A DNA stretch of 64,000 bases from Tachypleus tridentatus. Taxonomy: Eukaryota > Arthropoda > Merostomata > Xiphosura > Limulidae. The position numbers were made by a program, and so were the translations under genes. Below are positions 1 to 64,000 of the stretch, in pieces. Numbering within the stretch: the stretch's first letter is position 1; each line of letters starts with the position of its first letter. The stretch spans positions 137,859,009 to 137,923,008 of the forward strand of contig NC_134834.1 in the NCBI RefSeq assembly GCF_004210375.1, given 5' to 3'. The notes below the pieces were generated by a model. It did no database searches, was not told where the DNA came from, and saw nothing but the letters and a program-made list of their open reading frames with translations.

Positions 1-2309
<2,309 letters not shown>

Positions 2310-2554
2310 TGACTAGAGTGAATTTAGTTTTTTTGCACTAGTTGCTATTTTTTAAAATCTAGTTCCATATTGTATAATTAATTTTTACCTGTAGAGTGGT
2401 GTATTTTATACAGGTTTCATGAATTAACCACTCCCAGAACAATGCTGTAAAACTGAATGTGGCTGATTGCTGAATGAACTTTTGTAACTCAGTAGACATT
2501 TTCTGATAGATGTTTTTCTAATCATTTATCTAAAGAAAAATGGAAACCTCAAGA

Positions 2555-2560
2555 AATAAA
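2555..2560 (+). promoter_or_regulatory. Candidate poly(A) signal for SREK1IP1
   Basis: An AATAAA hexamer lies about 245 bases after the stop codon. Further AATAAA hexamers follow at 2888, 3059, 3123 and 3293, so the 3' UTR could end at several places. Such hexamers are common by chance in AT-rich DNA. Confidence 0.4.
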
Positions 2561-5070
2561 ATTTCAGGCCTGTGTCATGACATTTGTCTGTACCCTTGTT
2601 TGGTTTGGAAGTTATTTACATATTAATCATAGAAATTTTATATGTCTTTACAGTATTGATACACATTCAACTCAAGATTTTGATGTAATTTTTATTTGTC
2701 TCATGATAACTCCTAGAAAATACTTTCATTTGTTACTAGATCTTTTAAGTTTGAAATGCAGTTGTAAAATTGTAACCATATTAGAAGCACTAATAGTCTA
2801 TTGTTAAGATGCATAAACTTGTTTTCACATATTGTTGAAGTGTTTTATTAAAGAGATATATTTTAGACATAAAGCATCTAAGAGTAAAATAAAGTTTTGA
2901 CAAGCAGATGTAATAATGCAAAATTGTGAACAAAGATGTTTTTTGTTTGGTCATATGCAAAAATTTGTTAACTTGAAATATATAGATTAAACATTGTTGT
3001 AAATGTGCTGATTTCATGAAGTTTATTTCAAGTCTAATAATATTTTAAGTCAAAATGTAATAAATGCTATTTCCAAGAACACGAATTTTGTCTTTTACAC
3101 AGATATTGCTTTGTATTTAAAGAATAAACATTATATGCACTATTGTGCCATTGTGTGTCTTTGTTGTGCACCAAAGTAATTTTGAATTTTATTTTCATCT
3201 CAAATATCAAACTAGTGGCACTTTAGGTATTATTTTGGGAAATAACTGTTGTTAGAGTTTGAAAATTTGGCTTTGTATTAACTTATTTCTTAAATAAAGG
3301 AAAAAATAGCATTTAAAATTATGCATCTTATAATCTTTTATTTAAGAGCCTCAGTGATTTTTATTGTTCAGTAAGGTTAGAGTTCAACAGAAGAAAATGT
3401 GATCGTACAAAAGTTTTTTTTATGATGGTTATGTGTCTGTAATTTCAGGAGTCTAGAAAATGTGGCCATGTACTAGCTGACCATTGTACTTGTGAACTTA
3501 AAAGAATGATTTAACTTTCCATCTGTTTTATTTTACATTTTATATATATATATATAAAAAGTATTTGCAGCTGAAGAGATACCTTCAAAAATCTGTATTA
3601 TTATTTGAAGTGTTCAGTATTAGAAATGTTTTATGCCATGGTTTAAGTAATATTTATTTCCACAAATGTACTTTTAATTTCTAAGGCCCAATTTTGCTAT
3701 TTTATTTTCTACTATTCCCAAAATCCAGATTGCACAGAACCCTCATCGTATATTCAAACTTGAAAAATATTCATGCAGTCTCCTTTTTTAACTTAGTGTT
3801 GCAGCATATACTGTACCTGAAGGCAGTTATTCCAAAGACTGACTCTTCTATTAGGAAAGTAACACTGTTATGTACAAGTTTCATATTTTAAACTTGTCTT
3901 CTTGTCTTAACTACCTAGAATATGTTTTGTAATTGTCATTGGGATATACAGATTTTGTCTATTACACACACATTGTATTTAAAGAATAAACCTCTAACAA
4001 TATTTAATTCATAGTCATATAACCTAATTAAATCTGAATCTATAGTCAGAAATAGTTTAATACAAGTTGAAAAGCTATTATTAACTATGTTTGCAAGAGA
4101 GTAATTGGCATGAAAATATTTTTAATAATCTGGTAGATAACATAACCAATGAAGAATGAAGAGTTACCTAACATTTTATCCTGCCACTGCAAATGGTATT
4201 TATTTTCCTATTGACCATGTATTTCCTGGTAACCTTGACATTGCAATTAATGGTGATTTAAAACATTTAATTAAATATTTTCTAAGTTTCAGGAATGTCA
4301 TAAAATTTATTGGAATCAAACCATAATAGCAATTATTTAAATCACTCAGTTTTAGAGAAATCATGTGAAAAAAAAGCTGGAATAAGATTACTTCTAAAAA
4401 ATAGCTAAATAAATCTGTAATCCATATATACATGAAATATTCAAGGAAATTCAAATATACAACAATGAATAAATTTTGAATAAGAAAGAAGTTACTGTTT
4501 TTTCTTATATAGTAGATATAGTGTCACTCCTGTTGACAAAGCAGCTGATAACTTTGTTTTTATCTGAAACAAAGTTTATGTAACAACTTTATATAAAGAA
4601 CTAAGTTTTATTTTGAAAACACATAAACTGTAGGTAATAAGGTGTATAAGCATGTTAATACAGAATTATCAAGTACTGATAATCTGAAATATGTTAGACT
4701 TTTTATCAACATTACTGTAATATCAAAGAAATAACTGATACTCACCTATTCATTATCTTCAGTAACTCCACTGAGTTTAAAGAAAAAATTTATAGCTTTA
4801 TGACTAAAACAGTAGAAGCTTTAGATTCTAATAACTTGCATCTCTTCCTAATGTAGAAATTAAAAAGAGTATTTCACTAATAATTTCAATAATTGTGGTA
4901 AATTAATGCTTTGTGTTAGCAAAAATAAATGTCTTTGATAATGTTACTTGTAAAAATTGATTGTTTCACAGTTAACAAACATTACAAGTTATATATATTT
5001 TACTTAACACCTTTGTACAGTTCTGTCACCATTTCTTCAAAGAAATCGCAGGATGTCTAGATGTTTAGGG
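2561..5070. other. AT-rich 3' flank with a diverged direct repeat
   Basis: No protein with recognisable features is encoded. A segment near 3085-3129 resembles 3952-3991: both carry ATTTTGTCT, then TACACA, then TGTATTTAAAGAATAAAC, which includes a poly(A)-like hexamer. A short TA run lies at 3541-3556. The remaining ORFs are short and of low complexity. Confidence 0.4.
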
Positions 5071-5153
5071 TGTTTTTGTATTTTTTGTATAGCGAAATCA
5101 CATTGTGCTATCTGCTGTGTCTACCAAGGAGAATCAACCTCTGGCTTTAGTAT
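5071..5153 (-). mobile_element. Diverged T2-type SINE
   Basis: In reverse orientation the order GTATAGCGAAATCACATTG, GCTATCTGCT, CACC-like spacer, GAATCAACC and GGCTTTAG matches the T2 tail, the middle and the B box. Many substitutions make this an old copy. Confidence 0.5.
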
Positions 5154-5279
5154 CACCCTTTGTACCTGTATTAATAAATATATCCAACATCTAAGCATGC
5201 CTTCTACATTTCTACACTCAGTTATGCAACCACCTTCAAACATGGTCAGCTACCGATCAGTAACCCTCTCTTTGTGAAC

Positions 5280-5345
5280 CTGACGATGACTGAAGAAGAT
5301 CGAAACATTGTTTGCTCTTCTACTAGTGCTTTCTCTACCCATACT
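5280..5345 (+). mobile_element. Penelope-like element tail with degenerate hammerhead-like motif
   Basis: CTGACGA at 5280-5286, a 15-base intervening segment, then GAAA at 5302-5305 and TCTACCCATACTAGCC downstream. The same arrangement (core motif, then a CCCATA-CAG/AGCC block) recurs at 17585, 22678 and 38853, and on the minus strand near 11965. Next to two of these copies lie Penelope-like protein remnants, so I read this one as an isolated tail. Confidence 0.5.
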
Positions 5346-6559
5346 AGCCATTTTTAAATATATAATCTTCAAAAATATTGTTTTTATAGATTAATTATTT
5401 TAAGTAATAATAACCACTGTATTATAGCAACCACCATTAGTTTGACTTTTCTTTGCTTTGTAGCTTTTACAGTAGTGTATAGTATAATGTTCACTCTTCA
5501 CCATATCATTACTTCTTTTTTTCTAAATCGTATTATTACTGTAAAATTTCTTGAACAATTATCATCTGTTATCTTACAGTTATCTTTCACAGCTAAACTG
5601 TTTGATAGCTTGGAAAGTAAGGGTTGCAAAGCTTTACAACCAATAAAATGTCCTAGTTCCACAAAAACTAACAGAAACATACAATGTAGTGCATATACAG
5701 TAATTTACAATGTCACCTAATAACTAAGAAACAAAGATTTGCAGTGCCCTTGTCTAACTTCCATATTAATTTTCTAACTCCTAGCTATTGTCTCTAGTTA
5801 AGTAGATTTGTAATGTACTAGACATATCTTCTGGTACTAGCCATCCCTTCTTTCTAGCAATCAAGTGAAAATCACCCCCATTCAGTTATTTATTTCTCAG
5901 TTACATGACTATCACAGTAGTTGCTTATCAAAATTATGCAGTTATATCAACTGGGAGGTTGTCATCAGCAGTTCCATGAACAGTTAGAGCTGTATCCCAA
6001 ACAGCCACATATGTACTTTCAGCTCCTCTTTCCTTATCATTAGGGCAGGAGATTGCATAACATTCTGAATTGACTACATTGATCAGCTCAGTTTTCCAGA
6101 GTTTGATTAACACACAATTTTTACTTTTGCACACTTCTAAACTGCTGTAACTATTTAAATGGTCTGACTTATTGGAGAACAAAATGAGATTCAGTTGAAA
6201 CCAAGGGGTTCCAATGCTGTGGACACACAAAATAGCTGCACCTAGTCTCTTGTGGTACATTTATTTCTTCACTGTCTTACCATAACACCTCTTTTGTTAT
6301 ATGCTGACAATCTGCTCACTGTTAATGAACAAACTTATGTGTGAGTGTAAACAAAGACATCTACTCTAGGTGAAGGACCAGAGGTGAAATTTTGCCAGTA
6401 CTGAGTAGAGAAACTGGTTTTTAAGGCAGTTCCAGTACCATGACTTACTTGAGTTGCTTTGTTATATTTACATGTAGATATTTTTCTGTTTCAAAAACCA
6501 GGTCCACTTTATTCAACTGAATACCACTACTTTTTCTTTTTTTTTAGAATTTCACCATA
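5346..6559. other. Unassigned stretch with a 108-codon minus ORF
   Basis: An ORF at 5934-6260 (-) has no domain I recognise. It lies just downstream, on the same strand, of the gypsy integrase remnant, so it may be a leftover of the pol C-terminus or of the 3' end of that element. Otherwise the stretch shows nothing definable. Confidence 0.3.
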
Positions 6560-7330
6560 CATCACATTTACAACTAAGATTTCTCAACTAAAAATGAACA
6601 TATACAGCAAATAACCTGTTGATCTCTATTCAATTGTATGGTATGTAATCTTGCTGAAGAGTTAATATTCATCCCAGTTGGTTTGGTTGAGGTTAACAAA
6701 CTTATCAAGCATATGCTTGACAGTTTATATCACTCATACCAGTAAACCTTCAGATTTTGGGGTGATACAGTCAAATGTACATCTTGTCCATACCTAATAT
6801 GTTACATGCTGGATGAAAAGTTAACTGTTAAAATTAGCTCAAAAAATAATTAAAATTTTTGCTGGATTTCTTCACTCTGAACTAGACTAATCCAGTGCAT
6901 CAGCTACAAACTGACTAGTTGTATTTACTTCAGGGAGTCACTAGTGGCCTTGTTTCATCTCCAAAAGGGGACCAGTGATATCCAGGGTTATTATTTACAA
7001 AATATAAACAAAAAGTTAATTGCATTTCATTATAGTTAGGCTTTTTATTTGTATGGCACATGCTATAGAATGTTCAAACCAGTGTTGAACATCTGCATTT
7101 GAATGCAGCCAAAGATAACCATTTCAAAAATACCTTGATTCCTTACAGTCTTTACATTATGCAAAGTAATGTGAATCTCATTACTTCATGGGACCACTAG
7201 CTGCAACATAGGCTGAGAATCATTGTTCAATGGTTGATAACGATCATAAAATACACCTTACTGCACAGCAAGGAGCACCTACTGCTAGATCTGGGTCCTT
7301 AATTTACTCTTCCCCTACCATTATTCATGG
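6560..7330 (-). pseudogene. Ty3/gypsy integrase remnant
   Basis: Reading the minus strand across frames gives a recognisable integrase. The end of the H2C2-type zinc finger is at about 7080-7125 (SNADVQHWFEHSIAC). The catalytic-core start LDITGPL, with its first acidic residue, is at about 6963-6990. LPEVNTTSQFVADAL follows soon after. A block ending NQTNWDEY lies near 6664-6716, then STGYLLYMFIF near 6592-6633; both are typical of the integrase C-terminal half. Stops and frameshifts break it repeatedly, and the D-D-E spacing is no longer intact. No LTRs were found. The RT fragment at 8.2-9.3 kb is on the opposite strand, so these are two insertions or an inversion. Confidence 0.75.
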
Positions 7331-8242
7331 CATCCATCTATTAGTAAAATCGTCTATTATATGTCTTGTTATCGTTATAGCAGTAATGATCACAACTCCT
7401 ACATAAAGACAAAGACATTTAATGAACAGACAGAGAGGGTCTCATTGTTAATGTTGTAGGTCTGGGCAATAATGATTAAATCACACTCCTAGAACATTGT
7501 TATCCAGAATGGCATCATCTATTCATGTATTTTAGGCTCATCAACCACTTCAACAGCATGTGGTCTAATCAAACAGTGAACTTTCTATCATATAAATACT
7601 GTTTTCAAAGACCACAAATAAACAATCCTTTTTTCATTTTTCAGTATATCTATGTTTATAAGCCATGAGCAAACAAATAATCTAAGCAATTACACCTCCT
7701 ACTCCATTCTCCAACTAAGATAACACTACCCAAACTGGACTACTAGTGGCATCAGTGCCTAGCAAAAATAATCCTGTTGTAGATAAGCCAACACAGTGAA
7801 TTATACTACAGCATACTTCATGGATTATAATGATTGACTGTATTATTCACTAAATTTAAAGTGCCTCTGAGCAAGCGGCAAATAGGACGAGGAAATCTTG
7901 AAAACGTTGTTCACAAACTGTTTGTTATATGGGAAGTGTTATGTATTTTAATTTATCTCAGACAAGTATCCAGTTTATTATTAATACACCATGTGTGAAG
8001 ATTTCAAATAACCAGAAAACTTAATTTGTATTTAGAAGTAACTGAATGTTGATATGTATGAAATTTATAATACTTGCCAGCAACATTGATACACAAATAT
8101 ATTTTAATGTACAAATAAACAATACACCCTCCAATTGAAATCACCATTTTGGCCAGTGAATATCAACTTCATTCTGGTGAATGATGATAAAGTATATTAG
8201 TGGAGAAATGAACTTCTGGCTCAGTCTAGAAGGTGTGACCCA
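7331..8242. other. No gene seen
   Basis: AT-rich DNA between two gypsy pol fragments. It probably belongs partly to them (RNase H or protease regions), but no motif is clear enough to assign. Confidence 0.35.
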
Positions 8243-9320
8243 TTGAATAAAATTAGTAACCTTGTATCTGGAATTAATATCCTGGGGATAGTTTGTTTGT
8301 TATTATGCACAAAGCAAAACAAAATGCCATCTGTGCTTTGCCCATTATGGGTATTGAAATCCAGTTTGTACCAGTATAAATCTGCAGACACACCACTGTG
8401 CTACTTGGGGGCTTTGAGGATGAATACTGTGGAAACTGTCCATCAGTTTTGCCTGTGCTATAGGTAAGATGATCAAAGGGAAGATCATCCAATACTGCTG
8501 AGATCAAGACCAGGAACAACAAAGTGCACAAGTGTGTATAGCAAAGGAAATGACAGTACTTCCAATACACAAATGGTGTTTGATGGTCATAGTCCATGTA
8601 GTCATAGAAGCCATGAAAGAAATTGACTATTTCTTGTACAGAAAGCAGGTAGAATTAGCTTGGATCATGATCCATCTGACAAGGGATGAAGTTCCAAAGT
8701 TGCTTTATAACTATGGTTGGTCAACTCTGCAGGTGGATGCTGAAATGGTCATAGGCATGGCAAATAAAGTTGAAGTAACGAAAGCTAATGGTAGTGATGC
8801 ATCTTCCCTGTTGAACCAAAAACAAAACACAAAGCTTCTTATACACCAAAGTTAATTTTTGATAATTGTGCTAAAAACCTAGGCCCAATACAGTAGAGAT
8901 TACATGGTAGCATATTAGGCAGATATGATAATGTATTTGTTAGACCAGATGACTGATTGAATCAACAAGTAGTGAATCTGCACTATATAGGCACTGATGT
9001 TTCATGCCCAAAAAAACAACAGCTGCACATACACTAGGGAAAATCTTGATTTTTTAAATATAGTAGATGCTGCAGGACAGAGTCATACAAGCTTTGAGGA
9101 GTGTTTAATTGTCTCCATTAGTGATTATCAGGTAGAAAGAAGAACTACCAAGGTTCTGTGCTGAATTTAAATGGGTGACTGATGTAACTTGCACTGATAT
9201 CTTTACAGCTAACAGTTGAATGTCTCAATGTAGTTAGAAGGCTCTATTGGTTCAATACCCTGGATCTGGCACTTGGATACTGGCAAGTTTAGCTGGATAA
9301 CAAAAGAGGCACTGAGAATA
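8243..9320 (+). pseudogene. Ty3/gypsy protease-RT remnant
   Basis: Near 8920-8960 the plus strand encodes a stretch (RYDNVFVRPDD) like the linker before gypsy RT that usually reads KYxDVFAxxxxDLG. At 9251-9289 it encodes FNTLDLALGYWQV, a clear match to the RT block FSTLDLxSGYWQV, which carries the first catalytic Asp. Before it, LTVECLN corresponds to the usual LPRIDxxLD block. Stops interrupt all of it. Two ORFs at 8243-8467 and 8532-8855 would fall in the protease and linker part, but I could not place a DTGA-type protease motif. The palm motif YIDD and RNase H are missing, so the fragment is truncated at about 9.3 kb. Confidence 0.7.
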
Positions 9321-9959
9321 ATTATATCGTGTTGGATTTACTATTATATACTTATTTTAATATCAACGTTTTCTAGTTAAATATACATTTAGAAATGCAG
9401 GTAACTTATATTGTTAAAGGTACGTTCAGAAATTTTTGCTTATTCACTAAATTTGTAGAAATGTCTCAAGTGTAAGAATCAACAATATATGTTTTACAAA
9501 AGCACTAGCATGTCTTCAGTATTACTGGACCAACTGAAATTTCTTGTCTCACTTAAATGTTTATAAACTGATGTGCCAAGAGACAGTATATACTGTTGGT
9601 TTGCTATGATTGGTATACTATGAACCTTTGAAGCTGTAACTGTGATAAACACTTATTAATTGGGAAACTATAGATATTGGACTAGGAACTTTTATAGATT
9701 TTGAACATTACAAACTGTGTAACTTCGGGGGATTAACATTGGGATCTAGTATTTTTATGAAGACATTATATAAATTCAGCTGTAATCACTTTTATCAACT
9801 TAAAATTAATTTGCTCATCATGAACTGTTGAGAAAATATTCAGTTCCAGACCAGATATAAGACTCAAGTTTTACTAATTTACTCTCATGGCACATAAATA
9901 AACTTGGCACTAAAATGTCACTAATAAGCTAAATATTAATAAGTTTTAACTTCTTCATT
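9321..9959. other. No gene seen
   Basis: AT-rich sequence after the gypsy RT fragment. Nothing recognisable on either strand. Confidence 0.4.
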
Positions 9960-11050
9960 TTATTAGGAAATATTAAAAGAAAAATGCTAAGTTTCCTCTA
10001 GTTTGATAATCATGACATTTGCTCTCCAGGTTATCCCTGTTTTCTAGTTTATTTACTATTTCTCCAAATGGTATAGAATTTAATTTAAATTACTCATTGT
10101 TATTAGTAGGGCAAAGCAATTTTTATTGCCTTCAGTCTTAACTTTCTCAACATGGGCACAGTCAATCTGACTGACCACTTTACCTTTTTGTACTTTTTTA
10201 ACCCTCTCACCCTGGTATCCTCTACTGTGAATGACACAAATTTTAGTGTCTTAAATTCAAAATTTTATTAAACTACTTTTTATGTCATATCAGTTAGTAT
10301 AGCATAAAACCTTAGCTAATAATGCATATTTTAATATAGAAGTTTTAAGTCCTTAATTCTATAAGGGAATATTTTTTTAAAAAATCCTAAATTTCTCACA
10401 GTGTGACACATTTCCTCTAGGCATTTTCTGTCCTCTATTGTATCCACCACCCCTTGAAAAAGTACGAAATTAAATATAAATTACTAACTATAAAATAGTC
10501 ATTGCTCAGAGAAACCATAATTTTTAAAGCCTTTAATTCTGTTTGGTTACAAAGCTATCAGATGGAAAATTAGAACCCTTCTGTCACACCCATTTGTCAC
10601 ATGCTCTCTTTCTGGATTTGTTAGTAGTTCTTTCTTAGGTTTAATTGTACATTACCTAGAACCAACAGAAAGTCAAGGTTTTCATCTATCAAATGACATA
10701 CTGCATTATGTTATGTTATGAATATATAGGCATCAAATTTACTTGTAATACAACTTTAGTTTTCACAGAAATCACAATAGTTAACTTAAATAGATTTGTA
10801 ATGGCTCTTGTCATACAGTTAGAAAGCCAGAAAAATTGGGATTGTTAGAGGAAACTGTTTCCTGCATATTATTAGTCAATGTCCTTTCTGCATGATTGAA
10901 TTAAATACAAATTATTTAGTGCATTACTACCATTAGTATAAAAAATAGACTTAAGTGTTCTCAATATTCGACAACCAGGAAAAGGAAAATTGTGTAAGTA
11001 TCTATTTCTTGTTTTTCATGTTATTCTTTATTTATGATAATAAAAGTAGC
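9960..11050. repeat. Degenerate AT-rich repeat array
   Basis: Diverged similar blocks recur near 9990-10140, 10250-10340, 10410-10560 and 10890-10950. Each has a CCTCTA/TCTCT-like part followed by AATTAAATA-TAAATTA-like and ATTAGTA-like parts. The part at 10799-11040 has an inverted partner at 13265-13516, where TAATGGCTCTTGTCA and AGAAAGCCAG are shared on opposite strands. Confidence 0.4.
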
Positions 11051-11389
11051 TACAATGTAAAAATGGAGATATTTTTAGGTTAGTTGGGATTATATTAGAT
11101 AAATAATAATAAAAATGAGTTGCTTGTACTAGCTTATGGATAATGTAATGTGAACTGCAAGTGTTCAGAATGATTTACAACTTATAATGATGTAATAGTA
11201 GTTAAACATGATTTAAATGATAAGCAAAAGAACAATAAAACAATAAAATGTAATGATAAATAGATGTATACTGTTACAAGCTTAAAGCTACTTAGGATAA
11301 ACAAAGGTAGTTTCATGTTATGATTTGAAATCACTCTAGAAAGAAAAAAAGGGTAATTTAAATTTATATTGATTTTTTTCTTTGCATGG

Positions 11390-11640
11390 TTATGAACCTT
11401 TCAAATTTCACCAATCCCATATTGAGATACAGTCTTGAAAAAATAACAAAGTTTTACTGAAAAAGTATTTGAAAAGTACTTAGCAGGCTTCAGGCATTTT
11501 ACACAAAGAAAATTTGAGATTTTTGAGGTGAAGAAAAGTATTTTTAATCTTAATATGAAAACTGCTTTGCACATTACCTAAAACAAATACTTATGATATT
11601 CATGGACAAATCTGTATTTTAGTTTACTATAAATATTTCA
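11390..11640 (+). repeat. AT-rich dispersed repeat, copy 1 of 4
   Basis: Shares with 13780-14100 (+), 16390-16730 (+) and 12800-12985 (-) the ordered blocks AATAACAAAGTTTTACTGAA, a TTTGAAA block, a TTAG-AGG block, TTTGAGATTTTT and TTTTTAATCTTAA. The divergence is high. No coding capacity was seen. Confidence 0.45.
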
Positions 11641-11904
11641 TTAAAATATTTTTTCTGTTTGTGAAAAACTTACTTATAATATTAGCTGAAAGACTGACAC
11701 ATTTTGTAAAGATATACACATCATATCAAAAGTTAGAAGTATTAAACTTTATAGTTTTAATAATACTAGCTTTTAATATAGTATGTATATCTTCATAAAA
11801 TTTCAGTCAACATTATGAGTCTTTCAGACACAAAAAATCATATTTTTTAACAAAAATAATTTCATAAGAAAAAGAAACCAACTTGAAGTAAAAATGTGTT
11901 GCAG

Positions 11905-12790
11905 AGACAGCTCATGTGGATTTTAGAAACTTTCATTACAATAAAGTACAAGAGCAATGTTTCAACTTTCTTAGGTCATCTTCAGCTTAACAAAGACTGA
12001 CCTGTAGCAGGCACAACAGTCAGATGTTAGGTGGTAATTAATATAGGTATTCCTTTATGTTAGTTCAATTTTGGTTTGAGTTCTGGTATAAGTAGTTCTT
12101 CTTTGATTTTACATTTGTATGTTTTTGTTTCTCCAATTAATACGTTGATGTTTTCTATAGTTATGTTGTGTTTTTTAATTTCTGAGTTAAAAAATGTTGG
12201 AAGGTATTTTTTGTGTTCATTTAATCTGGTTTCCATTTTTCAGTTTGTTTCCCCAGTATAGAAGTTATGATAGTTGTTGCATTGTAACTTATAAATAATG
12301 TTGGTGTTATGTTTGTTAGAATAGTTTTTATACATATAAGTTTTAGTTTTGTATCAAGTTTTTGAATTAATTTAATGTTTACTGGAATTTTATGTTCTGT
12401 TGTAAATTTTGTTCAAAATGTTGGTAATATATGGTATGAAACGGTGCAGGATTTTGTAGTTACTTGTTTCACGGAATTCGCTATTGTTTGTTTGTTGTTG
12501 GCCTAGGTGTATTTTTAAATTTTTTTGACAGTTTTGAAGTAAATTTATTGATGTTGACCAAGTGTTGTTTTAATTGGTTAATTTTATTGTGTGAGAATAG
12601 CTTAGTGGCTATGTTTATTTGGTTTGCCAAGATATTGAGTTTTGTTTTGTTTCTTATGCTGAGTCCCAGGAAATGTATAGTCTATTAAGAATGACTTTTA
12701 TCTCGATTTCTGTTTTGAATTGTTTATTGATTCTTCTGATCTTGAGGTTGAGAATGTTATTTTGTTATAATTTTATTATTAAAAGAGATT
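11905..12790 (-). pseudogene. Penelope-like retroelement remnant: GIY-YIG endonuclease end and tail
   Basis: The minus strand at 12065-12300 encodes YKLQCNNYHNFYTGETN, a stop, then ETRLNEHKKYL, ending with EELLIPELKPKLN. This is the layout of the GIY-YIG endonuclease of Penelope-like elements: YxLxC, YxGET, TRLxEH, and a final ELKPxLN. Upstream in the element (12300-12700) are degraded stretches suggestive of the RT-to-endonuclease linker, with many stops. Downstream, at about 11960-11985 (-), is the element tail with CTGAAGA, a helix-like segment and GAAA, as in the other tails here. It is certainly inactive. The 5' side abuts an unrelated AT-rich repeat (12800-12985, -). Confidence 0.75.
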
Positions 12791-12799
12791 TGGCTGTAA

Positions 12800-12985
12800 A
12801 TATTATATATATTGAAAGTGATTTTCATGTTAAGATTTTTAAAAAAACTTTTCTTCATTAAAAAGAATCTCAAATTTCATTTGTGTATCCTATAAACACC
12901 TCTTAAATATATTTCAAATGTTGTTTTTCAGTAAAACGTTTTTTCTCTACCCTATCTCAAAACAGGAATGGTAAATTTGAATTGC
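12800..12985 (-). repeat. AT-rich dispersed repeat, copy 2 of 4
   Basis: Read on the minus strand it shares GTTTTACTGAAAAAC, the ATTTGAAATATATTTA block, ATTTGAGATTCTTTTT and ATCTTAACATGAAAATCAC with the other copies. It is directly next to the Penelope-like remnant. Confidence 0.45.
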
Positions 12986-13264
12986 TTTGTACCCCTTCCC
13001 CTCCCCTCCCAAAATTTTTTCTTTGGAATGGCTTTAGCTCATAACAGTATACACCTATTTATACTTAAATAACATTACTGCCCTTTTAATCACGTCTATC
13101 TACTACTGTACATGCCATTATAACTTGTAAATCACTTGGGAAAAGAGGAGCTCATATTACACTATCCATGAGCTACTACAAGTTGCTTGCATGTGAATCA
13201 TGCAAAATATTTTTACTATTATTATTATAACAACAGTTGCTAAATCTGAAAATCGGTATCTCTT

Positions 13265-13516
13265 TAGATTAGATTAGGTAAAATAAACAATAATAAAATA
13301 AGAAATATATAATTACGTCTGTCTTCTTTTCTTTTGCTGTCAACATTTAATGACATGTAATCCTTATTTTTATACTAATGGTTGTAATGTAATAAGAAAT
13401 TTTTATTTCAATATGTAATGTACCAAAGACAGAGACTAATGGCATGCTAAAAGTGTACAATTTCCACTAACTAGTGCAATCTTTCTGGCTTTCTAATTAT
13501 GTGACAAGAGCCATTA
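13265..13516 (-). repeat. Inverted partner of the repeat at 10799-11040
   Basis: The reverse complement contains TAATGGCTCTTGTCACATAA, then AGAAAGCCAG, CCATTAGTATAAAAA and ATATTTCTTATTTT in the same order as 10799-11040. A direct echo of its edge (TTAGATTAGGTAAAATAAA) is at both 13265 and 13518. Confidence 0.4.
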
Positions 13517-13779
13517 GGTTAGATCAGGTAAAGTAAAGAAAAAATAATAATCAAAATCTTTCATAAGGTGCACGGGAACAGTCCATATATAACAATTCAA
13601 TAGGGTAATGTGAGATATACATTCGTCAAGTGTAGCAGGATATTTGTTAGACACGATTGAAAGGGCAATAAAATTTAAGTAGAAGTTTAAGCTATTTCGG
13701 ATAAACAACTGTAGTTTCATATTATAATATCAAGTTGTTGTAGAAAGAGAAAGAATAATTTAGACTTCTTAATTTTTCA

Positions 13780-14100
13780 TGGTGGTTACTAGATTGGTCA
13801 AATTGACCAACTTCATTTAATGTTATGGTAGGGAAAATAACAGATAAAATATAAAGTTTTAGTGGAAAAGAAAATGTTAGAAATTTATTTGAAAGATTTC
13901 CCAGATACACAAATGAAATTTTACAATGTTTAGATGAAGGAAGGTATTTTTTATTTTAGAATGAAAATCAGAGCAGTCAACACTTTTGATTCCATAAATT
14001 AATGAATAAGTTTTTATTGAAGCTACTTCATTAAAAATTCTGATTTTTTTCTACAAACGACTTTCTGTTTACTTAAAGCTTGGAAAAGTTTGTAAATATA
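13780..14100 (+). repeat. AT-rich dispersed repeat, copy 3 of 4
   Basis: Carries TTGGTCAAATTGACCAAC, AAATATAAAGTTTTAGTGGA, ACACAAATGAAATTT and CATTAAAAATTCTGATTTTT, matching the copies at 11.4 and 16.4 kb. The first block is a near-palindrome. Confidence 0.45.
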
Positions 14101-14649
14101 CACAAAACATACAAATTATTGTATGAAAACTATAAAGATCACATTGGGGTTACATACCAGGTCAGTTTCACCAAATCTGTAGTGAGTGTGTTAGACATAT
14201 AGGTATAGTACTGTGGAAAGTAATTTTGTAGTCATCAGATAAATTACATAACCAATAATTTGAAAATACCCACCTCTCCACACAACTGAAATTAAACCAT
14301 GATGAGGAAGGGGAACTCTAAAAGATAACAGAACTGATTTTCCAAAATTGCAAAAGAACTTTTGATACAATTTAAAATTTCATAGTTTCTGCCTATATAA
14401 AAATTAGCAGAGTTCAGCTATGATATATTACATTGGTAGTCGTTATTTACACTGTTTTATAATCAGTTGCTATAAAACTTTAATTCAGATGTATTTATAG
14501 ATTTATTTAAGTAAATTTTATTGTTAAAACCAATTTATTAGGTACCACAGCACGTTATAAAAAGTTAAATATTTGTTTATTTCAGAAAATAGAAAAAATT
14601 GTTTACTGTAATGCCATCTAATATATGAATTTGGCAAACTTTTACATGA

Positions 14650-14887
14650 GGGCCTGGTATGGTAGGGTCGCGGGTTCGAATCTCCATCGCACCAAACATG
14701 CTCGCCCTTTTAGCTGTGGGGGCGTTATAATGTGACGATCAATCCCACTATTCATTGGTAAAAGAGTAGCCTAAGAGTTGGCGATGAGTGGTGATGACTA
14801 GCTGCCTTCCTTCTAGTCTTACATTGCTAAATTAGGACGGCTAGCGCAGATAGCCCTCGCGTAATTTTGCACAAAATTAAAACACAG
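14650..14887 (+). mobile_element. T1 SINE with a deletion inside the tRNA-like head
   Basis: It starts GGCCTGGTATGG and then jumps to the B box GGGTTCGAATCTCC, so about 35 bases covering the A-box end and anticodon arm are missing. The body (GTTATAATGTGACGATCAAT, GATGACTAGCTGCC) and tail (AGATAGCCCTCGCGTAA) are complete. A perfect 12-bp target duplication, ACTTTTACATGA, flanks it (14638-14649 and 14888-14899). Confidence 0.9.
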
Positions 14888-14899
14888 ACTTTTACATGA

Positions 14900-16389
14900 A
14901 TTCAAATTACAGTTAGTCAAACAGTTTATCAGCAGATTTTTATATAATTTATATTACAATCTGTTTTATAATGTTTGATGATTTTAATATGGGAATAAAA
15001 TTAAAATCTAAAGACAAGAGATACAGAATGCAATACTACTCATTTAAGAAACCTTGTGTAATATTATCGCAGTATATGCAACTTATATTTTTCTGTATAA
15101 ACATTTTACAAATTTTTGTTTTTGGTTTACATGAAACATGTATGTGTCTTGCCAAAACAGTACCTAGTACTTGATTTCTAATTTCCAATTATGGCAAAAC
15201 TACCAAAGGCTATCATCCCTAATTTAAAACTAGTGACCAAAGAGAGAAGGTGGTCAGTCAGCAGCACCTTTCCATTCTTATAATGTATCTACAATTTAAA
15301 TGGCAAGGAATATTCTGTGGTATCACAAGGACAAGAATCTATTCCTCAACTCCAAAAGAGACAGTTCTCTCACAAAGACAACGTATGCTTTAACCCTTTT
15401 GCAATTGGTTAGGGGTCAAAGGCCATATCATTGCATTTATTGACTTGCATTCAAATTTTTATTGAACTACTATTTTACGAATTTATGCCTATAAGTTTGG
15501 AATAAAACTGCAGGTTATAACTCAAACCTTAATGCTATTTATAAGTTAATTGCTTAATTTAGAAGTAAATATTAAATGAACACACCTAAATATAGATTTT
15601 AGTGAAACACGTAGTATGATGAATGCAGCACTGTTTAAAATTATATGTTCCTGATGTGAATAATTTCGTACAAATTAGGAACTCTAATTACTAATATTGA
15701 CTAACTATAATATAAAATAAAAACCTTATATCTTTTTATTTTGCCGAGGTATATGACTTGTGTATCAAATCAAACATGGTAGCGCTTTCAACTCTTTCGA
15801 TTTTTTGAAACGGTCTCTTATATACGATTACTTCAATATATGACGTGAATAACCAACCAACAACTTAGAATGTCTCTTGAGTGCTTTTTTTTTTTCCCAA
15901 AGGTTTGGATGAGGTAGGTTGTTTATTTAGTTTGCTCGAAGTTTCATGTTTTATAAAATCTAAATAAATCTTAGTTAGTAAGCTTTATAAATTGTAGTGG
16001 AATTCTAAGATATCAGTGTAGTTATTTATGATTTTATGGTTATTCAACTGTATATATATATATATATATATATATAAAACCTAAAAAAGTTTGATATTCT
16101 CACATACCAAATTTTAAAAGGCGTAGCAATCTATGTCCAGCAACAACCGAATAAAATGGTCGTAGCAAGAAAAGATAATTGTTTACGTTACTTCTTGATC
16201 TGTTGTTCTATATTTTAAGAAAAATACATTTAATAATTTACTAGTCCACTAAAACATATCCAAGACAGGGACGACTACAGGTCAATTTTATATTACTGAA
16301 TATGTAACAAGTGCACGTGAACTGCGTAAATGTAAGTTATGTAATGTTAGATCGGCATGACTAGAAGCTCAATATGATAAAAAATAATA
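14900..16389. other. No gene seen; TA microsatellite
   Basis: AT-rich, with a 26-base TA run at 16051-16076. The ORFs present, such as one at 14971-15174, have no recognisable domain. Confidence 0.4.
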
Positions 16390-16730
16390 TATATGTGTGT
16401 GACGGTTACGAGGTTGGTCAAGTGACAGACCCCACACAAAATATAGAAAATAACAAGATATAAAGTATTACTGAAAACAAGCACTTGAAATGTATTTAGG
16501 AGGTTTTAGAGATTACGCAACTAATATTTCAGATTTTTAGAACGAAAAACAGTTTTTTAATCATAACATGAAATCACTTTGCACTCAGACTAGTAACAAA
16601 AAAGACTATTTTCATACACAAATCTTTAGCAAACATATTCTGTTAAAAATCTGATTTTTTTATGTACAAAAACTTGTAATCTTTACTAAAAGTCTACCAA
16701 ATTTTGAAAAGATATACATGCTGTGTTAAA
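16390..16730 (+). repeat. AT-rich dispersed repeat, copy 4 of 4
   Basis: Shares GAGGTTGGTCAAGTGACAGA, a TAAAGTATTACTGAAAA block, GAAATGTATTTAGGAGG and TTAAAAATCTGATTTTTT with the copies at 11.4 and 13.8 kb. A short AC microsatellite lies further on at 17419-17432. Confidence 0.45.
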
Positions 16731-17520
16731 AGGCACAATGCAAGTACTTGATGTGTGGAAGTGTGTAGACAAATTCATGTATATTATACTGATCCCCTTG
16801 CGAACAGGTTAATCACTATTCAAATCAGGAGCACAATGAGCTTAATACTTTTTTGCTGTCAGAGTGTGTATTCGTATAGGCCTGATTTGAAAATATACAA
16901 TTTATTTACATCAAAACACATATACCTAATGAACAAACATAATTTGAAAAGGCAGTAAAAAAAGTTGAATAAATTTCTTGCATTGCATTAGCTATTATTA
17001 GAATGACTGTTACAATATAATTCTGTATTTATTGGTTGCTATACAACAGACTATCTGTGCAATTTACAAATTGCGGAATCAAACTCAGAATTTTGGTACA
17101 GTAAGTTTAGAAACTTAATGCTGACCCACCATGTGATGATATAAGTAAATCATTTTGCTATTGCACATTCTTTTATGTATAATCCCATACCCCTAACAAA
17201 TAGGTATTATAATATCTTCTGAAATAGTTACACAAATATTTTGACTTACATTAAATATAAAGAACTCGATAAACAAGGCACCAAATGGGAGGATTCCTGC
17301 AATAAGGGTACTGAAAAAAAAAAAAGTATCAACAAGTAGTACAAAAATAAAACAAACAGAAGTTTACATGTTAAAAAATAAAAATAATCCCCAAGTAATA
17401 TACAGATTATTAATGCATACACACACACACACATAAAGTAAAACGAGTTTATTCATTAATACTTTTTATACGTGAAATTCTTCATGACAACAACCCTAAT
17501 CAACAAACTATCAAACCACC
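16731..17520. other. No gene seen
   Basis: AT-rich sequence. The ORFs at 16755-16958 (+) and 17246-17434 (-) lack any domain I recognise. An AC microsatellite is at 17419-17432. Confidence 0.4.
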
Positions 17521-17669
17521 TGTATCTCAGAACGGCTGGTATGGGTAATAACACTTTTATTGATAAGCAGAGAACAATGTTAATCTGAAGATGACCTAGG
17601 AAGGTCGAAACGTTTTTCTCTACTTATCAATAAAAGTGTTAATACCCATATCAGCCGTTCTGAGATACA
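17521..17669 (+). ncRNA. Hammerhead-like core inside a 54-bp inverted repeat (Penelope-like terminal segment)
   Basis: Arms at 17521-17573 and 17616-17669 are near-perfect inverted copies (TGTATCTCAGAACGGCTG against CAGCCGTTCTGAGATACA). Between them is CTGAAGA (17585-17591), GACC paired with GGTC around a short loop, and GAAA (17607-17610). This fits the hammerhead core CUGANGA-helix II-GAAA, with one unpaired base before helix II. Hammerhead motifs are known in the terminal repeats of Penelope-like elements, and the same tail occurs next to Penelope-like coding remnants at 11.9 and 22.7 kb. The cleavage-site strand and stem III were not resolved, so activity is not claimed. Confidence 0.6.
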
Positions 17670-17699
17670 TTTTTGTTTCAAGTGGGTTTCTCGTCATCA

Positions 17700-18639
17700 A
17701 GTATCAAACCACCTATTATGTTACACTCTTTCTTATGTCTTTAACAATATATAAATAAAACTAGTAAATTAATCACATGTACAGTACAATATAACTATTT
17801 TATAAGGTAACTTAACTGTAGCAAATAACGTTCCTTAGGAAGCACTAATAAAGTTTGACAAATTAACTATTTGTGAAAAAGAGGAATGAAAAAAATCTAT
17901 ATTTACATAAATTAAAAGTGATAGTTATGAAAACTTTCATTATGTAACTGTATGATTCGCATGTTGTGTATTTACTTGAATTGTTGTACAAGGCTTCTGT
18001 TATCTTATTGATAATTTCTGAATTTTTTGTTATATGTCATATTGTTGCCACCAGAGGGCTAGATATATGTAGATTTTTCTGTCATCTGTGATAAATATGT
18101 GAAGACATAAACATCAAGTGAGTGAAAGTAAAGGTTGAGTTAGACTGCTTGTCATTTTAGTCGTAATGGACAATTTCTAAAGTGAGTTTCATAACTTGTA
18201 TTATAACAAAAGAGATAGAAGATAAGAATTTGTCTTGCCAAAGGAGCTCTAAAGTGATTGAACCAGCCTGTGCGGACTGACAAAAAAAGCAACAATTATT
18301 TCACATTCTAGATACAACTGTGAAAAGCAATAACGTAACGAATATTTATACATATATTTGACTTGTTCTGAAAATATTATTTTAAAACAAGGGGATTGAT
18401 ACTGTCTTTGTTTATTATTGAAATTTATCAGTAACAAGTCATAGACATCTACTGTAAAGATGTTTATAAAACGTGGTTTTGGTGAGTCACTAAGGATTAT
18501 ACAGTGGTGAATAGCAGTAGAAGAAGACATGAACGACAGCAGAAGTAGGCCTATATAAGCATAATTGTGGTGGTGGCAACAACAGTGTAGAGAATATACT
18601 CATGCTATGGAACCATGTTGACTGATTTTGATAAATGAG
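17700..18639. other. No gene seen
   Basis: AT-rich sequence before the gypsy gag remnant. It may hold the element's LTR or leader, but no second LTR copy was found to prove that. Confidence 0.35.
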
Positions 18640-19600
18640 TAGAGAGAGGTGAGCAACACTAGCTAAAAGACAGCGATCTGCTAGAATTTGTTAAACAACA
18701 TCAATAACTAGAGAAGAGAAGAGAAGGAAAGAGAGGAAAAAGGATTTAAAAATATAAGGATAGATTGGAAATAAAGGTAGAGAGACTGATAGCACAAATT
18801 GAGAAAGAAAAGAGAAGAGAGACTGGAACTAGAGAGAGTAAAAATGCAAACTGATAAAGAAGAAAAGACTGGAAATAAAGAGAGTAAGAGCATAAATTGA
18901 GACCACCAAACAAAATGACAATGGGTTCAGGGCCAGCTGACCAAAGTTGCTTAAGTCTAATGAACAGAAAGACAACACGTGCTTTTCTGGAGAGATATGA
19001 AATATTTGCCCAAAGTCAGCCCACTTTTCAGAGGAAAATGACTACAAGTGTATGCAGGCATGATGTTAGAAGATGCCATGGAGTATGATAAGTTGTGGTC
19101 TTGTAGAAAATGTTATGAACTTATCAAGGAAGGTTTTGTTGGATGTTCAGAAATCTCATACCTGACACTGGATAAATTGTATTTCAGTTTTTGGCACATC
19201 TATGGAGATACTTTACAAAATGGACTGGCATGGCTAAGTATGAAAGTGTTTTTGAAGGACCATTAGATCTATTAATACATGTACAGTTCATGATCACGTG
19301 CTTCACAGACATGTCACTATTCCTAAAAGGAAAGAGCACCAAAAGACGTGGATGAGATGGTCAAGCTGGAAGAGCAGATTTTAGAATCCCCTGGAGAGAG
19401 TATAACTGGCAAGTATAAAAATAACCAATTAAAGTTGAAACCAGAAAGAAAATCAACACCAATGTTGAGATAAGAACTCAACAGACAAAAGGGAGAAGAG
19501 GTGCTATATTTGTTACAAAATAGGGCAACATTGTGAATGAGTGCAAGTCTATCATGAGCATGCAAAGTCAGGGAAGATAGATCATTAGTTCACACGGATG
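18640..19600 (+). pseudogene. Ty3/gypsy-type gag remnant
   Basis: The plus strand begins with a purine-rich tract (18715-18900) encoding a charged E/K/R-rich coiled coil, then AFLERYEIFAQ, ARMMLEDAMEYDKLW, a YELIKEGF block, FEGPLDLLIHVQFMITC, PKDVDEMVKLEEQILESPGE and KPERKSTP. This order (coiled coil, capsid-like helices, PxxVDEMVxLAExY, basic linker) is typical of arthropod gypsy gag. A degraded zinc knuckle follows near 19505-19555. Several frameshifts separate the pieces, so it is not a working gag. It carries the first copy of a 33-bp direct repeat (19265-19297) that recurs at 20338-20370. Confidence 0.7.
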
Positions 19601-20199
19601 TATTGTATATATTTGGAGTTACACAATAGTTGCTCAGGCACTACTCGCCACTGAGCATAATCCAAGTGATAAATAATTAGAGAAAAGTCCCTGAAAGAAG
19701 AAAAATATGAACAAAACTTGTCAGTTAAGAGTCGCACCAAAGTCTAAAGAATGAATATGGGATATAGAAGGAAGGCGAATAGAAGAAAAGGAGGAACAAC
19801 ATTTCCAAGCTGCTGAAGTCTTCTGGAGAAAAGAACAATCTGGATGAATGAGCAAATAGGTAGGGTGATAAAGGATAGGTGAAATGTCAATGACAAACCC
19901 AACCATCGATGTCCACAGGCTAAGAGAAGAATTAAATATATTTTAAGGGACAGATGATACAAGGAACACAAGGAAAGTGGTTCAGGTGGTGTTAAAGTAG
20001 GAGAAGGTAGGACCACATTGATGTCTCAATTTAGAAAGGCAGGAGGTCTGGAATAGTGGCATATTCAGAAGTGACGCATGAGCAATGTAGTAAGAGGGGA
20101 AGTAAAAACGTTATGATATCTGGAAAAACAAAGGGGATGGGATAAGTTCAAGTGATATCCAGAAAGCAGGGAGACAAAGACCCCAGTGAAAGAGTCAGG
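19601..20199. other. Unassigned sequence between gag copies
   Basis: Purine-rich on the plus strand. No domain was recognised in any frame. It lies between the two gag copies that share a 33-bp block, so it may be internal retroelement or foreign sequence. Confidence 0.35.
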
Positions 20200-20400
20200 T
20201 GTGGAATTCTGCCACGTGAGCTTGTCAGCAGAAAACCTCCTGTTAGTAGATCAAAAATGGAAGAGTTTCTGCTGCACTGGTTTACTTTCATGGAAGATGG
20301 CCATATGGAACTAACTAATAAGAAAGTGACAAGGACCAGATCTATTAATACATGTACAGTTCATGATCACTTTTTGAGGTGCAAAAACGCAAGACGTGTA
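20200..20400 (+). pseudogene. Second, shorter gag fragment
   Basis: Encodes FLLHWFTFMEDGHM followed by DNA identical over 33 bp (20338-20370) to the gag copy at 19265-19297. Upstream of the identity the resemblance continues weakly (AAGGACCA shared). It is therefore either a second insertion of the same family or a partial duplication of the first. It directly abuts the DIRS-like remnant on the opposite strand. Confidence 0.5.
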
Positions 20401-22300
20401 GGTTGAATTGCAGAATATGCGATAAATGTTGATGAAGAAAGGAGAGAGAAAGTGGAAAAGGGACAAGAGCAGTCACTGTAACCTTGGAACCCAAGGTTAC
20501 GCTAACCAATAGGGAACAATGAAGATAACTAGACAAGGAGTGGAGTGGACAAGAGAAGTCACCCAATGAAGCATTTGAATAGGAGGGTACACATAAAGAT
20601 AATTGTGTGACCATTTTGGATAAAAACATTAACTTCCAAAGCCTGTGGAGGAACAGCTTGGTATTGAGGCCTGTGACAAGGACATATACTTGGACAGAAC
20701 CCCACTGATGGTAACGATCCCTGATAGCAAATGGATCTAATGCCCACTTCATTGGATAGAGCCAACTGGAACACAAAAGATCCACTACTAGATTGAAAGT
20801 ACCCGGCACATGACCTGCTATAAGACAGATGTGAGGTGTGTGGGCCAGTGTAATAGTTCTAACGTCTGAAGACATAAATCTCTGGACTTGGTACCCCCTC
20901 AGTGGTTTATATGTGCCATCACTGTATAATTGTCTGAATGAACCATCATCAGACAATGATTGGCGAGAAGAATGAATTAATGTAATGCCTAATATATGAC
21001 TATAAGTTTGAGAACATTAAAATATAAGATCATTTAATCTGCATATCAACAACCCAAAACATGCTGATGAATGAGCCATGGCCCAATCTCTGTAAAAAAA
21101 TGTAAATGTGGACGTGGGGGAGGAAGTGGCATACCAACTGACATATATATTCTTTTTCCAGCCATCATTGAAGATCGTCTAGCAGGGAAGGAAGAAGAAA
21201 GACTGTAGTGGAAAGAAGATTCTAAGCAAGATTCAATTGTTTGTGAAGCACACATTCAAGGGATCTTATGTGAGCAAGACTGAGAGGGACCAGTGTAGTC
21301 ATGAAGGACCACATCCCTTCAAAATAACCTTGCGAGCAGTAACTGACTGAGCCTAATGGGCATGGTGAACAAAAAGTCCCACTGAACGAAGATAATAAGG
21401 AATAAAGGCAGTGTGCAACTGATATTCATGTGAGAAAGACATGAAGTGGACATAAACTTGATCAACCAGCTCACCCAAGCTACATTACAAAGAAGTTGGT
21501 GAGTTTGAAACGCTGATTGTTGCTTGGAAGGACCCAATCATCCATGTAATAATGAAACTGCAACCACAGAGCATGGAAATGGCATGCAAAAGCCCGGACT
21601 GTTCAACAAAACACACAGAGTATTGAGGCAAGTCTGAAAGGGAGGGCCCAATATCGGTAAACCACTCTGAGATTGACAAACTGAAGGTAAGGGCAAAACC
21701 GATGTGCTATCGAGAATTGTAGCTAAGAGTCAGAGGCATCAACGACCTCAGGATAAGAAAAGACTATGGGAAACTTAAGTTGGACAATAAAGTGGCTTAG
21801 GTGAGATAATTTTATTATTGGCTGCCAATCCTGGCTTTTATTGGGGACGACAATGAAGTTAGAAATAAAAATCCCCAGAAGGATGGGGAAACTGGTTTGC
21901 CTGTTTATTGTAATAAAATCAGTTCTCGTACTGCTTCTGACATACGCTAGTAGGTCACAGGATCCAGAAGAGAAGGAAATACATTGGGGCAAGGAGAAAT
22001 AGGAGGTAGGTAAAGAAACGGGATAACAAATCCTTCTGATAGAATATATATCACCTTTTGATCGTTGATAAAAAGGTGCTAGCGACAAAGAAACTCAAAT
22101 AGCCAATTGAGTCTCCACCAGCCCCAAACTCACAGGGTATTCATTGGTACTGGCGATGTTGGGAAATATGTCATTGAGAAAATCGATGAGAAGTATCCTG
22201 ATTAATAGAAACAGGTAAGGTCTGAGATGGGGAAGAATGGTAAACGGAAATAGGAGGCATATGAAGCTCTGACAGAGACAAATGGCTACAAAAGTCATAT
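20375..22300 (-). pseudogene. DIRS-like retrotransposon remnant: RT and RNase H
   Basis: Minus-strand frames encode, in order, a block with PNKSQDWQPIIKLS (within 21723-22088), corresponding to VPKKDGSWRPIIxL; LPFRLASILCVF near 21605-21640; and HYYMDDW near 21532-21552, which carries the RT palm DD. RNase H motifs SDNYTVMAHINH and GGTKSR follow near 20870-20950, then AGHVPGTFNLVVDLL and WALDPFAI. The pairing of YxDDW with DNTTVxAYINxQGGTxS and HIPGxxNxxAD is characteristic of DIRS/Ngaro elements rather than gypsy. Frameshifts and stops are frequent. I did not find the tyrosine recombinase or the terminal repeats. Confidence 0.7.
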
Positions 22301-22340
22301 GGGTGGATTGTTGGCAGATTCATGTCACTCGAGGCTTAAT

Positions 22341-22516
22341 AGTTTCAGAGACTATATCACATACATAACATCTCAGAAAAGTTGTCAGATGTAATTCCCT
22401 GAGATACATCAATGGTATAAATGGACCAAGTTTCAGAGACTATATCACATACATAACATCTCAGAAAAGTTGTCAGATGTAATTCCCTGAGATACATCAA
22501 TGGTATAAATGGACCA
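22341..22516. repeat. Perfect 88-bp tandem duplication
   Basis: Units 22341-22428 and 22429-22516 are identical by eye, each starting AGTTTCAGAGACTATATC and ending ATAAATGGACCA. It lies between the DIRS-like and Penelope-like remnants. Perfect identity in otherwise decayed DNA suggests a recent slippage event or a collapse/expansion in assembly. Confidence 0.9.
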
Positions 22517-22659
22517 GAGCTAAAACTGTATCCTGACCTATAAAGACCTAGCAACAAAGAAACCACGTACGTAACTGCAGAGCTAAAGATGAAATGCAGA
22601 TTAAGTTGAGGAAAGGAGGGTAAGGGTATCTGCAGAAAACCCCTCAGGATTTCTGTGAA

Positions 22660-23720
22660 ACCTGAAGACTGTTAACCTGAAGATGACCCAAGAAGGTCGA
22701 CACGTTGTTCTGTACTTTATTTTAATTAAAGTTTTAATACTCATACCAGCAGTCTTGAGAATACAGATGCAGATCTTAATTACATAGTCAATATCATATG
22801 ATAATAATCAAAGAAAGACATGTGAAAACTAATGAGCCGAACATACCAGCTATTATAGGCAGTGATTAACATAAGTGACAGACAACTAACATTGTATAAA
22901 GAGGCAGTACTCAACAGGAGGCTGAACTTCGCAACCATCACCAAATGAATCAACCACCTCGAGATAGCAGCTTCTCTAGAAGATACAGCAGCACGCTTGG
23001 GGAAAGAAGAAGGATAGGAACTTTGATGGAAAGCCAGAGAAAAACACAATAAAAGGTGAAAACACCACAGGTGGATCTGTCCAAAGAAGAGTGAGCAGCT
23101 GTGAAAATGCTCAAGAGTGATGACATAGTCATCATATTCCCAGCAGTGAAACAAAAGGCCGCTGTTGTCATGAAGAAGAGAAGTACACTCACAACCTCAG
23201 CAATTTACTGAATGATGGGACATACGCGAAACAGCAAAGAGAACCTAAATCTGTGAATAAAAAATGTATAGCATTATGAACTACGATAAAGGATAATTAA
23301 CTGGTACCGTGAGAGTTGAATTAATATCACAGTAAACTACAACACGTAAACGGCTTATCAAATATACACCAGACTGGCGTATCACTAAGAAGGATTGCCA
23401 GCTGCTGGCTCTGAACTTGTCATCCATGTGGTACATTCCTGGTCAAGATAACACCTTCCTTGAGTGGGAACTCATCCTTATACGTGAAGAACACCACTCA
23501 CTTCATCTATTTGACATAACACCTGGCATACAATTGATGAGTTTCGATCGTGTGAGTCTATTCACCAATGTACCGATAGCTGAATCTTGACAGCAATTAA
23601 AAACAAACTGGAAATAGGTGACACTCCAGTGGAACGAACCATGCATCCCAATCAATAACGGCATGGCGTTGCCCACATTCTGTGTAACAACCACACCCTT
23701 CTTTTAAAGCATTTGCACTG
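22660..23720 (+). pseudogene. Penelope-like retroelement: 5' terminal segment and RT N-terminal half
   Basis: 22678-22710 holds the family's CTGAAGA-GACC-GGTC motif with the last block mutated to GACA, then the CCAGCAGTCTTGAGAATACA block. The plus strand downstream encodes LSDRQLTLYKEAVLNRRLNF (about 22880-22940), DLSKEE with a following DDIVI and KAAVVM block (about 23070-23180), and LSNIHQTGVSLRRI (near 23360-23400). LMSFDRVSLFTNVPI, which holds the first catalytic Asp of RT, is at about 23534-23580. These match the N-terminal and palm blocks of Penelope-like RT. There are many stops and frame changes, and the element is lost after about 23.7 kb, before the second RT Asp pair and the GIY-YIG domain. 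Confidence 0.75.
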
Positions 23721-24782
23721 ATTAAGTCCTGTATTGTTTAATAGTTATTCAAATATCATAAACTCTATTAACCACTTACAGGTAGAATGGGTAACTCAGT
23801 GCTCTATCTATGTGACACTCTTATATCGAGGAAACAATAACCTTCTTTGTTAAATCAAGATTATTGGATAACTGTTTTAAATAGCACAAGTTTAAGGAAA
23901 AAAATACTTATATGAGTATTTATGTAGAATGTCTTGAGATACTTTCAAAGAAGTTTTTTGTTCCCATTTGAAGTTACTTACTATAACACTTGTAAATGTC
24001 AGATGCTGGAGAAAGCTTTAAAAACTTTTTTCAGCCCAAGAAAAAGTTACCAAAATTCATTCTGTGACAGAATGGGACATAAGATTCAACAATGACATCT
24101 ACAGCCGAGTAGACTGAAGTCACTGAGGTAAAAGTGTCTTGCTCAATGACACAACATATTACGAACAACCTTCGAAATTTCGACTAAGAGTCCAAAGCAC
24201 TAAACTCTGAAACACGTTGTTCATAGATAACTTTATTTGTTTGTGTTCAAGTGCAAATAGACATGATCTGTTGATTTGGATGTTGCTTTACCTTTTAGTT
24301 CACCTAAAATTTTCAAAACTGACAACACTCGCATATTTTCTTCAAATTAGACCTAGGTTCCGGAATGCAAACAACTTGTGTTAACTTTGGTTACTTTTTA
24401 TTATGGGTCATTCCTTACTAGTGTCTCATTTGAAGCTTTTCAATGGATAACTGTTGCTGTAGAGTTGTATAGGTGTGTAAATGTTTTGTGGTAATTCGAT
24501 ATTACAATCCACTATAATATTGAATGTTGATAAAATGTGCCAATATTATTGTAATAACATAACACAATATCGTTTGTAGCAATTAGTGAAAAACTAGAGT
24601 AAATAGAAAAAAAGTTATAACTGTAGTTATTGCAGAGCTTAAAGACTTTTGACAGTTTATTCCATTTACTGTGGTTTACCACCAATTGCCAATATTATCT
24701 TCACCTATTTGATACATTCAAATGCTGTATAGCTGTTGGTGACAACAACACTTAAGCGTACCCCTTATGTGTCAGTCTTTAG
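23721..24782. other. No gene seen; possible old tRNA-like fragment
   Basis: AT-rich. Around 24105-24200 there is a weak resemblance to degraded tRNA-derived repeats (TGTCTTGCTCAATGACACAA), too diverged to assign. Confidence 0.3.
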
Positions 24783-24794
24783 CAAAACAGTACG

Positions 24795-25055
24795 TTTGTT
24801 TGTTTGTTTTGGAATTTCGCACAAAGCTACTCGAGGGCTATCTGCGCTAGTCGTCCCTAATTTAGTAGTGTAAGACTAGAGGGAAGGCAACTAGTCATCA
24901 CCGCCAACTCTTGGGCTACTCTTTTACCAACGAATAGTGGGATTGACCGTCACATTATAACGCCATCACGGCTGAAAGGGCGAGCATGTTTGACGCGATG
25001 GGAATGCGAACTCGCGACCCTCAGATTACGAGTCGCACGCTTGGCCATGCCGGGC
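24795..25055 (-). mobile_element. T1 SINE, near full length
   Basis: In minus orientation the order is head GGCCCGGCATGGCC, CGACTCGTAATCTGAGGGTC, body and tail CTTTGTGCGAAATTCC with AAAC repeats. The 11-12-bp target duplication CAAAACAGTACG is at 24783-24794 and 25056-25067. The last 15 bases of the SINE head plus this flank are copied to 41.6 kb. Confidence 0.92.
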
Positions 25056-25425
25056 CAAAACAGTACGATAACCAACACTTACCAGGAATATTTTGGCAGC
25101 TGTCTCCAGTGATGTCACCTTGACATACATACTGAATGAGAGAACAAAAAAAATGTTGATGTAATAACATCAACAAGTTATAACTACTACTTGTTAATCA
25201 ACAATGTGGTATATTTGTAATACAATTTGACTTGCTAGCATTGAACGTTTTGTGTGCCTGTATATGAATTAATATACGTATAAAGAGATCACATCTATAT
25301 ACATGAAAGTATACTTTTAAAGAGTTATTCTTATGTCTTCTAACTTTCTTGTTGACACATTTTCCAAAAAAAAAAAGAACTTCCAGTCCATATCATTCCA
25401 GAAATATACTTTTAACCAGTAAACT
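25041..25425 (+). repeat. Donor of a 385-bp templated insertion found at 41611-41995
   Basis: The 385 bases match 41611-41995 at constant offset 16570 with one difference seen by eye (C at 25356, T at 41926), including an 11-A run of equal length. Because the block begins inside the T1 SINE, and only 15 bases of that SINE are present at 41.6 kb, this site is the donor. Confidence 0.92.
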
Positions 25426-25815
25426 TTCTTTCCTCTGTCACATTCAAATTTGTCTGGAAATGGATCAAAGCAAGAAGATATATTGGTTCCCACATTACAG
25501 TTTATTCTACATTTACAGTATGAAGGTATCACATCATTCATAACAGTGTTTAAGTGATAAAAATACTAAAACGCTCGTTAGATAAGTTTGTTTTGAATTT
25601 CGCGAAAAGTCACACGAGGGCTATATATGCACTAGCCGTCCTTCATTTAGCTGTGAAAGACTAGAGGGAAGGCAACTAGTCATCACTATCCACCACCAAC
25701 TCTTGAACTACTATTTTACGAACGAATTGTGGGATTGATCGTTACATATAACGCTCCCATGGCTAAAAGGGGCGAGCATTTTTGGCGCTACGGGGATTCA
25801 AACTAGCGACCCTCA

Positions 25816-25830
25816 GATTACGGGTCGAGT
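25816..25830. repeat. LINE target-site duplication, left copy
   Basis: GATTACGGGTCGAGT here pairs with GATTACGAGTCGAGT at 31272-31286, 14 of 15 identical. In SINE sense it reads ACTCGACTCGTAATC, the anticodon stem and loop. Confidence 0.9.
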
Positions 25831-26300
25831 ATTTTTTTTCTCTTTATTCATCCCACCTCAAAGAGGGGGTATAAACAAAAATACATGAAATAAAATACTA
25901 GTTAAATAATTATCACATGGAGAGAAAACACTGCAAGATACCACCTTGTTAAAAAATTACAACAAAAGGTATAAAATGAATTAGAAAATATAAAAGAAGT
26001 AATAGTTAGCGGTAAGTATCTAAATCAAATTACACGAAAAACATTAATAAAACAAAGAAAAGAATGGAACACTGTGATAAAAAAAAGAAAACTCAATTGT
26101 AGAAAAGAACACATTTTATCTTAACAAAGCACATAACAGGTATCCGTGCACTCCCTTTGTAACCAACCTACCGTTATAGTGATACAATGAATAAAAGACA
26201 CTTAATGAGTCATGTAACACACATCTGTGATAACGTAAGTGTATATGTTTGCGTAAACGCACTTTATAGAACGAAATTAAATGAAGCTTGCGATTGCGTG

Positions 26301-29300
26301 TTAACTGAACAGACCTCGCAGATTGGATAACAAGCCATGCAAACTAGTTAATAAGCGAAAAATATTTAAACACCGACCAGGTAAGAGAGGATGAGATCCC
26401 ACTAACTGGCATCTCCTCCAGACCCAGTTGGAGATGGGGCATCCATAATAAAATTCCAGTAAAGCATACACATAGGACCACAAGGTCTGGACAGAAGGAT
26501 ACATGAAAAACAGATGGTCAATGGTTTCCCGCGTTAGTGCACAAAAAGTGCATAAACCCGTGGGATGCCTATCCATATGTACTAACTTAACATTAGTAGT
26601 CACCGCTCGCAACCATAACAAATAATTCACGGTACAGACATCAAAACCCACAAATGATGAAAAGGTAGATTTGCGAATGAGTGTCCAATCGTCTGGAGGA
26701 ACAATATTCCCCCAAAAGGATGGAGCAGAGACATGATGAGCAAGTGAACAATTCAAATAACAAAACAACTGCTTCAGAGTTAATCCCCTAAAATGGACCC
26801 GTTGATTAGAAGAGTCCACAAAGTACAAGTCTATTTCATGCTGTGTCGAGGGCAGCGGAGCTGGCTGAGTAGACGTGAGCGCCAGCCAATCTTCAGGCAA
26901 TGCATCCGTCAAAGAAGTGAGATGTGAAACAATAGTATTGACATTCAACGACATATCGACATCACTACACATTTCCACAACCGCCTCCACAGGGAGAAAT
27001 CCTGGGAGCACCTCATACAATAAGTGTCGCACAAGGACCAATCCTGCTTTAATAAATTCAGGAAAATAAAACGTGTGTGACCGAGCATCAACAAGAACAG
27101 AATTGAGAAACAATGGTTCGTCAAAAACATGTGATGAAAGAGGAACAGGGGCAAACCCTTTATCCCCAAGCAGTACCTTCCATGCACGAAACATTTCTTG
27201 AATAAACATTGGCAAGACCTTCACATACCTCGGCAAAATCCGGCGTTGAAGACCCCGAAATCCCCTTGCGAGTTCACCATAACAAGAGAAAAACCCAGAA
27301 AGAAGTTGCCACAAAGGCGACGGACAAGAACCGTCCAAACATCTCTGCAGCAATTTCAAGCGAAAAGCAAGTTTACGAACGTGTATATCTACCAAATGGA
27401 TACCCCAACTAGCAAAATTCTTGGTCAAGATCCAATAAGCAACCTTGTGAATACCACCCCGCCACACGAAATCTAATACACTTTGACGAAACCGAGCTTC
27501 AAATTGCTGTGGCAATGGGAGGATTTGCAATGGATACCACAAAACTGACGCCACCAAGGCATTCACCACGATAGATTTGCCCTTAAGCGACAGGGAACGA
27601 TATCGCTAGGACACCAGGATACTTGAGACTTTGCGCAAAAATCCCCGCCACGTATCCTGCAGCATAACATCAAATTGAGAATGAAAAACAATACCCAAAA
27701 TCCGTATAGGATTGTGGGAGATTTTCAACTCTCCCAGGACATACTCATCAGAAGAGGCCAAGCTCCCAACCCAGAGACCCTGACTCTTTGTCCAATTAAT
27801 CCTACCACCCGAAGCCCGACCAAAAATACTACAAACATCCAAAACGTATGGCAAGGAATCGGAATCTTGTAAAGTCAATGTAGTGTCGTCAGCATGTTGA
27901 TAAATAAGGGACGGTGTGTTGAGGAACCCATCACCCCCAATACCTATAATCCGATCATGATGGACCAACATATTTCTCAATGGTTCAACACTGAGAACAT
28001 AAAGCAAAGCAGACATTGGGCAGCCTTGACGAATACCTTGAGATAAGGAGAACCTATCAGTGAGAAAGCCATTAAACTTAACACAGCTAGAAATATCAGT
28101 ATAACATAGTTTAATCCAATTAACAAAAGTCGAGTGAAAACCTACTCGCACCAGAAGTTGAAATAAATAGTCATGGTTCACCCGATCAAAGGCTTTCATT
28201 TGATTGAGCTTCAAAAAAATCCTCCCCTGTCCTGTACGTTCCAAAGATTGGAGAAGCAAAACTAAAGTTAACGGGTTATCAATGACATCCCGTCCAGGTT
28301 TACAACCAGATTGATTAACTGACACTAAACTAGATATTACGGTGGAAAGGCGTCGAGCCAGCACTTTAGCCAATAACTTGTAGTCAGTACACAGCAACGT
28401 CAGTGGCCGACTATTAGTCGCCAACCGTCGATCCCCGCCCTTCCGAACAATCACCCCAATCCACATAGAATGGATCAACTGTTTGGAGTGATAGAGGTCG
28501 GACAAGACGGTTACAAAATCATCTACAAATAACGGTAAAAAGTACTTGTAAAATTCTAATGTAAATCCATCAAGACTCGGAGATTTTCCAGTCGGTAAAC
28601 CAGCAAGTGCAGATAACAATTCCGAGGCCGTGTAAGGTGCATCACACATATGAGCTTGTTCAGGGGAAAGCGTTTTGTCGATAAAGTTGAGCACCATATC
28701 TACATCATCCTGCTGAACTTCTTCTTTAGTGTACAAAGTAGAATAATAGTGATGTAAAACAGCAGCTATATCATCCACCTCGAACACCTCATTCAGTAAG
28801 CATGGATCGAAACTCTGTCCGAACCTGCCGAACTTTCTCCATACGCAAAAAGTAAGAGGTTGACCTTTCGCCCTCCTCGAACCAACGAATATGTGAACGA
28901 ATTCGAGCCCCTTCAATGGCGTCATGATCAAATTTCTCCAAGTCTTCTTTATATGCATATAACTTTTCCCTAGACCGAGTAGGGTAACTCGCCAATTTAC
29001 GTAACTCACGAGCAACGGAATGTTCCAACTTACGTTCGTTAAATCGAATGTCATACGCCCGACGAAGCGAATATCGCTTGGTAATATCACAGATTGCATT
29101 TTTTAAGGTCGCATACCAAGAGATCTTGTCACGACCATATACTTGCCAACTACGGCTTCTTTCGATTAAGAATGTGATGGTATTTATGTATTCAACATCT
29201 CTCAAAAGCTGATTATTAAAGTGCCAGTAATTTGGACCCGTAACAACTTTAGATAAGTTAAGTTTGAAGCTTAACAGAGCATGATCGGTACCAGGAAACC

Positions 29301-29961
29301 ACATCATATGGAAACTACTGACAGTACTCTGCAGGTTAGCCGTAATCAAGGCCCTGTCTAGACAGGAAGTGATCAACTCTCCAAGAACAAAACGCCTCCA
29401 CGTGAAACCAGGGGTATTTGATGTTAATAATGAATGTGCATCCAATAAACCGAACAATAAACCTTGTAATGAACTGTTCAAAGGCTAGACGACTGGCATC
29501 ACGGGATAAACGTACAGGAAATTTTTCACGCGTTTCATCCAAAACACAATTAAAATCCCAAACTACTATCAATCCCGAGCAATCATCTTAATGAACGATA
29601 AAAATCCCGTCGTTCGTAAATGTCACGTGGTGCATAAACAGATAACAATTTAAATGATAAATTCGTAAATATGAACTTTAACGTTATCACTCGACCACCC
29701 CCATCCGAGAAATCAAGCATAACTTTGTCACTCAAATGTCGCTGTAACAAAATAGCCACCCCTGACGTCCATTATGTGAATTATTGACAAAAACAGAACC
29801 CTTCCAATATTCCGTGACAACTTCAATAAAATCATTAGTAAAAAAAGTTTCCTGTAAACACACCACATAAAAATTAGCAGAAAAGTAATCCAAAAATACG
29901 ACAATTTGCTGATATGCAAACCGTTACAATTCAATACACCCACCTTAAGTGATTGGATCAT
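26301..29961 (-). pseudogene. LINE ORF2: AP endonuclease and reverse transcriptase, broken
   Basis: About 1,220 codons from ATG at 29961. Endonuclease: LKVGVLNCNG, LQETFF (catalytic Glu), SVYAPRD near 29620-29643, VVWDFNCVLD near 29550, and GTDHALLSF near 29276-29290, which holds the final catalytic His. RT: IFLKLNQMKAFDRVNH, QGIRQGCPMS, then HADDTTL near 27882-27905 with the palm DD pair. C-terminus: CTFC followed by a conserved His near 26500-26560; the last Cys of the usual C-C-H-C set appears to be Tyr. Breaks: frame changes near 29720-29830, 29580, 29450 and 28790-28830. A TAG at 27606-27608 is in frame, with the reading continuing on both sides; it sits where relatives have Trp before the LSLKGK block, so a TGG-to-TAG change is likely. 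The long clean runs (28.8-27.6 and 27.6-26.3 kb) suggest moderate age. Confidence 0.88.
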
Positions 29962-30191
29962 GCTAAGATAAAAGACATAGTATGAATAAACAAATTAATC
30001 TAGTACAAAAGATGAACAAAGATATCAACATGTAGTAGAAAATGTACTATGTAAAAGTACATTATTCACTTGCACAATATCGTAATGACACAAAAAATAA
30101 GAAGAAAATTAGCAAATAGGTAACTACTGTTGAGATACGGTCTTAGACTTCGCCTTAGAGAGACGCAGTACCGTCATGTACGATAAACGTT

Positions 30192-31169
30192 TCAGTCCAC
30201 CACCTTTCTTCGTGGTCCCAGGAGTGTCCGTCGCCACCACACTCGCATATTTCCATCGGCGAGATACAGGTTCCACAACAGCACTGGTGGCAGACTCACC
30301 TCGAAGGGTGGGAAGTGGCTGTCTAAATGTCGGCGTCCAACAGAGGGTTGACTACTAGCTCGTTCTCTCGCACCTGTAGAGACAGTCGAACGACGAGAAG
30401 ACTTGTCCTGCGAGACACTATGGGTAGCCGCCTCTTTCAGCGGGAGAGAAACCTCCATTGTTTGTCGTGGAACGTCAGTTGATCGATCACCCTTATCTGA
30501 TTCTACACTTTCAATAGGGGCCTGAGCCACTACAACACTATCGCGAGGGAGAGGCGGGGAAACCCCAAGCTTAGGACAACGATGACGCACGTGACCTTGC
30601 TCATGACAGTTCCGGCAAATTAATGGGGACAATCTCCAGCACTTTCACTTTCATTTGATGGTCATGTTTTACCTTGAGCATTACAACCTTTCTCAGGGGA
30701 TCAATAACCTTCACGACATATGGCAAAGATGTACATGTGGCACTAAACGAAACACGAACATGGCAAACACCTAAATAAATACCTTGGTCCCGTTTCCATA
30801 CAAGAGGACTTTTAACCTCACATTCAACTTCTGCAAAAGTACAGCATCGTCGATATACTCAGGTACATCCATGAAAGAAACAGTAACTGTACGTTTGGTA
30901 ACCCCATTCGTGAAGTAATGCACTCCATTAACCAATAAACCAGAATCAATCACCATATCGACATCAGCAGATAAAACGAAAGCAACCTCATAGCCACCGG
31001 GTCGTGGAACAACTGAAGTTACTGAAGCCGCTCCAAAAGTTGAACAAACTGCATGGATAACTTCACCATGGCTGGCATTAGAACATTCAACAAAAACAGT
31101 ATGTCGCATAACATCAAGCGTATCAACGTCATTAGAAGATATCGCTACTACACAGCGAAAAAACAGCAA
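30192..31169 (-). pseudogene. LINE ORF1 (gag-like, CCHC zinc knuckle), broken
   Basis: Starts at 31169. The N-terminal part (to 30771) has blocks HTVFVECSN and KRTVTVSFMDVPEY, the alternating beta pattern seen in Tx1-type ORF1 proteins, which act as nucleic-acid-binding partners of ORF2. A frame change near 30771 and another near 30635 lead to CRNCHEQGHVRHRC (30580-30620), a CCHC knuckle with spacing C-x2-C-x4-H-x4-C. A basic, Ser/Pro-rich C-terminus follows, ending at 30192. Family RNP function is inferred. Confidence 0.8.
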
Positions 31170-31271
31170 AAACGATTAGTAACACAAGAAACAATTAATA
31201 TTAAGAAAACGAGGCCTAGCGAAATATAAGAAGTAGCAAATTACGGAGCTCAAAAACACACGTCTGCACTG

Positions 31272-31286
31272 GATTACGAGTCGAGT
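31272..31286. repeat. LINE target-site duplication, right copy
   Basis: GATTACGAGTCGAGT, partner of 25816-25830. It joins directly to the head of the interrupted T1 SINE. Confidence 0.9.
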
Positions 31287-31312
31287 GCCTTAACCACTTA
31301 GCCATGCCAGGC

Positions 31313-33239
31313 TCGCTCTTTAGTTATGAATTACCTAATTTAGTACAAATGAAGCTGAGTTATTCAGTATACTAATGTATAATTAAAACGCACAAACAAT
31401 AATCAGTGTAATAATTTTTTAAAATCTATTAAGTTGATATTGGTGACTTGACGAACAAAATACTAAAAGTTCATGCTATCGCCAACTAAACAGTAACATA
31501 TTGACGTCTTATATAAATTACTTTGGTGAAATATATATATATATAGCAAAACTTTATAATAGTATCAACAAACTATGGTTTGTTCGTATGAATACTTTTA
31601 GATTTCTTGTGAAACGATGTTGGGTAGATCGTTTATTTACTGTGAATAAAGTTTTAGTACTGCTCGGATAACTCAGCGAACGGTGGGTGTACGTAAAAAA
31701 TGACCAAAAATAATAACGCTAAAACTTTATTGTGGCTCATTTATTATCCATAATGTAGAACCATAATATGATTCTTTCAATAGAGTGAAAATGGGGAATG
31801 TAGAAATTAAACTACACAGCACACATGCTTGCAATATTAAAATGCACGAAAATCTCAATTCGCTAACGTTTTATATTATTGATCTAAATGGAACTATGGA
31901 CATGAGTTTGACCGAAAGTACAGTTCATAAATTTAATGTTTAGTATTTTGCTATTCAAAATAAATTATTATGCAACAAATAAATATTTAGTATGTCTATC
32001 ACTGATACGTTACATCATATTTATTACCGTTGTGTAACTTCATTATACGTTCTTTTGTCTGTTTGTAGCTAAGCACAAAACTATATAATATATTATGTGT
32101 TCTCTCCTCTTCAGGGGTATCAATAGCCGGTTTCTAGTGTGTTAAGTCCGAAAATAACTCTGTGCCACTGTGGCCGTTTTTGTGTGTTTTGCAAATAGAC
32201 GTACAAACAGGCCAAAACGAGATCATTCTGAGAGTGGCAGAATATTATCAATATTGATTTTTATTGACAGGTTGGCTAAAACACTGATGGTTCCTAATAG
32301 ATTTGATATAGGAAGAATTGTTCTTTACCTGTATTGGTTAATTTCCATATAAAGACGCGCCATCGAGAATTATACATTAACGTCTTTGCAATAATTGGAT
32401 TATTGTTCTTCTTATCCAAATCATATGTACTTGCTTTTGATAAAACATTTTTCAGTAATATAGTGTCCTGGATGTCTGTTTTAACGACAACACACAGACA
32501 CACCAGAATAACTCCGATAAAAAGGTCGGAGTTGGTAGAAACGTTTGGGATCATGTCAAAGTTTTACTTGCTAGCTTCTGCAATATCGCAAATTGAACTC
32601 ACTTTGCACAAACCTATTGTTTAGAGATACAGGAGATGTAACAGTCTTTTAATTATAACAATTGCTGATTTATCAACCGATATGTTATAGGAAATTTGAA
32701 AAAAAAATACTCAGCTTTGTATTATATTAAGTCTTAGAGCTATGACTTATTAAATAAACCAATGTTTTTTACGATTTTGGGTTTTCAGGTGATTTTACAG
32801 CCTCACTATACAAATCCTAAGAGAAATAAACTTGGTTTGAGACCATTTTTGAATTCTGTGAGATTAGTTCTGTCAGTGTAGCAAATTTCAGCCTTCTTTG
32901 GCAATTTTGCATTATATGGGTAGATGAGCATATGTGAATTTTTTCAAGGCATTCTGTGGGGGTCACCTGCAGTCCCCTGGATGATTTGACATGGAATGAC
33001 CATATATTAACATTTGATTAACTATTAAGCTCAAATTAAAATTTCCGGTTATTTCAAATAGTAATATGTAACGTGCGTAATATAATAAATAGGAGACTTG
33101 TCCGAAATAATATTATAATACGCACGATGCCCTACTTTGGACATATATTTAGATTTGAGTGTAGGTTGATAAGTAATAAAATCGATTTGGGTATACGCGT
33201 GCTCTACGCTAGGAATTTCTGGCGCACAAAACTATAGCT
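31313..33239. other. AT-rich sequence, no gene seen
   Basis: Apart from the T3 SINE at 32061-32171, nothing is recognised. Two overlapping opposite ORFs at 32294-32624 reflect low stop density only. Confidence 0.4.
32061..32171 (-). mobile_element. T3 SINE, diverged third tRNA-derived family
   Basis: In plus orientation the order is GTTTGTAGCTAAGCACAAAA, GGGGTATCAATAGCC, TTTCTAGTGTGTTAAGTCCG and TGTGCCACTG. Reversed, this is a tRNA-like head with a B-box relic, then a tail with TTTGTGCTTAGCTACAAA. The tail resembles the T1/T2 tail around GTAGCTTTGTGC. Confidence 0.55.
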
Positions 33240-34340
33240 AAGAAAAAGGAAACAAACATGTTCAGAGATTTCAGCCTGCCCTTAAATAATAACATTTTCA
33301 TCTCAGGTATCATGTTAACAGCTCTTTTCAACACTTCAGTGTCATTTCTAAAGTTTTAAAATAAAAATTCCAAGACCTAACATAGTACTCCAAATGTGTC
33401 CTGATTAATGAATCCTACAACTGTACAATGGATTACAAGCTTTTTTGAACTGTATTTAGTATTTCTTTAGATACAACCTAAAGTCCTCTTTACCCTACCA
33501 TTTCTTGGATGGGTTGAAACACTGACGAATTAGAATACCAAGATACTTTTTTCGCCAGTAACACTATTAAAGTTATTTTCTTCATGGATTATGCCCATAA
33601 TTCAAATTGTGATAACCCATACAGATTATATTGCAAATAATAGAATTAAAGACTATGCATCATATATTCTCCAAATTATCAGAAAATGCAAAACTGATGC
33701 AGCATCCCCATAGCCAGAAACACCCATAACTTTAGTAACACATTTAAAAAATTGATTTATCATTCCTTCTTCTGCCATTGATGTAAGTCAAAACAGAGTA
33801 AAGGCCCTAGAACTGAGCCATGAAACACCCCAATCGTGATATTAATGAAGTTTGAGTGAATATCATTTCTAATAACATTTTGCTTCCTTCCATCTAACTA
33901 GTCCTCTGTCTAATGAGTCAATATATTTGCCATGCCCATATTTTAATAAGTCTTTTATACGACACCTTGTCAACTGCGTTCTATAAAACCTGATAAACTT
34001 TATCTACACCTATATCATCATCTACATAAGTAGTAACCTCTTCAAAAAATGTAAAGAAATTACTAAGGCATGATTTTCCCTCAGTACAACCATATTGACT
34101 ATCCGACAAATGTTTAAACTTGGTAAAAGGGCTTCGCAAAACAATATATCAGCTTTTCAAACTTTCCCCACAACTGATGTTATGGGTCTATAATTACCGT
34201 GGCAATTTTTAATCACTTCTATTTGAAAAAGGAGTCAATTAGTTAGCTTCCAATCTTCTGGCATTTGCCCACTATTGAATAATTTCGGAAAATAGTTACA
34301 AGTGACTTACATATTCAGTCCTTAACCTACTTCAATCCCT
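33240..34340 (-). pseudogene. CR1-like LINE RT remnant and 3' part
   Basis: Minus-strand blocks in the correct order are NSGQMPEDWKLTN (about 34235-34280), NCHGNYRPITSVVGKV (about 34165-34218), GVFHGSVLGPLL (33799-33833) and HLEYYVRSWNFYFK (about 33350-33395). A GRLKSLNMF block follows near 33260. These match the Jockey/CR1-type series PxxWK, NYRPISLTSVVGK, GVPQGSVLGPLL and HLEYxxxxWxP. The FADD palm motif was not found, and stops are frequent, so the copy is old. Its 3' end near 33215-33245 reads TAGTTTTGTGCG, then AAATTCC after four bases, which resembles the T1 SINE tail. Confidence 0.7.
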
Positions 34341-34718
34341 ACTCTCAAATACTCAACAACAGTAAATCTGCTATTTAAGTTCCTACACTCTCGACTTAAG
34401 ATGGAAAATGTCAGCTTAGAAAACGGGTATTAGAAGTTTAACTTAAGTACGAAAAAGAACTCTCAACACGATGCTTCTTTAAGTTATGCAGTGAGATACA
34501 AAACTTTGCAAATTATTTCAAAATCAACAGGAATATATATATATCCATGACCCTGGTAGAATTACATATTAAAATTGCATTTATTTGTCACGTTACGTAT
34601 AACTTAATGAAGGAATTATCAAACCGGGTAAGCCGACCCCCTGGGGACCACAGAAAAGTTTCAGAGGATCTTTTCAAGTATACAAAATACAGCTTTATAT
34701 TAACATACTCAGTATTTA
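34341..34718. other. No gene seen
   Basis: AT-rich interval between the CR1-like remnant and the MITE. A short ORF at 34547-34771 runs into the MITE arm and is not considered real. Confidence 0.4.
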
Positions 34719-34720
34719 TA

Positions 34721-35012
34721 CAGTCATGTGAAAACTTAGTACACCCTATGAAAGCCTGTTTGTTTTTGTAACATTTTTGGATATATAGATATTTAATCTC
34801 AATTATAACAATACTGAGAGATTATGGGAATATAACTAAACAATTAAAACTTACAGAAGATCTTGAAAAGTCTTTTCTTCAGTTTTAATTGTTTAGTTAT
34901 ATTCCCATAATCTCTCAGTATTGTTAAAATTGAGATTAAATATCTATATATCCAAAAATATTACAAAAACAAACAGGCTTTCATAGGGTGTTTTAACTTT
35001 TTCACATGACTG
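34721..35012. mobile_element. Palindromic Tc1/mariner-type MITE
   Basis: 292 bp flanked by TA (34719-34720 and 35013-35014). The arms, about 130 bp each, are near-perfect inverted copies that begin CAGTCATGTGAAAA and continue CACCCTATGAAAGCCTG. A spacer of about 35 bases (around 34850-34885) separates them. It has no coding capacity. The terminal sequence and TA target fit a Tc1-like parent. Confidence 0.9.
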
Positions 35013-35014
35013 TA

Positions 35015-38000
35015 GATCCGATGAGCTGATTGGAGAAGGGGGCTTAGTTACAATACGAAATATTCTGGAGAGTTTTATGCTGAGAAAGTTTGGGAACCAC
35101 TGTGGTTTAACGTATTAAAACTACAATTTATTCGCATTTAAAATTCTTTTGTTTTCTGCTAGAGGTTCTACCATAGAATGATAGATATGTGTCACTGTCA
35201 TAAAGTGAAGAATGTGCGTGTGTGATAAAACCAGTTTCATGACCCACCAACTAAAATGGCAAAAGAAATATGCAAACATTGACCTAGAAAACTGAGTCTG
35301 GTTTCAGATATTTAGCACCTCAGTGTCTATTTAGTGAGTGTATCTATCACAGAGTTTGAATGATGGTTATACATACGTGCTTATAATACAATCGTAAAAT
35401 TGAGAAAGTGAACCATGTGTAAAGAAATATTCCTGAAACATTGTGAGAGTAAATAATTAAAGGATCATATTCTTTTTCTGGTTCAGTTTTAATTCTTTTT
35501 GCACGTATTACGTTTTAAAAACAATATTTCCACCCTAGTACAAAGTTATTCCATCCAACTTGCTTCAAGTTGAAATTTGTCTCAGTCGACTAATTTTGAA
35601 GCAGCAATTAGCAATAGTAATTCTAATAATTACCTGATAAAATGCAACCCGACAAAGTTTTAAGGCCAAAGGAATAAAATTATTAAGCTTTTAACTCTGA
35701 AGTACATTTACAGACGATAACGCCATTTAATATTTTCACACGGCAATGACAAATTATTCGGGTATCTTCTTACATCATAGTACATAACAACTACGTTTTC
35801 TGTAAATGTTGTTACATCACAGTATCAAGAACTAAGTTTTGAGTATTATACTACAACGCAGAAAGTAACAACTACGTTTTCTCTAAATGTTGTTACATTG
35901 CGTTATGTAGTAACTAAGTTTTCAATAGAATGTCGTAACAGTTCAGTTTTTCTTCTAACTGCTGATATCATGCTTAATAAATTGTTCTTTTTATGAGTGA
36001 TACTGCGGAAAAATATATTATATGTAACAGCTTAACTGAGTCCTCCGACCGAAAACCGCTTTGTGGTGAAGCTGGGCATATCACAAAATAGTACATAAGG
36101 TTTTGGAATAAATAAACTATTAGAAGTTTGCTAGCTAAGTAGTACCTTAGCTGTTTTCACGATACATATGGCTGAGAAAATGGAGAAACAGGAATCCTAT
36201 TTGATATATACGTATATATCCCTGATAAGTTCCCCAAAACATCTTCAACGGACTTCTACGACTTTGAAAACTGACATGCATGTACAATAGGGGGCCGAGG
36301 AGTTCTGTTAAAGATTTGTCCAGATGTATGGTCCTGTCGTACTTCACTGAAGCTTGTTACAATTAAAACTGTTAAACGTAGTGTGAACTCCTTAGAATGA
36401 TCTGAATCTGAAACCGAGCATTAGTATGGCACGTGTTTTATTGTAACCAAAAGAATCATATTATTGATTCTTAACTATTTTGGTGCTAATTACTCTTTAA
36501 ATAAATTTAAGGGCTACAATAATTCTAACTTTTTGTTTTTAATAAAAGCTCTTAAAGTAAATTTAAATACAGGAGAAAATATATGTACATTTATACTTTA
36601 AAATATTATACGTAGCTTTAAACTCAACTTTACTGTATATTGTCATATTCTTCAACATGTAAAGTTTTGTTAGAAAATAATATCTCAGTTGTGCTGTTGC
36701 TATTGTTCAAGTTTGACACCAAAGTGACAAAGAATTAATCAAATATGACGTCTGTACTTCAGTTTTGCTTTCCGCGCTTTAAACAGTTCTCACATTCCAC
36801 GCTATTCTTGTAATTTTTAACAAACAACGAAAGCCTTTATAAGACCAGCATGCAATGTGAAGTAAGAGCATTTGAACCTTTTCCTCGTGAACTTAGGAAA
36901 CAATCGTTTACTGTCTGACTTAGTTGAATCGAGTCAAATAATGAAATACACTGAACTGTATGTTTATCTCTTTAACTTGTTTGGGATCTCAGTTGTTGCA
37001 CCTTACGATGTATCCACAGTACCAGCTGATTTAGTTAAAAACAAATTAAAAGACCAGTTTTAGTCTGGTGACATTTCTACCTCTTCCACAGTTGTAATTA
37101 GTTTTCACTGACAAATTACCACTATTGAAACAAGTTTTCTTATCAGATTTTACTTAGCACAAATAATCAGACCATTGTGTAGCTTTCTCCAGAATTTTAC
37201 CTGGCTCTCCCAGTTTTTCATCATTATGTGAGTCTTCTTAATTTAATTACTAGCATTATTAAACAGCTTTGCTAATGGTAACAGTTTGTCTTACATTACA
37301 TCACTCTTTTCGTTTGTACTGTGGTTATAAATTTATCAAACAACTGCATCAAATGAGCAATAAGTCGCAAACGGAAAATGACTGAGGACTATGCTTCTAA
37401 ACACGAAAATGTATTTGAAATTTTGCGAGAAAAAAAGGTGTTACTGTGTATTGTTGGTTTTGAATTTATCCCTCATGTTAACATTTATTGGACAATTGGG
37501 ATAATAATATAGTAAGCGTTTACTGAAGCTAATTTAATTACTGATTTTTCCGACTTTCTTCCTTATTGCGAAATGAAAAATAAGCTTCAGAAAATTTAAG
37601 CAAAATCAAAAGTCTCAAACGATGAACTTTACCAATAACGCATGATAGTGTTTTTCAGGAAGTTTAGAACATACCTACACCTTGAAGTATTTTATTACAA
37701 AATATATACGTTTTATTGTAGATATAAGAGGTGAGAATAACCTAGAAGAAATTCACAGCGTTATGGAATTATGTTTGATTAGACGACGTGTTACTGCGAT
37801 GTATGCACAATATATATTTTCCAAATTTGCCTTCAAAGTGCTACTACAAGTCGTCAGTGGTAACAGAACGAATGGTAGTGTATCAGTACATTTGCATATG
37901 AAAGAAACACCACACGACAAAATCAACAGTAACGAAAATATTTAACAAACTCTGGTTAAAATAACTTGTAAAATAAAAGTGGCTAACAAAACTTCAAAGA

Positions 38001-38847
38001 TACAGCACTCTCCTTTCAAATGCTTAATTTAACAAGGAACTGAACTTATATTTTTCTCAAGTTTTATGTTGGTAGTTACAATAACACATTCACGAATTCA
38101 TGCACAGTTTCACAATGCAACTTATTCGGTGTTATGTTTAAACACTCTGAACGTCGAAGAACTTGACTGTTTCACCGAAAGCACCGAATTGTTACACAAT
38201 GGACAATGGAACACTTTCATCAAATCAAATTGTTCATATATCCGTAATCCAATGAAATTGACGCTTTTGTGATTTTAAGGATATTTCAGCAAACATTTTC
38301 ACTTATAAAAATATGAAATTTGCTATAATGATTATACGTATTACCATTTCATTTATGGATTACTAGTAATAGTTTGATATCATTTTAAATTCTATTGGAG
38401 TTTTATTTATTTACTTTACCTTAATTAGGCTTTCAGTTATCTCCCTGTCATGGTGAACTTTTATACTGGTCGGGGAATTGCTTATGAATGATAAAAAATA
38501 AACTATACTTGGACAATAATTTAATGATTTATATGTAGACAAAAGCAAAAGAAAGCATATGGTGCGATCTTTAAGGCTATCGAAGTTGATTAAAAGGCAT
38601 GTCCAGGCGCTTTTGTGTGATTCCGGCAGCATTTTATGAATTATACAATTACGAAATGTGGTTTCACAATATATTTACGGTACTTATACGTGTAGACACA
38701 AAACTGAGTCAATACAAAGGAACTCCTTTATACCTATATACATTAATAACCTAACATCTAGGTGCAACGTCCCAACAATCTCTTACCCGTTTACACTTTT
38801 GTCCCTGAGACATGTGCCCAGCAATAGCCACTTGCAAACTCTCTTTG
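35015..38847. other. AT-rich region with no recognised gene
   Basis: Several short ORFs (36872-37063, 37682-37945 and 38066-38272, all +) have no domain I recognise and no convincing splice structure. Two tandem units lie at 35785-35942. I consider the rest non-coding. Confidence 0.4.
35785..35942. repeat. Imperfect 81-bp tandem repeat, two units
   Basis: Units start at 35785 and 35866, each TAACAACTACGTTTTCT, then AAATGTTGTTACAT and AACTAAGTTTT. The second unit is partly diverged. Confidence 0.7.
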
Positions 38848-38849
38848 TT

Positions 38850-38973
38850 AAACTGCAGATGACCTAAGAGGGTTGAAGCATTGTTCTGTACTTCATTTTA
38901 ATTAAAGTTTAAATACCCATACCAGGCGTCTTATGAATACATTTTAATTTCAAGTGGATTTCTCGCCATCATG
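38850..38973 (+). mobile_element. Penelope-like element tail
   Basis: CTGCAGATGACC (38853 onward), a mutated helix partner, GTACTTCATTTTAATTAAAG, ATACCCATACCAGGCGTC, then TTTCAAGTGGATTTCTCGCC. The block order matches the tails at 17.6 and 22.7 kb. The hammerhead-like core is damaged (CTGC for CTGA, and no GAAA). Confidence 0.6.
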
Positions 38974-39165
38974 TTTGCTAAATAAATTGGGGTGAAAATA
39001 GCGTCAGCACAAGTCGACAAGCAGAGATTCAAAGAGTGATTGAGAATAAGACACTAGTACTCTTAAAAACTATAGAATAAATAATTGGCATTATCTAACC
39101 TGTATGTAAATATGTATTGCCGTATTACACAAACCCTAGTAACGTTTATATTATTAATTAAAATA

Positions 39166-39412
39166 GGTCCGGCATGGCCACGTGGTTAAGACACTCGACT
39201 CGTAATCTGAGGGTGGCGAGTTCGAATCGCCCTGTCAGCCGTGGGGACGTTATAATGTGACGGTTAATCCCACTATTAGTTGGTAAAAGAGTAGCCCAAG
39301 AGTTGGCGGTGGGTGGTGATGACTAGTTGCTTTCCCTCTAGTCTGTATAATAAATTAGGGACGTCTAACGCAGATAGCCCTCGTGTAGCTTTGCGAGTAA
39401 TTAAAAAACAAA
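39166..39412 (+). mobile_element. T1 SINE with deletion after the B box
   Basis: Head GGTCCGGCATGGCCACGTGG, anticodon arm ACTCGACTCGTAATCTGAG and B box GAGTTCGAATC are present. The usual CACCAAACATGCTCGCCC is reduced to CCCTG before CAGCCGTGGGG. Body and tail are complete. Confidence 0.88.
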
Positions 39413-40507
39413 CATTTAATTACAATAATCAAGCAGTTGCTCGATATTTTGGAAGTGTGTGTGTGGATATGATATCACAGTGTGCTATAAAAATATAAAA
39501 AAATGTCACTTTACTTTGTTCCTTCAGAAGTTTCAATTGACTATGTCAACTGTTTTCCCTCTGCTTAAATTATCTTAAGTTTTGCTAAGCTTTCTTAATT
39601 TGTTATGCCATCCATCTTCATCGTCTTTCTTCTACAAATTGCTTCTTCTTTCTCTTGCTAAGCGACAATTTATTTCTTACAAAGTTTCTGAACTACATTT
39701 AGTTTACAATTTATCTCATAAATGGTACTATAAGTGTTCAATTGAAATGTAAGCTCAGATAGCTTGACACTGTAAACATGTTATCCATTAATTCGAATAT
39801 TAATATCGTATATCTCTTATTTAATCTATTGTAGTATTGAAAGAGTTTTCTGTAAATAAGATCATTTATATATATAAATATTATCATAAAATCCCGATTC
39901 AAACAATGTTTGAAGGTAATGCTTATACGTAATAGTTGAGCACTGTAATTACTGAACCAATTTTACAACTAAGGTTTAGAATCCAATGTTAACAACTATT
40001 AATTTACAATATCATCATATTCGTGTATTTACAGATATTGAAAGAGCTTGTTCAAAACTTAATCGTTTATTAATATGCTTATTTTTTAATGCAAAGCCAC
40101 AGCGGGCTATCTTTTGTTTTCACCGCGGGAGATCGAACCCCACTATTTAGTATTGTATTCTATGAACTTATCGCTGTCCCACCAAGAAACTTTATCAGAA
40201 AACTTATAAAAATCCCAAACCACTAAGGTAATTTGAGCATTATCAGCAAGCAGTAAGTAGCTTATATATATAAATTAATACATGTTAGGTTTTAATAAAA
40301 GGATTCAGAATAAACTACAACAATTAACTTTTATGTAATAAGCAGTAGAACAGAATTAGATACGTTAGTTCAGGCTCTCAACATAACAGCGGATACAAAA
40401 TTAAGTTTCCACTACTTAGCTCTTAGTAAATTAGAAAACGTTGAATAAAATTAAAAGAAAACTACAACTACATGAGCAGATGTAACAACTGCAGCTGTAG
40501 AAGACAC
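39413..40507. other. No gene seen
   Basis: AT-rich flank of the duplicated segment, holding one old T2 SINE (40083-40185). Confidence 0.4.
40083..40185 (-). mobile_element. Old T2 SINE copy
   Basis: Order GCAAAGCCACAGCGGGCTAT, ACCGCGGGAGATCGAACCCC, TTTAGTATTGTA and TTATCGCTGTCCCACC matches T2 in reverse with many changes. Confidence 0.65.
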
Positions 40508-41607
40508 ACTTCGAATACTTATAAAGATTGATTGTAATTAAGCATAGAGCTGCAGAATGGGCTATTTGTGACCTGCCCACCAATATTATCGAAACCCACT
40601 TTTTACGGTGTGAATTCACGGACATAACGCTGTGCATCTGGTGAGCTCTTATAGAGATAGCACTGAAGGCTACGGATAGGCCATTTAAATTGTTTGCCAT
40701 TAGACAAAGTTCTTTTACTTTTTCTTAACCCAGATACGAGGTACATGGTTATTTAATGTTAAACATGAACGGACGTTATTAGTAGTATGTCCTGAACCTA
40801 TGTGCATCAGTTTGATTATCAGACAAAAGTAATAAAATTAACAGACAGTGTTATTTATAAATGATGAGAACTGACGTGTTTTCTTATAGCAAAGCCACTT
40901 CCGGCTATCTGCTGAGCTCACCAATGCAAATCGAATCGCTGGATTGTAAGTCCGTAGACTTGCCGCTATACCAGCGGGGCACGATAATACTAACAAAGAC
41001 ATTAGAATTCTGACATATTCTAAGGTAATCAAATAAAGCAACAACTGAGAATAAGAAAACTTAAATAAGATATGTAAACGTTACTTTTTAGTTGAGACAA
41101 ATACAAAGAGATCTGAGTGAAAACTTCATTTATTAAAAAAATTTAAGAGGAAATTAATATAATAACTTCCTGTAGAGCAAATATTATAGAAGTTGCTTGC
41201 TGTTTGTTAGTTGTTTGTATTATTAACTTTAACTAATCATGAAACTGAATGTTGTTTAACAAGGCTGAGAAATTCAGAAGTGTATATCAACCATATAAGG
41301 AATCTACGCTTTCAAGGGTATTTAAAATTAATGGAATATGTTTATTCACAGGTGAGACATTCGTATGAGAGTGTTACAAAGTAGTGACACGATTATTTCA
41401 ACATGAAGTACATGATCCAACAAATCAAGAAGCTTAAAAGGATTATTTTTAAATAAGAGACACGCAATTAATTTAGAAAAATATATGTATATGATTGCAT
41501 CACATATCCTGTAATGAGATGATTAAGGTATTTAGTAATAGAAAGTGAACCAGAGTTCTCAAAACGATGTTCATAACAATAAATATATGTGAAAGGTCAG
41601 AGATCGA
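40508..41607 (+). repeat. 1,100-bp direct duplication, copy A
   Basis: Matches 42011-43110 at constant offset 1503 with no difference seen by eye. It contains a T2 SINE (40877-40980) and no gene. Copy A ends at ...CAGAGATCGA and is followed by three unrelated bases and the 385-bp insert. Confidence 0.93.
40877..40980 (-). mobile_element. T2 SINE inside duplication copy A
   Basis: GTTTTCTTATAGCAAAGCC, GGCTATCTGCTGAGCTCACC, ATCGAATCGCTGGATTG, then GACTTGCCGCTATACCAGCG. It has a weak B box and a complete tail. Confidence 0.8.
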
Positions 41608-42010
41608 CCTTTGGCCATGCCGGGCCAAAACAGTACGATAACCAACACTTACCAGGAATATTTTGGCAGCTGTCTCCAGTGATGTCACCTTGACATACAT
41701 ACTGAATGAGAGAACAAAAAAAATGTTGATGTAATAACATCAACAAGTTATAACTACTACTTGTTAATCAACAATGTGGTATATTTGTAATACAATTTGA
41801 CTTGCTAGCATTGAACGTTTTGTGTGCCTGTATATGAATTAATATACGTATAAAGAGATCACATCTATATACATGAAAGTATACTTTTAAAGAGTTATTC
41901 TTATGTCTTCTAACTTTCTTGTTGATACATTTTCCAAAAAAAAAAAGAACTTCCAGTCCATATCATTCCAGAAATATACTTTTAACCAGTAAACTATTGT
42001 TTACTGTTAA
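41608..42010 (+). repeat. 403-bp insert between duplication copies (templated from 25.0-25.4 kb)
   Basis: CCT (41608-41610), then 385 bases equal to 25041-25425 (41611-41995), then 15 bases of filler (41996-42010). The filler region makes a perfect 8-bp inverted repeat, CAGTAAAC at 41987-41994 and GTTTACTG at 41999-42006, with loop TATT, as expected of snap-back copying of the broken end. Confidence 0.9.
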
Positions 42011-43110
42011 ACTTCGAATACTTATAAAGATTGATTGTAATTAAGCATAGAGCTGCAGAATGGGCTATTTGTGACCTGCCCACCAATATTATCGAAACCC
42101 ACTTTTTACGGTGTGAATTCACGGACATAACGCTGTGCATCTGGTGAGCTCTTATAGAGATAGCACTGAAGGCTACGGATAGGCCATTTAAATTGTTTGC
42201 CATTAGACAAAGTTCTTTTACTTTTTCTTAACCCAGATACGAGGTACATGGTTATTTAATGTTAAACATGAACGGACGTTATTAGTAGTATGTCCTGAAC
42301 CTATGTGCATCAGTTTGATTATCAGACAAAAGTAATAAAATTAACAGACAGTGTTATTTATAAATGATGAGAACTGACGTGTTTTCTTATAGCAAAGCCA
42401 CTTCCGGCTATCTGCTGAGCTCACCAATGCAAATCGAATCGCTGGATTGTAAGTCCGTAGACTTGCCGCTATACCAGCGGGGCACGATAATACTAACAAA
42501 GACATTAGAATTCTGACATATTCTAAGGTAATCAAATAAAGCAACAACTGAGAATAAGAAAACTTAAATAAGATATGTAAACGTTACTTTTTAGTTGAGA
42601 CAAATACAAAGAGATCTGAGTGAAAACTTCATTTATTAAAAAAATTTAAGAGGAAATTAATATAATAACTTCCTGTAGAGCAAATATTATAGAAGTTGCT
42701 TGCTGTTTGTTAGTTGTTTGTATTATTAACTTTAACTAATCATGAAACTGAATGTTGTTTAACAAGGCTGAGAAATTCAGAAGTGTATATCAACCATATA
42801 AGGAATCTACGCTTTCAAGGGTATTTAAAATTAATGGAATATGTTTATTCACAGGTGAGACATTCGTATGAGAGTGTTACAAAGTAGTGACACGATTATT
42901 TCAACATGAAGTACATGATCCAACAAATCAAGAAGCTTAAAAGGATTATTTTTAAATAAGAGACACGCAATTAATTTAGAAAAATATATGTATATGATTG
43001 CATCACATATCCTGTAATGAGATGATTAAGGTATTTAGTAATAGAAAGTGAACCAGAGTTCTCAAAACGATGTTCATAACAATAAATATATGTGAAAGGT
43101 CAGAGATCGA
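42011..43110 (+). repeat. 1,100-bp direct duplication, copy A'
   Basis: Second copy of 40508-41607. It continues at 43111 into unique sequence GTGGCCTAGATC, so the pre-duplication order was 40507-A-43111. Confidence 0.93.
42380..42483 (-). mobile_element. T2 SINE inside duplication copy A'
   Basis: Duplicate of the SINE at 40877-40980; it arose by the segment duplication and not by a new insertion. Confidence 0.8.
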
Positions 43111-43476
43111 GTGGCCTAGATCATTGTGTGCTTGGAAATTCTGGTTAGTGAGCTTGAAGAAGCATGCTGAATTCTCAGAATTGACTAGTGTAGAATCATA
43201 GTGCCGTGTGCAAAATAGTTAAACCATGGTTGGAGACTTGCATTCAAATTAAGGTTTTAATTCTGTTTTGAAATTGATGACAATGCTCTGTCTATTTGAT
43301 ATGTAGATTTGGTAGTTGAGAAGAGTACTAGCAGAAGTCGCCCAGTAGAGATTCAGAGAGTGACTGAAAATGAGAAAGTCTAAACTGATGCCTTAAGAAG
43401 AATACAATGGAGAACTGATATTCTCTGTCCAACCTCTATGTAAGTTTGTACTACTCTCTTAGCTTATACTAGCTGT
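43111..43476. other. No gene seen
   Basis: Short AT-rich interval between copy A' and the old T1 SINE. Confidence 0.4.
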
Positions 43477-43740
43477 AGTAATATGGTGGGTAAGGTGATC
43501 GACTCCTAATAAGAGGTCACGAGTTTCAATCTCGTCACGGAACATACTCGCTGTTTTAGCCGAGAGGGGTTATAATATCCAACCAACCCCACTTTTTGTT
43601 TGCAAAGAGTAACACAAGAGTTGGATGTGGGTAGTGTTGATTAGCTGCATTTCCTTCCGTCTATCAGTTTTAAACTAGTGACAGCTAGCGTTGTTAGCCC
43701 TCGAGTAGCTTTTAGTTATGTTCAATAAGTAGACAAACAA
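43477..43740 (+). mobile_element. Old T1 SINE copy
   Basis: Blocks GGTGATCGACTCCTAATAAG, CGAGTTTCAATCTCG, GGTTATAATATCCAACCAAC, CAAGAGTTGGATGTGGGTAG and TTAGCCCTCGAGTAGCTTTT are in T1 order, with the highest divergence of the T1 copies here. Confidence 0.75.
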
Positions 43741-43756
43741 TTAATAGATAGACAAC

Positions 43757-44470
43757 GTGACCACTAACAACAGGACAAATCTGGTGAAGTACATGAATAC
43801 TCACAGAGGAATTACGATAATAAGACTGAAGAAGTACAGAAAGGCATTAATGAAGTATAGAAAGACTATAATGACAAAATCGAAGAAGTGTAAAACAGAT
43901 ATCATTGAGGAAGAAAGGAATGTCATGAACAGAATGAAGTATCTCAAAACAAATTTGTAAATACAAATATAAAAGAAGTCACACATCTTTCTGCAGCTGC
44001 TCAAGATTTCCAACCTGAAACACCATCTAATACAAAAGATGAAAGAAAACATATTATATGGTTTATACATAAAGTGCTTGTTCCATCCACATTGTACACA
44101 TTTCTGGAAAACTCTATGCATGTTACTACTAAATCCAGTTACAGAATTTAGTTGGTCAATTCAACAACACCGCCTAATTTAAAAGCCAATGAACTATGAT
44201 GAAAAGCATATCAGACTCAGTTTCAAATAATTTTCCAAGTGAACAATAAGCTATTCATTTAGTTGCCTATTTAAAAGGATAAACTTTAACGACATCAAGT
44301 AGTTTTCCAGTAGTGATCCCTAACAATTATCAAGCATTAATGGCTTCCTTTTCCAACAGATATGAATCAGTATACTAAAAGGAAGTGTCCAAAAAATATT
44401 TTGAAATATGGTATGGAGAAAGGACTTCAGCTGAACTTGCAGACTTGTCCAATTATCTTGCCCTTACAAT
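43757..44470 (+). pseudogene. Ty3/gypsy gag remnant (coiled coil plus capsid-like part)
   Basis: The first part encodes a repeated charged coiled coil (EEVQKGINEV, KDYNDKIEEV in one frame). Then come AYQTQFQIIFQVNN (about 44209-44250), LVAYLKG-like bases, YQALMASFSNRYESVY (about 44330-44375) and SAELADLSNYLALT. The order coiled coil, AYxxQFxxxxxxN, LxxxLxG, YxxLxxxLxxRY and LxxLAxxxxxLA is that of arthropod gypsy gag. Stops and frame shifts separate the blocks; no zinc knuckle or protease was found. Confidence 0.6.
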
Positions 44471-45663
44471 CGAATTAAAATGATAGATTTGTTGGTAAGT
44501 GCTGGCTGAACGAAAGACGTGGGAGGCGTAGCACACTCTCTATTTTCATGCACTGTAATTGCATCTTGTATAAAAACAATGTTAATACAGCGTTTTCATT
44601 GTATCCATTACATTCCTCTAATCTAATCTAAAAGACAAAAACACCATATACTTGCTTCTGGGTGGTGAATAGTGTCTTTCACACGATTTGTTGCTCAAGT
44701 TAAACTGCCATTTATCCTCTCAAAATATATTCCTCCCAAGCAATTCACCCAGCTGGTACACGAATGTTTATATTTACCATTTCTTACATGATGGAGATTT
44801 TGGATTCACCAATCATGACAAGTTTTATTCTCTTGACTAGTTATTCATACACAAGAGAGGCAGTAACATCAATATATCACCTGATTTACTATTAAAGGAC
44901 AATGTCGTCTGCATTCCAGTAAAATGTGCATCATAATAGCCATATACAACAGGGGCAGAACAGGTGTGACCTCAATAGAATGAAAAGAAACTAATGCAGC
45001 TAAAAGATAACGAATTTCTTGACATCGTTTTACGCAAAAACAAAAGACTTATAGCAAACGAAAATTTTGAAAATTTCTACAATGAAATAAGAAGATAGTA
45101 AATGCATGGTATGTCTATATATCACAAATGGTTTAACTAAAGTTTTGTTGTAATGCTTATTTTATAGTAGATTATTTTTTAGTTCAAAGCCACACAATAT
45201 ACTAAACTCTTTCCTCTACATAGAGGTAAATCCTGTATTTTAGCATTGAAGTGCATAAATTTACTTTTGGTTCGCTGGAAGTCTGCAACAGAAAAATGAA
45301 GTATTCTGTTTAAAATAAATGGTGAAGCAATGGGGGTCTAACTTATCCCCTTAATTAGTTAACATTTTTTTGTTACCATGAGAAATTAAGGTTATGTCAT
45401 TATTCTGACGATTTCAAAGTGAATTCTATTTAAAATATATGTTTATCACACAATTGTATTCTTCAACCACGATTGTCTGGTTTGAAAGTTTTACTTTATT
45501 TAAATGAGAAACATAGAAATCTTAGCTTTGCCCTAGACCTTAATTTTAAATCATGAACCAATATTGTGAGTGTCTTATTAGAAAAAAACCAACTGTTTTA
45601 GGTTGATATGTTAACTACAACACTCTGCTTTCTAGTATAATTTAATTTTATGGTAACTCATAT
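44471..45663. other. No gene seen; possible very old T2 SINE
   Basis: AT-rich. Around 45178-45290 TTCAAAGCCACACAA and TTTTAGCATTGAAGTGCATA recall a T2 copy in reverse, but the middle is lost. Confidence 0.3.
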
Positions 45664-45993
45664 GGCCTTGCATGGCCAAGCGCGTAAGACGTGCGACTCG
45701 TAATCCGCGGGTTCGCGCCCGCGTCGCGCCAAACATGCTCGTCCTCCTAGCCGTGGGGGCGTTATAATGTCACGATCAATCCCAGTATTCCCTGGTCAAA
45801 AAGTAGCCCAAGAGTTGGCGGTGGGTGGTGATGACTAGCTACCTTCCCTCTAGTCTTACACTACTAAATTAGGGACGGCTCGGTGCAGTGGGCTAACAAC
45901 CTACTCACTTAAATACCTGTTGAAGAATCCGCAAGCGATTGCGGCTCTATGTTCCTTGATGGAATCTAATGGTGATAACTATGGATAACTAAC
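45664..45993 (+). mobile_element. Composite T1 SINE with alternative 3' tail
   Basis: The T1 head and body run normally to AATTAGGGACGGCT, then the usual AGATAGCCC tail is replaced by 113 bases (45881-45993): CGGTGCAGTGGGCTAACAAC, AATCCGCAAGCGATTGCGG, TTGATGGAATCTAATGGTG and an ACTA-repeat end. A perfect 10-bp target duplication TAACTCATAT flanks it (45654-45663 and 45994-46003). The second copy is at 59058-59386. Confidence 0.92.
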
Positions 45994-46003
45994 TAACTCA
46001 TAT

Positions 46004-46475
46004 AGCCGTTAAAATACCTACATTAGTAGCATTCCATCTAAATTTTTAACATCAAGAAATATCACAAGAACTATTTTCATGGAAAAGTAATTTGCAAAGT
46101 ACTGAACACTACTCAAAGACTAGCTTTTGATGTACATCATACATAAATAATCATGCGACACGCTGTGCAATAAAGGCCTCAGCATTCTCTGCTCAGTGCA
46201 ACAGAAGGTAAAATACTGAACATAAAGTTAACAATTACATTTAGAATCAAGTCTAAATGATAACTTCGTATTTCCCGTAATGTTGTACCTTGGTAAAAAT
46301 GTCGCGAATTGCCTGCTCCACTAAGTTTTATAAGTTATCACAAATATATCGAGCTTTGTTTGTTAGACTTACCGAACTGAAATTATTGAGATTATTACTG
46401 ATTTTTTTATTTTGACTTTCAACTTAGTAAGATGTTTCAATTTTGTTACTTTAATGCTACATTAACTTTTATTTT
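46004..46475. other. No gene seen
   Basis: AT-rich spacer between SINEs. Confidence 0.4.
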
Positions 46476-46487
46476 ACTAATTAGATT

Positions 46488-46605
46488 GTCCCCCGCTAGT
46501 ACAGTGGTAAGTCTATGGATTCACCTTGTTAAAATTAGGGGTTCGATTACCCTCACTGGGCTCAGCAGATAGCCCGATGTAGTTTTGCTATAAAAAAACA
46601 CACAC
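46488..46605 (+). mobile_element. Full-length T2 SINE
   Basis: 118 bp. CCCCGCTAGTACAGTGGTAA, B box GGGTTCGATTACC, then CAGATAGCCCGATG, TTTTGCTATAAAAAAACA and a CA tail. The target duplication ACTAATTAGATT (12 bp) is at 46476-46487 and 46606-46617. Confidence 0.92.
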
Positions 46606-46841
46606 ACTAATTAGATTAAGTTTTTTTGTTAAAATGTTTCTATTGCTTGCATTATTAAAAATAGATTATTAAATAATAGATTATTAAAAATAAACACAGC
46701 TTTTATAATTTTAAATGAAATATCATACATCATATTTAGTATTTATTATCATAGTTATAATGGCATGAAATATTATTTAAGTTTTTTTTTAATTGTTTAT
46801 ACCTGATGATAAACATAATAACTTTTACTGACTACCCGCAG

Positions 46842-46961
46842 CCCCCCGCTAGTACAGCGGTAAGTTTACGGATTTACAACGCTAAAGTTAGGGGTTTGAT
46901 TCCCCGCGGTGGGCTCAGCAAATAGCACGATGTGGCTTTGCTACAATTAAAACCCACACAG
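46842..46961 (+). mobile_element. Full-length T2 SINE
   Basis: CCCCCCGCTAGTACAGCGG, loop TTTACAA with a Val-type TAC anticodon, GGGGTTTGATTCCCC, then GCACGATGTGGCTTTGC and ACCCACACA. No clear target duplication. Confidence 0.88.
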
Positions 46962-48443
46962 ACTGTCCGAAGTATTCTTAATACCCATAGTTATACTCAC
47001 TTTTAGTGAGTTCACAAAGCTTTTCGAATTAGATTTTTGCTCATTTACGTTAGTAATAATTTTAAGAAGTCTTTACAAAATGTATATATTTGATAATTTT
47101 AAATGCATTCTTTCCTTGGCTTTAAGTGAAATTAGTTTTAGAAATTCAAAACGTTCTGTAGCACTTATGGTATACTCTGGAACACGGACTTACCACAGAG
47201 CAAGAGTAAGGTCCTTTAACTGGAGGTTTGATAGAGTATCAAATAACAGAGTAAGGGTTCGTTACTCTGTGAATTTCACTAAGTTCATCGTAAAATTTGT
47301 TGAGAGAAAGGAAAGTAAAATTTTAGTGGTCTCGCTCACATGTTTACTGTACTTTTCTTTCCCTTTGTAAGATAAAAGAACGTTAATTGAAAGTCTCACA
47401 AAGCTAAGGTAAAATCTAAACAAAAACCAGCTAGTTTAAATGCCAACAGCTTGCAAAGCATTTGAAGAAAACAATAAGCCTAAAATATTATGTATCAGAG
47501 AAATGTAAAAATAGCATTTCATATCTACCTTTTATCTCTCATAAGACACTGCCCAAGAGGCTTTTAGTCAATACTGACTCCCATTAGTTGAGCTGGATAC
47601 TTAGAAACAAGCAAGGACACTGGTAAACTAGTAAGTTTTGAACTCTTTCTTTGGTCAGGAAAAGTTTACAAATCATAGTAAATTTTTTTAGATCTGGATG
47701 GTCAGTTAAAAACAATAAGCAGCTTAAAATTGATGAAACGCAAAAAAAACACAAGAAGGAGAATAGATGGACATTAATAAACGCATTACAGTAAAATACG
47801 CGAAATGAACAATTGTTATTTGTGAGAAACTAATTATTTAAGATGGATAGATAAGAGATTGTATGACTACCTAGCATTGTTGAAATTGTGGAAGTAGAAA
47901 AGGTAATCTAAGCTAATTACCAATACCTATATGCTAGGCTCCAATGTGAAATTCCAGAAAATACATTAGGCATATTTCAGAATTTGAGTTATCCAATGAA
48001 AAGAGCCATCTGATAGAGATAAGAAGATGTTTCCTATATGGAATAAGTTTACAAGATGGAGTTTCAGATGAACTCAGCAAATATGCAAGGAATACATTAA
48101 TGTTAACGATGTACGAAGTATATGGAGATGTGAAATTATAGAAAAAGATAATACAGTCATATAGTTCTTTGTCTGTACTGGGAAGACAAACTCAGAAATC
48201 TAATCTAAGAGAACAAGCTGACACCCATGTAATATGACACAGACAAATAAAGTAGATAATAAAAGAGAGAATTCAATTCTCAGTACTTCCGTTTGGGGCC
48301 TTGAATGATATTGATTCTATTGACAACTTTGGTGCAAGTTGTTTTAAGGTTAACCTTTCAGGTGAGATGCTTATACAGTGCAAAACCCTGGTATGTGACA
48401 CAACCTGAAAACTGAATAGGGACAATGATAGACATAAATGAAA
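46962..48443. other. Mostly featureless; possible decayed gag-like ORF
   Basis: A plus-strand frame at about 48015-48215 encodes FLYGISLQDGVSDELSKYA, then TMYEVYGDVKL and QSYSSLSVLGRQTQKS with one stop. The helical, charged pattern is reminiscent of retrotransposon gag, but I cannot assign it. An ORF at 47080-47370 (+) has no recognisable domain. Confidence 0.35.
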
Positions 48444-49416
48444 CAACGTTGTGCAAATTAATTGAAACAAATGGTCATTTTACAATATTTTCAGCATGGC
48501 GGCCGGTGTAGACTCGCTGGACCCGCTGATTTCCTTTAATAGTCATTTTTTTACACAGACGGCGTCATTAGCTGTGTTTTGCAGTACGGTCGATCTATGT
48601 TTGGGATATATGACGAAATTTTGAGGAATATTACGTCATTTAAAATTGCGTTAGAAGAACAAGGAGACCAGCCAAAAATCAACTTCTTACCAACTCAATG
48701 AAGAAAAAACGGTATCAATGGGGTATGAAATACAAGAACTGGACGCAAGAACAATGGAGGATGGTGTTATTCAGTGACGAGACTCATTTCTTCGTACAGG
48801 GTCAAAGAAGTCTGCATGTTCGCAGATCTCCAAGTGAGAAACTTCGAGAATCTTACATCAATCAGTTCGTAAAACATCCCTTGAAGAAGGTGTTTTGGGG
48901 CTTTTTTAGCTACTATGGCGCCGGAGGCTTACATATCGTAGAAGGTATGATGCGAGCACCACAGTACATCGAAGTTTTGCAGAGAAGAGTCGTTTTGAAT
49001 TGAAAAAGATATTTTTCAGCAAGATCTGGCTCCGTGCCACACATCGAAACTTCCGAAGAATTTTATGATTACAACGCAAATAATGGTGCTGGACTGGCCT
49101 GGAAACTCTCCGGACTTAAATCCTATTGAAAATCTTTGGGCGATTTGTAAAGAAAGACTTTGAGGAAAAGACTGTACTACGAAAGATAAGCTAATTGAGG
49201 CCACAATTGAGGTGTGGTACCGCGATCCAAAAATTAGTAAAGATTGCAGTCAACTCGTGGACTCGATGCCAAAGCGGATTAATGATCTTCTGAAAAATAA
49301 AGGCGGTCATATCATGTATTAATTTGTGAGTAATTTTTGAATTTTCAGAAATAAAACGCAAAAAATTGAAAAAATCGTAATTTTCCGTCTTGTTTCAGTT
49401 AAGTTGCACAAGAGTG
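48444..49416 (+). mobile_element. Tc1-like transposon with deleted N-terminal region
   Basis: Terminal inverted repeats share TTGTGCAA, TTAA and TGAAACAA (left 48449 onward, right 49390-49411). The total of about 0.97 kb is shorter than an intact Tc1 element (about 1.3-1.7 kb). The missing part is the DNA-binding half of the transposase. Confidence 0.8.
48698..49322 (+). pseudogene. Tc1-like transposase, catalytic half
   Basis: 48698-49003 encodes WTQEQWRMVLFSDETHFFVQ, with the first catalytic Asp in FSDE, through to the HIVEG block. After a frame change near 49000 the catalytic core continues as DIFQQDLAPCHTS and DWPGNSPDLNPIENLW. The second Asp and the Glu are 34 residues apart, the DD34E spacing of Tc1. 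The helix-turn-helix part expected upstream is absent, and the reading frame is broken. Confidence 0.82.
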
Positions 49417-49701
49417 TAAATATTTGAGGGTCCTGACAAACTTTAAATTTACTACAGTTTGAACCAAACAGTATAGCATTAGTTTTTGTGCTGTTCAGTA
49501 TAAGATGTTAGGTGTCACAACATTTGAAAAAAACGATCAATATTTTGTTGAAGTACCATATTAAAAATTATCATTCTGGGCAAATAGCAAAGAGGACTGC
49601 TTTCTGCATATTGAAAGTAGTGGACAGAATAGCAAGGTTGTGGCGTGTTTGCAACGTTGAGTATATAAAGGAGAAATGACACAAAAAGTGATACATAGAT
49701 G
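49417..49701. other. Spacer between two transposons
   Basis: Short AT-rich interval with no feature. Confidence 0.4.
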
Positions 49702-49782
49702 TATCAGGTCATCCAATAAGTAATGTTCGAAAATTTAATAAAGAAAGTACATCATCATTTCTGTCTTTTTAGAAAGCTTTAA

Positions 49783-50036
49783 CCTGTTCAGTGCCGTAGA
49801 CGAGATAACTCGTCCAAACCGATCGGTAACATAATGCCATGCACGAGTTAATTCGTTCTCAGTACTGTGGTCTCAATGTGTTTTTAAAAACATGCATTTG
49901 ACCTACTTACAAATTGTTTCACTTTCGATCCAAAATGGCGTCAAGAAAAAAGTTACAAAATGAAGAAGCATTAGAGTTGTATTTTGAACTTGGTTCAGAG
50001 TTGCCGTAGCAGCTGAAATACTTGGCAGTCAACAGG
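49783..50036 (+). mobile_element. Non-autonomous piggyBac-type element nested in the mariner
   Basis: 254 bp flanked by TTAA (49779-49782 and 50037-50040). The ends are CCTGTTCAGTGCC and, inverted, CCTGTTGACTGCC. Inside, at 49935, ATGGCGTCAAGAAAAAAG begins a short ORF (MASRKKLQNEEALELYFEL), like a piggyBac transposase N-terminus. It stops after about 25 codons and runs into the 3' end, so this is an internal-deletion derivative. Confidence 0.85.
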
Positions 50037-50139
50037 TTAATGATTAAAATATGTAGTAGGACATGTATAAAAATGTTCAGACAAATAAGAGAAACTAACC
50101 CAACTCCACTTTACCAGATCATTAATCAAAGAACCCCTT

Positions 50140-51100
50140 ATGAAGATGGATGTGTCTAAGGGTCACATTAGGCACATAATGCTTTATGAGTTTAAAATAG
50201 GCAATAGTACAGCAAAAAAATACACGAAAGTTAAAGGTGTTTATGGGTTGGAGTCTCTCAATGAAACAAAATGTCGAAGGTTGTTTCAGAAGTTCAGATT
50301 AGGTGACTACAGCTTAAGTAATGCGCCACGTTCAGGTCGTTCTGTTGAGTTTAATGATGACTTGCTGCTCGGTGCACTTGATGAAGATTGTGCTATAAGA
50401 GTTGAAGAGCGAGCACAGAAACTTAATTCAACCCATTCAACAGTTCAAAACTTGGAAAATGGGTCCCCCATGATTTGACAGAAACCAACCTTAGAGCAAG
50501 AGTGGACATTTGCACTTCTCTGCAATCTTGTGAACGTAACTCGCCTTTTTTGGACAGATTAGTGACTGGAGATGAAAAATGGATATTTTATAAAAATGTT
50601 AAGCACTGCAGACAATGACTCAGTGCAGGTAAACTGGCTGAAGCACAACCCAAAATAGACGTCCACCCTAGGAAAGTCTTGTTAAGCGTTTGGTGGGATA
50701 TTGTTAGTGTGATCCATTTGAGTTGCTACCACTTAATGTAACGATTACATAAAACTTCTTTTGTCAACAGCTAGAGCACTTGAATGTTCCACTGAAAGAA
50801 AAGAGGCCTGCTTTGATCAATCGTAAAGGTGTTGTGTTACATCAGGATAATGTGCAGCCCCATACAGCAGCGATCACATCTGCAAAGATTGAAGAACTAG
50901 ACTGGGAAAACTTCCACATCCTCCTTATTCTCCAGACCTTGCCCCATCTGATTAACATCTATTCCGAAGTATGCAGAACTATCTTGATGAAAGAGAGCTT
51001 GAAACACATGTGAAAACTACCCTCTCTTCATTCTTTTCCTCCAAACTCCAAGAATTTTATAGAAGTGGTATTCAGAAGTTTGTGAATCGTTATCAGTAAT
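50140..51100 (+). pseudogene. Mariner transposase, broken
   Basis: 50140-50478 encodes the N-terminal helix-turn-helix region (IRHIMLYEFKIGNSTAKK, RLFQKFRLGDYSL, PRSGRSVEFNDDLLLGALDE). Then VPHDLTE and RLVTGDEKWIFYKN (first Asp, about 50557-50595), and HPRKVLLSVWWDI. NRKGVVLHQDNVQPHTA follows (second Asp, within 50780-51013), then YSPDLAPSD in another frame, giving the DD34D mariner signature. The C-terminal FYRSGIQKFVNRY block follows. At least three frame or stop breaks make it inactive. Confidence 0.88.
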
Positions 51101-51200
51101 TAATAATAATGGAACATAAATTATTGATTAAATAATATTAAAAGCGTTTGAAATTTTTTCTCTTTTTGTGAACCTAAAATTTGACATCACCTGACCTCTA

Positions 51201-51533
51201 CATTGTGCTTTTCCTGGGCCGATTATTAAAATACAAAGTAAGCGCTTGCATTCATCTACGGAATATTTTCAAGTGAATAAACACCTCAGGCTTTAAACGT
51301 TTAATTTAAGTTTATTCTAAGAATTAAAAGATACATTAAACAACTAACGGATTATAGTATTAGTTCTTTCTGAGAACAGAGATGTAAAACATTTAAAAAA
51401 GTACAGTAAAAGTATCATATATTTTACAAATGCAGTTTCAAAGGATAACTGCAATAATGTGCCTAAAATATTTTGATTCAAATAATGTTTAAATTGTTTG
51501 AAGTTCATCTGAAAAAGTAACAAACTTCATTCA
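51201..51533. other. No gene seen
   Basis: AT-rich interval between the mariner and a SINE. Confidence 0.4.
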
Positions 51534-51544
51534 CTTGTTTTGAG

Positions 51545-51765
51545 TCGCGCCCGCGTCGCGCTAAACATGCTCGCCCTCCCAGCCGTGGGGGTGTATAATG
51601 TGACGGTCAATCCCACTATTCGTTGGTAAAAGAGTGGCCCAAGAGTTGGCGGTGGGTGGTGATGACTAGCTGCCTTCCTTCTAGTCTTACACTGCTAAAT
51701 TAGGGACGGCTAGCACAGATAGCCCTCGTGTAGCTTTGTGCGAAATTCCAAAACAAACAAACAAA
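51545..51765 (+). mobile_element. 5'-truncated T1 SINE
   Basis: Starts inside the head at TCGCGCCCGCGTCGCGCTAA. Body and tail are intact, ending in AAAC repeats. A perfect 11-bp duplication, CTTGTTTTGAG, flanks it (51534-51544 and 51766-51776), so the truncation happened during insertion. Confidence 0.92.
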
Positions 51766-51776
51766 CTTGTTTTGAG

Positions 51777-53295
51777 CTTTACTTTAAAATGACATGTCAG
51801 TTTGATAGAAAAGATCGCCAGAGTTTAATTTACCTGTTGTGAAACCTGTTGGAGAACGTTCTGGTTACTAGAGTTGAGTTTTCTTCAGGGACTTCATATT
51901 TTTGCTTTGTAGCTTGTTTACAGCATGTATTTTAGTCTGTTGTGCAGATCTTTATCCTGATGATGATCTTGTAAACTTCTTTATAGGTCGTTGATTTTTT
52001 ATTTTTCTAAGAGGAATAATCTAGTGAAATAGACACTTCCCTCATTCCAACTCCAGAGTTATACTTTAATCACTTCACCAATGGAAATAAGTAGGAAAAT
52101 ACATAAGCAATAAAAATACAGGAGTTACCAAAAACAAATAATGAAATTAGAAGTTGGATTTGTAATTGTAACAAAACACTATTACAGAAAATACCAAAGA
52201 AAACTGAATAAATTTTACAATACAATATGTGAACCTTTTGATTACCATATCGAATATACAGATTATTAATGTACATTTTTAGAATAATTGTTATAAATGT
52301 CCTATGTTTAATATCCATATTTCAACCAGTCTGATAAAATTTTAATTTTCTTAGTTGTTAGGTAACCTAATACAGCCTCAGAATGATCATACCAGAATTT
52401 TGGTCAGGCTGCCATCAGCTGTGTTTTCTACCGTTACCTAAGTTATATTTCTGTCCTGGAAACCATGACTACAATTACTATACTATTATTCTACCCAAGT
52501 TGGAATGCCCGTATTTTTGGAGGTTCTATACCGCTGTGGCGCATTCTAATTGGTAGGAATGACACCTAACTACAGTGTAAACTATCAACACGTAAATATA
52601 TTCTGATGCATTCCATTTTCACATAATAATTAGTTGGCAACCAGTAGTGTCTCACATCTGTGCCCCTTTCCCCGTCACTTCCATAATTATTACAGTTGAG
52701 AGAAATTCGCATATATTACGGCTATCTGTATGTGAATGACAGACATGAATCAACATTTATTTTACGGAATAGTTTTAAAAAATGATCCATTCTATTTGAA
52801 TTTATATGTAGAGAGAAAGAATTAGTATAAATCATTTTTGTAAGGAATGCTGAGAGAAAATTCGAGTAAAATATCCAATAGAATAAACCATATTTGTACT
52901 TAGAGAAATTCCGAGTAAAAACAAACATGATTTTTTGACAAATACTGAGTGAAAACCATTATTCCTGTATTTAGAAATTTCTGTAATGAACTAATTCACG
53001 CGTTATATTTATATGAAATGCTGGGTAAAAATCGCTTTTAATATCGAATAGGGATATTTAAATTGTTTTTCTATGACATGTGACGGAAATCGCAAAACTC
53101 ATACCTAGAAACGTCACTCATTAAGATATACTATAAATTTATTGACGAATCCTAGTCATAGTTTCATTATATTAAATAATTAGCTGAAGCAATTTCTTGA
53201 TATAGTATAAAATATTTCACGCAATATGAATACACTTATGTTCGTGTCCTTTTGACGGTCCCAACGCAACATTTCATTTAAATATTGTTTAGTTG
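51777..53295. other. No gene seen
   Basis: AT-rich. The ORFs at 52070-52318 and 52722-52928 (-) have no recognisable domain. Confidence 0.4.
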
Positions 53296-53555
53296 TTTGT
53301 TTGTTTTTGTTTCTTTGTGAATTTCACGCAAAGCTACAAGAGGGCTATCTGCGCTAGTCGTCCCTAATTTTGCAGTGGAAGACTAGAGGGAAGGCAGCTA
53401 GTCATCACCACCCACCGCCAACTCTTGCGCTACTCTTTTACCAATTATAACACCCCACGGCTAAAAGGACGAGCATGTTTGGTGCGACGGGGATTCGAAC
53501 CCGCGACTCTCGGATTGCGAGTCGAACGCCTTAACCCACCTGGTCATGCTAGGCA
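53296..53555 (-). mobile_element. T1 SINE
   Basis: Tail, body and head are in reverse order, with CGAACCCGCGACTCTCGGATT, i.e. B box and anticodon arm, and end GGTCATGCTAGGC. About 20 bases are missing near TTACCAATTATAACACC. Confidence 0.88.
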
Positions 53556-54566
53556 CTTACAGGTCATATTTAAAACTCTCGTATTTATGTAACATGCCTA
53601 CAATTTGTTTTCTGAGCGAAGAAAAAGTTATGCTGTTGCACTAACAACCTAGTGTGTTGTGTGAAACACCGACCAATCCCGGCTGTAGCTTTTATTATCT
53701 GTATCCGCTTCTAAACTCAAACACATTAAAACCATTCTGTTTCCATTCAACGAAATCGATGTTATTTGATAATATATAATAAATCTTTTAATTTATTCTA
53801 CTAGGGATAATTACAAATGTTGGTACTAGCGACGAATGATGTATAACAGTCTAATAAGTGAAATGGATTTATTGTCATATATTTATTTTAATATTTGCGT
53901 GTTTCAGTTTAATGCATATGACACATTAATCATGCATTATACGTGATATAGCAAATCGGAGACTAGTCCAAGTTAAATTATAATACGTAACATAAGATAT
54001 GTATTTCACAAGAAAAAATCAAACCTAAAGGAGATTTCATTCTCTTCTTTAAGTAGTTGATAAAAGAGACTTTATAACCAAAACAAATAAACAGAACAAT
54101 AAAAAACAACTGAAATTATTTACCTGCTATAAATTTTCTCATTTTGTTCAGGCTTTAATATCTTCTAGATGGCATCTTCTAAGCGAATAAAATAGTGAAA
54201 TGACACAACTCACTTTTTATCTTTTAGATTGACCAGTTGTCAGAATTGATACCAATACACTTTTTCAACAGTTTCTCTAAACACTTTTTTCAGACATGAA
54301 TGCAGCTAGTGATTGTTTAAAATTAATTTTCCTACACCGCCGAATCAGTTCTGTATGTAAACTAACTGACGTTTTTTATTATTTTATCCAAGTATATACC
54401 ATTAGCTTTATGTTACTTTTCTTCATATTCTCTTTATGCGTCAGTTCAAACTAGAAAAGTAAAGTTTATCTGTATCAAAATACATTCCGTATATTTCTAT
54501 TTTGCGGTTAATCACTACATAGAGCCCGCTAATCAGATACTTTCAAAACTTCTATTTTGTGCGCTA
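53556..54566. other. No gene seen
   Basis: AT-rich interval, nothing definable on either strand. Confidence 0.4.
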
Positions 54567-54579
54567 AATCTATAAGGAA

Positions 54580-54698
54580 CTGTGTGTGTTTTCTTATAAC
54601 AAAGCCACATCGGGCTATCTGCTGAGCACACCGAGGGGAATCGAACCCCTTATTTTAGCGTTGTAAATCCTTAGACTTACCGTTGCACTAGGGGGGGC
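54580..54698 (-). mobile_element. Full-length T2 SINE
   Basis: 119 bp. ATAACAAAGCCACATCGGGC, GGAATCGAACCCC, GTTGTAAATCCTTAGACTTA, then TTGCACTAGGGGGGG. A perfect 13-bp duplication, AATCTATAAGGAA, flanks it (54567-54579 and 54699-54711). Confidence 0.93.
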
Positions 54699-54711
54699 AA
54701 TCTATAAGGAA

Positions 54712-55475
54712 TAACACAGCATAGAAAATTATCATACGTTTAATTATTGCAAATTATGGTGACTGGTCGCTTTCAAGGTTCCTTTATTTTTCTAATTGAA
54801 AATACATCAAAGAACATAATAAAACCCGTCCTGCAAAAGGAGACTTGAAGTTCAATAAAACCATGGTGGCTGTGGAGGAGTTTATTATTGGATTCTGGTG
54901 ATCATTGGTATCCCAAGTAAAGTGTACTACATATACAACTACACATGACGTTTGAATCGAAAATTTATATTGCTTGAAGATGTGAATGAATATAACTAGT
55001 GTTTTAAGTTAATATGATTTGAAATTTAACGGAATGCTCTCCATAGTGAATAACATTTTAATTTGTTTCATTACAAGCAACTACATCAATACATACGCAA
55101 TTTTTTTCAAACATGTAAAGGAAACGTATGCCATATATAAAATATCAAATGGAAATCATTAGAACATTGTTGTACAAAAAGTGCCTACTTTCAACATAAA
55201 AAGTTGATGAGACAAAAACTTCATGTACAGTTATGCAAGATTTGTTTTGCAAATAGATATATATTTTGTGTGAGAACTAAAGAGTTTCTGATTTAAGACT
55301 ATGACTTATTCAAGAAAAGTGAGACACACGTCTCAGTTATACATCTTGTGCTTTATCACTTATGCTTTTGCGTAGGTCGTACTGTCTCAATATATTGTTG
55401 GCCTATATACTGGACTAAAAACGTATTACCTTTGATTTTATAAAAAAACTTATGCAAAATATATCTGACACTTGT
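54712..55475. other. No gene seen
   Basis: AT-rich interval between two T2 SINEs. Confidence 0.4.
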
Positions 55476-55489
55476 CTCTCTTTGATAGA

Positions 55490-55604
55490 GTGTGTTTTTC
55501 TTATAGCAAAGCCACATCGGGCTATCTGCTCAGCCCACCAAGGGGAATCGACCCCTGATTTTAGCGTTGTAAATCCGGATACATACCGCTGTACTAGCGA
55601 GGGG
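55490..55604 (-). mobile_element. Full-length T2 SINE
   Basis: 115 bp with intact tail, B box (GGGGAATCGACCCC) and head. Perfect 14-bp duplication CTCTCTTTGATAGA at 55476-55489 and 55605-55618. Confidence 0.93.
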
Positions 55605-55618
55605 CTCTCTTTGATAGA

Positions 55619-55982
55619 AGTTCTGTAGATAATGAAATAAAGCTTAACTAAACAAACCATGCCTCGCCCACGCATGGCCAGAACCGAGATACAAGTCTTG
55701 TGGCTGTAGCTCCTGTTAAGGTTATTGCAAGATCGATGACCGTACGTCAGGGTCGGAACTCTTTTTTTATCACTTGTGCACTCAAGTGTATCACGATAAA
55801 TCTTGTGTTCTATAGCATGAAAACTTGAAGTAATTTATTAAAATGTCCTCATAAATTACAACCGTCAAAATTTAGTAGGGCGCTTCACAATATACTTTTC
55901 ACGTGCTTTCAAAATCTTCAGGTGAAAATGTTACCTGGGAGTTCTCCAATAAATGAGTTTCCTCGTTTTATACAAGTTAATA
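55619..55982. other. No gene seen
   Basis: Short spacer before the Tc1-like element. Confidence 0.4.
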
Positions 55983-55984
55983 TA

Positions 55985-57545
55985 CACTGCTGGCCAAAAT
56001 CTTAAGGCCAATGAACATAAAGAAAAAATATGCATTTTGCGTTGTTAGTTTCAACCACTTATTTGAGTACAGCTTGAAAAGATGAAAATAAGAAAAAGGA
56101 AAATAAAATTAAAAAACGTTTTTACCATTTAATACGGAAAATGTAAACACTATGAAATTAGCCTAGATACTAGCTGGTCAAAAGTTTAAGACCATACTGA
56201 AACGAAGCGTTAATCGGTAAACACGTAATTTTAGTCATTTGTGTTCAAACATTAGCGTTATCAGTATCTCCCACTGACATCTCCTGTGTTACATTGGGTA
56301 AAAACATGGCAAAGGCTAAAAAGTTGACAGAGTATGAACGTGGCAGAATTGTCGAGCTGCAAACGCAAGGTCTCTCTCAACGTGCCATCGCTGGTGAGAA
56401 GATTGGGCGAAGTAAAACTGCTGTTGCAAATTTCTTAAAAGACCCTGAGGGATACGAAACGAGAATTTCAAGTGGCCGTCCCAAGAAAATTTCGTCGGCG
56501 TTGAGCAGGAGGATTCGACCGGTTGTCCGACAAGATGCCAGCTGATCGTCGAACCAGATTAAGGCTTTTACGGACGCAGCTCAAGAACAATAAGACCGCA
56601 TCTACGAGAGAAAGGCTTTAGAAACCGTAAACGTCTTCAAAGGCCACGCCTCCTTCCACACCACGAACCAGCTCGGTTAAACTTTGCTGAGAAGCCCCAA
56701 ACATGAAACATAGAAAAGTGGACGAAGTTTTTGTTATCTGATGAGAAAAAAATTTAACCTGGATGGTCCACATGGCTTCCAACGTTACTGGCACGATATG
56801 GATATCCAACCAGAGATATTTTCTACATGACACAGTGGAGGAGGCTCCATCATGATCTGGGGTGCTTTCTCCTTCCATGGAACAATGGAGTTTCAGGTTA
56901 TACAGGGGCGTCAAATAGCAGCTGGCTACATTGGCATGTTGGAGAGAGCCCTCGCTTGTGTGGAAATGACTAGATCTTTCAGCACGACAACACTGCAATC
57001 CATAATGCCCGCAGGACAAAAGACTTTTTCATGGCGAATAACGTGATTCTTTTGGACCATCCAGCGTGTTCGTCCGAACTGAACCCCATTGAAAATGTTT
57101 GGGGGTGGATGGCAAAGGAAGTCTATAGAAATGGACGTCAATTCCAAACAGTGCATGATCTTCGTGAAACCATATTCATCACTTGGAACACCATTTCAGC
57201 CACCCTTCTGCAAACGCTTATATCGACCATGCCAAAGCGAATGTTTGAAGTTATTCGCAATGACGGCCGTGCAACTCACTACTGAGATCTCTTGTTGGGC
57301 ATTTCCTACCCTGTTTAGGACTTCATTTCATTATGGTCTTAAACTTTTGACCAGCTAGTATTTAGACTAGTTCCAAAGTGTTCACATTTTCCCTATTAAA
57401 TGCTAAAAAAGTTTTTATTTATTTATTTTCCCTTTTCTTATTTTCATCTTTCGAAGTTCCACTCAAATAAGTAGTTGAGTCTAACAACGCAAAATGCATA
57501 TTTTTTCTTTATGGTCATTGGCCTTAAGATTTTGGCCAGCAGTGT
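55985..57545 (+). mobile_element. Tc1-like transposon with long IR/DR-type terminal repeats
   Basis: 1,561 bp with TA on both sides (55983-55984 and 57546-57547). The inverted ends begin CACTGCTGGCCAAAATCTTA and extend at least 200 bases with few mismatches. An inner block, CTAGCTGGTCAAAAGTTTAA, echoes the outer end as a direct repeat in each arm, an arrangement known in Sleeping Beauty-type elements. Confidence 0.93.
56294..57285 (+). pseudogene. Tc1-like transposase, frameshifted
   Basis: 56294-56545 encodes the paired-like DNA-binding domain (LTEYERGRIVELQTQGLSQR, IGRSKTAVANFLKDP) and the linker GRPKK. The frame then breaks several times. The catalytic core reads on as FLLSDEKK (first Asp), MIWGAFSFHGTMEFQVIQG, QHDNTAIHNARR and HPACSSELNPIENVWGWM. 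The usual SPDLNPIE has Glu for Asp. The C-terminal ISTMPKRMFEVI and THY end (57285) is intact. Inactive as read. Confidence 0.88.
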
Positions 57546-57547
57546 AT

Positions 57548-58188
57548 TTTGATTATATACGTATTTTTCTAAATTTTCTACAACCGACGTGACGAATTTC
57601 CGATAGCCATTTAGAGATATATAACGTAAAAGCAAAATTTGTGTTAGGTTTTTAGTTAAGAGCCTTAAAAAAAAGCAAACTTGATTGGGTGACTGAAAAA
57701 ACTAATATTGTTAAATATTTGGTCTAAATTAAGACATCGTTTCATTTTCAGATAACCTATCATGTCAAAAGCGACAAGGCATAAACCGTATTATAAAACT
57801 TGGTAAATGTTATGTGATAAATGAACCTATAAACAGTTAGGTTTGACTGGCCCAAACAGAATGTACACGTAATTAAATTAATGTTAATTTAAGACATATA
57901 ATAAACGGGATGGTGGCTTTTGCCATTTAGCTTTCTAGCAACTTTGCCTGGGCTGTAACTTCTGAGTTAACAGCTTTTTTCTAGATAATTAACTTTAAAA
58001 AAGTGTCAACTGGCCACAAAGAAGTAATATTTTTTCAGATGTTTAAAGCGTTCATTGCTCACGTGCAGCTCTCATCTGTATCAGATATGGAACCGCAAAA
58101 CACAATTTATTTTATGCGTATAGTATAACATCCAGAGCGTTTCTGATTTAAACGGCGGTTTCTCTTTGAAATTCTTTCATGTTGAGAA
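57548..58188. other. No gene seen
   Basis: AT-rich interval; nothing recognisable. Confidence 0.4.
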
Positions 58189-58198
58189 TTCCTATTTT

Positions 58199-58454
58199 TT
58201 TGTTTGTTTTGTTTTTAATTTCGCACAAAGCTACTCAAGAGCTATCTGTGCTAGCCGTCCCTAATTTAGCTAGTCATCACTACCCACCGCCAAGTCTTTG
58301 GCTACTCTTTTTCCAACGAATAATGAGATTGACCATCACATTATAACGCCCCCACGGCTGAAAGGGCGAACATGTTTGGTGCGACGGTTATTCGAATCCG
58401 CGATTCTCAGATTACGAGTCGAATGCCTTAACCCACCTGGCCATGCCGGGCCGT
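58199..58454 (-). mobile_element. T1 SINE
   Basis: Complete except for about 25 bases missing from the body (CCTAATTTAGCTAGTCATC joins directly). Duplication TTCCTATTTT (10 bp) at 58189-58198 and 58455-58464. Confidence 0.92.
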
Positions 58455-58464
58455 TTCCTATTTT

Positions 58465-59043
58465 AATTCACTAGTTGTACAAACACGGAGTTACAAAACT
58501 ATTCTTCACACTAGGCATGGGGCTGTCTGGATAATAATAATTTAATTCAAATATGTTCTTTATCTATAGCTATATTCATTAAGTTTGAAATTAATTATGA
58601 ATTTTACAAGATATCTCACCTGCGGACGTCAAGATATTGAGGTAGTAAGTTGGGAAGTTAGTGGGACGCGATCAGTTCATCGTTGCAATTGTGAGCAAGA
58701 ACATCGAGTAAAAACTCATCTGATTAATTACATAAGATGTCCAACGAAATTTTAATGCTTTGGTGAGGGGGGACGAAATGGTTAGAAATTGAGAACATAA
58801 GGCTACTAATAAAGAAGATTCTAGGTTTAATTTCCTGTTTTCTACACAAGTTGAAACAAAGTCAATATAACAGACTACACATCAAAAATAAAAATATTGA
58901 TCAATTAGTTGCAATTACGAGCTCAGCACCATTGTCGATTTTTCAATAAACATTTTAAGGTGTAATAATCTGTTTACTGAGTCAGAAATGAGCTCTGAGG
59001 TGTCTGAACAAGCTAATAAGTAAAACTAAAAACAGTTTAATTC
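58465..59043. other. No gene seen
   Basis: AT-rich interval between two T1 SINEs. Confidence 0.4.
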
Positions 59044-59057
59044 AATTTAATTAATTA

Positions 59058-59386
59058 GTTAGTTATCACCATTAGATTCCATCTAGGAACATAGGGCCGC
59101 AATCGCTTGCGGATTCTTCAACAAGTATTTAAGTGAGTAGGTTGTTAGCCCACTGCACCGAGCCGTCCCTAATTTAGTAGTGTAAGACTAGAGGGAAGGC
59201 AGCTAGTCATCACCACCTACCGTCAACTCTTGGGCTACTCTTTTACCAACGAATAGTGGGATTGACCGTCACATTATAACGCCCCCACGGCTGGGAGGGC
59301 GAGCATGTTTGACGCGACGCGGGCGCAAACCCGCGACCCTCGAATTACGAGTCGCACGCCTTACGCGCTAGGCCATGCCAGGCCAT
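59058..59386 (-). mobile_element. Composite T1 SINE with alternative 3' tail
   Basis: 329 bp. The tail (59058-59160) reads TTATCACCATTAGATTCCAT, CCGCAATCGCTTGCGGATTC and GGTTGTTAGCCCACTGCACC, then joins AGCCGTCCCTAATTTAG of the T1 body and a complete head. The duplication AATTTAATTAATTA (14 bp) is at 59044-59057 and 59387-59400. Tail and junction match 45664-45993. Confidence 0.93.
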
Positions 59387-59400
59387 AATTTAATTAATTA

Positions 59401-61045
59401 ATAAACTATAATTATAGTTACAAATCTTTCTAGTCTAGCTAATATGTAGAGATAATGTCCTTAGCCGACCTTTATGGTAAACAGTTATTCTATTCATCCC
59501 ACTTCTTACTGTCCAAAATAAATGATAAAAAATACTTCTATCTTTTGTACCGTTCAGAACAATATCACAACACTTACAACATAAAAATAATATTGAAACA
59601 TTTAATAAACATGGTATGCGTGCTCGCTTTTGATAAGGTTATGAATATTTGTTCGCCCGATACGTTCAAGAAAGACATCAACATTTGGTTAACTGCAATA
59701 GTGTGGTTGGAAAGTAATTGAATATCACTTATTTATTATGCGGTCAGCAGGTTAGATGGTGCTGTATGATAAAAAGAAAATTAACACTGTAACGTTGTTT
59801 TGTAACAAGAGAGTCTAAAAGAATGATTAACTGGTGATAAGAAGTTATCATTAGATATCAACATTAAAGTTAGTTGCTGCTTGGTACAGAAGAATATTAT
59901 ACTTTTGCAGTACAGTCACTTAAGGAACGGTATGATCATCAATAGTTATAAGTTCGGAAAGAGTAGTTGTTATTCATTTAGAAAATATCATTATTTTCTT
60001 CCCATGTGATATCTAAAGATGAGAACATGTTGGCAATTTTATAAGACCAGAGAAAAAACCACGCTGTTGCTAAGTTGCTAGTTAAAGATATGAACATTTC
60101 ATTTGTGAATATTACTCTAACTACTGCTAACTATGATATAGGGAGGGATCTATATATAAAGTAAGCTACACTTGTCTAGTTATGATAATTATTCAATGTC
60201 GTCTTAAGAAAAGAAACATTATGGCAACTTAAATCTAATGAAGATCAAAATAGATGATTATGTATGGTAAGGAAGGATGTTAACATTAGTTTGCTTGTTT
60301 CTGTGTAGCTAAAAATGAATATGAGCATGATGCTTACTAAAAGTGGTTTGAAAAAAATGTTAACACTGCGTTAACCATGATGTTATATTGTAGTTAGAAC
60401 AGTTGCGTAGCTAGGGTTTTCAGCGCCCGGGGACAAAGTCAGTTTTCGCGTCCCCTCGTGACGAAATGTAAGCCATAATTCCTAATTATGTAACATCAAT
60501 TTGGCGCCCCCACCCCCGATGCCACGCCCGGGGACAAATGTACCCCCTTGCCCTTCCGAGAGATTTGATTTGATGTTACTGTGTAGTCGATAAGTATGCA
60601 GACATAGCTTACTGCTGTGCAGTTGGTATGAACACCGTGCTGTATATAATCATGAGCGATATGAATATTAATTGACGCTGTGTTATCGTGGAGCGTGTTA
60701 AACACTTGTAACAACATTTTGCTACACGATAGGGAAGTATGGGTATATCTGTTTAGAAGCTGATATGTGTTTAGGAAAGATGAGTTGTCATTCCTCTGCT
60801 TTATTATTGGAGAAATATTGAAAAAAGCTTGGGTAATGCGAGTGGTCAATAAAGATTAGGTACTTCTATGTGACCGTGGATGATATGTTGCTTTAGCTGT
60901 TGTTATATTTAGTCCAGAATATTATGATTATATTATACGTGGTCAAAAAAAAACATGAACAACAAGTAACGTTCGGGTATGTTATTATCAAATTAGCTAA
61001 TATAACGCGGACAGGAAAGAAGTGAACATTATTTTAGGTACTATG
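59401..61045. other. No gene seen; one GC-rich repeat
   Basis: AT-rich except for the GC-rich block at 60405-60570. The ORFs at 59455-59721 (+) and 60496-60849 (-) lack recognisable domains. Confidence 0.4.
60405..60570. repeat. GC-rich block with an internal direct repeat
   Basis: CGCCCGGGGACAAA occurs at about 60424-60437 and 60526-60539, with TTGGCGCCCCCACCCCC between. Its composition stands out from the flanks. It looks like a piece of a dispersed DNA repeat of unknown class. Confidence 0.5.
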
Positions 61046-61056
61046 TGGTAGAGAAT

Positions 61057-61337
61057 TTGTTTGTTTGTTTGTCTTGGGAATTTCGCACAAAGCTACTCGA
61101 GGGCTATCTGTGCTAGCCGTCCCTAATTTAGCAGTGTAAGACTAGAGGGAAGGCAGCTAGTCATCACCACCCACCGCCAACTCTTGGGCTACTCTATTAC
61201 CAACGAATAGTGGGATTGACCGTCACATTATACACCCCCACGGCTGGGAGGGCGAGCATGTTTAGCGCGACGCGGGCGCGAACCCGCGACCCTCGGATTA
61301 CGAGTCGCACGCCTTACGCGCTAGGCCATGCCGGGCC
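61057..61337 (-). mobile_element. T1 SINE, full length
   Basis: Complete head (GGCCCGGCATGGCCTAGCGC in sense), body and AAAC-repeat tail. Duplication TGGTAGAGAAT / TGGTACAGAAT (10 of 11) at 61046-61056 and 61338-61348. Confidence 0.93.
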
Positions 61338-61517
61338 TGGTACAGAATAATGTGAACATTTAAATTAACAGTTGCTAATTTTTAGAACAGAAGTTAAGAG
61401 AAGAGAATAGATATCGGGGTAGCTGCTTCAGTGCGACCTGGTAGGATACAAACATTGCTTAAGATGCTGACATGTGGTTGGGAAGGATATCAACATCAAG
61501 TAATAAAGGAATATATA

Positions 61518-62673
61518 TACTCTTCAAAAACAGAAACGCAAAAGGCAAAATTTGAGACACATTGTTAACAAGTTTATTCCGGGTAGTTCTGTATGACATG
61601 TGTGAAACTTTGCACATTCACTGCTGAACATCCAAAGTCTGCAAAGGCGAAGTCCACGCTCACTAGTTGAAGTTTAACGTCACTTAACGTCAATAACGAG
61701 TATGCCCCCCGTCAGCATCAATAACTGCTTGGCATTTCCTGCCCATGGAAGCGATGAGATGACGAATCACATCCTGTGGAATGGCTGTCCACTCAGCCTG
61801 CAAAGCTGCTGCAAGCTGAGGTAGAGTCTGCTGTTGAGGTTGTCGCCGTCGCAGACGTCGGTCCAACTCGTTCCAAAGATGTTCGATGGGGTTTAAATCT
61901 GGTGATCTGGAGGGCCAGGGAAGAACGTTGATGTTGTTGTGTCTCAAGAAGACAGTGGTGAGTCGGGCTGTGTGAGGACGGGCGTTGTCATGTTGAAAAA
62001 CGTCGTTGACGTTCACCATGATGGGTTGCACATGGGCCTAAGAGTCTCGTCGACGGTTGCGTACGGTCTCATCGGAAATCCTACGCAGCCCTGGTATGGT
62101 TGAGGCAGTAGACGTCGCAGTAGTGGTCCTATCCCGAAGGTGACGTAACCGAATGTAGCGATCTTGTGCGGGCGTGGTCACACGAGGTCTGCCAGATCGT
62201 GGACGGTCACGAGTTGATCCATGTTGTTGGTGACAATTCCATAGCCTTGTGATGGTGCTTGGGTGGACATTCACAGCTCTGGCAATATCTGATCGAGATT
62301 CGCCTGCTTCCAAGCGACCAATGGCGTTGTTGCGTTGTGCTTCAGTCAGTCTTGGCGTAACTGTATTGTGTGTCGGTGGCTTAACACTGGGCTATGGAAA
62401 CCGAGAACCCGGTTTTTATAGGGATTTTGCACATGTTGCACTTGCAGAACATGTATATCTCTCAAACAAATTTATTGGACACGCATGCGTTTTGGCGAAA
62501 AATCCGATGTTTTCCTCCGTTTTCAAAGTGCACAACTTTTATTGTCATTTTGGTCTGACAATCAGTGCCTTAACACGTTTAACATCACATACTCTTAGCT
62601 TGTAACGTTATTACATATATTTCTCTTGAAAATAACAAATATATCCCTTTTGCGTTTCTTTTTTTGAAGAGTA
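61518..62673 (-). mobile_element. Tc1-like transposon with central deletion
   Basis: 1,156 bp, TA on both sides (61516-61517 and 62674-62675). Inverted ends TACTCTTCAAAAA then GAAACGCAAAAGG (about 28 bp). Intact relatives should be longer; the deleted part is the middle of the transposase. Confidence 0.92.
61690..62360 (-). pseudogene. Tc1-like transposase lacking the first catalytic Asp
   Basis: The minus strand encodes TPRLTEAQRNNAIGRLEAG, NVHPSTITRLWNCHQQHGST, RPRSGRPRVTTPAQD and RISDETVRNRRRDS (the two helix-turn-helix domains). A single in-frame TAG at 62038-62040 follows, then the same frame continues NDVFQHDNARPHTARL and WPSRSPDLNPIEHLW (Asp and Glu 34 residues apart) to the end at 61690. 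About 120-130 residues holding the first Asp (FSDE-type block) are missing. It cannot catalyse transposition but would retain DNA binding if read through. No ATG was found in frame upstream. Confidence 0.87.
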
Positions 62674-62675
62674 TA

Positions 62676-63365
62676 TTAGAAAACAATGTGCTAGACGACT
62701 ACAAAATGTGAAAATCAGGTTACCTATTGCTAAATAGTTAGGAAGGACATAAATATTACTGGAGAGGTTGCCATGTGGTTGTTAATGACATCAAAATGTT
62801 AGTTGCCGCCAGCAGCGAGCTTTAAAATTTGCCGCCCCAGCCCAAATTCATTTTGTAGCCCTTTTGGTTTCTCACATTTGTTTTGTTTTTCACGTTTCAT
62901 TTTAAGAGTTCACATTTATAAGTTTTCTGTTCATATTTCGGTGCAGATATCAGTATATTTTATTCGTTAAGACATATGCATTCCATATTTTTAAATTTGT
63001 ATTTATAGTTGTTCATGTTATATTTACGATATAAGTAGTCACAACTTTTCAAATATTTCTACATTTCTTGTATTTATTATAATGTCATAATTGCTAAAAT
63101 ACCAAAAGCAGTTGGTTTTGCTTCTAAAATATCTTATCTACTGTAATTGTTTAGTCTTTTTCAAAAGAGAAAAAAAGTCTCTTTGCAGTAAAAGTGTCGC
63201 AACTGTGGATACATAAAATATCTTAGTCATGTCCCAGTTTCGATATACACACTGCAAAGTTTTATTCTGAACTATTTTACTCATATTGTTAGTTTGATTC
63301 CTTTCTATATTTTCAATTTTTAAATAACTTGGAAATAAAGACATTCGTTTCTAATAGATTTCTTC
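62676..63365. other. No gene seen
   Basis: AT-rich, with a short GC-richer patch near 62808-62845 (TTGCCGCCCCAGCCC). Nothing else. Confidence 0.4.
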
Positions 63366-63375
63366 AAACATTTTT

Positions 63376-63454
63376 GTGTGTTTTTTTTCTTATAGCAAAG
63401 CCACAAAGGACTATCTGCTCAGCCCACCGAGGGGAATCGAACCCCTGATTTTAG
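63376..63454 (-). mobile_element. 5'-truncated T2 SINE
   Basis: Tail, middle and B box (GGGGAATCGAACCCC) are intact and the copy ends at GATTTTAG, lacking the anticodon arm and 5' head. Duplication AAACATTTTT at 63366-63375 and 63455-63464 shows truncation at insertion. Confidence 0.9.
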
Positions 63455-63464
63455 AAACATTTTT

Positions 63465-64000
63465 GAAATACTCTTAAAGATTCTCAGCAGACACCAGAAT
63501 TTTTATTCTGAAATTATGTTTAATAGTCGATTACAGGTGGCGCCACTGAATTAGATCCGCACGTGACGTAATTTTGACATTATATTTGCACCCTGTGAAT
63601 GAAGAAAAATAATGTTCTCCGTGACGAGAAACGGAAGCGAAACATGCAAATCATTACCCTTATTTCAAATCTACATGAACATAGGATAAAAATTCCTCGA
63701 AGTTCGGGGTTGCAAATTGCGTAACAAAACGTTTTTCATGTATCATATAAGCAAAATTTCAATTATAATATGATGTTAAATAATAACATAAATTATCGTT
63801 CAAATTTTTATATACTTCAGTTATTTTATTAAGTTCAAATTGCAGGCGACCTAATGTTATAGTTTCTAATCTAAATGTTTATATTCTCGAGTTTAATAAG
63901 ATTGCAGTTTTGGTTTCAGTTTTCGCAGTTCTTGAGTTCATTATGCATCACAATGTCCCATTAAAATTTAAAAAATGAACATAAGAGGGCACATACACAG
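63465..64000. other. No gene seen
   Basis: AT-rich right edge of the window; no feature supported. Confidence 0.4.

Follow-up and report, generated by a model that had tools for sequence, protein, structure and literature searches.

Mutsu and Dewa belong to the Tx1 group of LINEs, and LINEs with a strict target generally stay within gene families that are small and essential. As described in earlier papers, targeted LINEs of the Tx1 group keep strictly to small-RNA genes, Mutsu to 5S, Keno to U2 and Dewa to the tRNA-Leu spacer (PMC4640811, PMC3706591, PMC11202950), and those Tx1 elements that are target-specific have an endonuclease of the APE type (PMC4640811, PMC3706591). Mutsu is described there as an element of ~5500 bp with two open reading frames (ORFs) inserted in 5S (PMC11202950), and the LINE that we report here from Tachypleus tridentatus agrees with it in length, in ORF plan and, through a sister copy, in one 5S insertion. 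Unlike Mutsu, Keno and Dewa, however, its main family uses the heads of tRNA-derived SINEs, belonging to at least two families.

Related targets are known from other elements. Dada families have as targets 5S, snRNA genes and, in several tRNA genes, the anticodon region, and their changes of target are put down to sequence similarity (PMC8869645); unlike the present LINE, they are DNA transposons with 6–7 bp duplications (PMC3706591), and at the anticodon site they lie in the opposite orientation to the tRNA. The word 'SINE' is absent from the main text of both Dada papers (PMC3706591, PMC8869645). NeSL-1_TV (tRNA-Pro), LIN15_SM (tRNA-Arg) and LIN25_SM (tRNA-Glu) are NeSL-related LINEs reported to be tRNA-gene-specific (PMC4640811), which differ from the present LINE in being kin to restriction-like-endonuclease lineages and in being reported from one tRNA gene each. 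In Dictyostelium, the L1-clade LINEs TRE5 and TRE3 are tied to tRNA genes, and TRE5 also to 5S (PMC5911963); these integrate some way from the gene, on its upstream or its downstream side, with TRE5 interacting with TFIIIB, whereas the LINE described here cuts inside the anticodon arm and does not show the TRE-like placement at a distance from tRNA genes. We found no LINE targeting SINE heads at the anticodon arm in the titles and excerpts of openly accessible papers that were searched. By its title, a 1995 paper by Szemraj reportedly associates bovine Alu-like sequences with a 'new site-specific retroelement', a possible precedent.

Results

A LINE in the anticodon arm of a SINE head

In the window (the whole stretch of 64,000 nucleotides that was analysed), a LINE of 5441 bp (25831–31271, minus strand) splits the head of a tRNA-derived SINE, SINE A, and lies in the same orientation as the SINE that it interrupts. 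The locus contains the following features:

25816..25830, minus strand: copy of the target-site duplication adjoining the 3' end of the LINE; SINE-sense sequence ACTCGACCCGTAATC
31272..31286, minus strand: copy of the target-site duplication adjoining the 5' end of the LINE; SINE-sense sequence ACTCGACTCGTAATC
25831..31271, minus strand: LINE, full-length and frame-broken, sharing its 5' start and its A-rich 3' end with other long genomic copies
31272..31312, minus strand: SINE A head, 5' part up to the anticodon loop (head nt 2–42, 95% identity)
25791..25830, minus strand: SINE A head, 3' part, anticodon arm to T arm (head nt 28–67, 90% identity)
25600..25790, minus strand: SINE A body downstream of the head, outer boundary approximate and set by eye; a similar body stands behind the head in other copies
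30111..31175, minus strand: ORF1 region, possible zinc-knuckle protein, broken (approximate, projected from L013:2023-3087)
29331..29987, minus strand: APE-type endonuclease region of ORF2, broken (approximate, projected from L009:3197-3853)
27606..29099, minus strand: ORF2 piece of 497 aa with the reverse transcriptase (RVT_1, E 8.4e-29)
26301..27569, minus strand: C-terminal ORF2 piece with zinc-binding zf-RVT, 422 aa (zf-RVT, E 1.1e-5)

The two halves of one SINE A head align on either side of the LINE, at 31312–31272 (head nt 2–42) and 25830–25791 (head nt 28–67), and their overlap is the target-site duplication, which is 15 bp long, contains one mismatch and spans the anticodon stem and loop. 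This alignment confirmed to the base what the first-pass annotation had proposed, an insertion in the anticodon arm with LINE and SINE in the same orientation; the length and the stem-loop position of the duplication also stood, with the correction that its two copies are not identical.

The ORF2 of this copy is in pieces, with broken reading frames, and no full-length open ORF2 was present in the 21 copies examined, the longest being 865 aa. An APE-type endonuclease is present in ORF2 of the family, as indicated by an Exo_endo_phos match above the curated cut-off in L009 (3197–3853, E 2.2e-9); the corresponding match in L013 (3385–4413, E 4.5e-4) lies below it. Similarly, zf-RVT falls just under the curated cut-off in the copy in the window and above it in L009. 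An ORF1 with CCHC zinc knuckles is a feature of the Tx1 clade, and ORF1 of L013 gave a weak zf-CCHC_2 match (E 0.003, below the curated cut-off). When the reverse transcriptase was compared with PDB chains, a comparison that resolves the group (L1/Tx1) only, the five top-scoring chains (E 3.5e-38 to 1.6e-37) comprised four named L1 ORF2p and one named just RNA-directed DNA polymerase, with R2 at E 3.8e-10; no match was found in a plasmid collection. The earlier assignment to Tx1 is thus supported no further than the L1 group, given a reverse transcriptase nearest to L1 ORF2p among solved structures and an APE-type endonuclease, and the family is best read, from its sequence, as an APE-type, L1-group LINE.

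Junctions of the LINE across the genome

We assembled 118 LINE 3' junctions, among matches that covered the best 100 of 243 places with this LINE 3' end, and collapsed them to 90 distinct flanks, 89 of which have the LINE end. Among the 20 best-scoring copies, 18 keep the LINE 3' end, and in all 18 a tRNA-like SINE head follows from the anticodon arm on, with just its first ~13 bases in L011. In this set, which covers the best 100 of the 243 places, 66 of the 89 distinct junctions fall within the head of SINE A (33) or SINE B (33), and in both families the site is one and the same tRNA position, ~8 nt on the 5' side of the anticodon. Automatic scoring placed 60 of the 89 inside an 8-nt window of a SINE A or B head, compared to an expected 0.12% per insertion in the right orientation; six of the 66 were placed by eye, either in this 8-nt window or within ~5 nt.

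A further ten junctions from the same set, for which small-RNA assignments were made with Rfam, comprise three in tRNA-Leu, three in tRNA-Val-like and one in tRNA-Ser-like sequence (by eye), one each in 5S and in a 7SL-like sequence, and one in SINE C (by eye), a third tRNA-like head used as a target. Some of these are shifted: one lies 12 nt further into tRNA-Leu than the usual site (L136), one further into the tRNA-Val-like stretch (L129) and one within the loop of the tRNA-Ser-like stretch (L114). The 7SL-like target is not a tRNA, and its match is incomplete (35 bits, against a Rfam gathering score of 70). The remaining 13 of the 89 junctions in this set fall outside recognised targets: ten are unclassified, one is in the SINE A interior, one in a C13 repeat and one in a zf-RVT chimera that occurs mostly on C19.

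Hence the junction survey that the first-pass annotation had called for found, in the best 100 of 243 places, a majority in SINE heads at one anticodon-arm position and 13 of 89 elsewhere. With the few more in tRNA-like or small-RNA sequence, this strongly supports its suggestion that tRNA-like DNA is recognised, and shows insertion to be sequence-specific and in multicopy sequence.

SINE heads as targets

The heads of SINE A and SINE B are alignable over 14 nt of the T arm only, and both are cut at the same tRNA position. The target SINEs have a tRNA-like head with the T arm in register; wherever a T loop was found, it lies 36–45 nt behind a fixed point in the LINE end, and most of this variation comes from the length of the A tail. 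ARAGORN called no tRNA gene in the two SINE consensus heads, and Rfam returned nothing at gathering score for one copy of each SINE, with sub-gathering matches including a weak one to tRNA-Sec. Such heads are common, with 17 matches, some partial, in the 58.6 kb of window background (~1 per 3.4 kb); extrapolating from this one window, the genome would hold hundreds of thousands of tRNA-derived SINE heads. A GAYT core is common to the SINE A, B and C sites. Next to the cut, CT stands at +2/+3 in 28 of 33 targeted SINE A heads compared to 15 of 40 untargeted ones (p 4e-5), a preference that could instead reflect the SINE subfamily commonest while the LINE was active. We also considered mobilisation of the SINE by this LINE and rejected it, as the last 200 bases of the LINE align just briefly and weakly with one SINE A and one SINE B tail.

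A sister lineage in tRNA genes and 5S

Copies of a sister lineage, ~74% identical to the main family over the 3' part, sit in tRNA-Leu, tRNA-Val and 5S sequence. Using ARAGORN, we detected an intact tRNA-Leu(TAG) just upstream of the LINE in L048 and L142 and an intact tRNA-Val(AAC) in L140, and the stretch repeated at the tRNA insertions measures 66 bp (L048/L046) or 54 bp (L140/L105). The tRNA-Val, tRNA-Leu and 5S sites are without GAYT. In 5S, one sister copy is inserted before nt 27; no junction of the main family was found there among the best 100 of 243 places. This copy, L047, consists of LINE followed by 5S sequence, ~58 kb from a 5S array; its 5' side is N.

Three sister copies read at the 5' end, next to an intact tRNA gene, start with 18, 19 and 21 nt identical to host 5S, with zero mismatches. 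A reading of the 5S fragment in L048 as part of the tRNA-Leu spacer was dropped, because in L140, where another tRNA gene is the neighbour, the LINE 5' end carries this 5S piece too. The fetched 5' regions of the 7SL-like and tRNA-Ser-like copies, of two C13 copies and of one C4 copy had no LINE match, and these copies are therefore probably shorter at the 5' end.

Discussion

Our data make it very likely that the LINE endonuclease reads DNA sequence, and that this is a site-specific LINE, presumably a 5S/tRNA specialist that moved onto tRNA-derived SINE heads. From the junctions, and via the established TPRT model, we infer that the endonuclease would nick the bottom strand ~8 nt 5' of the anticodon triplet, that the A-rich RNA tail would be reverse-transcribed with the free 3' end at the nick as primer, and that the second strand would be cut 13–16 nt further on, past the anticodon loop, giving the duplicated stem-loop. 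Recognition may extend over roughly the anticodon stem and loop, with sister copies using the matching site in tRNA-Leu and tRNA-Val and a similar one in 5S; such heads occur in two SINE families that are abundant, and most of the observed insertions are therefore in SINEs.

That abundance alone might place an ordinary, unspecific LINE in SINEs, as the frequency of heads in the window background would allow, yet with 60 of 89 junctions at the site by strict scoring, in the right orientation, against the 0.12% expected, chance insertion in a common SINE is refuted and we give this explanation practically no credence. Hardly more probable is that insertions were widespread and survived only in SINEs, which are mostly neutral DNA, since selection does not account for 66 distinct flanks that share a single position and a single orientation within the head. 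An endonuclease with a short degenerate preference such as YYNGAYTY, indifferent to tRNA-like DNA as such, would account for the GAYT core of the SINE A, B and C sites; this motif, however, occurs 120 times in the window background, compared to 17 head matches, and even so just 13 of the 89 junctions miss RNA-like targets, and GAYT is missing from the tRNA-Val, tRNA-Leu and 5S sites, making a short motif by itself unlikely. The longer motif YYNGAYTYRYAA, present seven times in the window background, could nearly suffice, and the short-motif explanation therefore grades into recognition of the anticodon-arm sequence.

Guidance by the Pol III machinery (TFIIIB, or TFIIIC at the A and B boxes), with the exact site secondary, as for Dictyostelium TRE5, would fit the recognised targets, as tRNA-like, 5S and 7SL-like sequences and SINE heads are all Pol III-type units, and the published work on TRE5 describes binding of TFIIIB by its ORF1 and 5S genes as further targets (PMC5911963). 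Machinery-guided elements are, however, described there as inserting beside the gene at a distance (PMC5911963), whereas here the cut is inside and mostly at one position; moreover, the insertions tell SINE A subfamilies apart by two bases adjoining the cut, and many targeted SINE copies resemble old relics that are unlikely to be transcribed. We consider such guidance improbable and favour reading of the DNA sequence by the endonuclease.

In the likeliest history, a specialist for 5S or tRNA genes would have drifted onto tRNA-derived SINE heads, and would therefore have escaped the limit of a low-copy target. The LINE probably began as such a specialist and then spread to the far commoner SINE heads, this direction of change being what we infer from the sites and 5' ends. 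Whether the lineage moved its target across classes of Pol III unit, from residence in 5S, which left the 18–21 nt tag, into the genes for tRNA-Leu and tRNA-Val, by insertions whose long duplication keeps a tRNA gene intact, and on to SINE-head landing pads genome-wide, so that a strict specialist is now near-dispersed with its specificity kept, seems to us evenly balanced. The role of SINE heads as a landing pad fits our observations. They may act as the decoys or safe harbours that were first suggested: SINE heads take most of the observed insertions, but the sister lineage is found in 5S and in tRNA-Leu and tRNA-Val, there beside an intact tRNA gene.

This LINE has as its target a tRNA-like segment that belongs to a different class of transposon, and a target this common, with a head match roughly every 3.4 kb in the window background, therefore allows the evolution of specificity to be watched. 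One genome has copies in 5S, tRNA, 7SL-like and SINE sites, junctions included, and these insertion sites form a natural set of endonuclease substrates for reading off and testing the bases that are recognised. The 5S pieces on LINE 5' ends suggest that these LINEs formerly resided in, or were transcribed from, a different target.

Insertion site and structure of the window LINE

The window, from a host genome of 2.17 Gb, carries the following element:

25831–31271, minus strand: LINE of 5441 bp, splitting a tRNA-derived SINE (SINE A)

The two halves of a SINE A head (the tRNA-like 5′ part of the SINE) flank this LINE and overlap by 15 bp, bearing out the first-pass annotation, which had placed the insertion in the anticodon arm of a tRNA-derived SINE; the length it gave for the target-site duplication also stands, with one mismatch between the two copies. 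With the T arm as reference for a by-eye conversion to tRNA numbering, the duplicated stretch comprises nucleotide 26, stem 27–31, loop 32–38 and two further stem bases.

The reading frames of the window LINE are broken, and the longest open stretch among 21 copies is 865 amino acids. Other copies (L009/L013; L-numbers denote fetched genome places) revealed an APE-type endonuclease and a weak ORF1 zinc-knuckle match; the reverse transcriptase (RT) is closest to L1 among solved structures, and a zf-RVT domain lies at the C-terminal end. RT-region identity to the window copy is 91.6–96.4% in 20 other copies, with short overlaps in some, which argues for a family that is either not recent or slowly evolving. 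Part of the 3′ UTR (LINE positions 5073–5440) is matched twice, as a tandem repeat, in many copies (L009, L010, L011, L012, L015–L017, L024 and L027; partially in L014 and L018–L020) and is not repeated in the window copy, suggesting two LINE subfamilies. A small ORF at 1812–2309 of the window, plus strand, encodes a single CCHC-like motif and a tail rich in lysine and serine.

LINE 3′ junctions across the genome

When 1.5 kb of the LINE was used as a genome query, 40 of 321 candidates were scored and yielded 60 matches, from which 39 further places were taken, twenty fetched at 8.9 kb and nineteen at 0.9 kb. The 27-base LINE 3′ end, with ≤2 mismatches, occurred 243 times (reversed control, 0), of which the best 100, best match first, were listed; 80 of the 81 listed, previously unread places were read and counted, the last, outside the counts, resembling L102 (SINE A). 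Altogether, 118 junctions were scored and collapsed at >93% flank identity into 90 groups, which are distinct flanks rather than proven independent events; one had lost the LINE end, leaving 89. Automatic scoring left 36 of the 118 as ‘other’; L011, L027, L044, L113, L114, L131, L132, L038 and the sets on assembly sequences C13 and C19 were labelled by hand, and the 7SL label was assigned with Rfam.

Among the first twenty copies, the LINE 3′ end is retained in 18, and in each of these it is followed by the part of a tRNA-like head that starts at the anticodon arm (SINE A in 7, SINE B in 10, a third type, C, in 1), the head match in L011 stopping after ~13 bases. By eye, the 5′ flank was the matching half of the same SINE type in 13 copies, including the window copy; the copies whose 5′ flank does not match are 5′ truncated or rearranged.

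The larger sample upheld the site preference raised in the first-pass annotation: among the junctions read (from the 1.5-kb search and the best 100 of the 243 3′ ends), 66 of the 89 distinct flanks lie in SINE A (33) or SINE B (33) heads, 60 of these 66 within a set 8-nt anticodon-arm window by automatic scoring. One flank was of type C, nine were in tRNA-like or other small-RNA sequence (tRNA-Val-like 3, tRNA-Leu 3, tRNA-Ser-like 1, 5S 1, 7SL-like 1), and 13 were ‘other’, that is, off-target or unexplained. The 58.6 kb of window background contain 17 head matches, which sets the chance expectation at 0.12% per insertion; 60 hits in 89 then have a tail probability of <1e-150. Six SINE A/B junctions fell outside the automatic window: in L015 and L111 the alignment fell on another SINE, farther from the LINE, L071, L101 and L127 were scored a few bases upstream, and L011 was unscored; by eye, all six start in or within ~5 nt of the anticodon arm. 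Cut positions are blurred by 1–2 nt by the LINE A tail, and some RNA-gene junctions lie away from the common position.

Two sets of near-identical flanks were also observed. By eye, the LINE 3′ end is fused to a fragment coding a zf-RVT-like stretch in L084–L093 (C19), L065 (C3) and L074 (C8). These 12 flanks, of which 10 lie on C19, are near-identical and represent a chimeric repeat that was probably amplified secondarily. Five copies at C13:263–265 Mb (L032, L033, L034, L037 and L045) have near-identical flanks; most of these flanks start CATCCGACT, resembling the start of the tRNA-Val target, and no tRNA was seen behind this start in the five copies.

A sister lineage in tRNA and 5S sequence

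Two places, L046 and L047, matched at 74% in the 1.5-kb search and represent a sister lineage, more of which was found through the 3′-end pattern. L047 is followed by 5S sequence (Rfam 43 bits; gathering 38) and lies ~58 kb from a 5S array on C8. The tRNA-Leu junctions number seven (L046 at C4:70.2 Mb; L103, L118, L135, L136, L137 and L138 at C4:47.4–47.6 Mb), five with near-identical flanks; in L136 the cut lies 12 nt beyond the position shared by the other six. Within the second group, spanning C4:47.42–47.63 Mb, L136 and L138 each have a second LINE beginning past the 3′ half of tRNA-Leu and a short spacer; these are head-to-tail copies. The L105 junction is within tRNA-Val, and L131/L132 lie in 7SL-like sequence, the match being cut off and below gathering (Rfam 35 bits vs 70).

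The 5′ parts of L140 and L142 are 79–81% identical to the L048 copy and ~66–76%, in pieces, to the window LINE. At all three fully read 5′ junctions (L048 and L142 in tRNA-Leu, L140 in tRNA-Val), the LINE is preceded by 18, 19 or 21 nt that match the host 5S gene exactly, and these in turn by an ARAGORN-called tRNA gene. In the flank 3′ of the LINE, the tRNA is present a second time, starting at the anticodon arm and running beyond the tRNA end, over 66 bp in L048/L046 and 54 bp in L140/L105, each with 2 mismatches; in L142/L136, owing to a further LINE that comes next, the repeat begins later and extends into the 5S piece. By eye, the downstream half in tRNA-Leu (L046) and tRNA-Val (L105) lacks one stem pair kept by the upstream gene. 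Insertion thus leaves a whole tRNA gene, upstream of the LINE. In the main family, L021 and L023 carry GTTCTCG ahead of the LINE, 7 nt also found in 5S and too short for much weight, which may be a retained 5S trace.

Target recognition

SINE A and SINE B heads can be aligned to each other over only 14 nt of the T arm. By eye, SINE A, SINE B and C are nonetheless all cut ~8 nt upstream of the anticodon triplet; the equivalent cut in ARAGORN-called genes precedes nt 27 of tRNA-Leu (anticodon at 35) and nt 25 of tRNA-Val (anticodon at 34). The sequence at the cut is GCGCCGGTTCT in 5S and GCGCTGGTTTT in tRNA-Leu. CT at +2/+3 is present in 28/33 targeted SINE A heads vs 15/40 untargeted (p 4e-5; hits counted by eye, with subfamily age as a confounder); local alignment ends inflate the per-position p values for the first bases. 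From these sequences, we infer that the endonuclease chooses its target by direct reading of DNA.

SINE A heads in the window (e.g. 39166–39231 and 58452–58390) are of different types, distinguished only on the 5′ side of their anticodon stem (GGCACTCGA, GGCGTTCGA and GGCGTGCGA). The tails of SINE A (L113) and SINE B (L079) have ~20 nt in common near the 3′ end, outside the target, perhaps through a common partner LINE other than the one studied; by this common stretch, SINE A and SINE B are not wholly separate families.

Relation to known elements and a model for target history

The open-access literature searched gave no LINE that mainly targets tRNA-derived SINE heads; Szemraj 1995, judged by its title, is a possible precedent. 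Targeted LINEs are known in the Tx1, R1 and early-branching groups (PMC4640811); examples are Mutsu, which occupies 5S, Keno, which occupies U2, and Dewa, which lies in a spacer of tRNA-Leu (PMC3706591). Dada DNA transposons occupy anticodon regions of several tRNAs as well as 5S (PMC8869645). Whereas machinery-guided elements remain beside genes (PMC5911963), the window LINE family mainly targets tRNA-derived SINE heads and cuts inside them.

Insertion position, orientation, duplication, target classes and the 5S-identical 5′ ends were observed directly. Under the established target-primed model, the bottom strand would be nicked at the anticodon arm, the A-rich tail would serve in priming, and the second cut would fall after the loop in SINEs but, in tRNA genes, past the gene end. 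A 5S piece at the 5′ end suggests that the LINE RNA arose from a source residing in 5S, or was joined with one, and that the lineage moved between 5S and tRNA through the likeness of the two sites. We infer that the order of targets ran from 5S to tRNA to SINE.
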